DNA of 64,000 nt from Euphorbia lathyris (taxonomy: Eukaryota > Streptophyta > Magnoliopsida > Malpighiales > Euphorbiaceae): the NCBI RefSeq assembly GCF_963576675.1, contig NC_088916.1, forward strand, positions 21,055,501 through 21,119,500. Direction: 5' to 3'. Positions 1-64,000 of this stretch are shown here, piece after piece (within the stretch, counting starts at the first letter, position 1; every line of letters starts with the position of its first letter). The translations under genes and the position numbers were made by a program. The notes under the pieces were generated by a model. It saw only the letters and a program-made list of their open reading frames with translations. It did not search any database and was not told the DNA's origin.

Positions 1-305
1 GATAAGACTGCTGAGTAATCTTTAACCCTTTCTCTTGATATATATGTATGTGTTGCTTGCTTAAATTACTCAGTATATAATTTGCATAAGCCGACGCTGA
101 GTAATCAGAGTGCTGAGTTGGAAGCTGACCTAAATTGTTTTCTCCTAACTCACAATCGAAGCAGCTCTAGTCAGTGTCTGATTAAAGCTGTCTCACATTT
201 CACTCAGCCTTGCTGACCTAAAGCTGAGTTAAATTATCAAACATTTAATTAAGTCAGCATTATTAAGAAAAAGTTATATTAGTTCCTAACCCCCCCCCCT
301 CTTGG
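1..305 (+). repeat. 5' LTR remnant (U5 side) of element A
   Basis: This stretch matches the end of the 3' LTR (from about 9322) through the C-run. It then jumps directly into gag at the shared word TTGGAA. The final ~40 bases of the LTR, the primer binding site and the gag start seen in elements B and D are missing, which points to a microhomology deletion. Confidence 0.85.
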
Positions 306-1927
306 AAGAACAGAATGAAAAACTTCATTCAGGCAACAAACATGAGTGCATGGATGGCCATAGTCCAAGGCCCGTTTGTTCCCTATGAAATTGTTGACGG
401 AGTAAAATCTGTCAAGAGTGAGTCTAAGTGGTCAGAAGATGACCTTAAAAAATTACAAAATAATGCTTCGGCTATCAATATGCTTCACTGTGCGTTAGAT
501 GCTGCAGAGTACAACGAAATTTCAGGTTGTGAGTCAGCACAGGAAATCTGGAAGAAGCTGGAGGTGACCTATGAAGGAACCAGCAAGGTCAAGGAGTCCA
601 AGGTGAATCAACACATGAGACTATACGAGCTATTTGAGATGAACGAAAATGAAGACATTAAAATGAAGACATCTCTGAGATGAACTCAAGGTTCACCAAC
701 ATCATAAATGAGCTTAAGAGACTCGGCAAGAACTTCACATAAGAAGAACAGGTGAAGAAAATCTTGAGAAGTCTCCCCAAGAGCTGGCAAGCTAAGAAGG
801 CAGCTGTGGAAGAAGCTCAGGACCTGACCACATATAAATACGATGAGCTCATCGGATCTCTGCTGACCCACGAGATCTCCATGAAGAATTTTGAGGCTAA
901 AGAAAAGTCTGAATACAAGAAACAAAAATCTCTTGTCATGAAAGCTGACTCAACAGAAGCTGACTCATCAGATGATGAGGAAATATCCATGTTCACAAGG
1001 AAGATGAAGAAGCTGTTTAGGAAAAATGACAAGAACAGCAAAAGGCCATTTAAAAGAAGCGATAAATACAGAGCTGCGTCAAGCGACAGCAGACATAAAA
1101 AGGACAGCTCCAAGCCTGTTACGTGTTTCGAATGCCATCAAACTGCCCTACCTTAAAGAAGGACAAGAAAGGAAGCAGAAAGGCAATGGTGGCCATATGG
1201 AGTGACAGTGATGAGTTAACCTCATCAGAAGCTGATGCCACTGAGTCAGCAAACATCTGTTTTATGGCTGACGAAGCTGCTGATGACTGCTGATTTGAGC
1301 AAGCTGACCTCTCCGATGAGTCTGATCATGAGGAACATTCTAATGAGGTAACATCTATATCCTTGCTCAGAAATGAAATGGTTAATGCTCTGAGTGATCT
1401 CTATACACTGACCAAAAAGTGTAACAAGAAAATAAGAGCACTCAGCAAGCGGTGTGATGATATTGAAGAGGTCAAACTCAGTGACCTCCGACATCTGCTC
1501 CAAGACAATACCAGGCAAGATGAAAATCTAAAAATCATGCATCGGTTTGTCTCGGAAGTCCAATCAGATTCTAAGAAACTGAGAAACGACATCACTTCAA
1601 TACAGAACCAGCTGAGTTCATCGACTAAGAAAAGGTTCTACCCAAATGCTGAGTATTCAGGTACTAGTCAGCAAAGATGGTACACTCAGCAGAACAGTCA
1701 GTGTGACTATTGTGGAAAGAGAGGACACACTGTAAGTGTGTTGGTATGCTCAGCACCATCGTGCTGACAAAAAATGGAAACACCCTCAAAGGGTAGTTTA
1801 TTGTGACTTTTGTGGGAAAGATGGCCACACCATAAATATATGCCGTCACAAAATAAAATATGATGCTTCACCTGCTCATTCTAACAAACGAGGACCCAAA
1901 AAGAATTGGGTACCTAAAGATAACTAG
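306..1927 (+). pseudogene. gag: gag of element A, degraded
   Basis: Gag is the nucleocapsid polyprotein that packages element RNA. This copy aligns along its length with the gag of B (18109-19851) and D (56398-58188). Shared words include NFIQATNMSAW, ASAINMLHCALDAAEYN and KVKESKVNQHMRLYELFEM. It has lost its first ~45 codons. A 14-bp tandem duplication near 647-676 shifts the frame. A TAA at 738-740 replaces the Glu codon seen in D. A deletion of about 20-25 bp near 1146 removes the back half of the first CCHC knuckle (CFECHQT remains), and further stops follow near 1291. The C-terminus keeps a complete knuckle CDFCGKDGHTINIC and ends in GPKKNWVPKDN. It cannot make full-length protein. Confidence 0.88.
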
Positions 1928-1938
1928 TTCAATTGTAG

Positions 1939-4268
1939 GTGAGCCTGAGATGTGCTGAGAAGTCAAAGCTATGGTATATTGACAGCGCATGCTCGAGGCA
2001 TATGACTGGTGATGAAACTCAGTTCATCACACTTGTGCATAAACGAGGAGGAAATGTAAGTTTCGGAGACAACAAAAAGGGTAAGATAGTGGGATCAGGT
2101 ACTATCGGAGGAAATCCTACTATTGAGTCAGTCTCCCTAGTCAGGGGTCTCAAATATAACCTATTGAGCGTGGCTCAGCTGTGTGACAGCGGTAGAAAGG
2201 TTGTATTTGATTCCACTGAGTGTCGGATACTCGAGGGTAAAACAAATGATTTATTTTAAATGTTTTATTTGGTTGTAAATGTTTTATTTTAAATACTAAA
2301 GACAACCTTGCTAAATTTGATTCTAAAGCTGATGAAGCTATCTTCTTAGGCTACTCAACAAACAGCAAAGCATATAGGGTGTTTAATAAACGAACTCGGG
2401 TCGTAGAAGAGTCTGTACATATTGAGTTCGATGAAACTGACCCTGCAGAGAAGACAAGTCAGCCTACCGAAGATGACCCATGCTCAGCTTCCGCTGATCA
2501 AACTGGAGCCACTGAGTCACCACCTCAAGGGCTGACCAAAGGTAAAAATGAACCTGAAATTATCTTTGATGACCAATATAATCCTGCAGAGATTGTTGAA
2601 ACACCAACTCCTGAAAACTCAACACTACCAAAACAGATCAAAATTCCAAGAGGACACTCAGAGAAGTCCATTCTTGATGCTACTGAGAACAACCTGATGA
2701 CAAGAAATCAACTCAGGAGATATCTTAGTAATGTTGCCTTCGTCTCAGTTCATGAACCAAAGAACTTTTCCGAAGCTGAGCACGATGAATTCTGGATTAA
2801 TGCGATGCAAGAAGAACTTGATCAATTCAAGAGAAACAAAGTGTGGGATTTAGTGCCTAACCCAAAGAATCAAAAGACCATTGGAACGAAGTGGGTATTT
2901 TGCAACAAGCTAGACGAACAAGGTAACGTAGTCAGAAACAAAGCCAGACATGTAGCTCAAGGTTACAGTCAGCAGGAAGGTATTGACTATGGTGAGACCT
3001 TTGCAACCATATCTAGGTTAGAGGCAATAAGAATATTGTGTGCATATGCTAGCTTTATGAACTTTAAATTGTTCCAAATGGATGTTAAGAATGCATTTCT
3101 TAATGGAGTTACAAATGAAGAGGTTTATGTTAGTCAGCCTCTAGGGTTTGAGGATTCAAAATTCCCAAACCATGTTTATAAACTCAAAAAGGCTCTGTAC
3201 GGCCTGAAGCAAGCACCACGTGCTTGGTACGAAAGGCTGACCAGGAACTATGTCAGAGGAAAAGCTGACACAACCTTATTCATTAAGAAAAAGGGTAAAG
3301 GTACCCTATTGGCACAAATATATATATATGATATTATCTTTGGTGCTACTAACGAAACTATGTGCAAGGAGTTTAGCAAACAGATGCAAACTGAGTTTGA
3401 GATGTCAATGATGGGAGAACTCAACTTCTTCCTTGGACTTCAAATCAAACAAGGTAAAAATGACATCTTCATTAGTCAGACCAAGTATGCTAAGGAGATA
3501 TTGAAGAAATTTGATATGGAAGGATGTAAGCCCATATCTACCCCAATGGCTACTGACACTGTGCTTTGTGCTGATGAGAAAGGTAAGTCAGTAGACATCA
3601 AGTTATATCGAGGTATGATTGGCTCTCTACTTTATCTAACTGCTAGTAGGCCAGACATTCAGTACTCAGTATGTTACTGTGCGAGATATCAAGCTGACCC
3701 CAGGGAATCTCACTATATAGCTGTGAAAAGAATCTTTAGATATTTGCAGAGCTCAATAAATGCAGGTTTGTGGTATCCAAACACAAATGACTTCACACTC
3801 ATTGGATACACTGACGCTGACTACGGACGAGACAAGCTGGAGTGTAAAAGCACTTCAGGAGGATGTCACTTCCTTGGAACCTGTCTAGTGTCTTGGTTCA
3901 ACAAGAAGCAGTCGTCAGTTGCCCTGTCAACCACTGAAGTTGAGTACATTACTGCTGGAAGCTGTGTGGCTCAAGTCCTATGGATTAAGCAACAGCTGGA
4001 GGATTATAGAGTACAGACAAAGACAATCAAAGTCAAATGCGACAACAAAAGTGCCATTGACTTATCCAAAAATCCAATCCAACACAGCATGATGAAGCAT
4101 GTCAGCATTAGGCATCACTTCATCAGAGACCATGTACTCAAGGGTGAGATCAAGCTGACCTATGTTCCAATAGATGAACAGCTTGCGGATATCTTTACGA
4201 AGCCCTTGGCTCGTGAGCAGTTTAACATACTAAGGGAAGCTATCGGTATGTCTAATCCTCTTCAATAA
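1939..4268 (+). pseudogene. pol: pol of element A: protease plus RT-RNase H, integrase core deleted
   Basis: The protease part (to 2259) has WYIDSACSRHMTG, the Ty1/copia aspartic protease signature. About 800 bp present in B (GAG-pre-integrase, the HHCC finger and the DDE integrase core) is absent between about 2260 and 2300. The next open stretch (2379-4268, 629 aa) holds the integrase tail (KRTRVVEESVHIEFDE), the copia RT (KARHVAQGYSQQEGIDYGE, KALYGLKQAPRAWYE) and RNase H (YTDADYGRDK, ALSTTEVEY, KCDNKSAIDLSKNP), ending in ADIFTKPLAREQFNILREAI. The RT box reads YIYD instead of YVDD: the first catalytic Asp codon (3327-3329) is TAT. Five residues are also missing after YERLT. The open frame is long but the enzyme should be inactive. 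Confidence 0.92.
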
Positions 4269-4786
4269 GTTTTCTGCGCTAAATGAATGTTGAGTGATTA
4301 TAATATGCCGAGTGATTATTGCTTAATGAGTAACTATCATATGTTGAGCTAACATGAATGGCATAAAATCACCATATACTGAGTAGACATACATATTGAG
4401 TGATTACTATGTACTGAGTTACTAAGCATGCTAAAAATCCCTTCTATGCAAAACTGAGCACTCAGAACTTCAAACGTTTAGTATTCTAGATACTGAGTAA
4501 AGCCACTTGCACAATTAATGTTGGCACGTGCATTTAAGTAGCCACCTAGGATGACGTAAGCATAATAATTAGAAAACCATGCATCGAATGTGTCACTAAT
4601 GCCAGAGATAACTGTCGATTGATCAACTCGAGGACAAACCGCCATTCCGACCTATCAGATCAACTCAAAACGACTATAAATAGTGGACGATTTCCCACTG
4701 ACTTCTCTTTACACTTGAAATCTTTGGAATTCGATTTCTCTCTCTCTAAATTCCCAAATCTTCTGTACTAAATTCTCAAGAACACC
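4269..4786 (+). promoter_or_regulatory. pol-ORF3 spacer of A with a predicted internal promoter
   Basis: This is a non-coding spacer. A TATA box CTATAAATAG lies at 4674-4683, about 112 bp before the ORF3 ATG. Upstream is a block (4539-4558) ending in GGATGACGTA that is identical at 23190-23209 in element B, plus a G-box CACGTG at 4525-4530. The first 200 bp carry loose repeats of GAGTGATTA/CTGAGT. Conservation of the TATA box and upstream block between A and B, and of the TATA box in E, argues for function. Transcription itself is inferred. Confidence 0.6.
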
Positions 4787-7704
4787 ATGTCTAGCGATTC
4801 CCAGAACAATTCCGGCAAAGAATACGACGACAATCACTCTGACATCAATCCTCCATCTCCTGCTGAGTAGGAATATTCGGATACCTCCACAGAGTCTTAG
4901 GGAGAAACCCATGATCAGCATGACCAATCTGTTCCCAAGGTCAGCATGCCTCGTAAAAACCCTCAAGCTGACTAAGAAACTCCATCGAAAAAGAAAAAGG
5001 AGAAAAAAACCGAAAAACCTAAGGAAAGGACGTTCTCCCCAGTCTTCAAAAACGTCAAAAATCTTAAAGTCTTTCGTTCCCGCTGGTTCTCCAAAGGATT
5101 CATAGAAGCTGAGAAACCCTTTTATGAGTGGATTTCAAAAAATGGCTGGACCGACCTCTTCTCTCGTCCTGGAACTACTTATCCACAGTTAGTGAGGGAG
5201 TTCTACACTAATCTCAGAGTAGCCGATGATGACAACGACTACATGATTAGAAAGGTCAAAAACAAGGATATCATCATCAATCTGTCTTATCTAGCTAAAC
5301 TGCTGAAGCTGAGGGAAAAAGGATCTGAACTCAGATGCACGAACGACTACCTGCGCGTAAATTATGCTATTAAGTTCTGTAAACCTAAGAACCACAAAGG
5401 AGAAATCGCCAGCACCTACATGGGTCAGCCTAAAAAACAAGCCCACTATATCCTGACCAACTTCCTTTTCCCCAAGGTCAACTCCTCCTCCTCAGCTTCC
5501 AACTTTGAGCAGTGCTTCATCTGGCACATACTGAACTACAAGCCGCTCAATCTGCCCGTATTTCTCATCGGAGCATTTCAAAGAAGCACCGGGATCCTTA
5601 GGATGGGCTCTCTCATCACCAGAATACTTCAGGATCACCAGGTCAGTCTAGTAGAAGAGATTGAGATCGAGGGCACTAAGATCACCTCAGTAGTACTGTT
5701 CGGCTTAGCTCACAGCCAACCCATCAAACCCAAGAAAGGAAAGGGGGCTATAGAACCCGCTGAGGAAGATATGGAAGGGGATAATATGGTTGAAGGGGAT
5801 AATATGGTTGAAGGAGCACAGGATAAGCTGATCAAGAAAGGAAAGGAAGTAAGGGTTGAAAAAGCACTCGCTGAGCGCACTAGGCAGGACAGAAAGAGGA
5901 AAGCTGACCAATCCTCAAGCAGACAGAATGGGTTCTGCTGAGCCAAGTAACATAGGTGCTGCTGAGCAAACTGCTGAGAACCAAGCCGAGTCACCAGTGA
6001 AGAACAAGGTTGTGGAAGGCCTTGATGCTGACCTTGGACTCAACTCTTCCTCTGAGTCCCTTGACTCCATTACTGCTGATCCTTCTCCTCAAACCAACAC
6101 TCAAAAGGACAGCACAGAAAAGCGGTTCAAACGCAAGGCTCTGAAACCCAAAGTCATAGACTTATTGGATGAATCTCCACTGAGGGACCCAATCACTGAT
6201 CTCACTGGGCTTCAATTCTAGTTTTTAACAGACATCATTAAACCCACTCCCGACCAAGTGAAGGAAAAACAAGCCTCTGTTTCTCAAGCTGAGGAACAAG
6301 CCGACCCAAAAGCTTCTAAGGGTCCAATCTCTGCCGACACTTCTGCTCATCCTTCCACTAAGCAAGTGCTCGAAGTCTATGCTGCTCAATCCAACGAGTT
6401 AGCAAAGGAAACTCCTCCTGCTCAAGCCAGCTCTGAGTTGCCTCAACCACAAAACTCTACTCAACCTCAGACTGACACTGAGCAGGTTAATAACTCTGCT
6501 GATCAAACTCTTCCTACTCCTACCAAGCAGACAGAAAACCAGTCAGCACCTGCTGCTGACCTAAATAAAAGTGCAGCTATTGAACAAGCTGGCACCTTCG
6601 CTTCCGGGCAGCACCAAACACCTCCTCCATCTAGTGCTGACAACATCACGGCCCCTGAGCATAACACTGATGACTCCTACACTTATCTGAATGCTTCTGA
6701 GTCTGGAAGGAAAATCATTGACTCAGCTCAAGCTCTACTTCAAGATATTCATCAGTCTCACGCCGATGCTGCTGGGTCTATTCCTGCTGAGCCAACCCAA
6801 ATATCCTCTGTCACTCAACTTCTGACTGAACTTAAGGGTCTCAAAGAACTGATGAGTGTCATGACATATTTTGTCTCTCAACAGCCCAAGCAAGAATCCA
6901 TAGTGAAGCTGGCTGAACTCCACCTGATGATGGTGAATCACATGAACTCCATCCATGGTCAACTTAATGCCTTATCAGCTGCGAACTCAACATCTGCAAC
7001 CTCTGTGGAGGTCAATCACCTTTTCTCCCAGCTGTCCTCTAAGCTGACCGGAGCTCGTGACCTTATCTCCTCCTCTTCTCAATGCTCCATAGAACAGATT
7101 GGTGAAGCCATTCGCCTACTCAACCTAAGCAAAGAGGAAATGGACACTGACCAAATCAATACCAACGAGATTCTGCAATGCACTCAATCGACACTTGCGC
7201 ATGTCCGGCACACGAATGTTCAACATCAGTCATATGATACTGCGCTGCTCAGGATGTACTATCAATCCTATGCACGGATGACTGAATCAATAAATTGGAT
7301 CGGGAAATCTCTAGAGTATTTACTCAGTATGCTCAGTGCCAACATAAAAAATGCCCGCCTCAAGTATGGCCGATGGCGTGTAGGTCTTTAAAGGTCTAAG
7401 GGAGAGTACGAGTCAAATGCAACAGTATTCCTTGATACTGACTCGTGCTGTTCATCAAGGGACATTCTATGCTCCTCCTCCTCCATCTCATGATGCTGGA
7501 AAAATGGGGGAGAAAGATCAAACAAAGCAAGCTGCTGGAACTCAGCAGAAAACGGGGGAGAAAGGTAAAGCCAAAATGCCAGCTGCCGAAACTCAGCAGA
7601 AGCCTGGTTCAACTCATGCTGTCCCGAGCACCCACACTCAGCAACAACGAACTACCCAAACCAAACCCAAGTCAAATCAAGTTCAAGCCAATATTAAGAA
7701 GTAG
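4787..7704 (+). pseudogene. ORF3 of element A (post-pol protein), broken
   Basis: This is a third sense ORF between pol and the 3' LTR, the position of the env-like or extra ORF of Sireviruses; its function is unknown. The ATG at 4787 starts a Ser/Asp/Glu-rich leader with three in-frame stops (TAG, TAG, TAA by about 4974), then a basic KKKKEKK stretch. The core has YPQLVREFYTNL, HYILTNFLFPK, ASNFEQCFIWHIL and RMGSLITRIL. It resembles the domain annotated as putative plant transposon protein (my recollection of PF20167, not searched). Next come a KRK-rich basic patch, a Gln/Pro/Ala/Glu-rich linker, and a helical region (SVTQLLTELKGLKELM, SQCSIEQIGEAIRLLNL). The tail has DAGKMGEK and ends NIKK. 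A frameshift near 5870-5935, a TAG at 6219 and a frameshift near 7370 break it. No signal peptide or membrane segment is visible, so env identity is unsupported. Confidence 0.75.
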
Positions 7705-8241
7705 AACTAGCAATAGTCTATAGTCTTTGCTTGTAACTTATATTTTATGGCATGTTCATGTTAAGCTGAGTAATCTTATATATAAACATCTTTTATCTAA
7801 ATTGTCTATATTTATGCGATGCTGTGTTCATTATGCTGAACTGACTAATATAATTATATAATTATCCATTGAACAACAAACAAACAAAGCTTGTGAACTC
7901 AAAAATTAAACAAGTTAAGATACTCAGCACACTTCCAACTCTGATACCTATATTTGAAAACTGAGTAATGACTAAATATTCCAAGCATTGACCCACTTCT
8001 GAAAACTGACCTTAGGCTCATCTGAATTAGATCTTGGAAGGTCTAAAATTGAACTAAGTCAGTAAAGGCATGCCTTAGTTTCACTCGATTAGATCTTAGA
8101 AGGTTTAGAGTTGAATTAAGTCAATAGATGCAACCCTTACAGGGGAGTAATTTCAAAAGAATAAGAAAGGTCAACTATCATGGGGAACCTCAACGCTGAG
8201 TTCCATAATTAAATATTTTTACCAACATCAAAATGGGGGAG
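7501..8241 (+). promoter_or_regulatory. polypurine tract cluster before the 3' LTR of A
   Basis: Purine tracts occur at 7501-7516 (AAAATGGGGGAGAAAG), 7549-7564 (AAAACGGGGGAGAAAG), 8141-8148 (AGGGGAGT), a weak TGGGGAA at 8180, and the LTR-adjacent AAAATGGGGGAG at 8230-8241. The last is the expected plus-strand priming site. Repeated PPT-like tracts upstream of the 3' LTR are a described Sirevirus trait. The first two lie inside ORF3 coding sequence. The 7705-8229 spacer is otherwise non-coding and rich in CTGAGT and CTGAC words. Confidence 0.7.
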
Positions 8242-8243
8242 TT

Positions 8244-9657
8244 TCTTGAAACACCTTTCTACATGATTTTGATTTGACAAAATTATTTAAGTTAATTCCA
8301 TGATTAAGACAATTAAATTTAAGTGCTTTGATTTAATTATACTAATGAGTTTGTTTAATGTTGAGTAAGTTTACTAACGAGAACAGGAACTAAGTGTTCA
8401 ATAAAAAGAAAGGAAGAACAAAGTCTGCATGAGCAAAGTCACACAGCAGAAGCTGAGTAAAATGTAACTCAGCCTTGTTAAAAGAAGTCTTCTTTAGAAT
8501 AACGCTTGAAGGCGAAGCCGACTGAAGAAGCTGAGTAGAATGCAACTCAGCATAGATAAAGAAAAGGATTAAAGGCAAAGTCGATCAAGTCATGCTGAGT
8601 AGTCGTCAGGACAGTGCCAATGATCCGTTGACTAGAAGACAAAGTCCGACACAGGTCTGCAACAATTCAGAAGCCTCGAAAATCCGCCTAGAGACCTTTT
8701 CGAGACGCATGGATCAACTGGCATTTGGCAAGAAGACAAAACTGGCACTAGAAGATGAACCTGGTGGAAGAAGACGAAACTGGCAAGCTTGACGCCTGCT
8801 AAAATCAGACGACAGGATTGGCCTGCGATTCTGGAAGCTGACCAATGAATGACGATTGAAGACCGTTACTCCCAACGGATATGTCGGAATTCAAATGATT
8901 TGAAGCTTCGAAATTCACTATAAAAGGACAAGTTCATCACTTGGATCTGTACGACACATACAAGAAAATACAAACAGAAAAGAAAATCTTCACAAGAGTG
9001 AAAATCCAAAATAGAAGCTGTCTGAAAAGAAAGCAAACTCTTACACCCAATTTCAATCTTTGTGTAAAAGTCTAGAGTGAATTTGTATTCATCTAAAGTG
9101 TTCTTTATTTAGAGAGAAAAATCTTGTATCAATTGTAAAGGTTAGAAGAGTGAAGCTGAGTACTCGGTTTTAGTACTCAGTGGTAGAGAAAATCTGAGTG
9201 TTCGATTATAGCGCTCAGTAGGATTGAGTAGACGAATAGAGGACGGTACTCTTGCATACTCATTTGCTTTGTAAACGGTTTGTGCTCTGGGGACTGGACG
9301 TAGGCGGTGAGGCCGAACCAGGATAAGACTGCTGAGTAATCTCTAACCCTTTCTCTTGATATATATGTATGTGTTGCTTGCTTAAATTACTCAGTATATA
9401 ATTTGCATAAGCCGACGCTGAGTAATCAGAGTGTTGAGTTGGAAGCTGACCTAAAGTGTTTTCTCCCAACTCACAATCGAAACAGCTCTAGTCAGTGTCT
9501 GATTAAAGCTGTTTTACATTTCACTCAGCCTTGCTGACCTAAAGCTGAGTTAAATTATCAAACATTTAATTAAGTCAGCATTATTAAGAAAAAGTTGTAT
9601 TAGTTCCTAACCCCCCCCCCCTTGGAACTAATCATATTAAGTTACACTGGACCAACA
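8244..9657 (+). repeat. 3' LTR of element A
   Basis: The LTR runs from TCTTGAAACACC (a TG-to-TC change of the canonical TGTTGAAACACC) to GGACCAACA. A promoter TATA box CTATAAAAGG is at 8918-8927. A dense run of CTGAGT/ACTCAG words lies around 9150-9240, and the conserved U5 block GGACTGGACGTAGGCGG follows near 9293. It belongs to the same subfamily as the D and F LTRs. Confidence 0.9.
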
Positions 9658-9809
9658 CGTTCGACAAGATGTTGGAGTAAAACCTTGACAATAATTCAAA
9701 AACAGTTCCACGTATTCAGGTTTAATTTTTTTACAAGCTTGGGATTTCAAATCAATTTGTTTGACTCTCACCCCCCCTGATAACAGCAATATATCTCTGA
9801 ATACATCAG
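9658..9809 (-). pseudogene. RNase H-like gene family, exon 1 fragment (copy 1)
   Basis: This is near-identical to the exon 1 stretches at 38245-38396 and 43790-43944 (minus strand), encoding QIDLKSQACKKIKPEYVEL and NYCQGFTPTSCRT. Element A has inserted on one side, and an AT microsatellite plus dispersed repeat cuts the other. The rest of this copy would lie left of the window. Confidence 0.7.
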
Positions 9810-9811
9810 GA

Positions 9812-10170
9812 ATATATATATATATATATATATATATTATCAAATATGTATATATTGCATCAAAAACTGTAATATGGTTAGTCACCGTTAGATCTAGACT
9901 TATTAAAATTGTATGGTTGATTACATTTTACACAAGTTCAGGAGGCTAATTGAACATTTTATGTAAATTTAGGAGACTATCGGGACACTTTAAAAGTTCA
10001 TGAGGGTAATAAAAAAATTTTGGATAAATTCATGGGCTAAAATATTTAGTGTTTTACTAACAAAATTACAAAAATTATGTTAAAATGCTAAAAACTAAAT
10101 CTGATACATATAAGTTAATCACAATTTTTTTTCGTCAAAATGTCTATGATATTTTCGATAGCATAAGGGG
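9812..10170 (+). repeat. AT microsatellite plus dispersed repeat X, copy 1
   Basis: An (AT)n run to about 9839 is followed by about 330 bp repeated at 38402-38760. The same sequence appears in reverse complement at about 48187-48515, where the AT run is again at the same edge. The family is not recognised and it has no ORF. Confidence 0.7.
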
Positions 10171-10959
10171 TAAAATTGCATATAAGTCACAATACCTTTA
10201 AATAAATATATTTATCTCACACCAATAAGATTAATACTTATCTTGTCAAACATTGCTAACTTAATATTCAAAATGTCAAGCAACACGTTTCCTGGAAATT
10301 AGGATGAGAATTATTTGTTAATAGGTTTTAGATAAATATTAAAATATGCTTAAAAAAAGAGAAACCCGTGACTAAGAAATCCACAAAAGACTAGACAATA
10401 CTCCATGGTTGTCTTTCTCTCCATGGTTGATATCTTGAAATTCAAATCCATTCACTTATGCATAAACCTCACCATAGATTTTCTTTGAAAAGATTTGGAA
10501 ATTTTGTTTATAGTAGAAATTCATAGTCTTCAACCTTTATGAATCTTATTAATTGATTAACTATATTATACCATCTGATGGCAGGTAGATGGTCTTTAAA
10601 ATTAACAAATCTTAAGATGTTTTAGCTTATTTCTCATTCTCATATTCCTACTAAATTAAACATTTTTTAAAGTTTCAGATTGTTAAAACGTACTTTTATA
10701 TATTGGATTGGAGTTGTATCTTTTCTTTTTCTTTTTCTTTTTTGTATTCTCTGTTACTGCACAATATACTTTTTATTCCATTCTATTAAAAAAAGCCATC
10801 AAAGAGAAGATATAGAAAGAATAGAAAGATTGATTAAGCGGATTAGTAGAAAATATTGCAAACATAAATGATTACACAAGTCAGAAATGGAAGAAATTAG
10901 CAAACTATAAAATAAGAGCAGAAAAAGAACTGAAAAAATGAGAGTAAAAAAATAAAGAC

Positions 10960-11526
10960 TAATTAATTTATTAGTCCCTATATTTTGACAAAACATACTG
11001 TTTAATCCCTATATTTTCAAAAACATACGGTAAGGTCCCTAACTTTTTTCTCGATGAACTGTTTAGTCCCTGTCGTTAGACTCTCATGAAGATTCTGTTA
11101 GTCAATTTGGATTTGAGTCAAATTAAACTCACCATTGAGAATAAGCATGCGTGATTCGATTATGGATTAGGGATTCAATCCTAACAGGAAGAGTAAGCGA
11201 GAGAGATTTGAGTCGATTTCTACCTTCAATTCAAAGAGTGAGTATGAGTGATTCGATTATGGGTTAGGGATTCAATCTTTTCTCCATTTTTTTTGTGAGC
11301 GCGAGTTGTGGGAGAAAGACATAGAGGTGTGAATTGCTTTTGACTGATTAATAGTAAAGGGTAATTTAGTCATTCCCGAATTTATAAACGGTAAAAAATC
11401 TAACAAACAGACGGAATGACTAAACAGTTCACTGAGAAAAAGGTTAGAGACATTATCGTGTGTTTTTAAAAATATAAGGACTAAACAATGTGTTTTATCA
11501 AAATATAGGGACTAATAAATTAATTA
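10960..11526. mobile_element. long-TIR MITE, copy 1 (~567 bp)
   Basis: The terminal inverted repeats begin TAATTAATTTATTAGTCCC and extend about 120 bp with mismatches (TTAGTCCCTATATTTT repeated on both arms). The interior has no ORF of note. AATTAATT occurs as a direct copy at both edges and may be an 8-9-bp TSD. It is palindromic, so the boundary is ambiguous. The type is perhaps Mutator-like or hAT-like; the superfamily is not certain. Confidence 0.75.
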
Positions 11527-12180
11527 CCCAAAAATAAATTGAGGAAGAAGGAAATTAAGAGAAAGTGGAAAACAACAGATCGTGATTATGTTTATGAAAA
11601 ACCAGAAGAAAGGAAAGTGGAACGTGAATCTAGAAATACTAATTATCTAATATTTAATTTTGAATATTTATTATTATAACTGTTTGAATCTGACAAAAGC
11701 AATATATTGTGTAGGTTTTTTTTTTGACAACTATTGTGTAGGTTATTGATAATATTATTATAAAAAAATGTTTTATTGATAAAAAAAGAAAACTAACTAT
11801 TTTAATTGTAAAATTAAAATGAAAAGTGAGATTGTGTGTAATTTCTTCTATTTTTTTTATTGCTTATGGACCAAAGTGGGCTTGTCTGATTTAATTTGTT
11901 TTTCGAATTGGACTCCAGGCCAAACGATGTAATTTTAGCTGGAACAAATTTGAAAACAAATTACTGGCACCTTCTTTTTTTTTGTCTCAAACCAAGAACA
12001 ATTAACCCTAATAACCAGATCAGGGGGCGGCGAAATAATTACAGAGGGTTGGCTTTAGATATTATATTTATAGATAACAATTATGAAAAATATAATTTGG
12101 TTATTTTAATATATTGTAAATGAAATGGTTTATTTATATTGTTATTATTTCTTTTTTGTAAATTTATTTTTGTACATAAA

Positions 12181-12286
12181 TGTTGAAACACCTTTCCACA
12201 TGATTTTGATTTGACAAAATTATTTAAGTGATGATAAAAATATTCTAACACATTAAATTTAAATGCTTTGATTTATTACACTAATG
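12181..12286 (+). repeat. 5' LTR of B, first part (split by the LINE)
   Basis: It matches the first 106 bp of the 3' LTR (35952-36057) and stops at ACTAATG, where the LINE poly-T begins. Confidence 0.9.
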
Positions 12287-12428
12287 TTTTTTTTTTAAAC
12301 TAGGGAGGGCGAATTAGAGCCGTACATCCCAACTAGGTTGGCACCTACCGCAAACTAAAACTCCCGAGCCTGCTTTATTAAAAAGAATAAGGAAGAGTAT
12401 GAATACAATTGAGAAACCAGCAAAGATT

Positions 12429-15400
12429 CTAACAGAACCTGTAAACACTTCTTCTATTCAGATTTTCGCTAATAAATTCCAAGCAGGGGGTTGGCGGCAC
12501 CTCCCACCAAGATGCTTCTGAGCTCAGACGACCCAAGTTGGCTAAGCAATCCGCAACCTTGTTTCCCTCTCTGAATATGTGCGTAACTAAGACCTGCATC
12601 TGATCCATCTGATCCAAACAGTCTTCCCAGTCCCATTTTAAATCCCATGGAACCTGTCTTGAGCGGGTTCTCATCATCCCCACCACGAACGTAGAGTCAC
12701 TTTCCAGCCAAACTCGATTCCATCCCTTCCCGTGTGCATAGCTTATAGCTACCATTGCTGCTTTCAGTTCCGCAAGGTGAGCTAAAGGTAGTGTAACAGG
12801 CGCAGCAAATGCTCCCACCATCCAGCCCGTGTAATCACGAAAAATACCCCCGTAACCCGCCGAGCCATTCATCACTGACGCATCAGTGTTACACTTAATC
12901 CATCCCTCCGTAGGGCGTTGCCATAAAACCGGAATAATTTTAGGCGAATTAGAGTAGCGTGGAGCGACCTTCAGATTAGAGAGAATCTGCAGTTCAATCT
13001 TAGAGTTCCAAATAGAGCCTTTATTAAGTCTATCAGCCTGTCCTACCTGATTCCAGAGGTGGCGTAAAGCGACAAAGATGGAGGGGTTGATTCCCTCATG
13101 TATACACTCGTTTCTCATCCTCCAAATCACCCAAATAACATGAACTATAGCACTCTGCAAAATTCTTTCTCTTAAACCTCCCGTCGGCGACAATCTTCTG
13201 CCAAATAAATTCTCGATAGCCTCCCATAACGAGTCCGCAAATCCACAGCTCACGAAGATATGATCAGAACTTTCAGAGTAGGCCTTGCAGAAGTAACATT
13301 GAGATGCCAGGACAATCCCACGTTTCTGGAGTTCTTCGTGAGTCGGTAGTTTGTGATGGAAGGCCCTCCAAGCTATTAATGAGTGAGATGGGGGAATATA
13401 GGGCTTCCATATATGTCTAATTGTATGCTTTGACGGTAATGGCGATAGCCATCTGTAAAAAAGCTTGACAGAGAAGGTTCCATCTAGAGAAGGTTTCCAG
13501 ATACAGACATCAGAGCCCTGCTTTAGGAAACGGATTTTCTGAATTAACTCTCTGATTTCTGGAGGTAGTGGCGGTATCTCAAACCCGTCCGAGTGATTCC
13601 GGAACTTCTGAATTGAATCATGCCGCTGCATGCGATCTGTCAGTTCTAAACCAATACTGTCTGCCACTGTTGGCATAATCCATTCTGAATTCCAAAAATT
13701 AAAAACTGAGCCCTCTCCCATCAGCCATTGACAGTTATTGCGCAGCTTTGTGTAGGCCAATTTGATCGAACACCATATAGAGGAGCATGTTATTGGATGA
13801 ACCATATCCGCTCTATTAATGAATCTCGATCTCAAGAGCTTGAAGCATAACGAAGAATCCGATATCAGGCCCCAAGCGAGCTTGCCTTTTAGCGCCATGT
13901 TCATAGTTTCTAAGTTTTTCATCCCCAGACCTCCATCCGATAAATCTTTCGTGCAAAGCTCCCAGGGAGGGGTTACCAGTTTCCGGGTTGCTGTTGATCC
14001 TGACCAGATGAAGTTCTTTATCTTACGGGAGAGATCTTTTAAAAGAGCCCAGGGCCATCTATAGGCGATGAACGAGTGAATGAGGGAACTGCTAATGACC
14101 GTCTTTACAAGAGTCATTCTACCCGCCATTGAAAGAGCTGTGCCTTTCCAACGCGCAAACTTATCAGCTGTTTTGTCTGCAAGCCCCTTAAGGTGGGATG
14201 ATCTCGGTGCACCCCAGAACAAAGGAATTCCCAGATAATTGAACGGAAGTTGACCCAGACGGATGCCAGTACCCTCCACCAATCTTCCACTTCTACGCTG
14301 CGTGATGTGTTTCCCCACAAAAAGCTCAGATTTGCTCCAATTTACACGTTGACCTGACAGACAGCCATATTTGTCGAACGCCGTGGATATGCTTTTGACA
14401 TTTGCAAGAGTAGCTCTGCAGAATAAGAGGATATCATCTGCATATAGTAGGTGGGTAGGCAAGTGGTGAGTTGCCGAGTAGGTTACAGGCCTGATTGTCC
14501 CATCCTCCTGTAGCTTAGTCAATGAACGGCTCAGATAGTCTTCAGCAATGCTGAATAACAGCGGAGAGAGAGGGTCTCCTTATCGGACGCCACGGGAACA
14601 GCCAAAGTATCCTGAGATTCCCACCGGTGTCATAATAGAGATTCGCGCCGAGGACAAAATGCTCAGAATCCAGTCACGAAATTGCAATGAAAAACCAAAA
14701 GACTCGAGAACTTCGAGGAGAAAGTTCCAGTCCATGGTATCAAAGGCCTTTGTCATATCTATTTTCATGCTCATGTTGCCTCCGAAACATTTTTTTTGTA
14801 GGGCGTTCACACCTTCTGACGCTATAGCTATGCATTGGTGGATGCTACGGCCTTTTATGAAACCAAATTGATTAGGAGAAACAATTTTGCTGGCTACCAC
14901 AGAAAGTCTGTCAGCCAGTATCTTAGAGATAATTTTGAAAACAAAATTACTCATTATGATTGGCCTGTATTATTCAATTCTCTCCGCCCCCTCTACTTTT
15001 GGAATTAGCGCCATAATGCTTGAGTTCAACCCCGTGGAGATCTGACCCGAATGAAAGAAGCTCAGTACTGCTCTGCAGACATCGTCTCCTACCAAGTCCC
15101 AAAATGTTTGGAAGAAAATTCCTGTGAAACCGTCAGGGCCCGGCGCACTTGTGGGGTTCATGGTCATGACCACATGTTTTATCTCCATCGAATTTAGGAC
15201 GCAGGTCAACGAGTTGTTCATTTCCTCTGTGACCAGCTGCAGGATTATCCTGTGTACCTCTGATAAATCTGCGGGTGCGGTGCAGGGGTTGGTGAAGAGG
15301 TTCTTATAGTAAGAGATAATATGCTCCGCCATCTCTGTCTCTTTCGTGCAAAGGTTACCGTCAATGGTCAAAGCCTTAATACCGGTGGTTGATTTCCTTT

Positions 15401-16502
15401 GATTCGCTATCCGATGAAAGAAATTGGAGTTTCTATCACCCAAAGCCAGCCAGTTTACCCTGCTTTTCTCTTTTAGGAACATCTCCTTTTGGCCTAAATG
15501 TGTGTCTAGCATCGCGTGAGCCTGTAATTCCTGATCATGCCGTTCATTGGAGATACCATTCAACGAGATTTCCATTTGTATCGCTGCCAGAACCGATTCA
15601 CTTTCTGCAATATTCTTGTCCAAGTGACCAAAAACGTCTTTATTCCACTTTCTTAGAATTGACCGCAGACCTTTGAGCTTGTAACTCAGTGTTTGCATAG
15701 CCCCCAAATCCGGATGAGAGTCTGTCCAGTACTGACGAATTACCTCCCTGAGATCTCTGTGAGTGGTCCACATTGATTGAAAACGGAATCTGCCTCCCAC
15801 TGAATCATTCTGATTAAAGCGCACAAGCAGCGGGTGATGGTCTGATTTGTGTCTGCTCAGAACCGTGCAGCTGACTGACCAGAATTCTTCAAATTCCCCG
15901 GAGACAAGCGTTCTATCAAGTCGACTGTCAAACCTAGCCTGTGCTTGCCTGCCGTTAGTCCAAGTGTAGAAAGGCCCTGTTGTCTGAGTCTCTCTCCACT
16001 CTCCCGTATCATAAAAAGTCTAAAACTCTCTGCACGGACGACTAGCCGGTGGGTTACCCATTTTTTCATGTGCCCCCAGGACAGCATTGAAATCTCCTAC
16101 GATCATCCACTTGCCAGGATTATCCGTGTGGAGCTTGTTGATTTCCTCAAATAAATTAACTCTTCTGTTTGCCCAGACACTCCCATACACAAAACATAAG
16201 AATTGCATTTCATTCCCTATTAAGCAAGTGATCAGAATGAATTGTTCATGACAAGAGAGAATAGATATTGGATATGTTGTCGTTACAGCCTTGAATAGCC
16301 ATAACGTTTTCTTTTCCCGGAGATTTGCCCCAATAAAAATCATGCCCAAACTTTCCCAAAATCTCTGATTAATAGCTTCCAATTCAATCATTGGTTCTGC
16401 TAAACATAAGAAGTCCGGTTTATGTATCTTACATAAATTGTATAAATAGCTTTGGGTACCTGAATTGGAGATACCTCTGCAGTTCTAGAATAACACAGTC
16501 AT
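12429..16502 (-). pseudogene. LINE ORF2: endonuclease, reverse transcriptase, RNase H; four in-frame stops
   Basis: The ORF nicks target DNA and reverse-transcribes LINE RNA. One frame runs 1358 codons from an ATG (16500-16502) that overlaps the ORF1 stop as ATGA. In order it has an EEP endonuclease (NCRGI at the start, LAEP, GDFNAVLG near 16094, SRHKSDHHPLLV near 15840), the RT (GPDGFTGIFFQ, FIKGRSIHQCI, GDPLSP, YADD at 14433-14444), a zf-RVT finger (CYFCKAYSESSDHIFVSC), and a C-terminal RVT_3 RNase H (CNTDAS, AELKAA, ESDS, ADCLANL). Stops lie at 16485-16487 (TAG where Trp is usual before NCRG), 16020-16022 (TAG), 14970-14972 (TAA) and 14580-14582 (TAA where the RQGDPLSP Gln is usual). Each fits a single C-to-T or G-to-A transition. 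I see no frameshift. Confidence 0.9.
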
Positions 16503-16838
16503 TTAAAACGAACTGGGATTTTGCTGACCCGCTTTGCTCGGGATTTCTGGCTCGTGGTTAGACTACCCTTCTTCTTTGAGGTGACAGTTTCCCAATTTTC
16601 AGATTCCATCTCATCTGCCCAACTGATACATTTTTCGTTTGCTGAGAGGTTGGAGCTTTCTGTGTCTCTGATATTTTGATGTCCAGGCGATGGCCCTTTC
16701 TCCAGCTCTTCCTCTCCATCGTATTGCTTTGGACTGTTGCCGGATTCCTTCCCAGGTTTCTCAGGAATTTCAGTCTCGTTGATTTCATCTAATTCAGCTT
16801 CCTTAGCTATTATCTCTTCGTTAATTTCTTCCTGAGCC
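16499..16838 (-). pseudogene. LINE ORF1, C-terminal fragment
   Basis: The last ~112 codons of the RNA-binding ORF1 are rich in Glu/Lys, with SWADEMESENWETV and a basic tail (KKKGSLTTSQKSRAKR) ending in TGA. The apparent ATG start (16838-16840) straddles the LTR junction and is accidental. The nucleic-acid-binding N-terminal and zinc-knuckle parts were lost by 5' truncation. Confidence 0.7.
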
Positions 16839-18046
16839 ATGTTGAGTTTAATTGTTTATAAGATATTGAGATTAAAAATCCCAAAGGCCCATAAAGTGGA
16901 AGTCAAGCCCAAATCAACACATCAAGACCATTCGGCTCAAGAGTTCAAAACGAAAACGTATCAAGTAAAACGACGACTCAGCAAGCGAAGGATCGAGAAG
17001 CCTTCGAGGCAAAAGCTTCAAGTGGAAGCTGCTGAGTTGGACGACAATGCAGTCTGGACAGCGGCAGATAATGTTCAACTTCTAGACAAAGTATTTCTAC
17101 TTTGGGAAAAGTTCAGAAGGCGCAGGAAGCTTTCTCGTGGACTTTTCCTTAAATGTCGAAACATTCTGCCGAAGACTGACGAAGACAAAAGATGCGTGAA
17201 TCCTATTGGCCAACGACGCTGAGCACGCCCAGAGTGATAACGACAGGAAGCCGTTTCCCTCCAACGGTTATTTCGAAATTCGAAATGACCAGGTGCCTCA
17301 AATGTCACTATATAAAGGCCATCCATTTGCTTCAATCGATGCAGATCTTCAACTAGTCAAAACGCTGACCAAATTCATACTTGAAGTTTCTGTGAGAAAA
17401 GCAAAGGAAATACCTTACACCAATTCTTAATCTTTGTGTAAAAGTCTAGAGTGATTTCCAATCATCTAAAGTGTCTTAGCAATCGTTGTTTAGGACAAAC
17501 ACTTTATCATTTCTAGAAGAATAGAAAGGAGATGTTGAGTACTCGGTTATAGTACTCAGCGTAGATATAGGAGTGAGTAGAGGTATAGAGGAAGGTACTC
17601 TTGTTATACTCAGCTTCTATCTGTAAAAGGTTTTGTGCTCTACCTTTAAAGAGCTCAGTAGAGAATTCAAAAAGCTCGGAACGAGTTCCGGGGACTAGAC
17701 GTAGGCGGAGAGGCCGAACTAGGATAAGTCTGCTGAGTAACATCTTTCTAACCCTTAAACTCCTTTAATATATATTGCTTGCTATAAAACTGACTAAGTA
17801 AAGAACTCACGCTGAGTTAAGTTTACTAAGAAGCTGAGTTCAGGAATAGACTCTAAGTGATATTTCCTGACTCAAGTAAAGAAGCAGACTTAGTCACAAG
17901 TTGACTAAGCTTGTGTCTTGAATCTACTTAGTGACGCTGTGTAAACCTTTTCATAAGAAAAGAAGTCAGCCTCAATGGACAAATTTTTTTAAATAGTTCC
18001 TATCCCCCCCCTTGGAACTAACTTGTCACGTTATAAGGGACCAACA
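16839..18046 (+). repeat. 5' LTR of B, second part
   Basis: It is collinear with 36068-37277 with a few percent divergence. The promoter TATA CTATATAAAGG is at 17308-17318, the conserved ACTAGACGTAGGCGG block is near 17693, and the LTR ends at a C-run and GGGACCAACA. Confidence 0.93.
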
Positions 18047-18048
18047 AG

Positions 18049-18060
18049 TGGTATCAGAGC
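18049..18060 (+). other. primer binding site (tRNA-iMet type) of B
   Basis: TGGTATCAGAGC begins two bases after the LTR end. This is the usual plant Ty1/copia PBS, complementary to the initiator tRNA-Met 3' end. The same site is at 56336-56347 in D and is deleted in A. Confidence 0.9.
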
Positions 18061-18108
18061 TTAAAAGCTCACTGTGCAAGGTTTAACTACCTTGAGCTGA
18101 TCCCCACT

Positions 18109-19851
18109 ATAGCTGAGAACAGCAATCGGTTTCTCCCAGGAAATCTGACAACTCAGATTTTGCCTGAGGGTCTGTCCATAACTCGACATCCTCTATTCTT
18201 TGGGTCTAACTATACCTTTTGGAAGAATAGAATGAAAAATTTCATTCAGGCAACAAATATGAGTGCATGGCTATCTATAGTCCAAGGCCCATTTGTTCCT
18301 GTTGAAACTATTGATGGCCAAACGGTTGTCAAAGCTGAGACTAGATGGACAGAGGATGATCTCAAGAAGCTACAAAATCATGCTTCAGCTATAAACATGC
18401 TTCACTGTGCTTTAGATGCTGCAGAATACAACAAGATTTCAGGTTGTGAGTCAGCGCAGGAGATTTGGAAGAAGCTGGAGGTCACCTATGATGGAACCAA
18501 CAAGGTGAAGGAATCCAAGGTCAACCAGCACATGAGGTTGTACGAGCTGTTTGAAATGAATGATGATGAAGGAATTTCTGACATGAACGCAAGGTTCACA
18601 AACATCATCAACGAGCTCAAGAGACTTGGAAAGATCTTCACTGAGGAAGAGCAAGTCAAGAAGATTCTTAGGAGTCTTCCTAAAAGCTGGCAAGCAAAGA
18701 AAACTGTTGTTGAGGAAGATCAAGACTTAACCACCTACAAGTATGATGAACTCATTGGCTCGCTGCTGACCCACGAGATATCAATGAAGAACTTCGAGGT
18801 GAAGGAGAAGTCTGAAGACAAGAAGCAAAAGTCTTTTGTCATGAAAGCTGACTCCACTGATGGGAGCTCAATAGACGATGAAGAAATGGCTATGTTCACT
18901 AGAAAGATGAAGAGGCTGTTCAGAAAGAATGACAAATATTCTAAGAAGCCTTACAAGAAGTTTGATAAGTACAAAGCTGAGTCCAGCGACAGCAAGTACA
19001 AGAAGGATAGCTCAAAGCCCATTACATGCTTTGAATGTCATCAAACTGGCCATATCAAGTCAAGCTGTCCCACGCTGAGGAAAGAAAGAAAGAACAGCAA
19101 GAAGGCAATGGTGGCAACTTGGAGCGACAGTGATGAGTCTTCATCATCAGAAGCTGATGACACTGAGTCAGCAAAGATTTGTTTCATGGCTGACAAACTT
19201 GCTGAGCCATGCGTTTCTGAGCATGCTGACCCCTCCATTGCATCTGACGATGAGGAACACTCAACTGAGGTAATGTCACTACCCTTGCTCAGAAATGAAA
19301 TGGTTAATGCCCTGAGTGACCTCTACACACTTGTCAAAAAGTGTAATAAAAAGGTTAGAGCACTCAGCAGGCGATGTGACGAGGTTGAGGAGGTCAAACT
19401 GAGTGACATTCGATATATTCTCCAGGACACTTCAATTTTGCATAGTAATGTAGAAATTATGCAAAAATTTGTCTCTGAGGTCCAATCAGATTCTAAGAAA
19501 CTGAGAAAGGATGTCACATCAATTCAGAACCAACTTAAGGTTCCGAATAAAAGAAATATTCCTCTGAACACTGAGTACCGAAGTACTAGTCAGCAGAGAT
19601 GGAATCCTCAGCGGAATATCCAGTGTGACTTATGTGGGAAGAAAGGACACACCACAAAGGTGTGCTGGCACGCTCAGCACTAGGGTGCTGACCAGTCAGT
19701 GAGACATCCTAAACGGAAGGTCAGCTGTGACTTCTGTGGAAAGAATGGACACACTGTCCAAGTATGTCGTCATAAAATGAAATATGATGCTTTACCTGTT
19801 GAACCTAACAAGCAAGGACCCAAAAAGAATTGGGTACCTAAAAGCAACTAG
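18109..19851 (+). pseudogene. gag: gag of element B, nearly full length; start codon lost, one internal stop
   Basis: This is the retrotransposon capsid/nucleocapsid protein (UBN2/Retrotran_gag_2 type). By alignment with D the start is 18109-18111, but the codon is ATA; the protein then reads AENSNRFLPGN. Conserved blocks are FFGSNYTFWKNRM, HCALDAAEYNKISGCESAQ and ILRSLPKSWQAKK, then a Lys-rich stretch and a first CCHC knuckle CFECHQTGHIKSSC (near 19025). Two C-terminal knuckles follow, CDLCGKKGHTTKVC and CDFCGKNGHTVQVC. A TAG at 19681-19683 separates the last two. The region between knuckles 1 and 2 is acidic then helical (NEMVNALSDLYTLVKKCNKK). Its true stop is at 19849-19851. Pol follows in a different frame. 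Confidence 0.92.
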
Positions 19852-19856
19852 CTATA

Positions 19857-22800
19857 TTGCAAGTCAGCCTGCGGTGTGCTGAGAAGTCAAAGATGTGGTA
19901 CATTGACAGCGCATGCTCGAGGCATATGACTGGTGATGAAACTCAGTTCATCACGTTTGTGGGTAAACGAGGAAGAAGTGTAAGTTTTGGAGACAACAAG
20001 AAGGGTAAGATAGTAGGGTCAGGAACCATTGGTGGTAATCCTACTATTGAGTCAGTCTCCCTAGTCAGCGGACTCAAATATAACTTACTCAGCGTAGCTC
20101 AGCTATGTGACAATGGGAGAAACGTTATATTGATGACACTGGATGTAAAATATTCGAGGGTAAAACAAATGAGTTAATTTTAACTGCCCCTCGTATTGAT
20201 AATGTCTTTATGCTGAACTTAAAAAAGAAGTTTTCAAAAACTGTATGCTTAGTGTCAAAGGAAGAAAATTCCCGGCTATGGCACATGAGACTTGGTCATG
20301 TAAGCATGGACCTCTTGGCCAAACTAGCAAGAAAGCAATTGGTTGAGGGACTGCCAGAACTTAAGTTTGAAAAAGATCAATTATGCCACGTTTGCCAAGC
20401 TGGAAAACAAACCAAACAATCTTTTCATAGTAAAAACATTGTCTCAACTAAGCGTCCATTAGAGTTACTACACTTGGATCTCTTCGGTCCAGTCCAGCCG
20501 CTGAGCTTGGGTGGAAGAAGATTTTCCTTGGTCATTGTAGATGACTTTTCTCAATACACTTGGATCATCTTGCTGAGTAGCAAGGATGAAACATTTGAGA
20601 CGTTTTCAAATTTAGTAAGAAAACTTGAAAATGATAAAGACCTTAAGTTAGCTCACATCCGAAGTGATAATGGTGGAGAATTCAAGAACCAACAGTTTGT
20701 TGAATTCTGTGAAACCAACGGCATTGACCATAATTTCTCTGCCCCTAGAATGCCTCAACAAAATGGGGTTGTTGAAAGGAAAAACAGAACCTTGGTTGAA
20801 ATAGCCAGGACAATGCTGAGTGAGCATAGGCTTCCAAAGTACTTTTGGGGAGAAGCTGTCAACACAGCGTGTTATATTCTTAATAGGGCTCTAGTTAGAC
20901 CTATACTAAAGAAAACCCCCTACAAACTTTGGAAAGGACGAAAGCCCAACATTGGATACTTTCGTGCCTTTGGTTGTAAATGCTTTATCTTGAATACTAA
21001 AGACAGCCTAGCTAAGTTTGACTCAAAAGCTGATGAGGCTATCTTTTTAGGCTACTCAACAAACAGCAAAGCATACAGAGTTTTCAATAAACGAACTCAA
21101 GTCTTAGAAGAGTCAGTACATGTTGAGTTCGATGAAACTAACCCTGCAGGAAGATACCAGCCACTGACCGAAGATGATCCACACTCAGCACCCACTGACC
21201 AAGAAACTACCGCTGAGTCATTTCCTCAAGGGCTGACCAAAGGTAAAAGTGAAACTCAAATTACTTTCACTGACCAATCTACACCTGCAGATATTGTTGA
21301 AACACAACCAGCGCAAGACATCAATCTACCAAAGGAGATTAGAATACCAAGAGGTCACTCAGAGAGTGCCATTCTTGATGCCGCTGAGAATACCCTGATG
21401 ACGAGGAATCAACTCAGGAGATACCTCAGCAACGTAGCATTCGTCTCTATCCAGGAGCCAAAGAATTTCGCTGAAGCTGAGTATGATGAATTCTGGATGA
21501 ATGCAATGCAAGAAGAACTTGATCAGTTCAGACGAAATGAAGTATGGGATCTAGTGCCAAAACCAAGAAGCCAGAAGACCATAGGAACAAGATGGGTCTT
21601 CCGCAACAAACTAGATGAACAAGGGAATGTGGTCAGAAACAAAGCAAGACTTGTAGCTCAGGGCTACAGTCAGCAAGAAGGTATTGACTACGGTGAGACT
21701 TTGCCCCAGTGGCAAGGCTAGAGGCTATTAGAATTTTATGTGCATATGCAAGCTATATGAACTTTAAACTGTTTCAAATGGATGTTAAGAGTGCATTCCT
21801 TAATGGAGTTATAAACGAGGAAGTTTATGTTAATCAGCCTCTAGGGTTTGAGGATCCCAAATTTCCAAACCACGTTTATAAGCTCAAAAAGGCTCTGTAT
21901 GGCCTCAAGCAAGCACCACGTGCTTGGTATGAGAGGCTGACCAGTTTCCTGCTGACTAGAAATTATGTCAGAGGTAAAGCTGATACAACCTTATTCATTA
22001 AGAGGAAGGGTAAAGATACCCTGCTGGCTCAAATATATGTTGATGACATTATTTTTGGTGCCACTGATGAGTCAATGTGTAAGGAATTTAGTAAGCAGAT
22101 GCAGACTGAGTTTGAAATGTCAATGATGGGAGAACTCAATTTCTTCCTTGGACTTCAAATCAAACAAGGGAAAAATGGCATCTTCATCAGTCAAACTAAG
22201 TATGCTAAGGAGATATTGAAGAAGTATGAACTTGAGAATTGTAAGTCAATATCTACCCCAATGGGCACTGACACTGTCCTCTGCGCTGATGAGAATGGTA
22301 AGTCAGTAAATAGTAGATTGTACCGAGGTATGATTGGTTCTCTACTTTACTTAACTGCTAGTAGGCCGGACATTCAGTTCTCGGTATGTTATTGTGCTAG
22401 ATATCAATCTAACCCTAAGGAATCTCATTACATAGCTGTAAAAAGAATCCTTAGATATTTGCAAGGCTCAGTGAATGCAGGTTTGTGGTATCCCAATACT
22501 CATGACTTCACACTCATTGGATACACTGACGCTGACTACGGATGAGACAAGCTTGAACGAAAAAGCACCTCAGGAGGATGCCACTTCCTTGGGAGCAGTC
22601 TTGTGTCCTGGTTCAGCAAGAAGCAGGCGTCAGTAGCCCTGTCAACCACTGAAGCTGAGTATGTTGCTGCTGGAAGCTGTGTTGCTCAAGTCCTATGGAT
22701 TAAGCAACAGCTTGAAGATTATGGCATTCGAACCAAAACAATTGAAGTCAAATGTGACAACAAAAGTGCCATTGACTTATCAAAGAACCCAATCCAGCAC

Positions 22801-22983
22801 AGCAGGATGAAGCATGTTAGCATAAGACATCACTTCATCAGAGATCACGTACTCAAGGGAGAGATCAAGTTGACCTATGTCCCAATGGATGAGCAGCTTG
22901 CTGATATCTTCACAAAGCCACTGGCTCATGAGCAATTCAACATACTTAGAGAAGCCATTGGTATGTTTAATCCTCTTCAATAA
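19857..22983 (+). pseudogene. pol: pol of element B: PR, INT, RT, RNase H; two 1-bp deletions and one stop
   Basis: This polyprotein processes gag, makes the cDNA and integrates it. Domains: aspartic protease DSACSRHMTG (near 19910); GAG-pre-integrase finger (WHMRLGH...CHVC, near 20280-20390); DDE integrase core (LHLDLFGP, RSDNGGEF, NGVVERKNRT); RT with intact YVDD at 22036-22047; RNase H (YTDADYG, ALSTTEAEY, KCDNKSAIDL); end ADIFTKPLAHEQF. Breaks: one T lost near 20131, one T lost near 21702 in the TTT of the ETFAPVARLEA motif, and CGA-to-TGA at 22543-22545 (A keeps CGA). The ATG seen in D (MQVSLR) is TTG here. Pol is offset from gag by +2 in both B and D. Motifs place it in the SIRE lineage. 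Confidence 0.95.
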
Positions 22984-23433
22984 ATTTCAAGTATAGTATG
23001 CATGCTGAGTGAATTACCATGCAGAATGATTTATGCTATTACATGCTGTGTGTTTATCTTAAGCTGAGCAACTAAGCATAAGAATTATTCCTTTGTATAA
23101 CACTGACTACTTAGAATTTTAAACGCTTGAAATTCTTAACACTGAGTGAAGAGCCATTGCAAACTTTAATACAAAGCACGCGAATTAAATAGCCACCTAG
23201 GATGACGTATAGGCTATAATTAGAAAATACACGCGCGTATGTGTCATAAATGCCAGAATCTTTGTCGATTGAGAATCTCGAGGTAAAACGGACAACCCAA
23301 CGCCTTGGATTAACTCAACATCTCTATAAATAGTGGATGAATTCCCACTTTTATTTCTTTACACTTAGAAATATTTGGCATTCATACTCTCTCTCTAAAA
23401 ATTCCCAAACTTCCCAAAAACTTCTCTGAGAAT
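22984..23433 (+). promoter_or_regulatory. pol-ORF3 spacer of B with a predicted internal promoter
   Basis: The TATA box CTATAAATAG is at 23324-23333, 109 bp before the ORF3 ATG. The block AGCCACCTAGGATGACGTA (23191-23209) is shared with A. The sequence around the TATA box (CTATAAATAGTGGA, then TTCCCACT and TTTACACTT) is also shared, although the rest of the spacer has diverged. Confidence 0.6.
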
Positions 23434-24877
23434 ATGAGGAACGGTTCTCTAAATATCTTCGGTGCCGGTTTACCCAACAACCGCTCCGATGCAAACCCCA
23501 AATCTCTTACCCAGCGTGACCACGCCAAGGTCACAACACTGAGCAAGAAAGCTCAAGCTGTCCAAGCCACCTCTTCGAAGGGAAACCAACAGCAAAAGGA
23601 CAAGGGCAAGAAAGTTGTGGAACCACCTACTCTCAAGTTTTCGAGAGTGTGAGGGGGTGGAAGATTGATCACTCACGATGGTTTTCAAGGGGATTCATGG
23701 ACGCCGAGCAACCTTTTTGTGAGTGGATCAAGAATAATGGTTGGACCGAGCTGTTCTCAGTTCGTGATGCTACTTACCCTGAGTTGGTAAGAGAATTCTA
23801 CGCCAACCTAAAGATCGCCAATGATGACCGGAACTACCTATCTTCTCATGTTCGAGGAAAGGACATATTCATCAACCCTGCATATCTTGCCTCACTGTTC
23901 AAGCTGAAAAATGAAGGAGCTATACTTCGTAAATCTGGTGACCATGAGAAAACCAACTACGTTCAGACCTTCTGTAAACTTGAGGGTCATATAGGTGAAA
24001 TCTCGAGCACTTCCATGGGTCGGCATCAAAATATGGCCCATTACATACTGACCAATTTCCTTTTCCCTAAAATCAACTGCACCAACTCAGCAACCAATTT
24101 TGAGCAGTGTTTTATATGGCACATGCTGACCTACACACCGATAAACATGCCCGTATTCATAATCGATGGGTTTCTACGAAGTACAGGAACCCTTAGGTTA
24201 GGCTCTTTTATCACCCGAATCCTCAAGGATCACAATGTGGACATGGTTGCGGAAATCAGCACTCGGGGAACCGAGATTACAGCTGGTGCCCTATTCGGTT
24301 TGGCATATGATCAACCTATTGTGCCGAAAAAAGGAAAAGGGGAAGCTGTCCAGAACGCTGAGGGGGCGGTGACTCGAAAGGGAAGAACTCAAAGAAAGAG
24401 GAAGGTTGTCCAGAGCACCTCTAAAGCTACTGCTTCTGCCCCAAAGAAGGTTAAATTTGTATGTGTAGGAACTAAGCCTCAGATTCAACAAGGACAGGGT
24501 GGATCTAGGTCAGCTGAGAAAAGACCTAGGCAAGCTGAGCCTGAGACAGAAGAAAGAGAGGTTGGTGACCAACCATTAAGGAAGAGGAAGAAGCAGCTCA
24601 ATTTTGAGTTAAGACCTATCGATGCACTACCAACTGATGTCATCGTTCCTCCTAACTCACACTATGTACAAAGTCAAGACGTTGACGCTGAGCAATAGAT
24701 AGATGATCAGGAAGAACAAGACCAACTGGGTGGTCAGTTTGTCGAGGAAGAATTGGAGGAACAGTTTGAGGAAGAAGAACTGGATGATGAGTTTGAAGAA
24801 GAAGAAAGTGGTCAGGATGACAATGAAGAAACAGCTGATGATGAGCACCTTGAACCAATCAACACTGAGTTGGTTGA
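23434..24877 (+). pseudogene. ORF3 of element B, 5' part (split by Athila element C)
   Basis: The start is ATG 23434 (MRNGSLNIFGAG). The leader is basic and frameshifts near 23640, so the core is read from 23649. The core has SRWFSRGFMDAEQPFCEW, YPELVREFYANLKIA, HYILTNFLFPK, TNFEQCFIWHML and LRLGSFITRIL, matching A and E. The next part is very basic (RKGRTQRKRK) and then strongly acidic (EEEL/EEEES runs). A TAG at 24696-24698 interrupts it. Element C inserted in the acidic stretch. The function is unknown; it resembles a putative plant transposon protein domain. The basic patches could bind nucleic acid, which is inference. Confidence 0.75.
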
Positions 24878-26513
24878 TGACGCGGCCTCACGCGAATGAG
24901 GCTGATCTTAGGGATAAGTGTACCCCGTTGTTATCAAGTAATAAAATTCTGGAAAGTCCAGGTATCGTCCACAGGATTTATTTCTGCAAGTATCGAGCTA
25001 CTTGGTTTCAGGTGTTATCTAGGCTTAGGGGGGGTTTGAGTTTGTTTTTCTTAAATTAATCTACTCCTAGGTTGAATTATACTATTCCTAGCTAAGTTAT
25101 CTGATTCTAACTAAGTTATTCTATGCCTAATTAAGTTACTCTACCCCTAATTAAGTTAAACTACTCCTAAGTGATCTTTTACCAATGCAATTACCCGAAG
25201 GAACATGAAAGGATACGATGATAATGAAAATAGGTTGTTTAGACAACGGATTTAAAACCTAATCTAAGTCACTTGTGTCCGAGGCGATTAACCCGACCTA
25301 TCCTCCTAAAGTCCCTAGTTCGTGATTCCCTTGTAAGGCCGAAACTAGCTCTAAGGCTCAGCAATTTGGGCTTAATCTTCTATAGGGTCGTCAATCCTAT
25401 AGGCACTGACTAGGTCAGATTCAGCTCGCAATATGTGCCAACTTAATTTTGGGATTATCGAATGAGTTAAACCAATCAGACAAAGCGTAAGACAAAGATT
25501 AAAGCAATAAAACAATTGAAGAAACAAAACTATAATATATATCAAAGATGAAAAGTATTGTCACGAAGTTACAATGAGCCTAGGATTTATAACATGTATC
25601 AGAGGCTAGACAGAGTATAAAAGAAGAAAAGTCCCTTTCAGAGAACCTGTCTACCAATGCAGGCGTCTTCCTAGGACTTAAGGATGGAGCTTGAGCAATC
25701 CTCGGTGAACGGAGCTTCGGAGGTGTCTTCAATGGAGGTTTGAAGGATATGGAGGAGGTGGAGAGGATTTCTCAAGGTGAAAGCTAAGGAAATTACAAAG
25801 ATAAAAGATACCTAATTTACATTGGAAAAATCCTATTTATAGACGCGGTTCGGCCCCTCTTCTTGACCTATTTCGTGTCCTTATGCAGGTGGGAAATCGT
25901 GGGACCGGTCGTGGAGTCGTGGGGGCGGAATTGGTCTTTTTGACCAATTCCCGCAGGTCTGCTCGCCGAGCAGAGCGAGCTGCTCGGCGAGCAGGCACTG
26001 CTCGTCGCGAGCAGGCTCCCTGCTCGCCCGAGCAGGCACAGTCTGCTCGGCGAGCAGGCCTCTGAGGGCCTGCTCGGCGAGCTGGCCTACGAAGGCCAGT
26101 TCGTCGAGCAGTCTTGCCCGATACGCCCCCGCGCGGTCGCCGAATGCCAAACATGCGTTTCTTCGCCCAAACTTATCCCTGCGCATGCACAAAAACTCCA
26201 GATAACATTAGTCCAAAGGCTAAATTGACCCACCAATCGCTTATTTTAAGCAAACGCTTCATTCGATGCGACTTTTGACGGATCAATTAGCTTCAAAAGA
26301 TAACGGAATTATAACACGCATGCCATTTTAGCCGTATATGCCCAAATTGATCATAAAACGAGCCTAAACAATGAAAAGTAAATAAAACGTTTCCAATTTC
26401 TAACTAACTCACACAAAAGCATTTAGATGCGAGAATTGCTCGCTTATTGACTAAATAACGCTAAAACCCGTCCTAAAACCGTACCCAAAGATAGGGGTTT
26501 TTGACCCCTATCA
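24878..26513 (-). repeat. 3' LTR of element C
   Basis: It pairs with 32236-33855. It carries a TATA box (minus CTATAAATAGG, 25832-25842) and a GC-rich array of near-palindromic CTGCTCGGCGAGCAG words at about 25960-26120. The arrangement of this array differs between the two LTRs. Confidence 0.93.
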
Positions 26514-28054
26514 AACCTCCTCGCACTTAAAACTTTACTTATCCTCAAGTAAACTAAAAAACTAAACCCGCAATCACAAGCAAGCTAGAAAACCTCCCGG
26601 TTTGACTAGGTGCTTGACACAATTTCGAGCATCTGTAATCACATGCATTCGGAAATACAAAGTAGAGACACGATATCTAAAAGCCGCATTTCAATTATCA
26701 TAGGTCATATGTTTTAAGAAAAAGGACACATGTTCAATTAAACGAGCTTGAGGGGATCGCTAAGTAAAACACCTCACCATAGGTAGTTCACTCATTTCAC
26801 ACAATTTTGGTGGCTAAAGTGTTTACTCTCGGCTTATGTTCTTGCTTAGGATTACGTTGATTTTGCACGTTCATCCGAGTTCCTCTACTATGCTATATGA
26901 CTCCGATGATATCAAAAACAGCCTCGAATTGGGGTTGTAATGTGGTTAGAGGGTTAAAGGTACAACAAGGGTTAATAGTTCTAGCGCTAGAAAAACAAAG
27001 TTCAAATGACTTTAGCAAATATGAAGTGACTGAGCTTTTTATTCATTCATTATTCTCTTTTTAGGACGTTTTCTTGAGACATTTTGATTTTAAGAACTGG
27101 GGAATGAAGTTCGCCCCTTTTTGTTCGTCTCTTTTCTTTTTCTGTTTTTCTGTTTTTCTTTTTTTTTTCTTTTCGGGATAGTGATGCTCATTCACTTTTT
27201 AGCCTTTTGGCTTGCTACTATGATGCCATAGACAAAGATAAAGAACTAGAAACGACAAAGGCTCGATGTGAGCTTTGCAAAAACTTAGGGTTAAGTAGCA
27301 AACCAAGTGATGGTTTGCAAAAATTGGGTTAGAACGAAAGAAAAATCTATAAACTACAAAAATATAGGCTCAAAGGGGCTTCCTAGAGTGGATGAAAAAG
27401 AGAAAATAAGGTAAAGAAAAGGGTTAATTCTAATGAGGCTGGTCTACCATCTCAAATCATTGCATGTAGGTTCAACACAGTATTAGGTGCAAAATCTGTA
27501 ATCTTTCCACAAGTCAAAGCATTCACACAAAAATGTCAAGAAAAAGAGCTTTTTGATGTTCGCTCTTGGGCTCAAATTCAACTCACAATTCTTTGGGTTT
27601 CAATTTTGTGTTTACTAGTTCTCCCCAAACTCAAGTTTAATATCACATGCCTTCAATTCTTAAGTTATCTACCTAAGTAATGATTTTAGCATTTCTTCAA
27701 AAGTAGGGTCTAAATGCAAACTTTAGCTCATGCTTTTACAGATACAAGGATTGTGTCCTACACCTAAACTAGTTGTCATGCAATCTTAGATTCGGTTCTC
27801 AGCCCTCAAGGACAAATAACGAAGTTTAGATTCGAAGGAGGTTCACGGTTTTAGGTCCTAAACATGCAAAACATAAATAACACCTGAAAAACGCTAAACT
27901 AAACTAGACACGACGCAACAAAAATTAAAAAATTTATACAATTTTTGTAAGTTTGTCTACCCCTCCTCCTCACACTAAAAATATGCAATAAGTTCCAACA
28001 TTGCATCACAAACCATAAAGTACAAGTGCAAAAAGTTAGGGTGGAGAAGACAAC
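26514..28054 (-). other. 3' untranslated interior of element C
   Basis: This is about 1.5 kb with no credible ORF, lying between the ATHILA-type ORF and the 3' LTR. A purine tract (minus GCGAGGAGGTT) abuts the LTR at 26514-26524 and is the likely PPT. A pyrimidine-rich tract is at about 27120-27175. Confidence 0.6.
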
Positions 28055-29257
28055 TTACTGATCGACCGGGGGAGGTGGCCACGGCATGTTGTAGCGCTTG
28101 TAGTAGTCTGCCGCTACATATTCAAGGCCCGTGAGCCTCCGGTCCATGTTCTGTTCGAAGGTAGTGAACTGTTGGTCCATTTGCTGAACAGTATTGAAGG
28201 TCCGAAGGTTAAGGTCTCTCATTTCTGCCATCATGGTGTTAATGGCTTGGAATTGGGCCTCCGTCCCCGGCCCTTGGTGTTCCATTTGGTCATCTGCTGC
28301 TGTATCTTCTTCTTCCTCAGGTTCGTCGTGCTCTCCCTCTCTTTTTCGTGGTGGGTTTCTTGCCCATTTTCTTACCCTCCCACTTGAGCTTGCTCCTCCA
28401 GATGAGTTCCTGTTCAAAACTGAATGGAAAGTAGATTTTCCCAGAAATGTGGAGTTAAGCAAGGTGGGGTGGAAACCATCTTCCTGAATGTCCAAATCTT
28501 TGAATTGGCTATCAAGGAAGTTGGTAACCAAATGTCCAAGGCCAATGGACCCGCGTTTTCTACTTGTTTGGCTTGAAAAGCCTTCAAAGATGGCTTTGAT
28601 ACTATTAACGGGTTTATGGTTGGCCACACACCACAGTATGAGCAATTATGTCTTTGATATCTTATTGCTCTCATTTTTGCCTAACAAGTTATGAGCCACA
28701 AACTTGTGTACAAGGTTCAACACTGGGTCTAAGAGGTGGATTGGGCTAGCAGTGCGGGAGTCAAATTCTGATAAGCCTGTTAATTGTTCCCAAGCTTTAT
28801 CTTTTGTCATGGGTTCCTCAAAACCCGAGACTGCCTCTGGATGGTTATAGACTCCCATCAAGGCTGCTAACGTAGTGTCACTGAGACGATAGGGTACACC
28901 GTTCAGTCTGAAAGAATGCTTACCACACCCCACAGGCAACTCCTTTTTCAAAGTGGTCAGAGATTCTACAGTGAAGTTGTAATATACTAGGGTCCTTTTT
29001 GTGGCCAGTCTATGCCAACCGTGGAATTTTAGGATTTCATTGAAATCCTTTTCCAGACCTATAGATGCTAGATATTTCTGGTCAACAATGATTAGAGTGG
29101 CAAGTTCTTGCCTAGAAAACCAATGATACAACAGCCCCTCTCTCTCATCGACTAGCCCAAAAGGTGGGTTATACTTAGCTTGCAGAGCGTCACTGAATTC
29201 GATGTCAGAGTCGGCTTCATTGTCAACTGTGATCTTGGCCTTGCCTTTCCTTCCCAT
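28055..29257 (-). pseudogene. ATHILA ORF1-type protein (env-position gene) of element C, one in-frame stop
   Basis: The frame is 401 codons. The ATG at 29257 (MGRKGKAKITVDNEADSD) was chosen over an upstream TTG. Features are SRQELATLIIVDQKYL, GWHRLATKRTLVYYNF, GVPYRLSDTTLAALMG and a C-terminal acidic plus helical region (EEEEDTAADD, then FNTVQQMDQQFTTFEQNM). The fold pattern matches the ATHILA ORF-1 family, the extra gene after pol in Athila elements. Its role is unproven; it is called env-like by position only. A TAA at 28646-28648 interrupts it after NESNKISKT. No convincing signal peptide or TM segment is visible. Confidence 0.7.
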
Positions 29258-29278
29258 AGTGCCTGAGAGATAGACCAA

Positions 29279-29951
29279 ACGGACTAGTCAGAATTTCTTC
29301 ACAAACATAAACATAAACCTCCAAATAACCAATAAATAGGTAAAACCATAGTTTAGAAACTTAGGGACTAAAACCATAAGCTTTCAGTCCCTAAGTAATT
29401 TACCCGTAATTCTAAATTCGTGCAAAATTAGAGATGCCCAGTGACTAAAATGTGTTAAGAATGTGATATAGAATTCTATTGGCAAGTTGTCAACTATAAA
29501 CTGAATAGTTGAACTTTGAGCTAAAATGGAGATTTTACCCAAATTGAGCAATTTCTCCAAATATTCACAAATTAAGAACAAAAATCATACCCAAACCACA
29601 TATTGATCATAATGTAACTATATATTGCAAGAATATCAAGAATTAAAAAGCAAGTAAAAGGTTATTTGAGAAAAAAGATAAAAATCCAAAACTTAGGTTT
29701 TGTCCCAAATCTCAAAAATTAACACCCTAAACTAAAATCTAAACCTAGAAACATGTTAGAAATCAAAAATAGGTAAGAATACATACCTTAGTTGTTGAAT
29801 TCGGGTTAGTATGGAGGATTTGAGGTTTTAGGTTTTGTGAAAAAAGAAAAAAAGAGAGAAAGAAAGAAAGAAGAGAATAAAAAGAAAGAAAGAAAGAAAG
29901 AAGAAGGTAAGGAAGGGGATGATGAGTCATCCCCTATCCTTATCTTAATTT

Positions 29952-29986
<35 letters not shown>

Positions 29987-30253
29987 TGAAATTAAAATCC
30001 CGAACAGCCTGTGTCGGCCGAGCAGCTGGCTCGGCCGACCAGCTTGGCGAGCAGGGCGTCAGTGCCCTGCTCGCCCGAGCTGGGGCGTTTTTTTTTTAGA
30101 ACGAGTATGGGGTGCAAAGCTTGACAATATAATAAAAATACAAATTAAAAACTAACAACCAAATTTAACCAAAACAAAAAGAAAAGAAAAATGCAGAAAT
30201 AATTGTTCAAGCTTTGAATTTAAACCGAGGAGAACTCGATTTCTCCCCCTTAC
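29279..30253 (-). other. gag to ATHILA-ORF junction of element C, where pol is missing
   Basis: There is no ORF. The stretch holds a (GAAA)n tract (about 29838-29910), an (AT)n run (about 29954-29983) and a GC-rich CTCGGCCGA/GCTCGCC array (about 30001-30088) like the one in the LTRs. A full Athila would carry some 3-4 kb of pol here. Confidence 0.65.
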
Positions 30254-31564
30254 TCAATCCTTTCTCAGGATCTTTGGATTCTTCTCCGTTGTGCTTGGGA
30301 GAGAACCCTGTGGCCTTTCCTGCCTGTCCCTATTGATTTGGGCTACCTGATTGCTCAGATCCTTGCAGAAAGCTTCATTGTTGGCAAGCCTAACCGAGAT
30401 CTCCTTTAAGAGAGTAACCACCTCGTCAGATTTCTTAGGAGGTTGCATTGGCCCTTGGTTCTGCTGTTGATATGGGGGCATGCCAAGCCCCTGCTCTCTA
30501 TGTTCCTGAACAAAGCCGCTGGGAGGTCGAAGCACATTCTGATTTGAATTCCCGTAGGATAGGTTCGGGTGCTGAGGCCTCCTATAGTTGTTGTTGTTGT
30601 TGTAGGAGTTGTGGTTGTTGGGGTTGTAGTTGTTATAGTTCTGTTTGTACCTCGGTTTCCCCCCAACATAATTGACCATTTCCACCCCATCTCCAGCGAA
30701 AGGGCTCCCTGCCTGACAGTCCTTTCCATGGTGGTCACCGCCACAGTGCACACTGGTGGGAGGTTGGCTGAATTTAGCCAACAGGACGTCCATCTTCCTA
30801 CTTATATCCGCAACACTTGGATTTTGTTCTTGTTCTTCCACAGCAAACACCCGCTGCCTTGTGGGGCCAGCGAGTTTCTCCTCTTGCCACTGCACGCTCT
30901 TCCTAGCCAGCTCGTTAATCATATCATACGCCTCTGTTGCTGTCTTCCTGAACAAATCTCCACCCGCTGCGGAGTCTACAATAGCCCTGTTGGTGGGTGT
31001 CAATCCGTGATAGAAGACGCTCACCAATTGATGCTTGGGTATGTCATGATGAGGGCACATGCGCGGCATTTTCCTGAATCGGGTCCAAGATGTGTGGAGC
31101 GCTTCGTGCTCGGGTTGGTGGAAGGATGTGATCTCACCCCTGAGCATTGCTGTCTTCGAGGGAGGAAAGTAGTAGGACAAGAATTCCTTCTCCAATCCTG
31201 CCCAAGTCGTGATTGATCCGGGCTCCAGTGTTCTTAGCCATTCCAAAGCTTGCCCAGTTAGAGAAAACGGGAACAACTTCAGTCTAGCAGCATCTTGGGG
31301 AACCCCATTTGTTCTCGCGGTGTCTGCGCACATTAGGAAGCGATCCAGATGATCATTTGGGCTCTCATGTGCTTCCCCTCCAAACAATCCGGTCTGTTGG
31401 ATCAAGTGAATTATACCGGACTTGATTTCGTATGTATTGGCCGGAATATTCAGAGCGGCAATGTCGGACAAGTGCTGGTGTCGGTGTGGTGCCAGGATCT
31501 CACTCATCAGACGAGTGTCATTTTCTGGCCCGGTGTTCTCAGTGTTCCGTTCATTGTCAGTCAT
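30254..31564 (-). CDS. gag: gag of Athila-like element C
   Basis: This is an intact 436-codon gag (Retrotrans_gag family) on the minus strand. It starts MTDNERNTENTGPEND. The capsid motif region includes ALEWLRTLEPGSITTW, FLSYYFPPSKTA and SFHQPEHEALHTSWTRF, typical of the Athila/Tat branch. The Cys/His motif is reduced (CGGDHHGKDC). An Asn/Tyr-rich stretch (YNNYNPNNHNSYNNNNNY) follows, giving a false Val-rich ORF on the opposite strand. It is the only uninterrupted retroelement protein fully contained in the window, and could act in trans with a pol-bearing relative (inference). Confidence 0.9.
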   Translation of the reverse strand: MTDNERNTENTGPENDTRLMSEILAPHRHQHLSDIAALNIPANTYEIKSGIIHLIQQTGLFGGEAHESPNDHLDRFLMCADTARTNGVPQDAARLKLFPFSLTGQALEWLRTLEPGSITTWAGLEKEFLSYYFPPSKTAMLRGEITSFHQPEHEALHTSWTRFRKMPRMCPHHDIPKHQLVSVFYHGLTPTNRAIVDSAAGGDLFRKTATEAYDMINELARKSVQWQEEKLAGPTRQRVFAVEEQEQNPSVADISRKMDVLLAKFSQPPTSVHCGGDHHGKDCQAGSPFAGDGVEMVNYVGGKPRYKQNYNNYNPNNHNSYNNNNNYRRPQHPNLSYGNSNQNVLRPPSGFVQEHREQGLGMPPYQQQNQGPMQPPKKSDEVVTLLKEISVRLANNEAFCKDLSNQVAQINRDRQERPQGSLPSTTEKNPKILRKD

Positions 31565-32211
31565 CTTGATAGGCTCAATGATCTCGTCTTGCTACAGTTT
31601 TCTAATCTGTTTGCTCCTGCGAAGAGTACGTTCAAGTTCAGGGTTAAGAGGGACACACAGTATTCTTGCTGATCTTGTAGGCATATGCTGAGAAGAAATA
31701 AATACAAGAAATAAATGAAAACAGAAATTTTTCCTATGAAAGAAAATTATACACATCATACAAGGTCGCACAGTTTTATACAAGTATTCCTATTGGTTTA
31801 TATTGACAGATATAGATTGATGTACATGGTACAGACTAGTAGAGATAACAAGTATGTATAAGTATGAATCAGAATATGAACAAACATAACTATAAGAATG
31901 AGCAAGTATAAAAGGTATAAACAGGTACAGACAGACAAGTATAGATGAATTTAACAGATACAAATATACGTTTATATAAACAAGTATGAATAAGAATGGG
32001 TATGTACAACTACGCATGTTATGCGAAAACACGGTAGATATAAACAAGTATAGAAAGGTCATATATACTTAGGTATAGATGAATAAACAAGTATTTGTAT
32101 ATGCAAGTATGAATAATATAAACAAGTATAGATGATATAAACAAAGGATATCTACAATGAATGCCTAAACTAACAAATCGACCTTTGGTTCGATATTGCA
32201 GAAGAAATAAA
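31565..32211 (-). other. 5' leader of element C with degenerate short tandem repeats
   Basis: This lies between the PBS and gag. From about 31790 to 32150 the plus strand is built of loose copies of ATAAACAAGTATAGATGAA. No ORF there is credible. Confidence 0.6.
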
Positions 32212-32230
32212 TCCCCGGCAACGGTGCCAA
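32212..32230 (-). other. primer binding site of element C (tRNA-Asp type)
   Basis: The minus strand reads TTGGCACCGTTGCCGGGGA immediately inside the right LTR. This matches the PBS form TGGCGCCGTTGCCGGGG commonly seen in Athila-type elements, with one base changed. Confidence 0.75.
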
Positions 32231-32235
32231 AAACT

Positions 32236-33855
32236 TGACGCGGCCTCACGCGAATGAGGCCGATCTTAGGGTAAGTGTACCCCGTCGTTATCAAGTAATA
32301 AAATTCTGGAAAGTCCAGGTATCGTCCACAGGATTTATTTCTGCAAGTATCGAGCTACTTGGTTTCAGGTGTTATCTAGGCTTAGGGGGGTTTGAGTTTG
32401 TTTTTCTTAAATTAATCTACTCCTAGGTTGAATTATACTATTCCTAGCTAAGTTATCTGATTCTAACTAAGTTATTCTACGCCTAATTAAGTTACTCTAC
32501 CCCTAATTAAGTTAAACTACTCCTAAGTGATCTTTTACTAATGCAATTACCCGAAGGAACATGAAAGGATACGATGATAATGAAAATAGGTTGTTTAGAC
32601 AACAGATTTAAAACCTAATCTAAGTCACTTATGTCCGAGGCGATTAACCCGACCTATCCTCCTAAAGTCCCTAGTTCGTGATTCCCTTGTAAGGCCGAAA
32701 CTAGCTCTAAGGCTCAGCAATTTGGGCTTAATCTTCTATAGGGTCGTCAATCCTATAGGCACTGACTAGGTCAGATTCAGCTCGTAATATGTGCCAACTT
32801 AATTTTGGGATTATCGAATGAGTTAAACCAATCAGACAAAGCGTAAGACAAAGATTAAAGCAATAAAACAATTGAAGAAACAAAACTATAATATATATCA
32901 AAGATGAAAAGTATTGTCACGAAGTTACAATGAGCCTAGGATTCATAACATGTATCAGAGGCTAGACAGAGTATAAAAGAAGAAAAATCCCTTTTAGGGA
33001 ACCTGTCTACCAATGCAGGTGTCTTCCTAGGACTTAAGGATGGAGCTTGAGCAATCCTCGGTGAACGGAGCTTCGGAGGTGTCTTCAATGGAGGTTTGAA
33101 GGATATGGAGGAGGTGGAGAGGATTTCTCAAGGTGAAAGCTAAGGAAATTACAAAGATAAAAGATACCTAATTTACATTGGAAAAATCCTATTTATAGAC
33201 GCGGTTCGGGCCCTCTTCTTGACCTATTTCGTGTCCTTATGCAGGTGGGAAGTCGTGGGACCGGTCGTGGAGTCGTGGGGGCGGAATTGGTCTTTTTGAC
33301 CAATTCCCGCAGGTCTGCTCGCCGAGCAGGCACTGCTCGTCGCGAGCAGGCCTCTGAGGGCCTGCTCAGCGAGCGGGCATGGCCTGCTCGCCCGAGCAGG
33401 CCTCTGAGGCCCTGCTCGGCGAGCTGGCCTACGAAGGCCAGTTCGTCGAGCAGTCTTGCCCGATACGCCCCCGTGCGGTCGCCGAATGCCAAACATGTGT
33501 TTCTTCGCCCAAACTTATCCCTGTGCATGCACAAAAACTCCAGATAACATTAGTCCAAAGGCTAAATTGACCCGCCAATCGCTTATTTTGAGCAAACGCT
33601 TCATTCGGTGCGACTTTTGACGGATCAATTAGCTTCAAAAGATAACGGAATTATAACACGCATGCCATTTTGGCCGTATTTGCCCAAATTGATCATAAAA
33701 CGAGCCTAAACAACGAAAAGTAAATTAAACGTTTCCAATTTCTAACTAACTCACACAAAAGCATTTAGATGCGAGAATTGCTCGCTTATTGACTAAATAA
33801 AGCTAAAACCCGTCCTAAAACCGTACCCAAAGATAGGGGTTTTTGACCCCTATCA
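32236..33855 (-). repeat. 5' LTR of element C
   Basis: The promoter-side LTR for minus-strand transcription has its TATA box at 33188-33198 (minus). Its GC-rich CTGCTCG/CGAGCAG array at about 33315-33460 is rearranged relative to the other LTR. Confidence 0.93.
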
Positions 33856-35439
33856 GTTGACGAAGAAGAAACTGAGCACACATCAAATGCTCCCGCTGTT
33901 CAAAGGGAAGCTTCACCCACTGACTCTATTGAGTCCATTCCTTGTGACCCTACTCCTCCAAAGCTAAAGAGACTGAGGAAGAAGAAGGCTTTTCAAGCAC
34001 CCGTCATTGACCTCATGGGTGACTCACCGCTAAGGGATGAGATCTCTGACCTTACAGATGTACATCTTCGGTACTTCTCAATCCCTCTTGAGTCTCAACT
34101 AGAGCAACAAGAAAATCAAGCCTCTGTTTCTCAACCGAAGGAACATGCCGACTTAAATGCTTCTGCCAGCCAAAGTAATGTTGAGCAAGTGCTCGAAGAT
34201 TCCGCTCCTCAACATGTTGAGCAAGCTACGGAATTACCTGCTCAGGTGAACACTGAACTTCCTTAACTTCCAACACCTAGTCAGCTTCAGCCTGACCCTG
34301 AGCAAGCAACACTTTCTGCCGATCCTCCACTTCTATAACTCAATGTGCAGAATCAAATCCAGTCAGTTTCTACTAACAATCCAAATTCCAGGCCAGCCGC
34401 TGACAATAATGGGCCTTCTAATGATGAGCAGAACCAAACACCGCCTTCATTCAATTCTACTCCTCCTCCGGCATCTGGGTCAACAAATGATGGATCCTTA
34501 AGCTATTTGAATGCCTCTGAGTCTGGTCGAAGAATCGTTGACTCAGCCCAAGCTCTTATCCAGGACCTCCATCAAACCGGTACCAATGCCGCTGGGTCTA
34601 CTAATGTTGAGACAACTCCACTTTCGTCTGTCACTCAGCTTCTAACTGAGATCAAAGGTCTGAAGGATCTTCTGAGTGTCATGACTTCATTGCAATCTCA
34701 ACAGCCCAGGCAGGACTCTATAACAAAGCTGGCCGAACTCCAGCTGACCATGGTAAACCACATGAACTCAATGCAAGGGCAGATTCATCAATTGTCAACT
34801 GCGAACTCAGCATATGCCACTTCTGCCAAAGTCCATCATCTCTTCAGCCAGCTTCATTCTGAGCAGGAGAAAACAAATCACCAACTTTCCACCTCCTCTC
34901 AATGCTCCATTGAGCAAATTAGCGAGGCTGTGCGTCTGCTGAACTTAAACAGGCAAGAGATGGCAACTGACGAGCTTAAAACCAACGAGATTCTGAAGTA
35001 TTCTTGAGTAACTTTCAACCATGTGCACCAAATCAACGCTCAACATGAGTATTTTGATTCATCTTTGCTAAAGATGTTTCATCAAGCTTTTGCAATGCTC
35101 ACTGAAACCATACACTGGGTTGGCAAGTCTCAAGCCTATGTTTTGAGTATGCTGAGTGTTGCATCTGTCAGAATTCCTCGAGCTATTGTGGATGAGGGAG
35201 TCCCAATCTTTGACGGAATGAATGAAAGCACAAGAAGGCTAAAGGCTTTTTCTAGACGCCTAACTCAAGCTGCCATTGAAGAAACCTTCATTGCCAAAAA
35301 TGATGCTGGCAAAACGGGGGAGAAAGAACAAGCCCGAAGAACTCAGCAATCTGAAGAAGCTTCAGGAAGTCAGCAAAGACACAAGGGAAAGGGTAAGCTA
35401 AAAGAGCATGAAGCCCAACTCAACTACAAGAAGAAATAG
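33856..35439 (+). pseudogene. ORF3 of element B, 3' part
   Basis: It continues the reading frame cut by element C; the first five bases are the duplicated target. It is acidic at first (DEEETEH), then has VIDLMGDSPLRDEISDLTD, a Gln/Pro/Ser-rich linker, SYLNASESGRRIVDSAQAL, SVTQLLTEIKGLKDLLSVMT, LTMVNHMNSMQGQI and SQCSIEQISEAVRLLNL. The last two blocks have heptad-like spacing, suggesting coiled coil. The tail is DAGKTGEKE, ending in a basic NYKKK. Stops: TAA 34264-34266 (A has CAA at the matching codon), TAA 34336-34338, and TGA 35005-35007. All three are in one frame, so nonsense changes alone have broken this half. Confidence 0.78.
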
Positions 35440-35949
35440 CTTTAGCTTTACTTACTAGGACTGACTAGATTTCTTTTTGCTAGTCCTTTCCTTGTGTATT
35501 TTTTTGTGCTGACCTGAATACAAAACCTTGATGCATCTATCCTTTTAAATTAACCAATCTTATGTGATGCTTACTTATGTTTTGTATTGAATAGTAAATC
35601 GCATCTTCACTAAATCAACCCTGTCTACATTGCTTTATGACTGCATGCTGTGTTGACCGCTTTTACATGTCTTCTTAAACACATTGAACAAAGAAATACT
35701 CAACGCTCTCTGATATATAAATCTTCCGCATAAAACTGAGTTAAATAGAATATGTTCCATGAGCTGACCTATTTCTGAAAACTGACCTTAGACTTACTCG
35801 ATTAAACCTTAAAATGTTTAGAGTAAAACTAAGTCAGCCGCTCAACCCTTACGGGGGGAGTTATTTGATAAAATTAGGTCAACTATCATGGGGGAGCTCA
35901 ACACTGAGTTCTTCAACTGAATATTTTTGCCAACATCAAAATGGGGGAG
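35311..35949 (+). promoter_or_regulatory. polypurine tract cluster before the 3' LTR of B
   Basis: AAAACGGGGGAGAAAG at 35311-35326 lies inside the ORF3 coding word DAGKTGEK. ACGGGGGGAG at 35851-35860, TGGGGGAG at 35889-35896 and AAAATGGGGGAG at 35938-35949 follow, the last two bases from the LTR. The 35440-35850 spacer is non-coding. Confidence 0.72.
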
Positions 35950-35951
35950 TT

Positions 35952-37277
35952 TGTTGAAACACCTTTCCACATGATTTTGATTTGACAAAATTATTTAAAT
36001 GATGATAAAAATATTCTAACACATTAAATTTAAATGCTTTGATTTATTACACTAATGTGTTTGTTCAATGTTGAGTTTAATTGTTTATAAGACATTGAGA
36101 TTAAAAAGCCCAAAGGCCCATAAAGTGGAAGTCAAGCCCAAATCAACACATCAAGACCATTCGGCTCAAGAGTTCAAAACGAAGCCGTATCAAGTAAAAC
36201 GACGACTTAACAAGAGAAGGATCGAGAAGCCTTCGAGGCAAAAGCTTCAAGTGGAAGCTGCTGAGTTGGACGACAATGCAGTCTGGATAGCGGCAGACAA
36301 TGTTCAACTTCTAGACAAAGTATTTCTACTTTGGGAAAAGTTTAGAAGGCGCAGGAAGCTGTCTCGTGGACTTTTCCTTAAATGTCGAAACATTCTGCCG
36401 AAGACTGACGAAGACAGAAGATGCGTGAATCCTATTGGCCAACGACGCTGAGCACGCCCAAAGTGATAACGACAGGAAGCCGTTTCCCTCCAACAGTTAT
36501 TTCGAAATTCGAAATGACCAGGTGCCTCAAGTGTCACTATATAAAGGCCATCCATTTGCTTCAATCGATCCAGATCTTCAACTAGTCGAAACGCTGACCA
36601 AATTCATACTTGAAGTTTCTGTGAGAAAAGCAAAGCAAATACCTTACACCAATTCTTCATCTTTGTGTAAAAGTCTAGAGTGATTTCCAATCATCTAAAG
36701 TGTCTTAGCAATCGTTGTTTAGGACAAACACTTTATCATTTCTAGAAGAATAGAAAGGAGAGGTTGAGTACTCGGTTATAGTACTCAGCGTAGATATAGG
36801 AGTGAGTAGAGGTATAGAGGAAGGTACTCTTGTTATACTCAGCTTCTATCTGTAAAAGGTTTCGTGCTCTACCTTTAAAGAGCTCAGTAGAGAATTCAAA
36901 AAGCTCAGAACGAGTTCCGGGGACTAGACGTAGGCGGAGAGGCCGAACCAGGATAAGTCTGTTGAGTAACATCTTTCTAACCCTTAAACTCCTTTAATAT
37001 ATATTGCTTGCTATAAAACTGACTAAGTAAAGAACTCACACTGAGTTAAGTTTACTAAGAAGCTGAGTTCGGGAATAGACTCTAAGTGCTATTTCCTGAC
37101 TCAAGTAAAGAAGCAGACTTAGTCACAAGTTGACTAAGCTTGTGTCTTGAATCTACTTAGTGACGCTGTGTAAACCTTTTCATAAGAAAAGAAGTCAGCC
37201 TCAACGGACAAATTTTTTTAAATAGTTCCTATCCCCCCCCCCTTGGAACTAACTTGTCACATTATAAGGGACCAACA
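35952..37277 (+). repeat. 3' LTR of element B
   Basis: The LTR is 1326 bp, TGTTGAAACACC to GGGACCAACA, with TATA at 36537-36547. It preserves the 10 bp deleted at the LINE junction of the 5' LTR and is followed by the TSD ATAAA. Confidence 0.95.
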
Positions 37278-37440
37278 ATAAATACTTTACCCCTCTAATT
37301 GAGAATCCGAGATCCATTCTGGAAACAAATAAAACCACAACACATACAAAAACTAAAAGTCGACTATATATATAAAATTCAAATTTTACAAAATTAAGAA
37401 AAATAATAAAACTAATGAAAAAACTAAAAGTTGTACAAAG

Positions 37441-38396
37441 CTATTTATTTCCTCTGAATAGATACTTCAATGTCCTGGCATTGAATCTATCTTTCTTCAC
37501 TTTCATTTCACAGCTGAGAAGACCATTGATATCTGAAGTTGGAGCTTCCTTAAACTCATAGATTCCTCTTTCAAGATGTTGGCCATACTTTGATATTTTA
37601 TTAGCAAGTTTATTGGCAGAACTATCAATCCAAGAAAAAATTACTTCACATTGTTCTTGGTGGAGTAAAAGAAGAATGCTAAGTGTGATCATTAATCGAT
37701 CATCACTTACTTGGGATTCTAGACATGTAATAGTCTTTATAACTGTTAGACAATCAGACTCGATAATAAAACGAGTTGCATGATTCAACAGCATAAAATT
37801 AAGCATGTCCAATATACAAAGACATTCAGATTGGATGTTGTTATCAAATACATCAGTTTGTCGAATAAAAATTGCTTTTTCAAAGCGTTCGGACAATTTA
37901 CCATTTTCATCACGAACAACTCCAGTTGTTGTGCATTTTATTTGACTGGTTCTGTCTTGATTGAAAGAGCTATCACCATTAATTTTTATCCAACCAGAAT
38001 ATGGAGGTATCCAGAAGTTACCTTTCTTACTTTCTTGATCTTCAATCACGTGGAAACAACTATTACAAACAAAAGGAAAAAAGAAACTTAGTATACATAT
38101 GATAATGACATATAATAAGAATAAATATATAATAGTAGAAATTAAATTACCCAATTTTCAGGTTTTCGATTTCCCATCTTATGGCTTGCAAATGAAAGGG
38201 TTCAAGCCAAAACACTGCATCTGATGTTCCTGATTTTCGAAATAAGTACGTTCGATAAGATGTTGGAGTAAAACCTTGACAATAATTCAAAAACAGTTCC
38301 ACGTATTCAGGTTTAATTTTTTTACAAGCTTGGGATTTCAAATCAATTTGTTTGACTCTCACCCCCCTGATAACAGCAATATATCTCTGAATACAT
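37441..38396 (-). pseudogene. RNase H-like two-exon gene (copy 2), 5' truncated
   Basis: On the minus strand, exon 1 (38396-38151) encodes QIDLKSQACKKIKPEYVEL and GTSDAVFWLEPFHLQAIRW. A 91-bp intron (38150-38060, GTAATT...TAATAG, phase 2) joins it to exon 2 (38059-37441, 205 codons, open to a TAA). Exon 2 holds an RVT_3-type RNase H fold: WIKINGDSS (Asp), IQSECLCILDML (Glu), IIESDCLTVI (Asp), then SANKLANKIS where the usual final Asp is Asn. Plant genomes carry many such domains of LINE origin. The upstream part is cut where an AT microsatellite and repeat X begin. The function is unknown; it may be host-derived or a fossil transposon gene. Confidence 0.6.
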
Positions 38397-38401
38397 CAGC
38401 A

Positions 38402-38760
38402 ATATATATATATATATATTATCAAATATGTATATATTGCATAAAAAACTGTAATATGGTTAGTCACCGTTAGATCTAGACTTATTAAAATTGTATGGTT
38501 GATTACATTTTACACAAGTTCAGGAGGCTAATTGAACATTTTATGCAAATTTAGGAGACTATCGGGACACTTTAAAAGTTCATGAGGCTAATAAAAAATT
38601 TTGGATAAATTCATGGGCTAAAATATTTAGTGTTTTACTAACAAAATTACAAAAGTTATGTTAAAATGCTAAAAACTAAATCTGATACATATAAGTTAAT
38701 CACAATTTTTTTTCGTCAAAATGTCTATGATATTTTCGATAGCATAAGGGGTAAAATTGC
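38402..38760 (+). repeat. AT microsatellite plus dispersed repeat X, copy 2
   Basis: It is near-identical to 9812-10170 and has an inverted relative at about 48187-48515. The following 38760-39526 has no feature beyond its similarity to copy 1. Confidence 0.7.
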
Positions 38761-39526
38761 ATATAACTCACAATACCTTTAAATAAATATATTTATCTCA
38801 CACCAATAAGATTAATACTTATCTTGTCAAACATTGCTAACTTAATATTCAAAATGTCAAGCAACACGTTTCCTGGAAATTAGGATGAGAATTATTTGTT
38901 AATAGGTTTTAGATAAATATTAAAATATGCTTAAAAAAAGAGAAACCTGTGACTAAAAAATCCACAGAAGACTAGACAATACTCCATGGTTGTCTTTCTC
39001 TCCATGGTTGATCTCTTGAAATTCAAATCCATTCACTTATGCATAAACCTCACCATAGATTTTCTTTGAAAAGATTTGGAAATTTTGTTTATAGTAGAAA
39101 TTCATAGTCTTCAACCTTTATGAATCTTATTAGTTAATTAACTATATTATACCATCTGATGGCAGGTAGATGGTCTTTAAAATTAACAAATCTTAAGATG
39201 TTTTAGCTTATTTTTCATTCTCATATTCCTACTAAATTAAACATTTTTTAAAGTTTCAGATTGTTAAAACGTACTTTTATATATTAGATTGGAGTTGTAT
39301 CTTTTTTTTTTGTATTCTCTGTTACTGCACAATATACTTTTTATTCCATTCTATTAAAAAAAGCCATCAAAGAGAAGATACAGAAAGAATAGAAAGATTG
39401 ATTAAGCGGATTAGTAGAAAATATTGCAAACATAAATGATTACACAAGTCAGAAATGGAAGAAATTAGCAAACTATAAAATAAGAGCTGAAAAAGAACTG
39501 AAAAAATGAGAGTAAAAAACAAAGAC

Positions 39527-40092
39527 TAATTAATTTATTAGTCCCTATATTTTGACAAAACATACTGTTTAATCCCTATGTTTTCAAAAACATACGGTAA
39601 GGTCCCTAACTTTTTTCTCGATGAACTGTTTAGTCCCTATCGTTAGACTCTCATGAAGATTCTGTTAGTCAATTTGGATTTGAGTCAAATTAAACTCACC
39701 ATTGAGAATAAGCATGAGTGATTCGATTATGGATTAGGGATTCAATCCTAACAGGAAGAGTAAGCGAGAGAGATTTGAGTCGATTTCTACCTTGAATTCA
39801 AAGAGTGAGTATGAGTGATTCGATTATGGGTTAGGGATTCAATCCTTTCTCCATTTTTTTGTGAGCGCGAGTTGTGAGAGAAAGACATAGAGGTGTGAAT
39901 TGCTTTTGACTGATTAATAGTAAAGGGTAATTTAGTCATTAACGAATTTATAAACGGTAAAAAATCTAACAAACAGACGGAATAACTAAACAGTCCACTG
40001 AAAAAAAGGTTAGGGACCTTACCGTGTGTTTTTGAAAATATAAGGACTAAACAATGTGTTTTATCAAAATATAGGGACTAATAAATTAATTA
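39527..40092. mobile_element. long-TIR MITE, copy 2
   Basis: It has the same TAATTAATTTATTAG ends and length (566 bp) as 10960-11526. It was copied with the segmental duplication, not by new transposition. Confidence 0.75.
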
Positions 40093-40307
40093 CCCAAAAA
40101 TAAATTAAGGAAGAATGAAATTAAGAGAAAGTGGAAAAAAACAGATCCTGATTATGTCTATGAAAAACCAGAAGAAAAGAAAGTGGAACGTGAATCTAGA
40201 AATACTAATTATCTAATATTTAATTTTGAATATTTATTATTATAACTGTTTGAATCTGACAAAAGCAATATATTGTGTAGGTTATTGATAATATTATTAT
40301 AAAAAAA

Positions 40308-42344
40308 CTAGTCGAAAACCCGTGCGATGCACAGGGTATGAAACTTTTATATAATTTAGATAAATAAATAAATTGACATATGTACTTTTAAATAATTTTA
40401 TATCATGCTATGAAAAAAAATTATATTATGTATATTTGAAATTAATATATATATTTTAATGAAAATTCAAATTAAATTAATTTTAAAAATAATTGACTAC
40501 TTTTTTATAGAATTTTAACTAAAGATGAATGATTTATTTATTTTTACAAAATTCAATGATTTGTAGTTTTTAGGAATTTTAATATATTTTCATATTCCAA
40601 ATATTTTGTAAAACAATAATAATAAAATAGCAGATTAATTAAGAAATATATTAGAATATAATAAAAAAATAAAAAATTGAATTAAACTATAATTAAAATT
40701 AAATATTATATTTACGATACAAAAGAATTACAATATAGGTTAAACAAAAATTGAATTAAACTACAATTAAAATTAAATATTATATCTACGATACAAAAGA
40801 ATTACAATCTATGTTAAAATGGAAGCAACATCAATATATTATTTTATAAACTATTACAATCAATACTTTCTAATGTTGCACATGAAGAAACTTTATCAAT
40901 TCAATATGTTACATATAAAAAAATAAAATTCGTAAGAATTAGTCACAAATTCATCTTGATGATAATTATTTTGGTTGATGGAATTTCATGATCACCATGT
41001 TTTCGAATTCAATTATTCATTCTGCTACAATAACCCAATATATCTAATTGAATCAGTTTAAGATGATGATTTCTCCTATTTTCATCTCGTAATATCTCAT
41101 CAAGACATTCGATCAATTTGTTCTTCATTCTTTCACTATATAGAATATCAGCCATACTCGCAGATATCACTTATTTGACTTCATTAATATTTTTTAATAA
41201 TTATATATTCTTGAATTTTGTAAGTAAGAAAAACAAACAAAAGAATTGAAAAAAAAATGAAGGGACGAAAAAGATAATTAGGAGAGAACCATCTTCCTCT
41301 CGATTTTTTTTTTAAATAAGAGAGAATGTCGAGACATAAGCGTATAAAGAGGAGAGTGAAAATATTTTTTGCCCATTAATTAAACATTTTATTTTTTCTT
41401 AATGAAGTATTAAGTCCATAAAATAATTTTAGTTAAATAGAATTAAATCGCAATTGTAATCACTCAGTAACAAAAAAAAATGTTTTATAATTAATATGTG
41501 AAATTAATTATATTAATTAGAATCATTATGCTCAACATTTGAGAATTTGAAGAGATTCAAATAATAATATTTTCTTAATTAATATTTTTCAATAATTTGT
41601 CCTATGATCATATTTCATTTTCATCTGTTAAAAACTCTTGAAATACTAACAATTTTGTACGAACCATAATATAATAGTTAAAAATTATATAAGCCAATGT
41701 TGCAAAAGCAATTATCTCAATATCCATAATTAATGTACATTATTAGGATTTTGAGCATCAAAATTTATTTTTGTTTACCTTGATTTTGAATTCGTATCTA
41801 GCATAATCCACATTCTTCAAGAATAAACATCTTATCAAGTGTATTAGACGCTTACAATCTCCTTGTCTAGAAAATTGAGAAAAAAACAACTTCTTGATAA
41901 TAATAATAATAATATAACATAATTTATATTGAAATAATATAACAACTATTTTTAATAAAAATAAAACAACAACATAATTGAGAACAAAATAACTACAACA
42001 TATGAAAAAAATCGAATATTTACCTTCAGAAATATAATACTATCTATCGTGACCAATGAATATAATGGTGCAATACTATCTATCATGTTTTATATAGAAG
42101 TTTATTTGTGACTTTTGGATTTCCTTTGCTTTGTGTTTTTTCATCTTTCCGTAACTGTTGCTTGCTTTTATTATTTTAATTAATATGCTAGTAATTATTT
42201 AATATATTATAAATATAAATTTGTTATTTTTAATTAATTAAATATTTTTAATCTGATTTTTTACTACGTTGACAACTCATCAAAAATACCTCTAAAACAC
42301 TTTTTCTCATTTCTCTCTGTTTCCGTAATTATATATAGTATAGA
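40308..42344 (-). mobile_element. non-autonomous Helitron (2037 bp)
   Basis: On the minus strand it starts TCTATACTATATATAATTAC and ends CTAG. Just before the end is a hairpin (CCCTGTGC...GCACGGG). It sits between A and T with no target duplication. The uninterrupted paralogous site at about 11761-11775 confirms both boundaries to the base. The inside is AT-rich with no helicase or Rep ORF. Confidence 0.9.
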
Positions 42345-42742
42345 TGTTTTATTGATAAAAAAAGAAAACTAACTATTTTAATAGTAAAATGAGGTTGTGT
42401 GTAATTTCTTCTATTTTTTTATTGCTTATGTACCAAAGTGGGCTTGTCTGATTTAATTTGTTTTTCGAATTGGACTCCAGGCCAAACGATGTAATTTTAG
42501 CTTGAACAAATTTAAAAACAAATTATGCCCAGCCCAGCTGTCACCTTCTTCTTTTTTGTCTCAAACCAAGAAATGAAAATGTGTCCGAGAAAACAAAAAA
42601 TGGAGAATAAAAATAATATCTATAAGAAGTAGAATAAATTTTTTTTCTCAAAAATTTTATCCTAACTTACTTGTGAAAACAAAACTTTTTTTCCAGAAAT
42701 CGTATCCTCAAGTATACTACTTGTGAAAACAAAGCTTTAAAC

Positions 42743-43232
42743 CAAGCCAGTAGTTGAACATGTGCAAGGTGCTCAACTACACATGGCCCATAATCTGAGA
42801 GAGCCTCCAATTTTATTTTTTTTAATGATATTTTATTGTACTTTCTTTGATTTAATTGAGTATATAAGATTTTGCATATTTGTATTAAGACAAAAAAAAA
42901 CATCATTAGATCCCTAATCTTTTATTTTTTAGTTCATTAAGTCTTTGATCTTTTATTTAGATATATTAAGTCTTCGATTTTTTATTTTTTTGTCACATTA
43001 AGTCCTGGATGACTTAAAAAATCAATTTTGAACATAAAATTTGGTTAAAATAGCGTTATTCATTGCACATTCATTCAAAATTTGTATTTATTCATATTCA
43101 AATTTTGTATTTATTCATATTCAAAATTTGTATTCATTGCACTTGCATTTAAAATTTGTATTCTTTCATTTCACTTGTATTCAAAAAATTCAAGTGTTGC
43201 ACAGGGCCCCGAAAATCTTTAAGACGACCCTG
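42743..43232. mobile_element. hAT-type MITE, copy 1 (490 bp)
   Basis: It is flanked by the 8-bp duplication CTTTAAAC (42735-42742 and 43233-43240). The right end, read on the minus strand, is CAGGGTCGTCTTAAAG; the left end is CAAGCCAGTAG, a decayed CAGGSCCGT. An 8-bp TSD and CAGGG termini fit hAT. Confidence 0.8.
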
Positions 43233-43348
43233 CTTTAAACTAATCTTTTAGTTCAACCAAAAAACAAGAAGTAGAGGAAATCAAATAGATAAGAAAGAAA
43301 CGGGAATGATTCAAAGAAAAAGATAAGAAGAAAGAAAAAGATAAGAAG

Positions 43349-44196
43349 CATGTCCAATATACAAAGATATTCAGATTGGATGTTGTTATCAAATAGATCA
43401 GTTTGTCGAATAAAAATTGTTTTTTCAAAGCGTTCGGACAATTTACCATTTTCATCACGAACGATTCCAGTTGTTGTGCATCTTATTTGACCGGTTCTGT
43501 CTTGAATGAAAGAGCTATCACCATTAATTTTTATGCAACCAGAAGATGGAGGTATCCAGAAGTTACCTTTCTTACTTTCTTGATCTTCAATCAGGTGGAA
43601 ACAACTATTACAAACAAAAGGAAAAAAGAAACTTAGTATACATATAATAATGACATATAATAAGAATAAATATATAATAGTAGAAATTAAATTACCCAAT
43701 TTTCAGGTTTTTGATTTCCCGTCTTATGGCTTGCAAATGAAAGGGTTCAAGCCAACACATTGCATCTGATGTTCCTGATTTTCGGAATGCGTATGTTCGA
43801 CAAGATGTTGGAGTAAAACCTTGACAATAATTCAAAAATAGTTCCACGTATTCAGGTTTAATTTTTTTACAAGCTTGGGATTTCAAATCAATTTGTTTGA
43901 CTCCCATCCCCCCTGATAACAGCAATATATCTCTGAATACATCAGAAATCGGGTTCCTGAAGTTTTCATCATTTATCATATCAATATATTCAAAATGTTC
44001 TACCCAATATAAAAGATTTTTTTGTTTATTATACTTTACTTTAAATACGTACAGAGGGTCTGGAGTTGGTTTGTTATCTATATATTCAGGTTTTAATAAA
44101 TCTAGTGGAATTGTAGGATCTGACTCAATGATTTGAGTTGCCAACAATTTCGTTTTCCTAGATTTTAAAATAGAATATAACTTATTTACATTCTAA
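43349..44196 (-). pseudogene. RNase H-like two-exon gene (copy 3), 3' truncated
   Basis: This is the longest exon 1 of the family (about 44196-43696), encoding KLYSILKSRKTKLLATQ, YWVEHFEYIDMINDENF and DVFRDILLLSGG. It probably starts at an acceptor (AATTAG) near 44196, so earlier exons may be missing. The 91-bp intron (43695-43605) is conserved. Exon 2 begins CFHLIEDQESKKGNFWIPP and keeps INGDSS, but is cut at 43349 where unrelated purine-rich repeat DNA begins, losing the rest of the RNase H fold. The exon 1 family is not recognised. Confidence 0.55.
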
Positions 44197-44518
44197 TTAC
44201 TACAATCCGAAAAACTACGTACAACTCTTTTCATTTTTTTTATAAGCTAAAAAAAATGAATCAAGAAATTAGAAACAGAAGAACAGAGTAAAAATAAAGT
44301 AAAAGTAAAAATAATTATTTGATGAAAAGATGACGAAAAATAAAGAAATGAAAATGTGTCCGAGGAAACAAAAAATGGAGAATAAAAATAATATCTATGA
44401 GAAGTAGAAGAAATTTTTTTTCTCAGAAATTTTATCCTAACTTACTTGTGAAAACATAACTTTTTTTTCTAGAAATCGTATCCTCAAGTATACTACTTGT
44501 GAAAACAAAGCTTTAAAC

Positions 44519-45008
44519 CAGGCCCGTAGTTTAACATGTGCAAGGTGCTAAACTACACAGGGCCCATAATCTGAGAGGGCCTCCAGATTTATTTTTTTTA
44601 ATAATATTTTATTATACTTTCTTTGATTTAATTGACTATATAAGATTATGCATATTTGTATTAAGACAAAAAAAAACATCATTACATCCCTAATCTTTTA
44701 TTTTTTAGTTCATTAAGTCTTTGATTTTTTATTTAGATATATTAAGTCTCCGATTTTTTATTTTTTTGTCACATTAAGTCCTGGATGACTTAAAAAATCA
44801 ATTTTGAACATAAAATTTGGTTAACATAGCGTTATTCATTGCACATTCATTCAAAATTTTTATTTATTCATATTCAAATTTTGTATTTATTCATATTCAA
44901 AATTTGTATTCATTGCACTTGCATTTAAAATTTGTATTCTTTCATTTCACTTGTATTCAAAAAATTCAAGTGTTGCACAGGGCCCCGAAAATCTTTAAGA
45001 CGACCCTG
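44519..45008. mobile_element. hAT-type MITE, copy 2 (490 bp)
   Basis: It has the clearest ends: CAGGCCCGTAG on the left and, from the right, CAGGGTCGTCTTAAAG. TSD CTTTAAAC is at 44511-44518 and 45009-45016, the same TSD as the other two copies. Confidence 0.85.
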
Positions 45009-45124
45009 CTTTAAACTAATCTTTTAGTTCAACCAAAAAACAAGAAGTAGAGGAAATCAAATAGATAAGAAAGAAACGGGAATGATTCAAAGAAAAAGAT
45101 AAGAAGAAAGAAAAAGATAAGAAG

Positions 45125-45818
45125 CATGTCCAATATACAAAGATATTCAGATTGGATGTTGTTATCAAATAGATGGAGGTACCTTTCTTACTTTCTTGAT
45201 CTTCAATCAGGTGGAAACAACTATTACAAACAAAAAGAAAAAAGAAACTTAGTATACATATAATAATGACATATAATAAGAATAAATATATAATAGTAGA
45301 AATTAAATTACCAAATTTTCAAGTTTTCGATTTCTCGTCTTATGGCTTGCAAATGAAAGAGTTCAAGCCAACACATTGCATCTGATGTTCCTGATTTTCA
45401 GAATGCGTATGTTCGACAGATGTTGGAGTAAAACCTTGACAATAATTCAAAAATAGTTCCACGTATTCAGGTTTAATTTTTTTACAAGCTTGGGATTTCA
45501 AATCAATTTATTTGACTCTCATCCCCCTTGATAACAGCAATATATCTCTGAATACATCAGAAATCGGGTTCCTGAAGTTTTCATCACTTATCATTTCAAT
45601 ATATTCAAAATGTTCTACCCAATATAAAAGATTTTTTTTTGTTTATTATACTTTACTTTAAATACGTACAGAGGGTCTGGAGTTGGTTTGTTATCTATAT
45701 ATTCAGGTTTTAATAAATCTAGTTGAATTGTAGGATCTGACTCAATGATTTGAGTTGCCAATAATTTCGTTTTCCTAGATTTTAAAATAGAATATAACTT
45801 ATTTACATTCTAATTACT
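45125..45818 (-). pseudogene. RNase H-like gene (copy 4), frameshifted and internally deleted
   Basis: The intron (45311-45221) is still recognisable. About 160 bp of exon 2 are gone (junction AGATGGAGGT, microhomology AGAT), removing the INGDSS region. One base is missing near 45417 in exon 1 and the T-run near 45645 has changed length. It is non-functional. Confidence 0.65.
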
Positions 45819-46136
45819 ACAATCCGAAAAACTACGTACAACTCTTTTCATTTTTTTTATAAGCTAAAAAAAATGAATCAAGAAATGAGAAACAGAAGAA
45901 CAGAGTAAAAATAAAATAAAAGTAAAAATAATTATTTGATGAAAAGATGACGAAAAATAAAGAAATGAAAATGTGTCCGAGGAAACAAAGAATGAAGAAT
46001 AAAAATAATAATCTATAAGAAGTAGAAGAAATTTTTTTTCTCAGAAATTGTTTCCTAACTTACTTGTGAAAACAGAACTTTTTTTTCCAGAAATCGTATC
46101 CTCAAGTATACTACTTGTGAAAATAAAGCTTTAAAC

Positions 46137-46624
46137 CAAGCCCGTAGTTGAGCATGTGCAAGGTGCTCAACTACACAGGGCCCATAATCTGAGAGGGCCT
46201 CCAATTTTATTTTTTTAATAATATTTTATTGTACTTTCTTTGATTTAATTGAGTATATAAGATTTTGCATATTTGTATTAAGACAAAAAAACATCATTAG
46301 ATCCCTAATCTTTTATTTTTTAGTTCATTAAGTCTTTGATCTTTTATTTAGATATATTAAGTCTCCGATTTTTTATTTTTTTTATCACATTAAGTCCTTG
46401 ATGACTAAAAAAATCAATTTTGAACATAAAATTTGGTTAACATAGCGTTATTCATTGCACATTTATTCAAAATTTATATTTATTCATATTCAAAATTTGT
46501 ATTTATTCATATTCAAAATTTGTATTCATTGAACTTGCATTTAAAATTTGTATTCTTTTATTGCACTTGTATTCAAAAAATTCAAGTGTTGCACAGGGCC
46601 CCGAAAATCTTTAAGACGGCTCTG
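46137..46624. mobile_element. hAT-type MITE, copy 3 (488 bp)
   Basis: It has the same ends and the same CTTTAAAC duplication (46129-46136, 46625-46632). Confidence 0.8.
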
Positions 46625-46800
46625 CTTTAAACTAATCTCTTAATTCAACCAAAAAACAAGAAGCAGGGGAAATCAAATAGATAAGAAAGAAACGGGAATG
46701 ATTCAAAGAAAAAGATAAGAAGAAAGAAAAAGATAAGAAGAGGGAAGAGTGGGAGCGGATACTATTTTGATAAGTCTGGTATATAAAATCAATTGAACCT

Positions 46801-48186
46801 TGAGATTTGACCAAACAACATTCATTTAATGAGAGATTTTCTTTCTTTATTGTCTTGGAAAGAAAATACTTATTTTATTGCTATATACAATCAATTCTCT
46901 TCTGCCATCTCTTCCATCGCAATCAATTCTCATATCTACCCCTATATATAATCAATTCTCATATCTACCCCAATTGAATAACTTCTCTTTTCTGCAGTAA
47001 AACCATTCTCTACGGATTTGTCCAGCTATGATGTTGGTGAAGCATTAATAATACCATTATTATGATTCCATTTTACCATAAATTGTTTTGGAAGTAGTGA
47101 GTGATGAAGATAAGGATGTACTGTAAAACAAAAAATATTAGAAATGAAAAGGACCTGTAATAGAATATACAAATATATTACTAGTAAAAAGATAAAAGCC
47201 ACCTAACCTAATATTTAAAGTGAAAAGCCAATTCCTCCAAATTAATGCGTCACATTTGACAAATAAAAAAGCATATAATAACCTTATACGATATGTTCAA
47301 CCATGTGTTAAACATCAGTATTTGCTTAATATACATGTATGGTATGGCCATGTGTTAAACATTAATATTTGCTTAATATACATGTATGGTATGGTTAGGA
47401 ATGGATCTGTAATAGTGGCATTTGCCCCACTGAAATTTGGAAGGTATAAAACTATATGTACATAAATTTTTATTTTTGGAGTTTGCCCCAAACTCCATTA
47501 TTAATAGCAAAAATAAATTTAAGCTTTCTTGGAAACTAGACCCTATTACTACGCCGTTCCATTTTTTTTTAACTCTAACAGCTTAATGGGTGGGACCCAA
47601 TTAAAATGTTCTTGTAGGAAGGGTGAATAGTGACAGCACTCCAACAAATCCTATAGATTTGGTTTCAGAATAATAAATCTATTTAGAAGTTTTAGTAATA
47701 GAAAACTTTATTTTATTTTATCATTTACTAAATAATTTCCTATATAAATTTCTACCCAATTTATTTTCTAATTGAACCAAATTTTTATGGCAAGATAAAA
47801 ATTAAGTGTGATATGAAAATTCCCAATAACCTTAAGATTAAAATTTCCTAAAAACAAAATTGATCCATAGTAAAATTATGACTCGAAGAAACAATACAAA
47901 ATTGATACTAATCCGATTAGGTTAACACGAGATTGATATGAATTTTTTTTATGTTGAGTTAAGGTTTAATCATTTTGATTTTAATCCAAAATTGACACAA
48001 CATGAACACAACACAAACCCCAATTGCAACCTCTGATATTTACGTTGTTATTGATTTTTTTGTATATATTTTTAATTGTGATAAGGTTCAAATTTAATCA
48101 TAATGTTTTTAGCGAAATGCAAATTTAACCAACGTATGAAATAATGTAAATTTAATCCTAACATTTTTAAGTAAGATCAATTTTAC
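46801..48186. other. intergenic DNA with small repeats
   Basis: No gene is supported. Near 46889-46965 the word ATCAATTCTCATATCTACCCC occurs in close repeats. Two 47-bp tandem copies start at 47302 and 47349. A small hairpin GGAGTTTGCCCCAAACTCC lies near 47478. Confidence 0.5.
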
Positions 48187-48541
48187 CCCTTATGCTATCG
48201 AAAATATCATAGACATTTTGACGAAAAAAAATTGTGATTAACTTATATGTATCAGATTCAGTTTTTAACATTTTAACATAATTTTTGTAATTTTGTTAGT
48301 AAAACACTAAATATTTTAGCCCATGAATTTATCCAAAATTTTTTATTCGCCGCATGAACTTTTAAAGTGTCCCGATAGTCTCCTAAATTTACATAAAATG
48401 TTCAATTAGCCTCCTGAACTTGTGTAAAATATAATCAACCATACAATTTTAATAAGTCTAGATCTAACGGTGACTAACCATATTACAGTTTTTGATGCAA
48501 TATATACATATTTGATTATATATATATATATATATATATAT
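48187..48541 (-). repeat. dispersed repeat X, inverted copy, plus AT microsatellite
   Basis: It is the reverse complement of 9812-10170: the CTTATGCTATCGAAAATATC edge is at about 48189 and the AT run ends near 48541. The three copies share the AT run at the same end, so that run belongs to the repeat. Confidence 0.75.
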
Positions 48542-48927
48542 GGGTGGGATCTAGTGTGACAAGGGGTTAGGGTGTGACAATGAGCTTATTGTGTGACATA
48601 ACAAAACTACGTAGTTTTGATGATAATTGAAAAGGGCAAGGTAGCAAATTTGTAAATAAAAGGAAAGAGGGATATAGAAAATTGTTTTATTTCTTTTCTT
48701 TAAAATACATTTTCCCGGCATTTCTAACATCGTTTTTTGAAAATTTTTATACTATTAGACTCGTCTAAATTAGACGGTCATTTTAAGATCCCTGAAGCTC
48801 AAGTAAAAAAATTTCCGGTGAACGGAATCCGGGTGGACGTTTTCCGGCGAGAAAAAAAAGTGCCCAAAAAATTTGATAAAAAAAAACATTGATATTAAAA
48901 TTGAGTGAAACTAGATGAAATTAGATG
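48542..48927. other. intergenic DNA with an 18-bp palindrome
   Basis: It begins GGGTGGGATCTAGTGTGACA, which looks like a transposon terminus but has no partner that I can find. CAAAACTACGTAGTTTTG at 48602-48619 is a perfect palindrome. Confidence 0.4.
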
Positions 48928-49700
48928 AAACTCGTCTGACAGTGATTGAATCACGTGATTTTCAAAAGGTTAGAGTGAAATTTCACATGAATTTCACCTT
49001 TTCTGAAATTGACTGAAAGTAGATGAAATCGGATAAAACTCATCTGAAAATGATTGAAGAAATTAAGAAACATTAACATTAATATTAAGTCAAGTTTCAC
49101 ACAAGGTTCAAAGGTTATAATACGATTACACATGAATTTCATCCAACTTCACTCAATTTGAAATTGAGTGAAAGTGAATGAAATAAGATGAAACTCATAT
49201 GAAAATTATTGAAACAATTAAGAAACATTAATATCAATGTTTTTTTTTATCAAATTTCACGTGAGCTTAAAAAGGTTACAATGCAATTTCACATGAATTT
49301 CACTCACTTTCATATTTTCTAAAATATAGGTAAAGTGGATAAAATTATATGAAACTCATATGAAAATGATTGAAACAAGAAAGAAATATTAACATAAATA
49401 GTTTATAAAATTTCACACGAGTTTGAAATGGTTAAAGTAAAATTACACAAGAAATTCGTTCAATTTCTTCCGTTTTGAAACTTTAAAATTGAGTGAAAGT
49501 GCATGAAATGAAACTTATCTGAAAATGATTGAAATAATAAGAAACATTAACACAAATATAGTATCAAGTTACGTGAGTTTCAAAAGGTTGTAGTGAAATT
49601 TCATATGAACTTCATCTAATTTGACCTCTTTCGAGATTAAGTGAAAGTTGACGAAACAGCTAAAAATTATGTGAAAATTATTGAATATTTTCTGAAGCAT
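48928..49700 (+). repeat. degenerate tandem array, period about 157 bp
   Basis: The anchor GAAACTCATATGAAAATGATTGAA and variants recur at 48928, 49035, 49190, 49351, 49510 and 49661. Within each unit come AAGAAACATTAA, then TTTCACA, AAGGTT and CACATGAATTTCA words. The first unit is shortened. Divergence is high. Confidence 0.75.
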
Positions 49701-50010
49701 TAATCTCTATGTTTCAAATAGTTAGTTAATATCGTACATAATTTTTTTTTTCAAATTTAATTACATAACGATTGCTTCAAACTAATTCCTATTTGTTAAC
49801 GAGGCAATATAAACATGATGCTGATTTTTTTTTTTTAAAGTTCGTTGGTTCAAAGTCGCATCTCATTTAATATCCAAAATCAACTAGTAAGGTCAAAAAG
49901 GAAATTTTGACATCCAAATGGATTTTTTTAATGAAAAATTCTATTAGTTATTCTTTTAAATTTTTATTCTCATTTTCTTTATTATTTAAGTTTAACGTTT
50001 TTTAATTATA

Positions 50011-51234
50011 CTAGTCTTTGACCCCTGCGATGCACGGATTCATCTTAATATATAAATATTAACAAAAATATAATCTAATAATTACAATTAATGATATAAA
50101 GATGCTATATCAATCAAATATTATTATTTTATTTTCACATTTAATTTAAATAATCTTTTTATAGATAAATATAATAATATAATTAAAATTAATATATTAT
50201 ATATTATATTATATTTTTTATCAGTAAAAAAGGAGGAAGTGACACCCCAGCTCCACCGTTACTGTTTTATATCATAAATATAGATATGCAGAGAATTAGA
50301 GAGATTTTAGTGATTAATTTAAATTCTGTAGAACTCTTAGATATAGTACGGATAAAATAATCTTTTTATAAATAAATATAATAATATAATTAAAATTAAT
50401 ATATTATATTATATTTTATCAGAAAAAAAGGAGGAAGTGACACCTCAGCTCCATCGTTACTGTTTTATATTATATATAGATATGCAGAGAATTAGAGAGA
50501 TTTTATGGATTAATTTAAATTCTGTAAAACTCTTAGATATAGTACGGATAAAATAATCTTTTTATAGATAAATATAATAATATAATTAAAATTAAAATAT
50601 TATATATTATATTATGTTTTTTATCAGTAAAAAAGGAGGAAGTGACACCTCAGCTACATCGTTACTGTTTTATATTATATATAGATATAGATATGCAGAG
50701 AATTAGAGAGATTTTAGGGATTAATTTAGATTCTGTAGAACTTTTAGATATAGATATGCAGAGAATTAGAGAAATTTTATGGATTAATTTAAATTCTGTA
50801 GAACTCTTAGATATAATACGGATAAAATAATCTTTTTATAGATAAATATAATAATATAATTAAAATTAATATATTATATATTATATTATATATTTTATCA
50901 GTAAAAAAGGAGAAAGTGACACCTCAGCTCCATCGTTACTGTTTTATATTATATATGGATATGCTGAGAATTAGAGAGATTTTAGGGATTAATTTAGATT
51001 CTGTAGAACTTCTAGATATAGATATGCAGAGAATTAGAGAGATTTTAGGGATTAATTTAAATTTTGTAGAACCCTTAGATATAGTACGGATAAAATAATC
51101 TTTTTATAAATAAATATAATAATATAATTAAAATTAAAATATTATATATTATATTATGTTTTTTATCAGTAAAAAAGGAGGAAGTGACACCTCAGCTCCA
51201 TCGTTACTGTTTTATATTATATATAGATATGCAG
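50011..51234 (-). mobile_element. Helitron-like element with a tandemly amplified 5' end
   Basis: On the minus strand the 3' end is GCATCGCAGGGGTCAAAGACTAG-like, ending CTAG at 50011 next to T. The 5'-end motif TCTATATATAATATAAAACAG occurs five times on the minus strand. The plus-strand anchors GGAGGAAGTGACACC are at about 50233, 50432, 50636, 50911 and 51179, giving periods of 199, 204, 275 and 268 bp. The longer units contain a second internal copy of GATATGCAGAGAATTAGAGA. Small ORFs here are by-products. Confidence 0.65.
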
Positions 51235-52030
51235 AGAATGAAATTGGGTAAATTCATCTGAAATTACGTGAAACTGGATCAATTAATTCAAATAAAAATC
51301 ATTAATTTGTTGTTCTGCCTTGTTTATGTTTCTCCAATTGATGAATGTAATTTGTTTGAACAAGATTGTTTTTCATTTTGTGTTAAAACTTGGTAGTCGA
51401 AAACAAAACAGGTTGAAGAATGTAGATTATAATTGAAATGCAAAGAACGTGATACAGAGATCAACATTCAAACATTGTGTTTTTTTGACGATTTATCAAG
51501 ATTTAGCAAAGATATGAAATTCTGTTATGGAAGAAATTAGATATGAGTTTCCTCTAAAAGGTCCTTTTCAAATTAGATAATTTTCAAATTATAAATTCCT
51601 TTAAAAGGCCCTTTTTAAATTAGATAAGAGTTTCCTTTAAATAGTTTTGATTACATTGATCTTAATGACTATTTAGTATTTGGTCATTCACATTAGATCT
51701 AAAGTCATTATAATTCTACGGTGGAGATTCAAAGTATCATAGGATTTAGATTTAATAAACCTAGATCAAACAGTTAATGACCAAATTCATTTGGTCTTTA
51801 AGGTCACATTCTTGTCTTTAAAGACATTTTTTTGCTTTTTCATTTTATATATTGCGAAAATTACAAAACTATGTCAAATGGAAGATCCATTTACATATTT
51901 AGCTAATTACCCAACCCATTACCTATCTAGACCTTATTTTTGTGACTTTTCCAAAATACCTTTGATATATATATATATAACACTTAGAACTTTCTTACTC
52001 TTCCTTCTTTTTCCCTTCCGTCTGACTTTG
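51235..52030. other. intergenic DNA
   Basis: No gene is recognised. A near-repeat (CCTTT..AAATTAGATAA) occurs around 51560-51640. The first 80 codons of a 150-codon open frame starting at 51791 lie here but look like AT-rich chance coding. Confidence 0.4.
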
Positions 52031-52282
52031 CATATTTCGCAATTTGCAAAGTCTACGAAGATAATATTGCTTAATAACATGAAATTTACATCGCATATTT
52101 CACAATTTGCGAAGTCCGGGAAGATAATATTGCTTACGAACATGAAATTTACTTCACTTATTTCGCAACATGTGAAGCCTGCGAAGGCAATACTAATTTG
52201 CAGAATGACTTTTACTTCGCAGATTTCGCAATATGCGAAGTAAAAATCATATTCTTAAGCAGTATTATTTTCAGTCTTCGCA
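52031..52282 (+). repeat. 63-bp tandem repeat, four units
   Basis: Units start at 52031, 52094, 52157 and 52220, exactly 63 bp apart, each with a TTCGCAATNTGCGAAG-type palindrome. Since 63 is a multiple of three, an open frame (51791-52243) reads a 21-residue repeat (HISQFAKSTKIILLNNMKFTS type). Confidence 0.8.
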
Positions 52283-52827
52283 AATTGTAAAAAATACGAA
52301 GTGGTATATAACATTCAAACCATAACAACTATATTGCAACAATAATTCTAACATAAAAATCATAACATTATCAAAATTTACTATAAGATTGCAACAATAA
52401 CTCTAACATTAAAATCATAACATTATCAAAATTTACAACAAGATTGCAACAATAATTCAAACCCTAAACCCTAAATCCCAGAAGCAGAAGGAACTAGAAG
52501 CAAGAAAAATCGGGGTGCTTCCAGGCTTTACAGAAGCAAGAAAAATTGGCCAAATAGATGGCCTTTTAGGATGATAATGGTGATTTTTCTTTTCTTTCCG
52601 TGCATCGCAGAACACCATCTCCCCTACATCCTAGAACACCGCCTACTGTGGTTGATGCTTTTGTATTCAAGCTAAATGGATACTTGAATTTGATGTTTTG
52701 TTCTAAACCACCTTCACAAAAATTAAGTTGTGTTAGCAAGCTTGCGAAGAGAAATTTAACAAAAAAAAATGATGATTTTAATTCGCAGAAAACGATTATA
52801 CGAAGAGAAAATTAACCAAGAAGAAAT
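52283..52827. other. intergenic DNA with direct repeats and telomere-like motif
   Basis: A phrase with ATAACATTATCAAAATTTAC is repeated around 52360-52440. ACCCTAAACCCTAAA lies near 52461, too short to be an interstitial telomere array. No gene is supported. Confidence 0.4.
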
Positions 52828-52934
52828 ATTTTGCTTTGCAGAAAGCGATCATGCGAAGTCTGCGAAGTGAAAAATTCATGCTAAAAATTTTTCTCTTCGC
52901 AGACTTCGCATAATCGTTTTCTGCAAAGCAAAAT
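52828..52934. repeat. inverted repeat, 47-bp arms
   Basis: The arms are 52828-52874 and 52888-52934, with three mismatches and a 13-bp loop. They are built around GCGAAGTCTGCGAAG and TTTTGCTTTGCAGAAA. The GCGAAG vocabulary is shared with the 63-bp tandem array 600 bp upstream, so both may belong to one decayed element. Confidence 0.75.
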
Positions 52935-53602
52935 CGTCATTTTCAGCATATTTTTCTTCGTATAACTCATTTCGCGAAATCATTTTCTGGAAAAAAAGAT
53001 GAAGATGAAACAATAGATACTTACATTATTTCCGCCTTTTACAATTGAAATCAACAATAACCATATGATAAATGTAAAATAACGTCGAATAGCGATGCCT
53101 TCGGTTCGCACAAGAAGAAAGAAACCAATAGACGAAAAGAAACAGGAAGATGAAGAACCATTACTTAATTTTGTAGAAACAGAAAGATGAAGAATCAAGA
53201 GATAAAAAGAGGAAGAAGAGACAGACATGATGATGAAGAAATGTTTGGTGATGAGTTCAATACAGAGGAAATGGGGAAGATGAAAAGATAGATGGGAAGG
53301 GGAAGATGAAAGGTCTTGAGTATTTTCGAAAAATCACAATAATATAATCTAGATATATAATAAATTGAATAATTAGTCTAAATATATAAATGAGTTTCCA
53401 TTTAACTCAATTTTGTGATTTTCTCTATTTTATTCTATGTTAATCTTGTTTAGCTCGGAGAATCCAGTCGGTCATGAAAGCTACTAATGAAGTGGTGTTA
53501 TAGGTGACCCATGCTTCCTAAATTACAATTTTAAACATCTCGCATTCATTCCTCAATTTCCCACCTCTAGCCCCGTGAAAGGACGAAAATACCCTTTGAG
53601 GC
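52935..53602. other. intergenic DNA
   Basis: No supported gene. An 82-codon minus-strand frame at 52980-53228 is Ser/Phe-rich with no recognisable domain. Confidence 0.4.
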
Positions 53603-53872
53603 TTTGAGGTGGGAAATGGGGGAAAAATACATCTCCCGACACGCGGGCGTGAGGTAATCACGCCTCACCACGTGGTGAGGTGTGAGGTAATCACACCCCA
53701 CCACAGGATGAGGTGTGAGGTAATCACGCCTCACCACAGGGTGAGATGTGAGGCTATCACGTCCGCACCTAAGGTGAGGCGTGATAGCCTCACGCCTCAC
53801 CCTGTGATGAGGCGTGATTACCTCACGCCCGCGTGGCGGGAGAGGTATTTTTCCCCCACTTCCCACCTCAAA
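53603..53872. mobile_element. foldback element with palindromic minisatellite core (270 bp)
   Basis: The ends TTTGAGGTGGG...CCCACCTCAAA continue as inverted arms of about 66 bp with few mismatches. The core is a run of ~24-bp words (GTGAGGTAATCACGCCTCACC) that are themselves near-palindromic. It is GC-rich against AT-rich surroundings. Repetitive ORFs (DYLTPHPVVR) on both strands are artefacts. No TSD was identified. Confidence 0.7.
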
Positions 53873-54051
53873 TGTTGTTAACTCGAATTAACCGTTTAGA
53901 AATAAAAATGACGGCATTTTAACTCGGATTACCCTTTAACAAATAAAATTTAACAACATAAATATTAAAATAAAAATAAATAAACATAAAAGAGTACATA
54001 TAATATCAAAAGTGTTAAAATGTAATAAAAGAGTATATATAATTACGGCAT

Positions 54052-54841
54052 TTAGTTCGCCCGACGCCACGCGTCCATAAACTCATCCATCTCCCTCCTA
54101 ATAAGTGGAGCATCCTCGTCAGATAGATGGGTAGCCTCTAATTGGGTGACACGCCACAACCAGCTAACCCCCTGCAAAATAAATAAATAAATATTAAAAA
54201 ATAAACACATATAAACTAATACTAAATAATAATATTAAATAATAATAAACTTACAAATTTGCTGTTGGCGCGAGCATATTGGATCGGTCCATCCTGTGGT
54301 GCATGAAGGAGATGAGGATGCGAATATCGCATATACCAGTCCATGTAAGCAGCATCACAGGCAGTGGGATCGTATCCAACTGGCCGACATCTCCTCCGAT
54401 CAATGCCCCGAGCCGATGAAAATCTTCGCCAGGTATCCTCAACTGTGACAGAGGAATGTGTGAGGATGTACGATAAAGACCTCCATGGTCGTACTACTTT
54501 ATCAGGTCTAATACGCTCAGCTGGGATAGGCTGAGTATATCCGACCTGTCGCAACGCTCGATCCGGCATATACGTCTCGATAATGTCTCTACACTGTATC
54601 CAACCGGCGTAAGACACTCGAAGCTGATCATCATCGGGGACAAGACCATAAGGCAACCACGTCACCTGCAAAAAAATAATACTCAATAATAAATAATAAT
54701 ATACTATAAATAATACTAAAATTCATACTAAAATTTTATAAAATATTATGATACTATAATTAATTCTAAAATTTTATAAAATGCCTCTACTGTCGTCATA
54801 CGGTCCAGCTGCCCACGTATGATATCTAGTCGGGCGGTCGT
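54052..54841 (-). pseudogene. plant mobile domain (PMD, aminotransferase-like) gene fragment, three exons
   Basis: On the minus strand, exon 1 (54841-54785) encodes GQLDRMTTVE. Intron 1 is 54784-54666. Exon 2 (54665-54255, 137 codons) encodes VTWLPYGLVPDDDQ, CRDIIETYMPDRALRQVGYTQ and ending ANSKF. Intron 2 is 54254-54172 (GTAAGT...TTGCAG). Exon 3 (54171-54052) encodes GVSWLWRVTQLEA to RRAN and a TAA. All joins are in frame (phase 0). The WLPY...MP.R..RQ.GY.Q.IP pattern is that of the PMD family, found in MAIN-like genes and in transposons. Intron 1 has a GC donor. Sirevirus D cut the 5' part. It could be a transposon-borne copy. Confidence 0.7.
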
Positions 54842-56333
54842 TGTTGAAACACCTTTCCATATGATTTTGATTTGACAAAATGATTTAAGTTAATCCATGA
54901 TTAAGACAATTAAATTTAAGTGCTTTGATTTAATTATACTAATGGGTTTGTTCAATGTTAAGTATAAAAATATATTTACAAGAACAGGAATCAAGTAAGA
55001 AAGAACTTAGTCAGCATGATAACATAGCACGGGCTGAGTAAAGAATAACTCAATACGAAAGAAGGAAAGTCTTCTTCAGTATCGAAGCTTACAAATGAAG
55101 CTGATCACAGAAGTTGAGTAGAAAGCAACTCATCATAAAAGAAGAGAAGTCTTCCTCAGAACTATATCTTGCAGAACGAAGCTGACCTTGGAACCTGAGT
55201 GAAAAAGCAACTCAGTATCGGAAATAGCAACGATCAAAGACAACGGCTATCAAAGTCAAGCTGTGTGTTTTTCAAGACAGCACCAATGATCCGTTTGCTA
55301 AAAGATAAGATCCGACAGAGATCTGTGCTAAATCAGAAAGCTTTGGAAATATGCATGGATACAATTTCGAGACGCATGGGTCAACTATCCGCTAGCTGAA
55401 AGACGAAATCTGTGCTAGAAGACAAACCTGCGAGAAGAAGACAAGCCTGGTGCCTGCCGAATTCAGACGACAGGATTGGCTTTCAAATCTGAAGCTGACC
55501 AGAATAATGACGCAAGCAAAGAACCATTTGAATTCAACGGATAGATCCGAATTCGAATGATTGTGTCTTGAGATTTCAACTATAAAAGGACAAGTACACT
55601 TCTTGGATCCTCAGCGAAAATACAAGAGAAAAAGAGCATACATACAAAGCACATCAAAACAAGATAAAGATCTTACACCAAATTTCTATCTCTGTGTAAA
55701 AGCTGGATTGATTTTGTAATCATCTAAAGTGTTCTTTGTCTGAAAAAGAACAAGTTTGTATCAATTGTAAAATTGAGAGAGTTGTACTGAGTACTCGGTT
55801 TTAAGTACTCAACGGTAGAGAAATCTAGGTGTTCGGTTATAGCACTTAGTAGGAGTTGAGTAGATGAATAGAGGACGGTACTCTTGCATATTCAACTGCC
55901 TTGTAAACGGTTTGTGCTCTACCTTTAAAGAGCTCAGTATTAGATTGAAAAAGCCCGGAGGGATTCTGGGGACTGGACGTAGGCGGAGAGGCCGAACCAG
56001 GATAAGTCGTGCTGAGTAATTTCTAACTCTCTCTCTCTCAATATATATCTATATGTGTTGCTTGCTATATTTACTCAGTATATAAATTGGTTGAGCCGAC
56101 ACTGAGTAAATCGGAGTGCTGAGTTGGAAGCTGACCACAAAAGTGTCATTTCCCAACTCGCAATTAAAACAGTTCTACTCAGTATCTGACTAAAGCCGTC
56201 TTACGCCTCACTCGGTCGTGCTGACCAAAACTGAGTTGTGAAACTCAAAGAATTACATTAAGTCAGCATAATTAAAGCGAAAAAGTTATATTAGTTCCTA
56301 ACCCCCCCTGGAACTAATTACACGGGACCAACA
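54842..56333 (+). repeat. 5' LTR of element D
   Basis: The LTR is 1492 bp, TGTTGAAACACC to GGGACCAACA, and is the only full-length A/D/F-type LTR visible. TATA CTATAAAAGG is at 55580-55589. The U5 block GGACTGGACGTAGGCGG is near 55972. Confidence 0.93.
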
Positions 56334-56335
56334 AG

Positions 56336-56347
56336 TGGTATCAGAGC
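56336..56347 (+). other. primer binding site of element D
   Basis: TGGTATCAGAGC, complementary to initiator tRNA-Met, lies two bases after the LTR. Confidence 0.9.
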
Positions 56348-56397
56348 AAAATAGCTCACTACTCAAAGATATAACTATCTTGAGCTGATCCCAATAA

Positions 56398-58188
56398 ATG
56401 GCTGAGAACAGCACTCGTTTCCTTCCAGGGAACCAAACAACACAGATACTCCCCGAGGGATTATCAATTAGTCGGCCTCCCTTGTTCTTCGGATCAAATT
56501 ATACATTCTGGAAGAACAGGATGAAAAACTTTATTCAAGCCACAAACATGAGTGCATGGCTTGCAATAGTACAAGGCACATACGTGCCTTATAAAACTGT
56601 TAACAATGAGAAAGTTGTTAAGAGTGAAACTGAGTGGTTAGAAGATGACCTTAAGAAACTACAAAACAACGCTTCGGCTATCAACATGCTTCACTGTGCT
56701 CTAGATGCTGCAGAGTACAATAAAATTTCAGGTTGCGAGTCAGCATAGGAGATTTGGAAAAAGCTGGAGGTGACCTATGAAGGCACAAGCAAGGTCAAGG
56801 AGTCCAAAGTGAACCAACATATGAGACTGTACGAGCTGTTCGAGATGAATGAAAACGAAGACATCTCGGAGATGAACTCAAGGTTCACCAATATTATAAA
56901 TGAGCTCAAGAGGCTAGGAAAGAACTTCACCGAAGAGGAACAGGTGAAGAAAATATTGAAAAGTCTTCCCAAAAGCTGGCAAGCTAAGAAGACAGCTGTG
57001 GAAGAAGCTCAGGACTTGACCACGTACAAATACGACGAGCTGATCGGATCTCTGTTGACTCATGAGATCTCTATGAAAAACTCCGAAGCAAAAGAAAAGT
57101 TAGAGGACAAGAAACAAAAATCACTTGTCATGAAAGCTGACTCAACCGAAGCTGACTCATCAGACAATGAGGAAATGGCCATGTTCACAAGGAAGATGAA
57201 GAAGCTGTTCAGAAAGAATGACAAGAACAGCAAGAGGTTATTCAGAAGAAGCGACAAATACAGAGCTGAGTCCAGCGACATCAGATATAAAAAGGACAGC
57301 TCTAAGCCTGTCGCATGCTTCGAGTGCCATCAAACTGGGCACATTAAGTCAAGCTTCCCTAATCTGAAGAAAGAAAAGAAGGGAAGCAAAAAGGCTATGG
57401 TCGCTACATGGAGTGACAACGATGACTCAACATCATCAGAAGCTGAAGCCACTGAGTCGACAAACATCTGTTTCATGGCCGACGACGCTGTTGACCAAAG
57501 CCAATCTGAGCAAGCTGACCTCTCTGACGGTTCTGACCAAGAGGAACACTCCAATGAGGTAACATCTCTACTCTTGCTTAGAAATGAAATGGTTAACGCC
57601 CTGAGTGATTTGTATACACTGACTAAAAAGTGTAACAAGAAAATAAAAGCACTCAGCAGGCGGTGTGACGAGATTGAAGAGGTCAAACTCAGTGACCTTC
57701 GATATCTTCTCCAAGACAACTCAACTTTGCATGACAACATGGAAATTATGCACAAGTTTGTCTCGGAAGTCCAATCAGATTCAAAGAAACTGAGAAAGGA
57801 TGTCATAACCCTACCGAACCTAATAAAAGGCTCAACTAAAAATAAATCCCATGCTGAGTACTCAGGTACTGGTCAGTGTAGACAATTCACTTAGTCTGAC
57901 TGTTGTGGGAAAAGAGGACACACAATAGATGTGTGTTGGTATAATCGGCGGATTGTCCAATGTGACTTCTACGGAAAGAAAGGTTATACCACTAAGGTAT
58001 GTTGGCATGCTCAGCACAATGGTGCTGACCAAAAACAAAGTCACCCCAAAAGGGTAACTTATTGTGACTTCTATGGTAAACAAGGCCACACCATAAATGT
58101 ATGCCGTCACAAGATAAAATATGAAGATTCACCTGTTCGCACTAACAAACAAGGACCCAACAAGAATTGGGTACCTAAAGATGAATAG
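56398..58188 (+). pseudogene. gag: gag of element D, full length with two in-frame stops
   Basis: It keeps the ATG lost in B (MAENSTRFLPGNQTTQILPE) and one frame of 597 codons. TAG at 56746-56748 and TAG at 57892-57894 both sit where relatives A and B have CAG, so C-to-T. The first knuckle is CFECHQTGHIKSSF, with its last Cys lost. Three C-terminal knuckle units follow (SDCCGKRGHTIDVC, CDFYGKKGYTTKVC, CDFYGKQGHTINVC) against two in A and B. In the last two, the second Cys is Tyr. It ends GPNKNWVPKDE. The acidic and helical middle (NEMVNALSDLYTLTKKCNKK) matches B. Confidence 0.92.
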
Positions 58189-58196
58189 TTTAAAAT

Positions 58197-58268
58197 GCAG
58201 GTGAGCCTGAGATGCGTGGAGAAATCAAAACTGTGGTATATTGACAGCGCATGCTCGAGGCACATGAC
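58197..58268 (+). pseudogene. pol: pol start of element D (protease N-terminus), cut by element F
   Basis: ATG at 58197 starts MQVSLRCVEKSKLWYIDSAC, in the +2 frame relative to gag and 8 bp after the gag stop. It contains the protease DSA motif and breaks after RHMT. This supports a separate start for pol, or a frameshift or reinitiation step, in the clade. Confidence 0.8.
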
Positions 58269-59413
58269 TGTTGAAACACCTTTCCACACGATTTTGATTT
58301 GACAAAATCATTTAAGTTAATCCATGATTAAGGGACAGTTAAATTTAAGTGCTTTGATTTAATTGTACTAATATGTTTGTTCAATGTTGAGTATAAATAT
58401 AAATATAAATAGTAAGACAGGACAAAGCCAGCATAAAATTACAGCACAAGCTGAGTAGAGTGGAACTCAGCATAACAGAAGATAAGTCATCTTCGGAACA
58501 GAAGCTTAGAGATCAAAAAGCTGAGTGGAGCGAAACTCAGTATCAAGAATAGAAGAGTCTTCGAACTAAGTCTTGCAGAACGAAGCTGACCATGGAAGCT
58601 GAGTAAAAGAGAACTCAGTATCTGGATTAACAACAATCAGAAGACAACGAATAACAAAGTCATGTCGAGTGATCTTCAGGACAGCACCAAACATCCGTTA
58701 GCTAAAAGACAAGTCCGACAACTGTCTGAACCAATAATAGGAACCTCGGAATTACACACAAATATGATTTCGAGATGCATGGGTCAAACATCCGTTAGCT
58801 AAAAGACGAAACATGTACAAGAAGACAAAACTGCAAGAAAAGGACAAGCCTGGCACCTGAGGAAATCAGACGACAGGATTGGCCTACAAACCTGAAGCTG
58901 ACCAGAGCCTTGTCTCCCAAAAGAGTCGTTTTGGATTCAATGGGAAAATCAAAATTCAAATGATTTGATCTTCAGATTGCAACTATAAAGAGACAAGTAA
59001 ACCTCTTGGATCATTGTCGATTTACAGAAAATACGAGTGAGAAAAATACAAGCAAAAAGCACATCAAAACAAAAGAGATCTTACACCAACCTTTCTATTC
59101 TGTGTAAAAGCTAGAGTGATCTTGTAATCATCTAAAGTGTTCTTCATTCGAAAAGAAAAATTTGTATCAATTGTAAATTGAGAGTGTTGTGCTGAGTGTT
59201 TGGTTGTAAATACTCAGTGGTAGAGAAACCTAAGTGTTCGGTTATAGCACTTAGTAGGAGTTGAGTAGACGAATAGAGGAAGGTACTCTTGCATATTCAA
59301 CTGCCTTGTAAACGGTTTGTGTTCTACCTTTAAAGAGCTCAGTATTGGATTTCAAAAGCCCGGAGGGACTCTGGGGACTGGACGTAGGCGGAGAGGCCGA
59401 ACCAGGATAAGTC
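58269..59413 (+). repeat. LTR of element F (partial), inserted in D and cut by E
   Basis: It begins TGTTGAAACACC directly after ATGAC and follows the A/D LTR subfamily to the U5 block and CCAGGATAAGTC, where E starts. TATA CTATAAAGAG is at 58983. Whether F is a solo LTR or a full element lies outside the window. Confidence 0.88.
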
Positions 59414-60768
59414 TGTTGGTCCCTTGTAAGGTTGCAAATATAGTTCCAAGGGGGGGTTAGGAACTATTTTACCTTTTTAAAATAATTTGGGGAGATTTCT
59501 TTTCTTTAAGAAAAGTTTATAAAACATCGGCACTTAACACTCAGCAAGACACTGGCTTAGTCAACTAGTGACTAGGACAGCTTCGTTGCTTAGGTCAGGA
59601 AATAGCACTTAGAGTCTATTCCTGAACCTGCTCGTTTGTAGCGCACAACTCAGCTTGACCTCTTTTACTTGGTCAGTTTTAGTTTGTTTTAAGCAAGCAA
59701 TATGAATAAGGAGTTAAGGTTTAGAAATACTTCACTCAGCAGATTTATCCAGGTTCGGCTTCTTCTAAGCCTACGTCCTGTCCCCGGAACACCTCCGAGA
59801 TTTCAAATCCTCTACTGAGCTCTTTAAAGGTAGAGCCTCAAACCTTTTACAATATCAGCAATTGAGTATGACAAGAGTACCTTCCTCTATACTTCTACTC
59901 AATCCTAATCTCTCCGCTGAGTACTTAAAACCGAGTACCCAGCCTCTCCTTTCTACTTCTAGAAATGATAAAGATTTTGTCCTAAACAACAATTGCTAGA
60001 ACACCTTAGATGATTGAAAAACAATCACTCTAGACTTTTACACAAATGAATAGACTTTGTAGTGTAAGAATTTTTCTTTGCTTTTGATGGAGAACTTTTA
60101 TATACGTTTGGTCAGCGTAACGACTTTTGCTCAAAGTTCTCTGAAGAATGTGGATTCTGAATGCTCTATTTATAGAGAGCTATGAGAGCTTCTGGTTATT
60201 TCGAATTTCGAAATAACCGTTGGAGGGAAACGGCTTCATGTCGCTTTCACTCAGTCTGTTCAGCAGTTCTCCTAGCCAATCAGATTCCAGCATCTTCTGT
60301 TCTTCGGTCAGTGTGGCAGTATGTTCCTCCAAATCGGGTAATGTCAAACAGACAGCTTTCTGCGTCTTTTGTTCTTTACCAACAGAGGAAATACTTGGTC
60401 TGGAAGTTGCTTTGTAGTCAGCGGTTGTCTTGTACGCTTTGTCGAGATAGCTCAGCAGCTTCATACCGAAGTTGTCTACGTGGATCTTCTCGATCCTTCT
60501 TTACTCAGCATGCGTTTCATCACTTTAACGGCGACATTTTGGAGATACGCGGGCTGAGTGATCTTTGACTTGTTTGACTTGGGCCTTGATTTCCATATAG
60601 GGCTTGAGCCTTATGATCTTTATGTCTTATGATAAATTATAAACTCAACATTGAACAAACACATTAGTAACACTAAATCAAAGCATTTAAACTTAGTGTG
60701 TTATAGAATATTTACTTTCACTTAATTAATTTTGTCAAATCAAAATCCTGTGGAAAGGTGTTTCAACA
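59414..60768 (-). repeat. 3' LTR of element E
   Basis: On the plus strand it reads TGTTGGTCCC to GGTGTTTCAACA; 1355 bp. It is of the B/E subfamily, with a TATA box (minus CTATAAATAG) at 60166-60175 and a diverged U5 block near 59772-59800. Confidence 0.92.
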
Positions 60769-61288
60769 AACTCCCCCATTTTGATGTTGGCAAAACTAAT
60801 CAGCAAGGAACTCAGTATGAGCTCCCCCATGATAGTTGACCTTTTTAATTAAGTGAACTCCCCCGTAAGGATAGAACTACTGACTTAGTTTTATTCTAAA
60901 CATTCTAAGGTTTAGCTGAATAAGCCTAAGATCAGTTTTCAGTTATAGGTCAGCTTATGGGTCATATTCTATTTTACTCGGTATTCAGCGGAAGTGATGT
61001 ATAGTGACGGAGCGCTGAGTAAATCATCTGTTCAATGGTTTATATTTGACAAGTTCAAACATTTATATGCAGCATGCATTTATATAATACTTGGCATTTG
61101 ATGGATGAATAATCAATAATTTAAATTCGAATGCAAGTATTTCAGAAGTTAGGCATATTGTTTAAAACAAAACAACAAACAAGAAAAACATTACAAAACA
61201 AGATAACGAAATTCTTCCTAACTTCTAACACTCTAGTTTCTTTCACTTAGAGTTCCTTCTCCTTAGTTGCCACTTTTCTCCCCCGTTT
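60769..61288 (-). promoter_or_regulatory. polypurine tract cluster of element E
   Basis: On the minus strand: GGGGGAG tracts at 60769-60782 (LTR-adjacent AAAATGGGGGAGTT), 60821-60830 (ATGGGGGAGC), 60857-60867 (ACGGGGGAGT) and 61273-61288 (AAAACGGGGGAGAAAA). The last is within the ORF3 word DAGKTGEK. The stretch between is non-coding. Confidence 0.75.
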
Positions 61289-62960
61289 TGCCAGCATCAG
61301 CAGTAGGCAAATCAACGGTAGGGGCAGGAGAATTGGCCTGATCCTGCAGCACACGTATTTGACCCTCCAAGGAATTCATGTGACTGACCATAGTCAGTAT
61401 GAGTTCGGTCATTTTGGTCAGTTGAGCATGTGGTGGTGGCTGCGGCTGGACAGAGGAGAAGTGATTGATCAAATCATGGATTTCACGTAGAATATGGTGA
61501 GTGACAGGTGGATGAGAGGACTGAGCAGGAGTTGATGGAGTAGGTGCTTGTTCTTGAAGCAGAGTGCTTGCTGAGGCGATGACACGCCGACCTGACTCAG
61601 TGGCACCAAGGTGTGCATATTTGGCAGAAGTGGGTTCACACTGAGGGCCTTGTGTAGTGACAGGACTACGAGGCGTGTTGACCTCAGGTGCTGAGTTGCT
61701 TTGAGTTTGAGGTGGGAGTGGAGCTTCTTTTGGACTTACAGGGGTCTTGGCTTGTTTCTCTACGGGAGGAATAGAGGCTTGATTTTGTGGAGACCCCTCT
61801 TGAGCAACATGACCCTCAAGAACAGGTTCTTCAGCTGTTCGCAGCTTCTTCTCAGCTGACTCAGCTAGGTCTTGATCAGCTTTCCTCTTGTTGCTTTCTA
61901 TCAGCCTTATCTTTCTCGGGACAGTATGAATATCCTTCGAGCATGCTCCCTTTTTCTTCTTCTTCTCAGCTTCAGCAACCTTAGATGGCACAGTGGACGG
62001 ATTCTCAGTTGGAGGTTCATTGATTGGTTCTGTACCCTCAGCAGTGTGAGCGGCTTCAGCCATAACATCATCTATAATGGCATCCAGGTTAACCAGATTT
62101 TCCATTTCTCCAATGGGTTGCTCATCCTCAGCCATAAGATTCTCCTCCTCAGGAGTGGCATTTTCATCATATCCTCTAAGAGGTTGGCTATGTGAGAGTC
62201 CATTCAGCAGACGTGCAGTGATAGCAGTTCCCGTTGAACTTATTTCATCAACAGTCTCTATGTTCTTGTCTTGTATTATCCTGGTGATGAGAGAACCTAA
62301 ACGGAGCTTCCTTCCGCTTCTTTGGAAAGCCCCGACCAAAAATACAGGCATGTTGAAAGGAGTGCTGGTCAGCATATGCCAGATGAAACATTGTTCAAAA
62401 TTAGAGGCAGATGAGGGAGAGCTGAGTTTAGGGAAGATAAAGTTGGTCAGCAAGAAGTGGGCCATCTTCTGATTTTTGCCCATGCAGGTGCTGGGTACTT
62501 CTCCCTTGTAGTTTCTAGGTTTATAGAACCCCTTCATCTTTTCTGCGATGGCTTTTGGTATCGGCTCCTTTGTTGTCCTGAACTGAATCCCTGTATTTGG
62601 TATCTCTAGCAATGTGGCTAGATATTCAGGGGTTATCACTATCTTTTAACCCTTGACTGTGGTCTCTAGGTAGTCAGAGTCATCTGCATCAACATGCAGG
62701 TTGGAGTAGAACTCTCTCACCATTGTGGGATAGGTTTGACCGGAAAGAGAGAAGAGACCTGTCCATTTGTTGTTTTTGATCCATTCACAGAATGGAGTCT
62801 CTGAAGAGATGAAATCAGGATGGAAGAATCGACTCCTTAGTACCTCTTGATTCTTGGCCCAAGAGTGTACTTTGATCATTTTTCTCATTAGGCTAGTTGA
62901 AGGACCAGCCTGGTCAGAGGATTTGAGAGTTGGAGAGAAATAACTTTCGTTATAAGACAT
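61263..62960 (-). pseudogene. ORF3 of element E, one in-frame stop
   Basis: The frame is 566 codons, shorter than in A and B because the linker is reduced. The ATG at 62960 gives MSYNESYFSPTLKSSD. The core has ETPFCEWIKNNKWTGLF, YPTMVREFYSNL, TPEYLATLLEIP, MAHFLLTNFIFPK, SNFEQCFIWHMLTS and LRLGSLITRII. A basic KKKKK/KRK patch comes next, then a Pro/Gln-rich linker and GATESGRRVIASASTLL. A helical block LTKMTELILTMVSHMNSLEGQI follows, and the tail is DAGKTGEKSGN. TAA at 62646-62648 falls where A and B have a Lys or Asn codon. No TM segment is visible. Conservation of the core across two LTR subfamilies suggests selection on the protein; its role is unknown. Confidence 0.78.
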
Positions 62961-63417
62961 TTTTGAAGTTTTGAAGCTCTTTGGAAAATTTAGAAGCTTT
63001 CTTAGGGTTCAATGTATATGTGACGAGGGTAGTGGGTTAGTATTTACTATTTATAGATTTTATGGTATAGGGTTCCATTTGACTTTTATCCAGTTTTGCT
63101 CTGGGTTGTCCAATCGGCAGAAACCCTGACACTTATGACACTATTAAGACGTTATTCGGCGCATGCGCAGTACAGGTGTCACTTCGCGTGTAGTGACATT
63201 AAATGCTAATAAGTGCTTTTACTTAGCGTTTGTTGATATAAACGTTTCATATTCTAAGTAGTCAGTGCATTCTTTAAGGATGGTTTTTAGTTCAAGTTTG
63301 AAAACTAATTTACTCAGTGTGCAAGATTACTCAGTATTGTATATTTAGTCAGTTTCAATGACATACTCAGCAAACAATAAATCATTCAGCATTCAATCAT
63401 CATTTATGCACATAAAT
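62961..63417 (-). promoter_or_regulatory. pol-ORF3 spacer of E with a predicted internal promoter
   Basis: CTATAAATAG on the minus strand at 63047-63056 lies about 95 bp before the ORF3 ATG. Upstream words such as GTCATAAGTGTCAG and GGACAACCC align with the B spacer. The TAGCCACCTAGG block of A and B is not recognisable here. Confidence 0.55.
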
Positions 63418-64000
63418 TTACTGAAGAGGATTAAACATACCAATTGCTTCTCTCAGTATGCTAAATTGCTCTCGTGCTAGAGGCTTTGTAAAGATATCAG
63501 CAAGCTGCTCGTCTGTTGGCACATAAGTCAGCTTGATTTCTTTCTTGAGTACATGATCTCTGATGAAGTGATGTCTTATGCTGACATGTTTCATCCTGCT
63601 GTGTTGAACTGGGTTCTTTGAGAGGTCAATTGCACTTTTGTTGTCGCATTTGACTTCAATTGTCTTTGTTTGAACACCATAATCTTCAAGTTGTTGCTTA
63701 ATCCAAAGGACCTGAGCAACACAGCTTCCAGCAGCAATGTACTCAGCTTCAGTTGTGGACAGGGCTACTGACGCCTGCTTCTTGCTGAACCAAGATACAA
63801 GACAGCTTCCTAGGAATTGGCATCCTCCAGAGGTGCTTTTTCTTTCCAGCTTGTCTCGTCCATAGTCAGCGTCAGTGTATCCGATGAGTGTAAAGTCATG
63901 AGTGTTTGGATACCACAGACCTGCATTTACTGAGCTTTGCAAATATCTAAGGATCCTTTTTACGGCTATGTAATGGGATTCCTTAGGGTTAGCTTGATAT
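63418..64000 (-). CDS. pol: pol of element E, C-terminal RNase H (partial, continues beyond the window)
   Basis: The frame is open from the window edge to a TAA at 63418. Visible features are NPKESHYIAVKRILRYL (end of RT), the RNase H with YTDADYGRDKLERKSTS, SWFSKKQASVALSTTEAEY and KCDNKSAIDLSKNP, and the copia end ADIFTKPLAREQFSILREA. The catalytic D, E and D positions are all intact, and the Arg codon that became TGA in B is intact here. This fits a young insertion. Confidence 0.93.
   Translation of the reverse strand, partial: YQANPKESHYIAVKRILRYLQSSVNAGLWYPNTHDFTLIGYTDADYGRDKLERKSTSGGCQFLGSCLVSWFSKKQASVALSTTEAEYIAAGSCVAQVLWIKQQLEDYGVQTKTIEVKCDNKSAIDLSKNPVQHSRMKHVSIRHHFIRDHVLKKEIKLTYVPTDEQLADIFTKPLAREQFSILREAIGMFNPLQ

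Follow-up and report, generated by a model that had tools for sequence, protein, structure and literature searches.

The window, a stretch of 64,000 nucleotides of the Euphorbia lathyris genome (G000:C7:21055501-21119500), contains three retrotransposon copies, A, B and E, in which an additional open reading frame (ORF3) follows a Ty1/copia pol in the same sense, RVT_2 or its RNase H end being found upstream. The elements are referred to as Sireviruses, a label taken over from the original prediction and not from a pol tree with named elements. All evidence was drawn from the sequence of this one genome, searched as 1.02 Gb in 33 contigs. The features of the three copies are as follows (window coordinates):

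2379..4268, + strand: end of pol of copy A (reverse transcriptase RVT_2 and RNase H; PF07727, 240 bits), with the stop at 4266-4268
4674..4684, + strand: candidate internal TATA box of copy A, CTATAAATAGT, 112 bp upstream of the ORF3 ATG
4787..7704, + strand: ORF3 of copy A, broken, from the ATG at 4787 to a TAG ending at 7704
5195..5644, + strand: PF20167 core of copy A (profile positions 21-176), 38.7 bits, under the 45-bit cut-off
23324..23334, + strand: candidate internal TATA box of copy B (TATA at position 5825 of the slice from window position 17501)
23434..24877, + strand: ORF3 of copy B, part 1, limits from the original prediction; 23634-24647 aligns to the ORF3 of L026
23733..24242, + strand: PF20167 core of copy B, 69.1 bits, above the curated cut-off
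33856..35439, + strand: ORF3 of copy B, part 2, limits from the original prediction; 33865-35415 aligns to the ORF3 of L026
59418..60762, - strand: match to the 3' LTR of copy E, limits from the query L047:430-1780
61263..62960, - strand: ORF3 of copy E, 566 codons, with a single in-frame stop at 62648-62646
63046..63056, - strand: candidate internal TATA box of copy E, 95 bp upstream of the ORF3 ATG
63421..63942, - strand: RNase H of copy E, end of pol, B-like in the tree

The ORF3 of copy A is interrupted by stops in its frame at positions 4868, 4898 and 4973, and the frame shifts near 5923-5940 and again near 7350; the ORF3 of copy B is split by a 9-kb interruption into two aligned parts. 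The 3' LTR was located for copy E only; the other match to this LTR lies outside the window (C7:21123873-21125217). Alignments and the common PF20167 core confirm that the three copies carry one and the same post-pol protein, as originally predicted, the cores of A and B being 58% identical. The lengths found, from 565 residues (E type) to 957 residues (frame of L026), agree with the predicted range of about 570 to 1000. A Gag on the plus strand at 56398-57978 adjoins copy E and comes from another element; it is 86% identical to the Gag of L022. Polypurine-like GGGGGAG motifs are present within the 3' end of the ORF3 region (window positions 7506 and 7554, and codon 559 of L032), which fits the multiple-PPT signature of Sireviruses given in the accessible part of PMC2829016.

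The core of ORF3 was identified as PF20167 (Transposase_32), in line with the kinship to a domain of putative plant transposon proteins that had been proposed for it. The curated cut-off of 45 bits is exceeded by copy B and by the intact E-type copy L032 (57.2 bits), as well as by other intact Sirevirus copies, the MAKTRQ family and a probable Euphorbiaceae cellular gene (see below for the latter two). The piece from copy A and the first piece of copy E (25.9 bits) fall below it, and the second piece of copy E taken alone has no PF20167 match at E≤1. The name Transposase_32 appears to be historical, transposase activity finding no support here. Searching the genome with the core of B gave at least 116 scored matches among 13,940 candidates (≥84% identity, the window's own counted), and the E piece gave at least 92 among 15,334 (≥90% identity), 50 of which are free of in-frame stops over the matched part; both counts are lower bounds. 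Protein database searches with B and with alignment A1 returned E. lathyris proteins only, the domain alignment A2 gave 10 matches at E≤0.01, and a search of solved structures by sequence gave no match.

The presence of ORF3 was checked starting from 150 scored E-type RNase H matches, from which the 14 best-ranked copies without an E-type ORF3 neighbour were chosen by eye. ORF3 sequence lies downstream of RNase H in all 14, being of E type in nine and B-like in five; one of the nine, L056, keeps just the C-terminal part.

Selection was examined in six E-type copies (L032-L037), picked as stop-free and all 565 residues long. Between their subgroups the core (first 260 codons) shows 35.2 synonymous versus 8.4 non-synonymous changes per pair, that is an uncorrected pN/pS of 0.07, against 0.06 for RNase H (18.4 versus 4.3 changes); the rest of ORF3 shows 27.7 versus 38.3 changes per pair and a ratio of 0.42. 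Within the subgroups, where changes are few, the core ratios are 0.06 and 0.45. Neutrality of the core is rejected in all three disjoint E-type pairs (binomial p from 4e-15 to 1.6e-12), and the non-core part of ORF3 gives p values of 0.022, 0.0097 and 0.062 in the same pairs. Across families the core dN/dS is 0.06-0.18 in the printed pairs with computable dS, dS being below 1.5 in just 23 of 136 pairs; the printed ratios are 0.15-0.57 for the linker and 0.05-0.82 for the C-terminal part. The pattern of substitutions shows purifying selection on the ORF3 core, as expected for the conserved protein of the original prediction. Neither dN/dS near 1 in young copies nor ORF3 missing from relatives, the two observations named beforehand as speaking against that prediction, was encountered, since core pN/pS is far below 1 and ORF3 is found in 14/14 copies.

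In the protein, the PF20167 core is followed by a linker that is charged, rich in proline and evolves fast, and then by a C-terminal block. Hydropathy over 19 residues peaks at ≤1.39 in all 13 pieces examined (Sirevirus ORF3, 11; Athila, one; the cellular protein, one). By this measure the pieces have no predicted transmembrane segment, which bears out the earlier statement that membrane segments are absent. The position of the gene is that of eORF-3'F, the env-like gene of Sireviruses (SIRE lineage), which is described as a highly variable sense gene between pol and the 3' LTR of Ty1/copia elements in the accessible parts of PMC6317226, PMC3414828 and PMC2829016. ORF3 is likewise a sense frame after a Ty1/copia pol and before the 3' LTR (placed for copy E), but it differs in having no transmembrane segment and in having a PF20167 core that is recognisable across types. 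According to the literature label, ORF3 would be a degenerate envelope gene serving passage from cell to cell or from plant to plant. Its post-pol sense position is as in retroviruses, and transmembrane and coiled-coil domains are reported to be common to Sirevirus env-like genes (PMC3414828, accessible part). However, a membrane anchor of the retroviral-envelope type is absent by hydropathy from all 11 Sirevirus pieces, Pfam scans of the ORF3 pieces gave no envelope match, and the core has homologues in ATHILA ORF1 and in a probable cellular gene. An envelope function of ORF3 is accordingly very improbable, and we favour over it a soluble factor that would act at the host interface.

The basic and acidic patches that had been taken to suggest a nucleic-acid or capsid partner do exist: ORF3 contains a basic 20-mer of net charge +8 with a KKKKK patch, as well as an acidic run, and these patches may bind nucleic acid. 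The C-terminal heptad score (a home-made score applied to three proteins) exceeds every one of 100 shuffles for the E type and is reached by 11 of 100 shuffles for L026 and by 22 of 100 for L025. The structure model of the B core is poor (pLDDT 49). For the related cellular protein P0004 the model has a mean pLDDT of 63, with 71-91 in the core blocks except residues 141-180, and predicts long C-terminal helices; Foldseek with this model gave no match at E≤0.001, and a second look gave mainly C-terminal helical look-alikes. ORF3 could thus be a partner of the particle or of nucleic acid, forming oligomers by a C-terminal coiled coil, binding RNA or cDNA by its basic patches and aiding packaging, nuclear import or integration. 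The charged patches, the E-type heptad block and the modelled helices of P0004 agree with such a role. The heptad signal of L026 and L025, however, is within the shuffles, the protein has no sequence relation to Gag, and a plain structural partner would presumably evolve in step with Gag and pol and not be swapped. We consider this explanation doubtful; what stands of the suspected partnership is the patches, and not a sequence relation to Gag.

Profile comparisons show that the ORF3 core is distantly homologous to ATHILA ORF1 (PF03078). The PF20167 profile (alignment A2) matched the ATHILA ORF1 protein of the same genome with 91% probability, colinearly over most of the length, and wider PF20167 and Athila sets matched with 93.8% probability (E 1.7e-7, 250 columns). 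The Sirevirus set alone reached just 3.9% against the Athila set, so that the link to Athila needs the wider PF20167 set or A2. Twenty column shuffles of the comparison gave at most 0.8%, and the controls (plant mobile domain, copia RT, copia integrase and gypsy RT) gave at most 0.5% against the PF20167 sets. A direct PF03078 match is absent at E≤1 in the seven ORF3 pieces of A, B and E; the Athila protein itself has a strong PF03078 match and a weak PF20167 match (2.4e-5). Its 486-residue ORF follows, in sense, a Ty3/gypsy RT and integrase (assigned by eye and not by Pfam), so that within a single genome two LTR superfamilies carry this type of gene at the same position. The 3' additional ORF of Athila is therefore like ORF3 in its post-pol sense position and its colinear homologous core, but it belongs to the other superfamily, is only about 20% identical in the aligned part and, in the one linker examined, is preceded by no TATA box, unlike the Sirevirus frames. 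A sunflower Athila ORF matching PF20167 was reported earlier (PMC11728184), in an article whose accessible part contains no word beginning with 'sire'; a link between PF20167 and Sireviruses was not met in the titles of the literature searched. The gene sharing between Sireviruses and Athila could reflect a transfer between superfamilies, in either direction. The proposed capture from, or exchange with, another transposon family thus holds insofar as exchange is seen directly among Sireviruses (below) and a homologous gene stands after pol in Athila.

Two other relatives were rejected. Kinship with the plant mobile domain PF10536, suggested by a resemblance of motifs, reached 0.2% probability. 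Kinship with Gag was rejected by sequence, the Gag profile of the own element giving 0.1% and Gag giving at most 0.4% against the PF20167 sets.

PF20167 is also found outside the retrotransposons described so far. A probable cellular gene of 510 aa (L021:7144-8673, G000:C10 near 40.034 Mb) has the best PF20167 score, 91.4 bits, of the 150 scored in the genome. Its relatives in Manihot, Ricinus, Euphorbia peplus and Hevea are 57-74% identical, which suggests that an ORF3-type protein was domesticated early in Euphorbiaceae. The repeated MAKTRQ family (L009-L019, for example L011:7125-8609 and L015:6931-8484) encodes proteins of 495-518 aa when whole, composed of PF20167 and a tail. The tail resembles NIF phosphatase in one of two proteins scanned, below the cut-off (E 0.012). 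These loci adjoin arrays of a ~188-bp tandem repeat in three of five loci self-compared and have no other frame of ≥250 aa within 10 kb.

The trees of ORF3 and pol disagree. They were built from 22 rows, which represent 21 distinct copies because L006 and L022 are the same one, and the groups received their names only once the distances were known. The E type is joined with B, L005, L027 and L028 in the RNase H tree (support 100/100), whereas the protein tree of the ORF3 core joins it with L022 and L026 (100/99); the RNase H and ORF3 data each reject the grouping of the other (p-AU 1.75e-5 and 2.6e-4). On a smaller scale, L037 combines an RNase H from one E subgroup (100/99) with an ORF3 from the other (82/86, protein tree): its DNA shows 0-4% versus up to 10% divergence over most of ORF3, and the switch lies near the pol-ORF3 linker. 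The clearest case is that of L068 and L071, whose RNase H sequences differ in 1 of 522 bases. Behind L068 stands an ORF3 with 67.8% identity to B and 48.9% to the E type, whereas the one behind L071 shares 96.3% with the E type. From these comparisons ORF3 and pol are shown to recombine as modules, one pol being joined to different ORF3s. The alignment of L050 and L051, downstream of L027 and L028, ends within 0.5 kb.

Assemblies do fail at long near-identical repeats, and the chimeric copies might for this reason be assembly errors or nested insertions. This is hardly credible in view of their number and regularity. The B-like carriers make up five of the 14 copies, lie on five different contigs and occupy three positions in the RNase H tree (with uneven support; L069 joins L035/L036 at 92/87). 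Their ORF3 starts at a similar distance in the four with an aligned start, and identity of the linker to the E type stops ~196 bp past RNase H in all three aligned.

The core exceeds RNase H in divergence at four-fold sites in 218 of 231 pairs, so that ORF3 versions are generally older than the pols accompanying them. The excess is significant in six of seven pairs chosen by us (Fisher test); in the young E-type pair L032 and L035 the core shows no such excess (p 0.84). Of the 13 exceptions, the 12 printed consist of the duplicate pair and of comparisons within the E type. Pooled four-fold-site divergence is 0.26-0.27 for integrase, 0.30 for RNase H, 0.33 for RT, 0.41 for gag and 0.60 for the ORF3 core. 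This order, lowest in the three pol domains and higher in gag and the core, would also be expected if pol were homogenised by sweeps or gene conversion and ORF3 did not move as a unit. Conversion in pol alone, however, cannot place ORF3s of ~49% identity behind RNase H sequences 1/522 apart; a junction must have been made between RNase H and ORF3, whichever side was mobile. Homogenisation of pol as the whole explanation is rather unlikely, and the modular recombination described above is preferred, in which the moving part could be either ORF3 or pol. Extra ORFs common to distant types of retroelements were read as modular exchange in bdelloid rotifers as well (PMC5408684, accessible part). 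Their ORF3s are other proteins (GDSL, DEDDy), and here it is recent swaps within a lineage that are visible in the DNA.

The pol-ORF3 linker is ~460-560 bp long where the start can be assigned. TATAAAT, in the context CTATAAATAGT, occurs 95-115 bp upstream of the ORF3 start in 15 of 18 linker rows, or 15 of 17 distinct copies; altered boxes are found in L006/L022 (CTTTAAATAGT) and L026 (TTATAAGTAGT). Among 283 filled 11-bp windows of the linker, the TATA window is the best conserved (0.975 versus a mean of 0.791, the next being 0.959) in 11 copies chosen for families, some of them close kin. In six of six further stretches, the five chimeric ones included, CTATAAAT is present. TATAAAT arises by chance in 12-18% of shuffles of a single linker, and the weight of the evidence therefore lies in position and conservation. 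A similar element, CTATAAATAGA, is held by the E-type LTR (L047:1017-1027). An internal promoter was proposed by Peterson-Burch and Voytas, and Bousios et al. 2010 reached no conclusive identification of it (PMC2829016, accessible part); the conserved TATA box is a concrete candidate for it. Internal TATA box and cassette exchange, both seen here, were not met for eORF-3'F in the accessible parts of PMC6317226, PMC3414828 and PMC2829016. They also go beyond the original prediction, whose overall interpretation is partly supported.

These observations are probably best explained together if ORF3 is a functional accessory gene that is swapped as a cassette, internally promoted and translated into a soluble factor acting in trans. 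The internal promoter would give ORF3 an mRNA of its own, apart from that of gag-pol. When RNAs are packaged together, reverse transcription would switch templates within the pol-ORF3 linker or close to it and so exchange the cassette between them, and the protein would act at the host interface. Its role most likely consists in countering silencing or in directing the particle or cDNA within the nucleus; we put this forward tentatively, as a guess, the silencing analogy being taken from the anti-silencing proteins of Vandal transposons (PMC11728184, accessible part). It is also conceivable, if on balance unlikely, that the ORF3 versions are old alleles under frequency-dependent selection, for example for escape from host silencing or from competing elements, with pol sweeping and re-joining the favoured ORF3, an internal promoter and an ancient Athila transfer. 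Such alleles would be an intracellular retrotransposon counterpart of the antigenic modules of viruses.

The swapped accessory gene bears on the long-open origin of plant 'envelope-like' genes, which is called unknown by MASiVEdb (PMC3414828, accessible part); how these genes are expressed and what they do is likewise described as unknown or unproven in the literature consulted. The core common to the divergent ORF3s and Athila favours fast evolution from one superfamily, at least in this genome. The precisely placed TATA box provides a testable start site, and near-identical pols with different ORF3s are natural comparisons of ORF3 function.

B-type ORF3 cores are repeated three times with a step of ~1.92 kb at C8:50618742-50623627 and form a cluster near the end of C10 (74.39-75.28 Mb), which indicates that pieces of ORF3 were amplified locally. 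Judged by its similarity to B (67% identity, with 64% of the query covered), the public E. lathyris entry P0001, a "pollen-specific leucine-rich repeat extensin-like protein", is a fragment of ORF3, and its public name is thus probably wrong.
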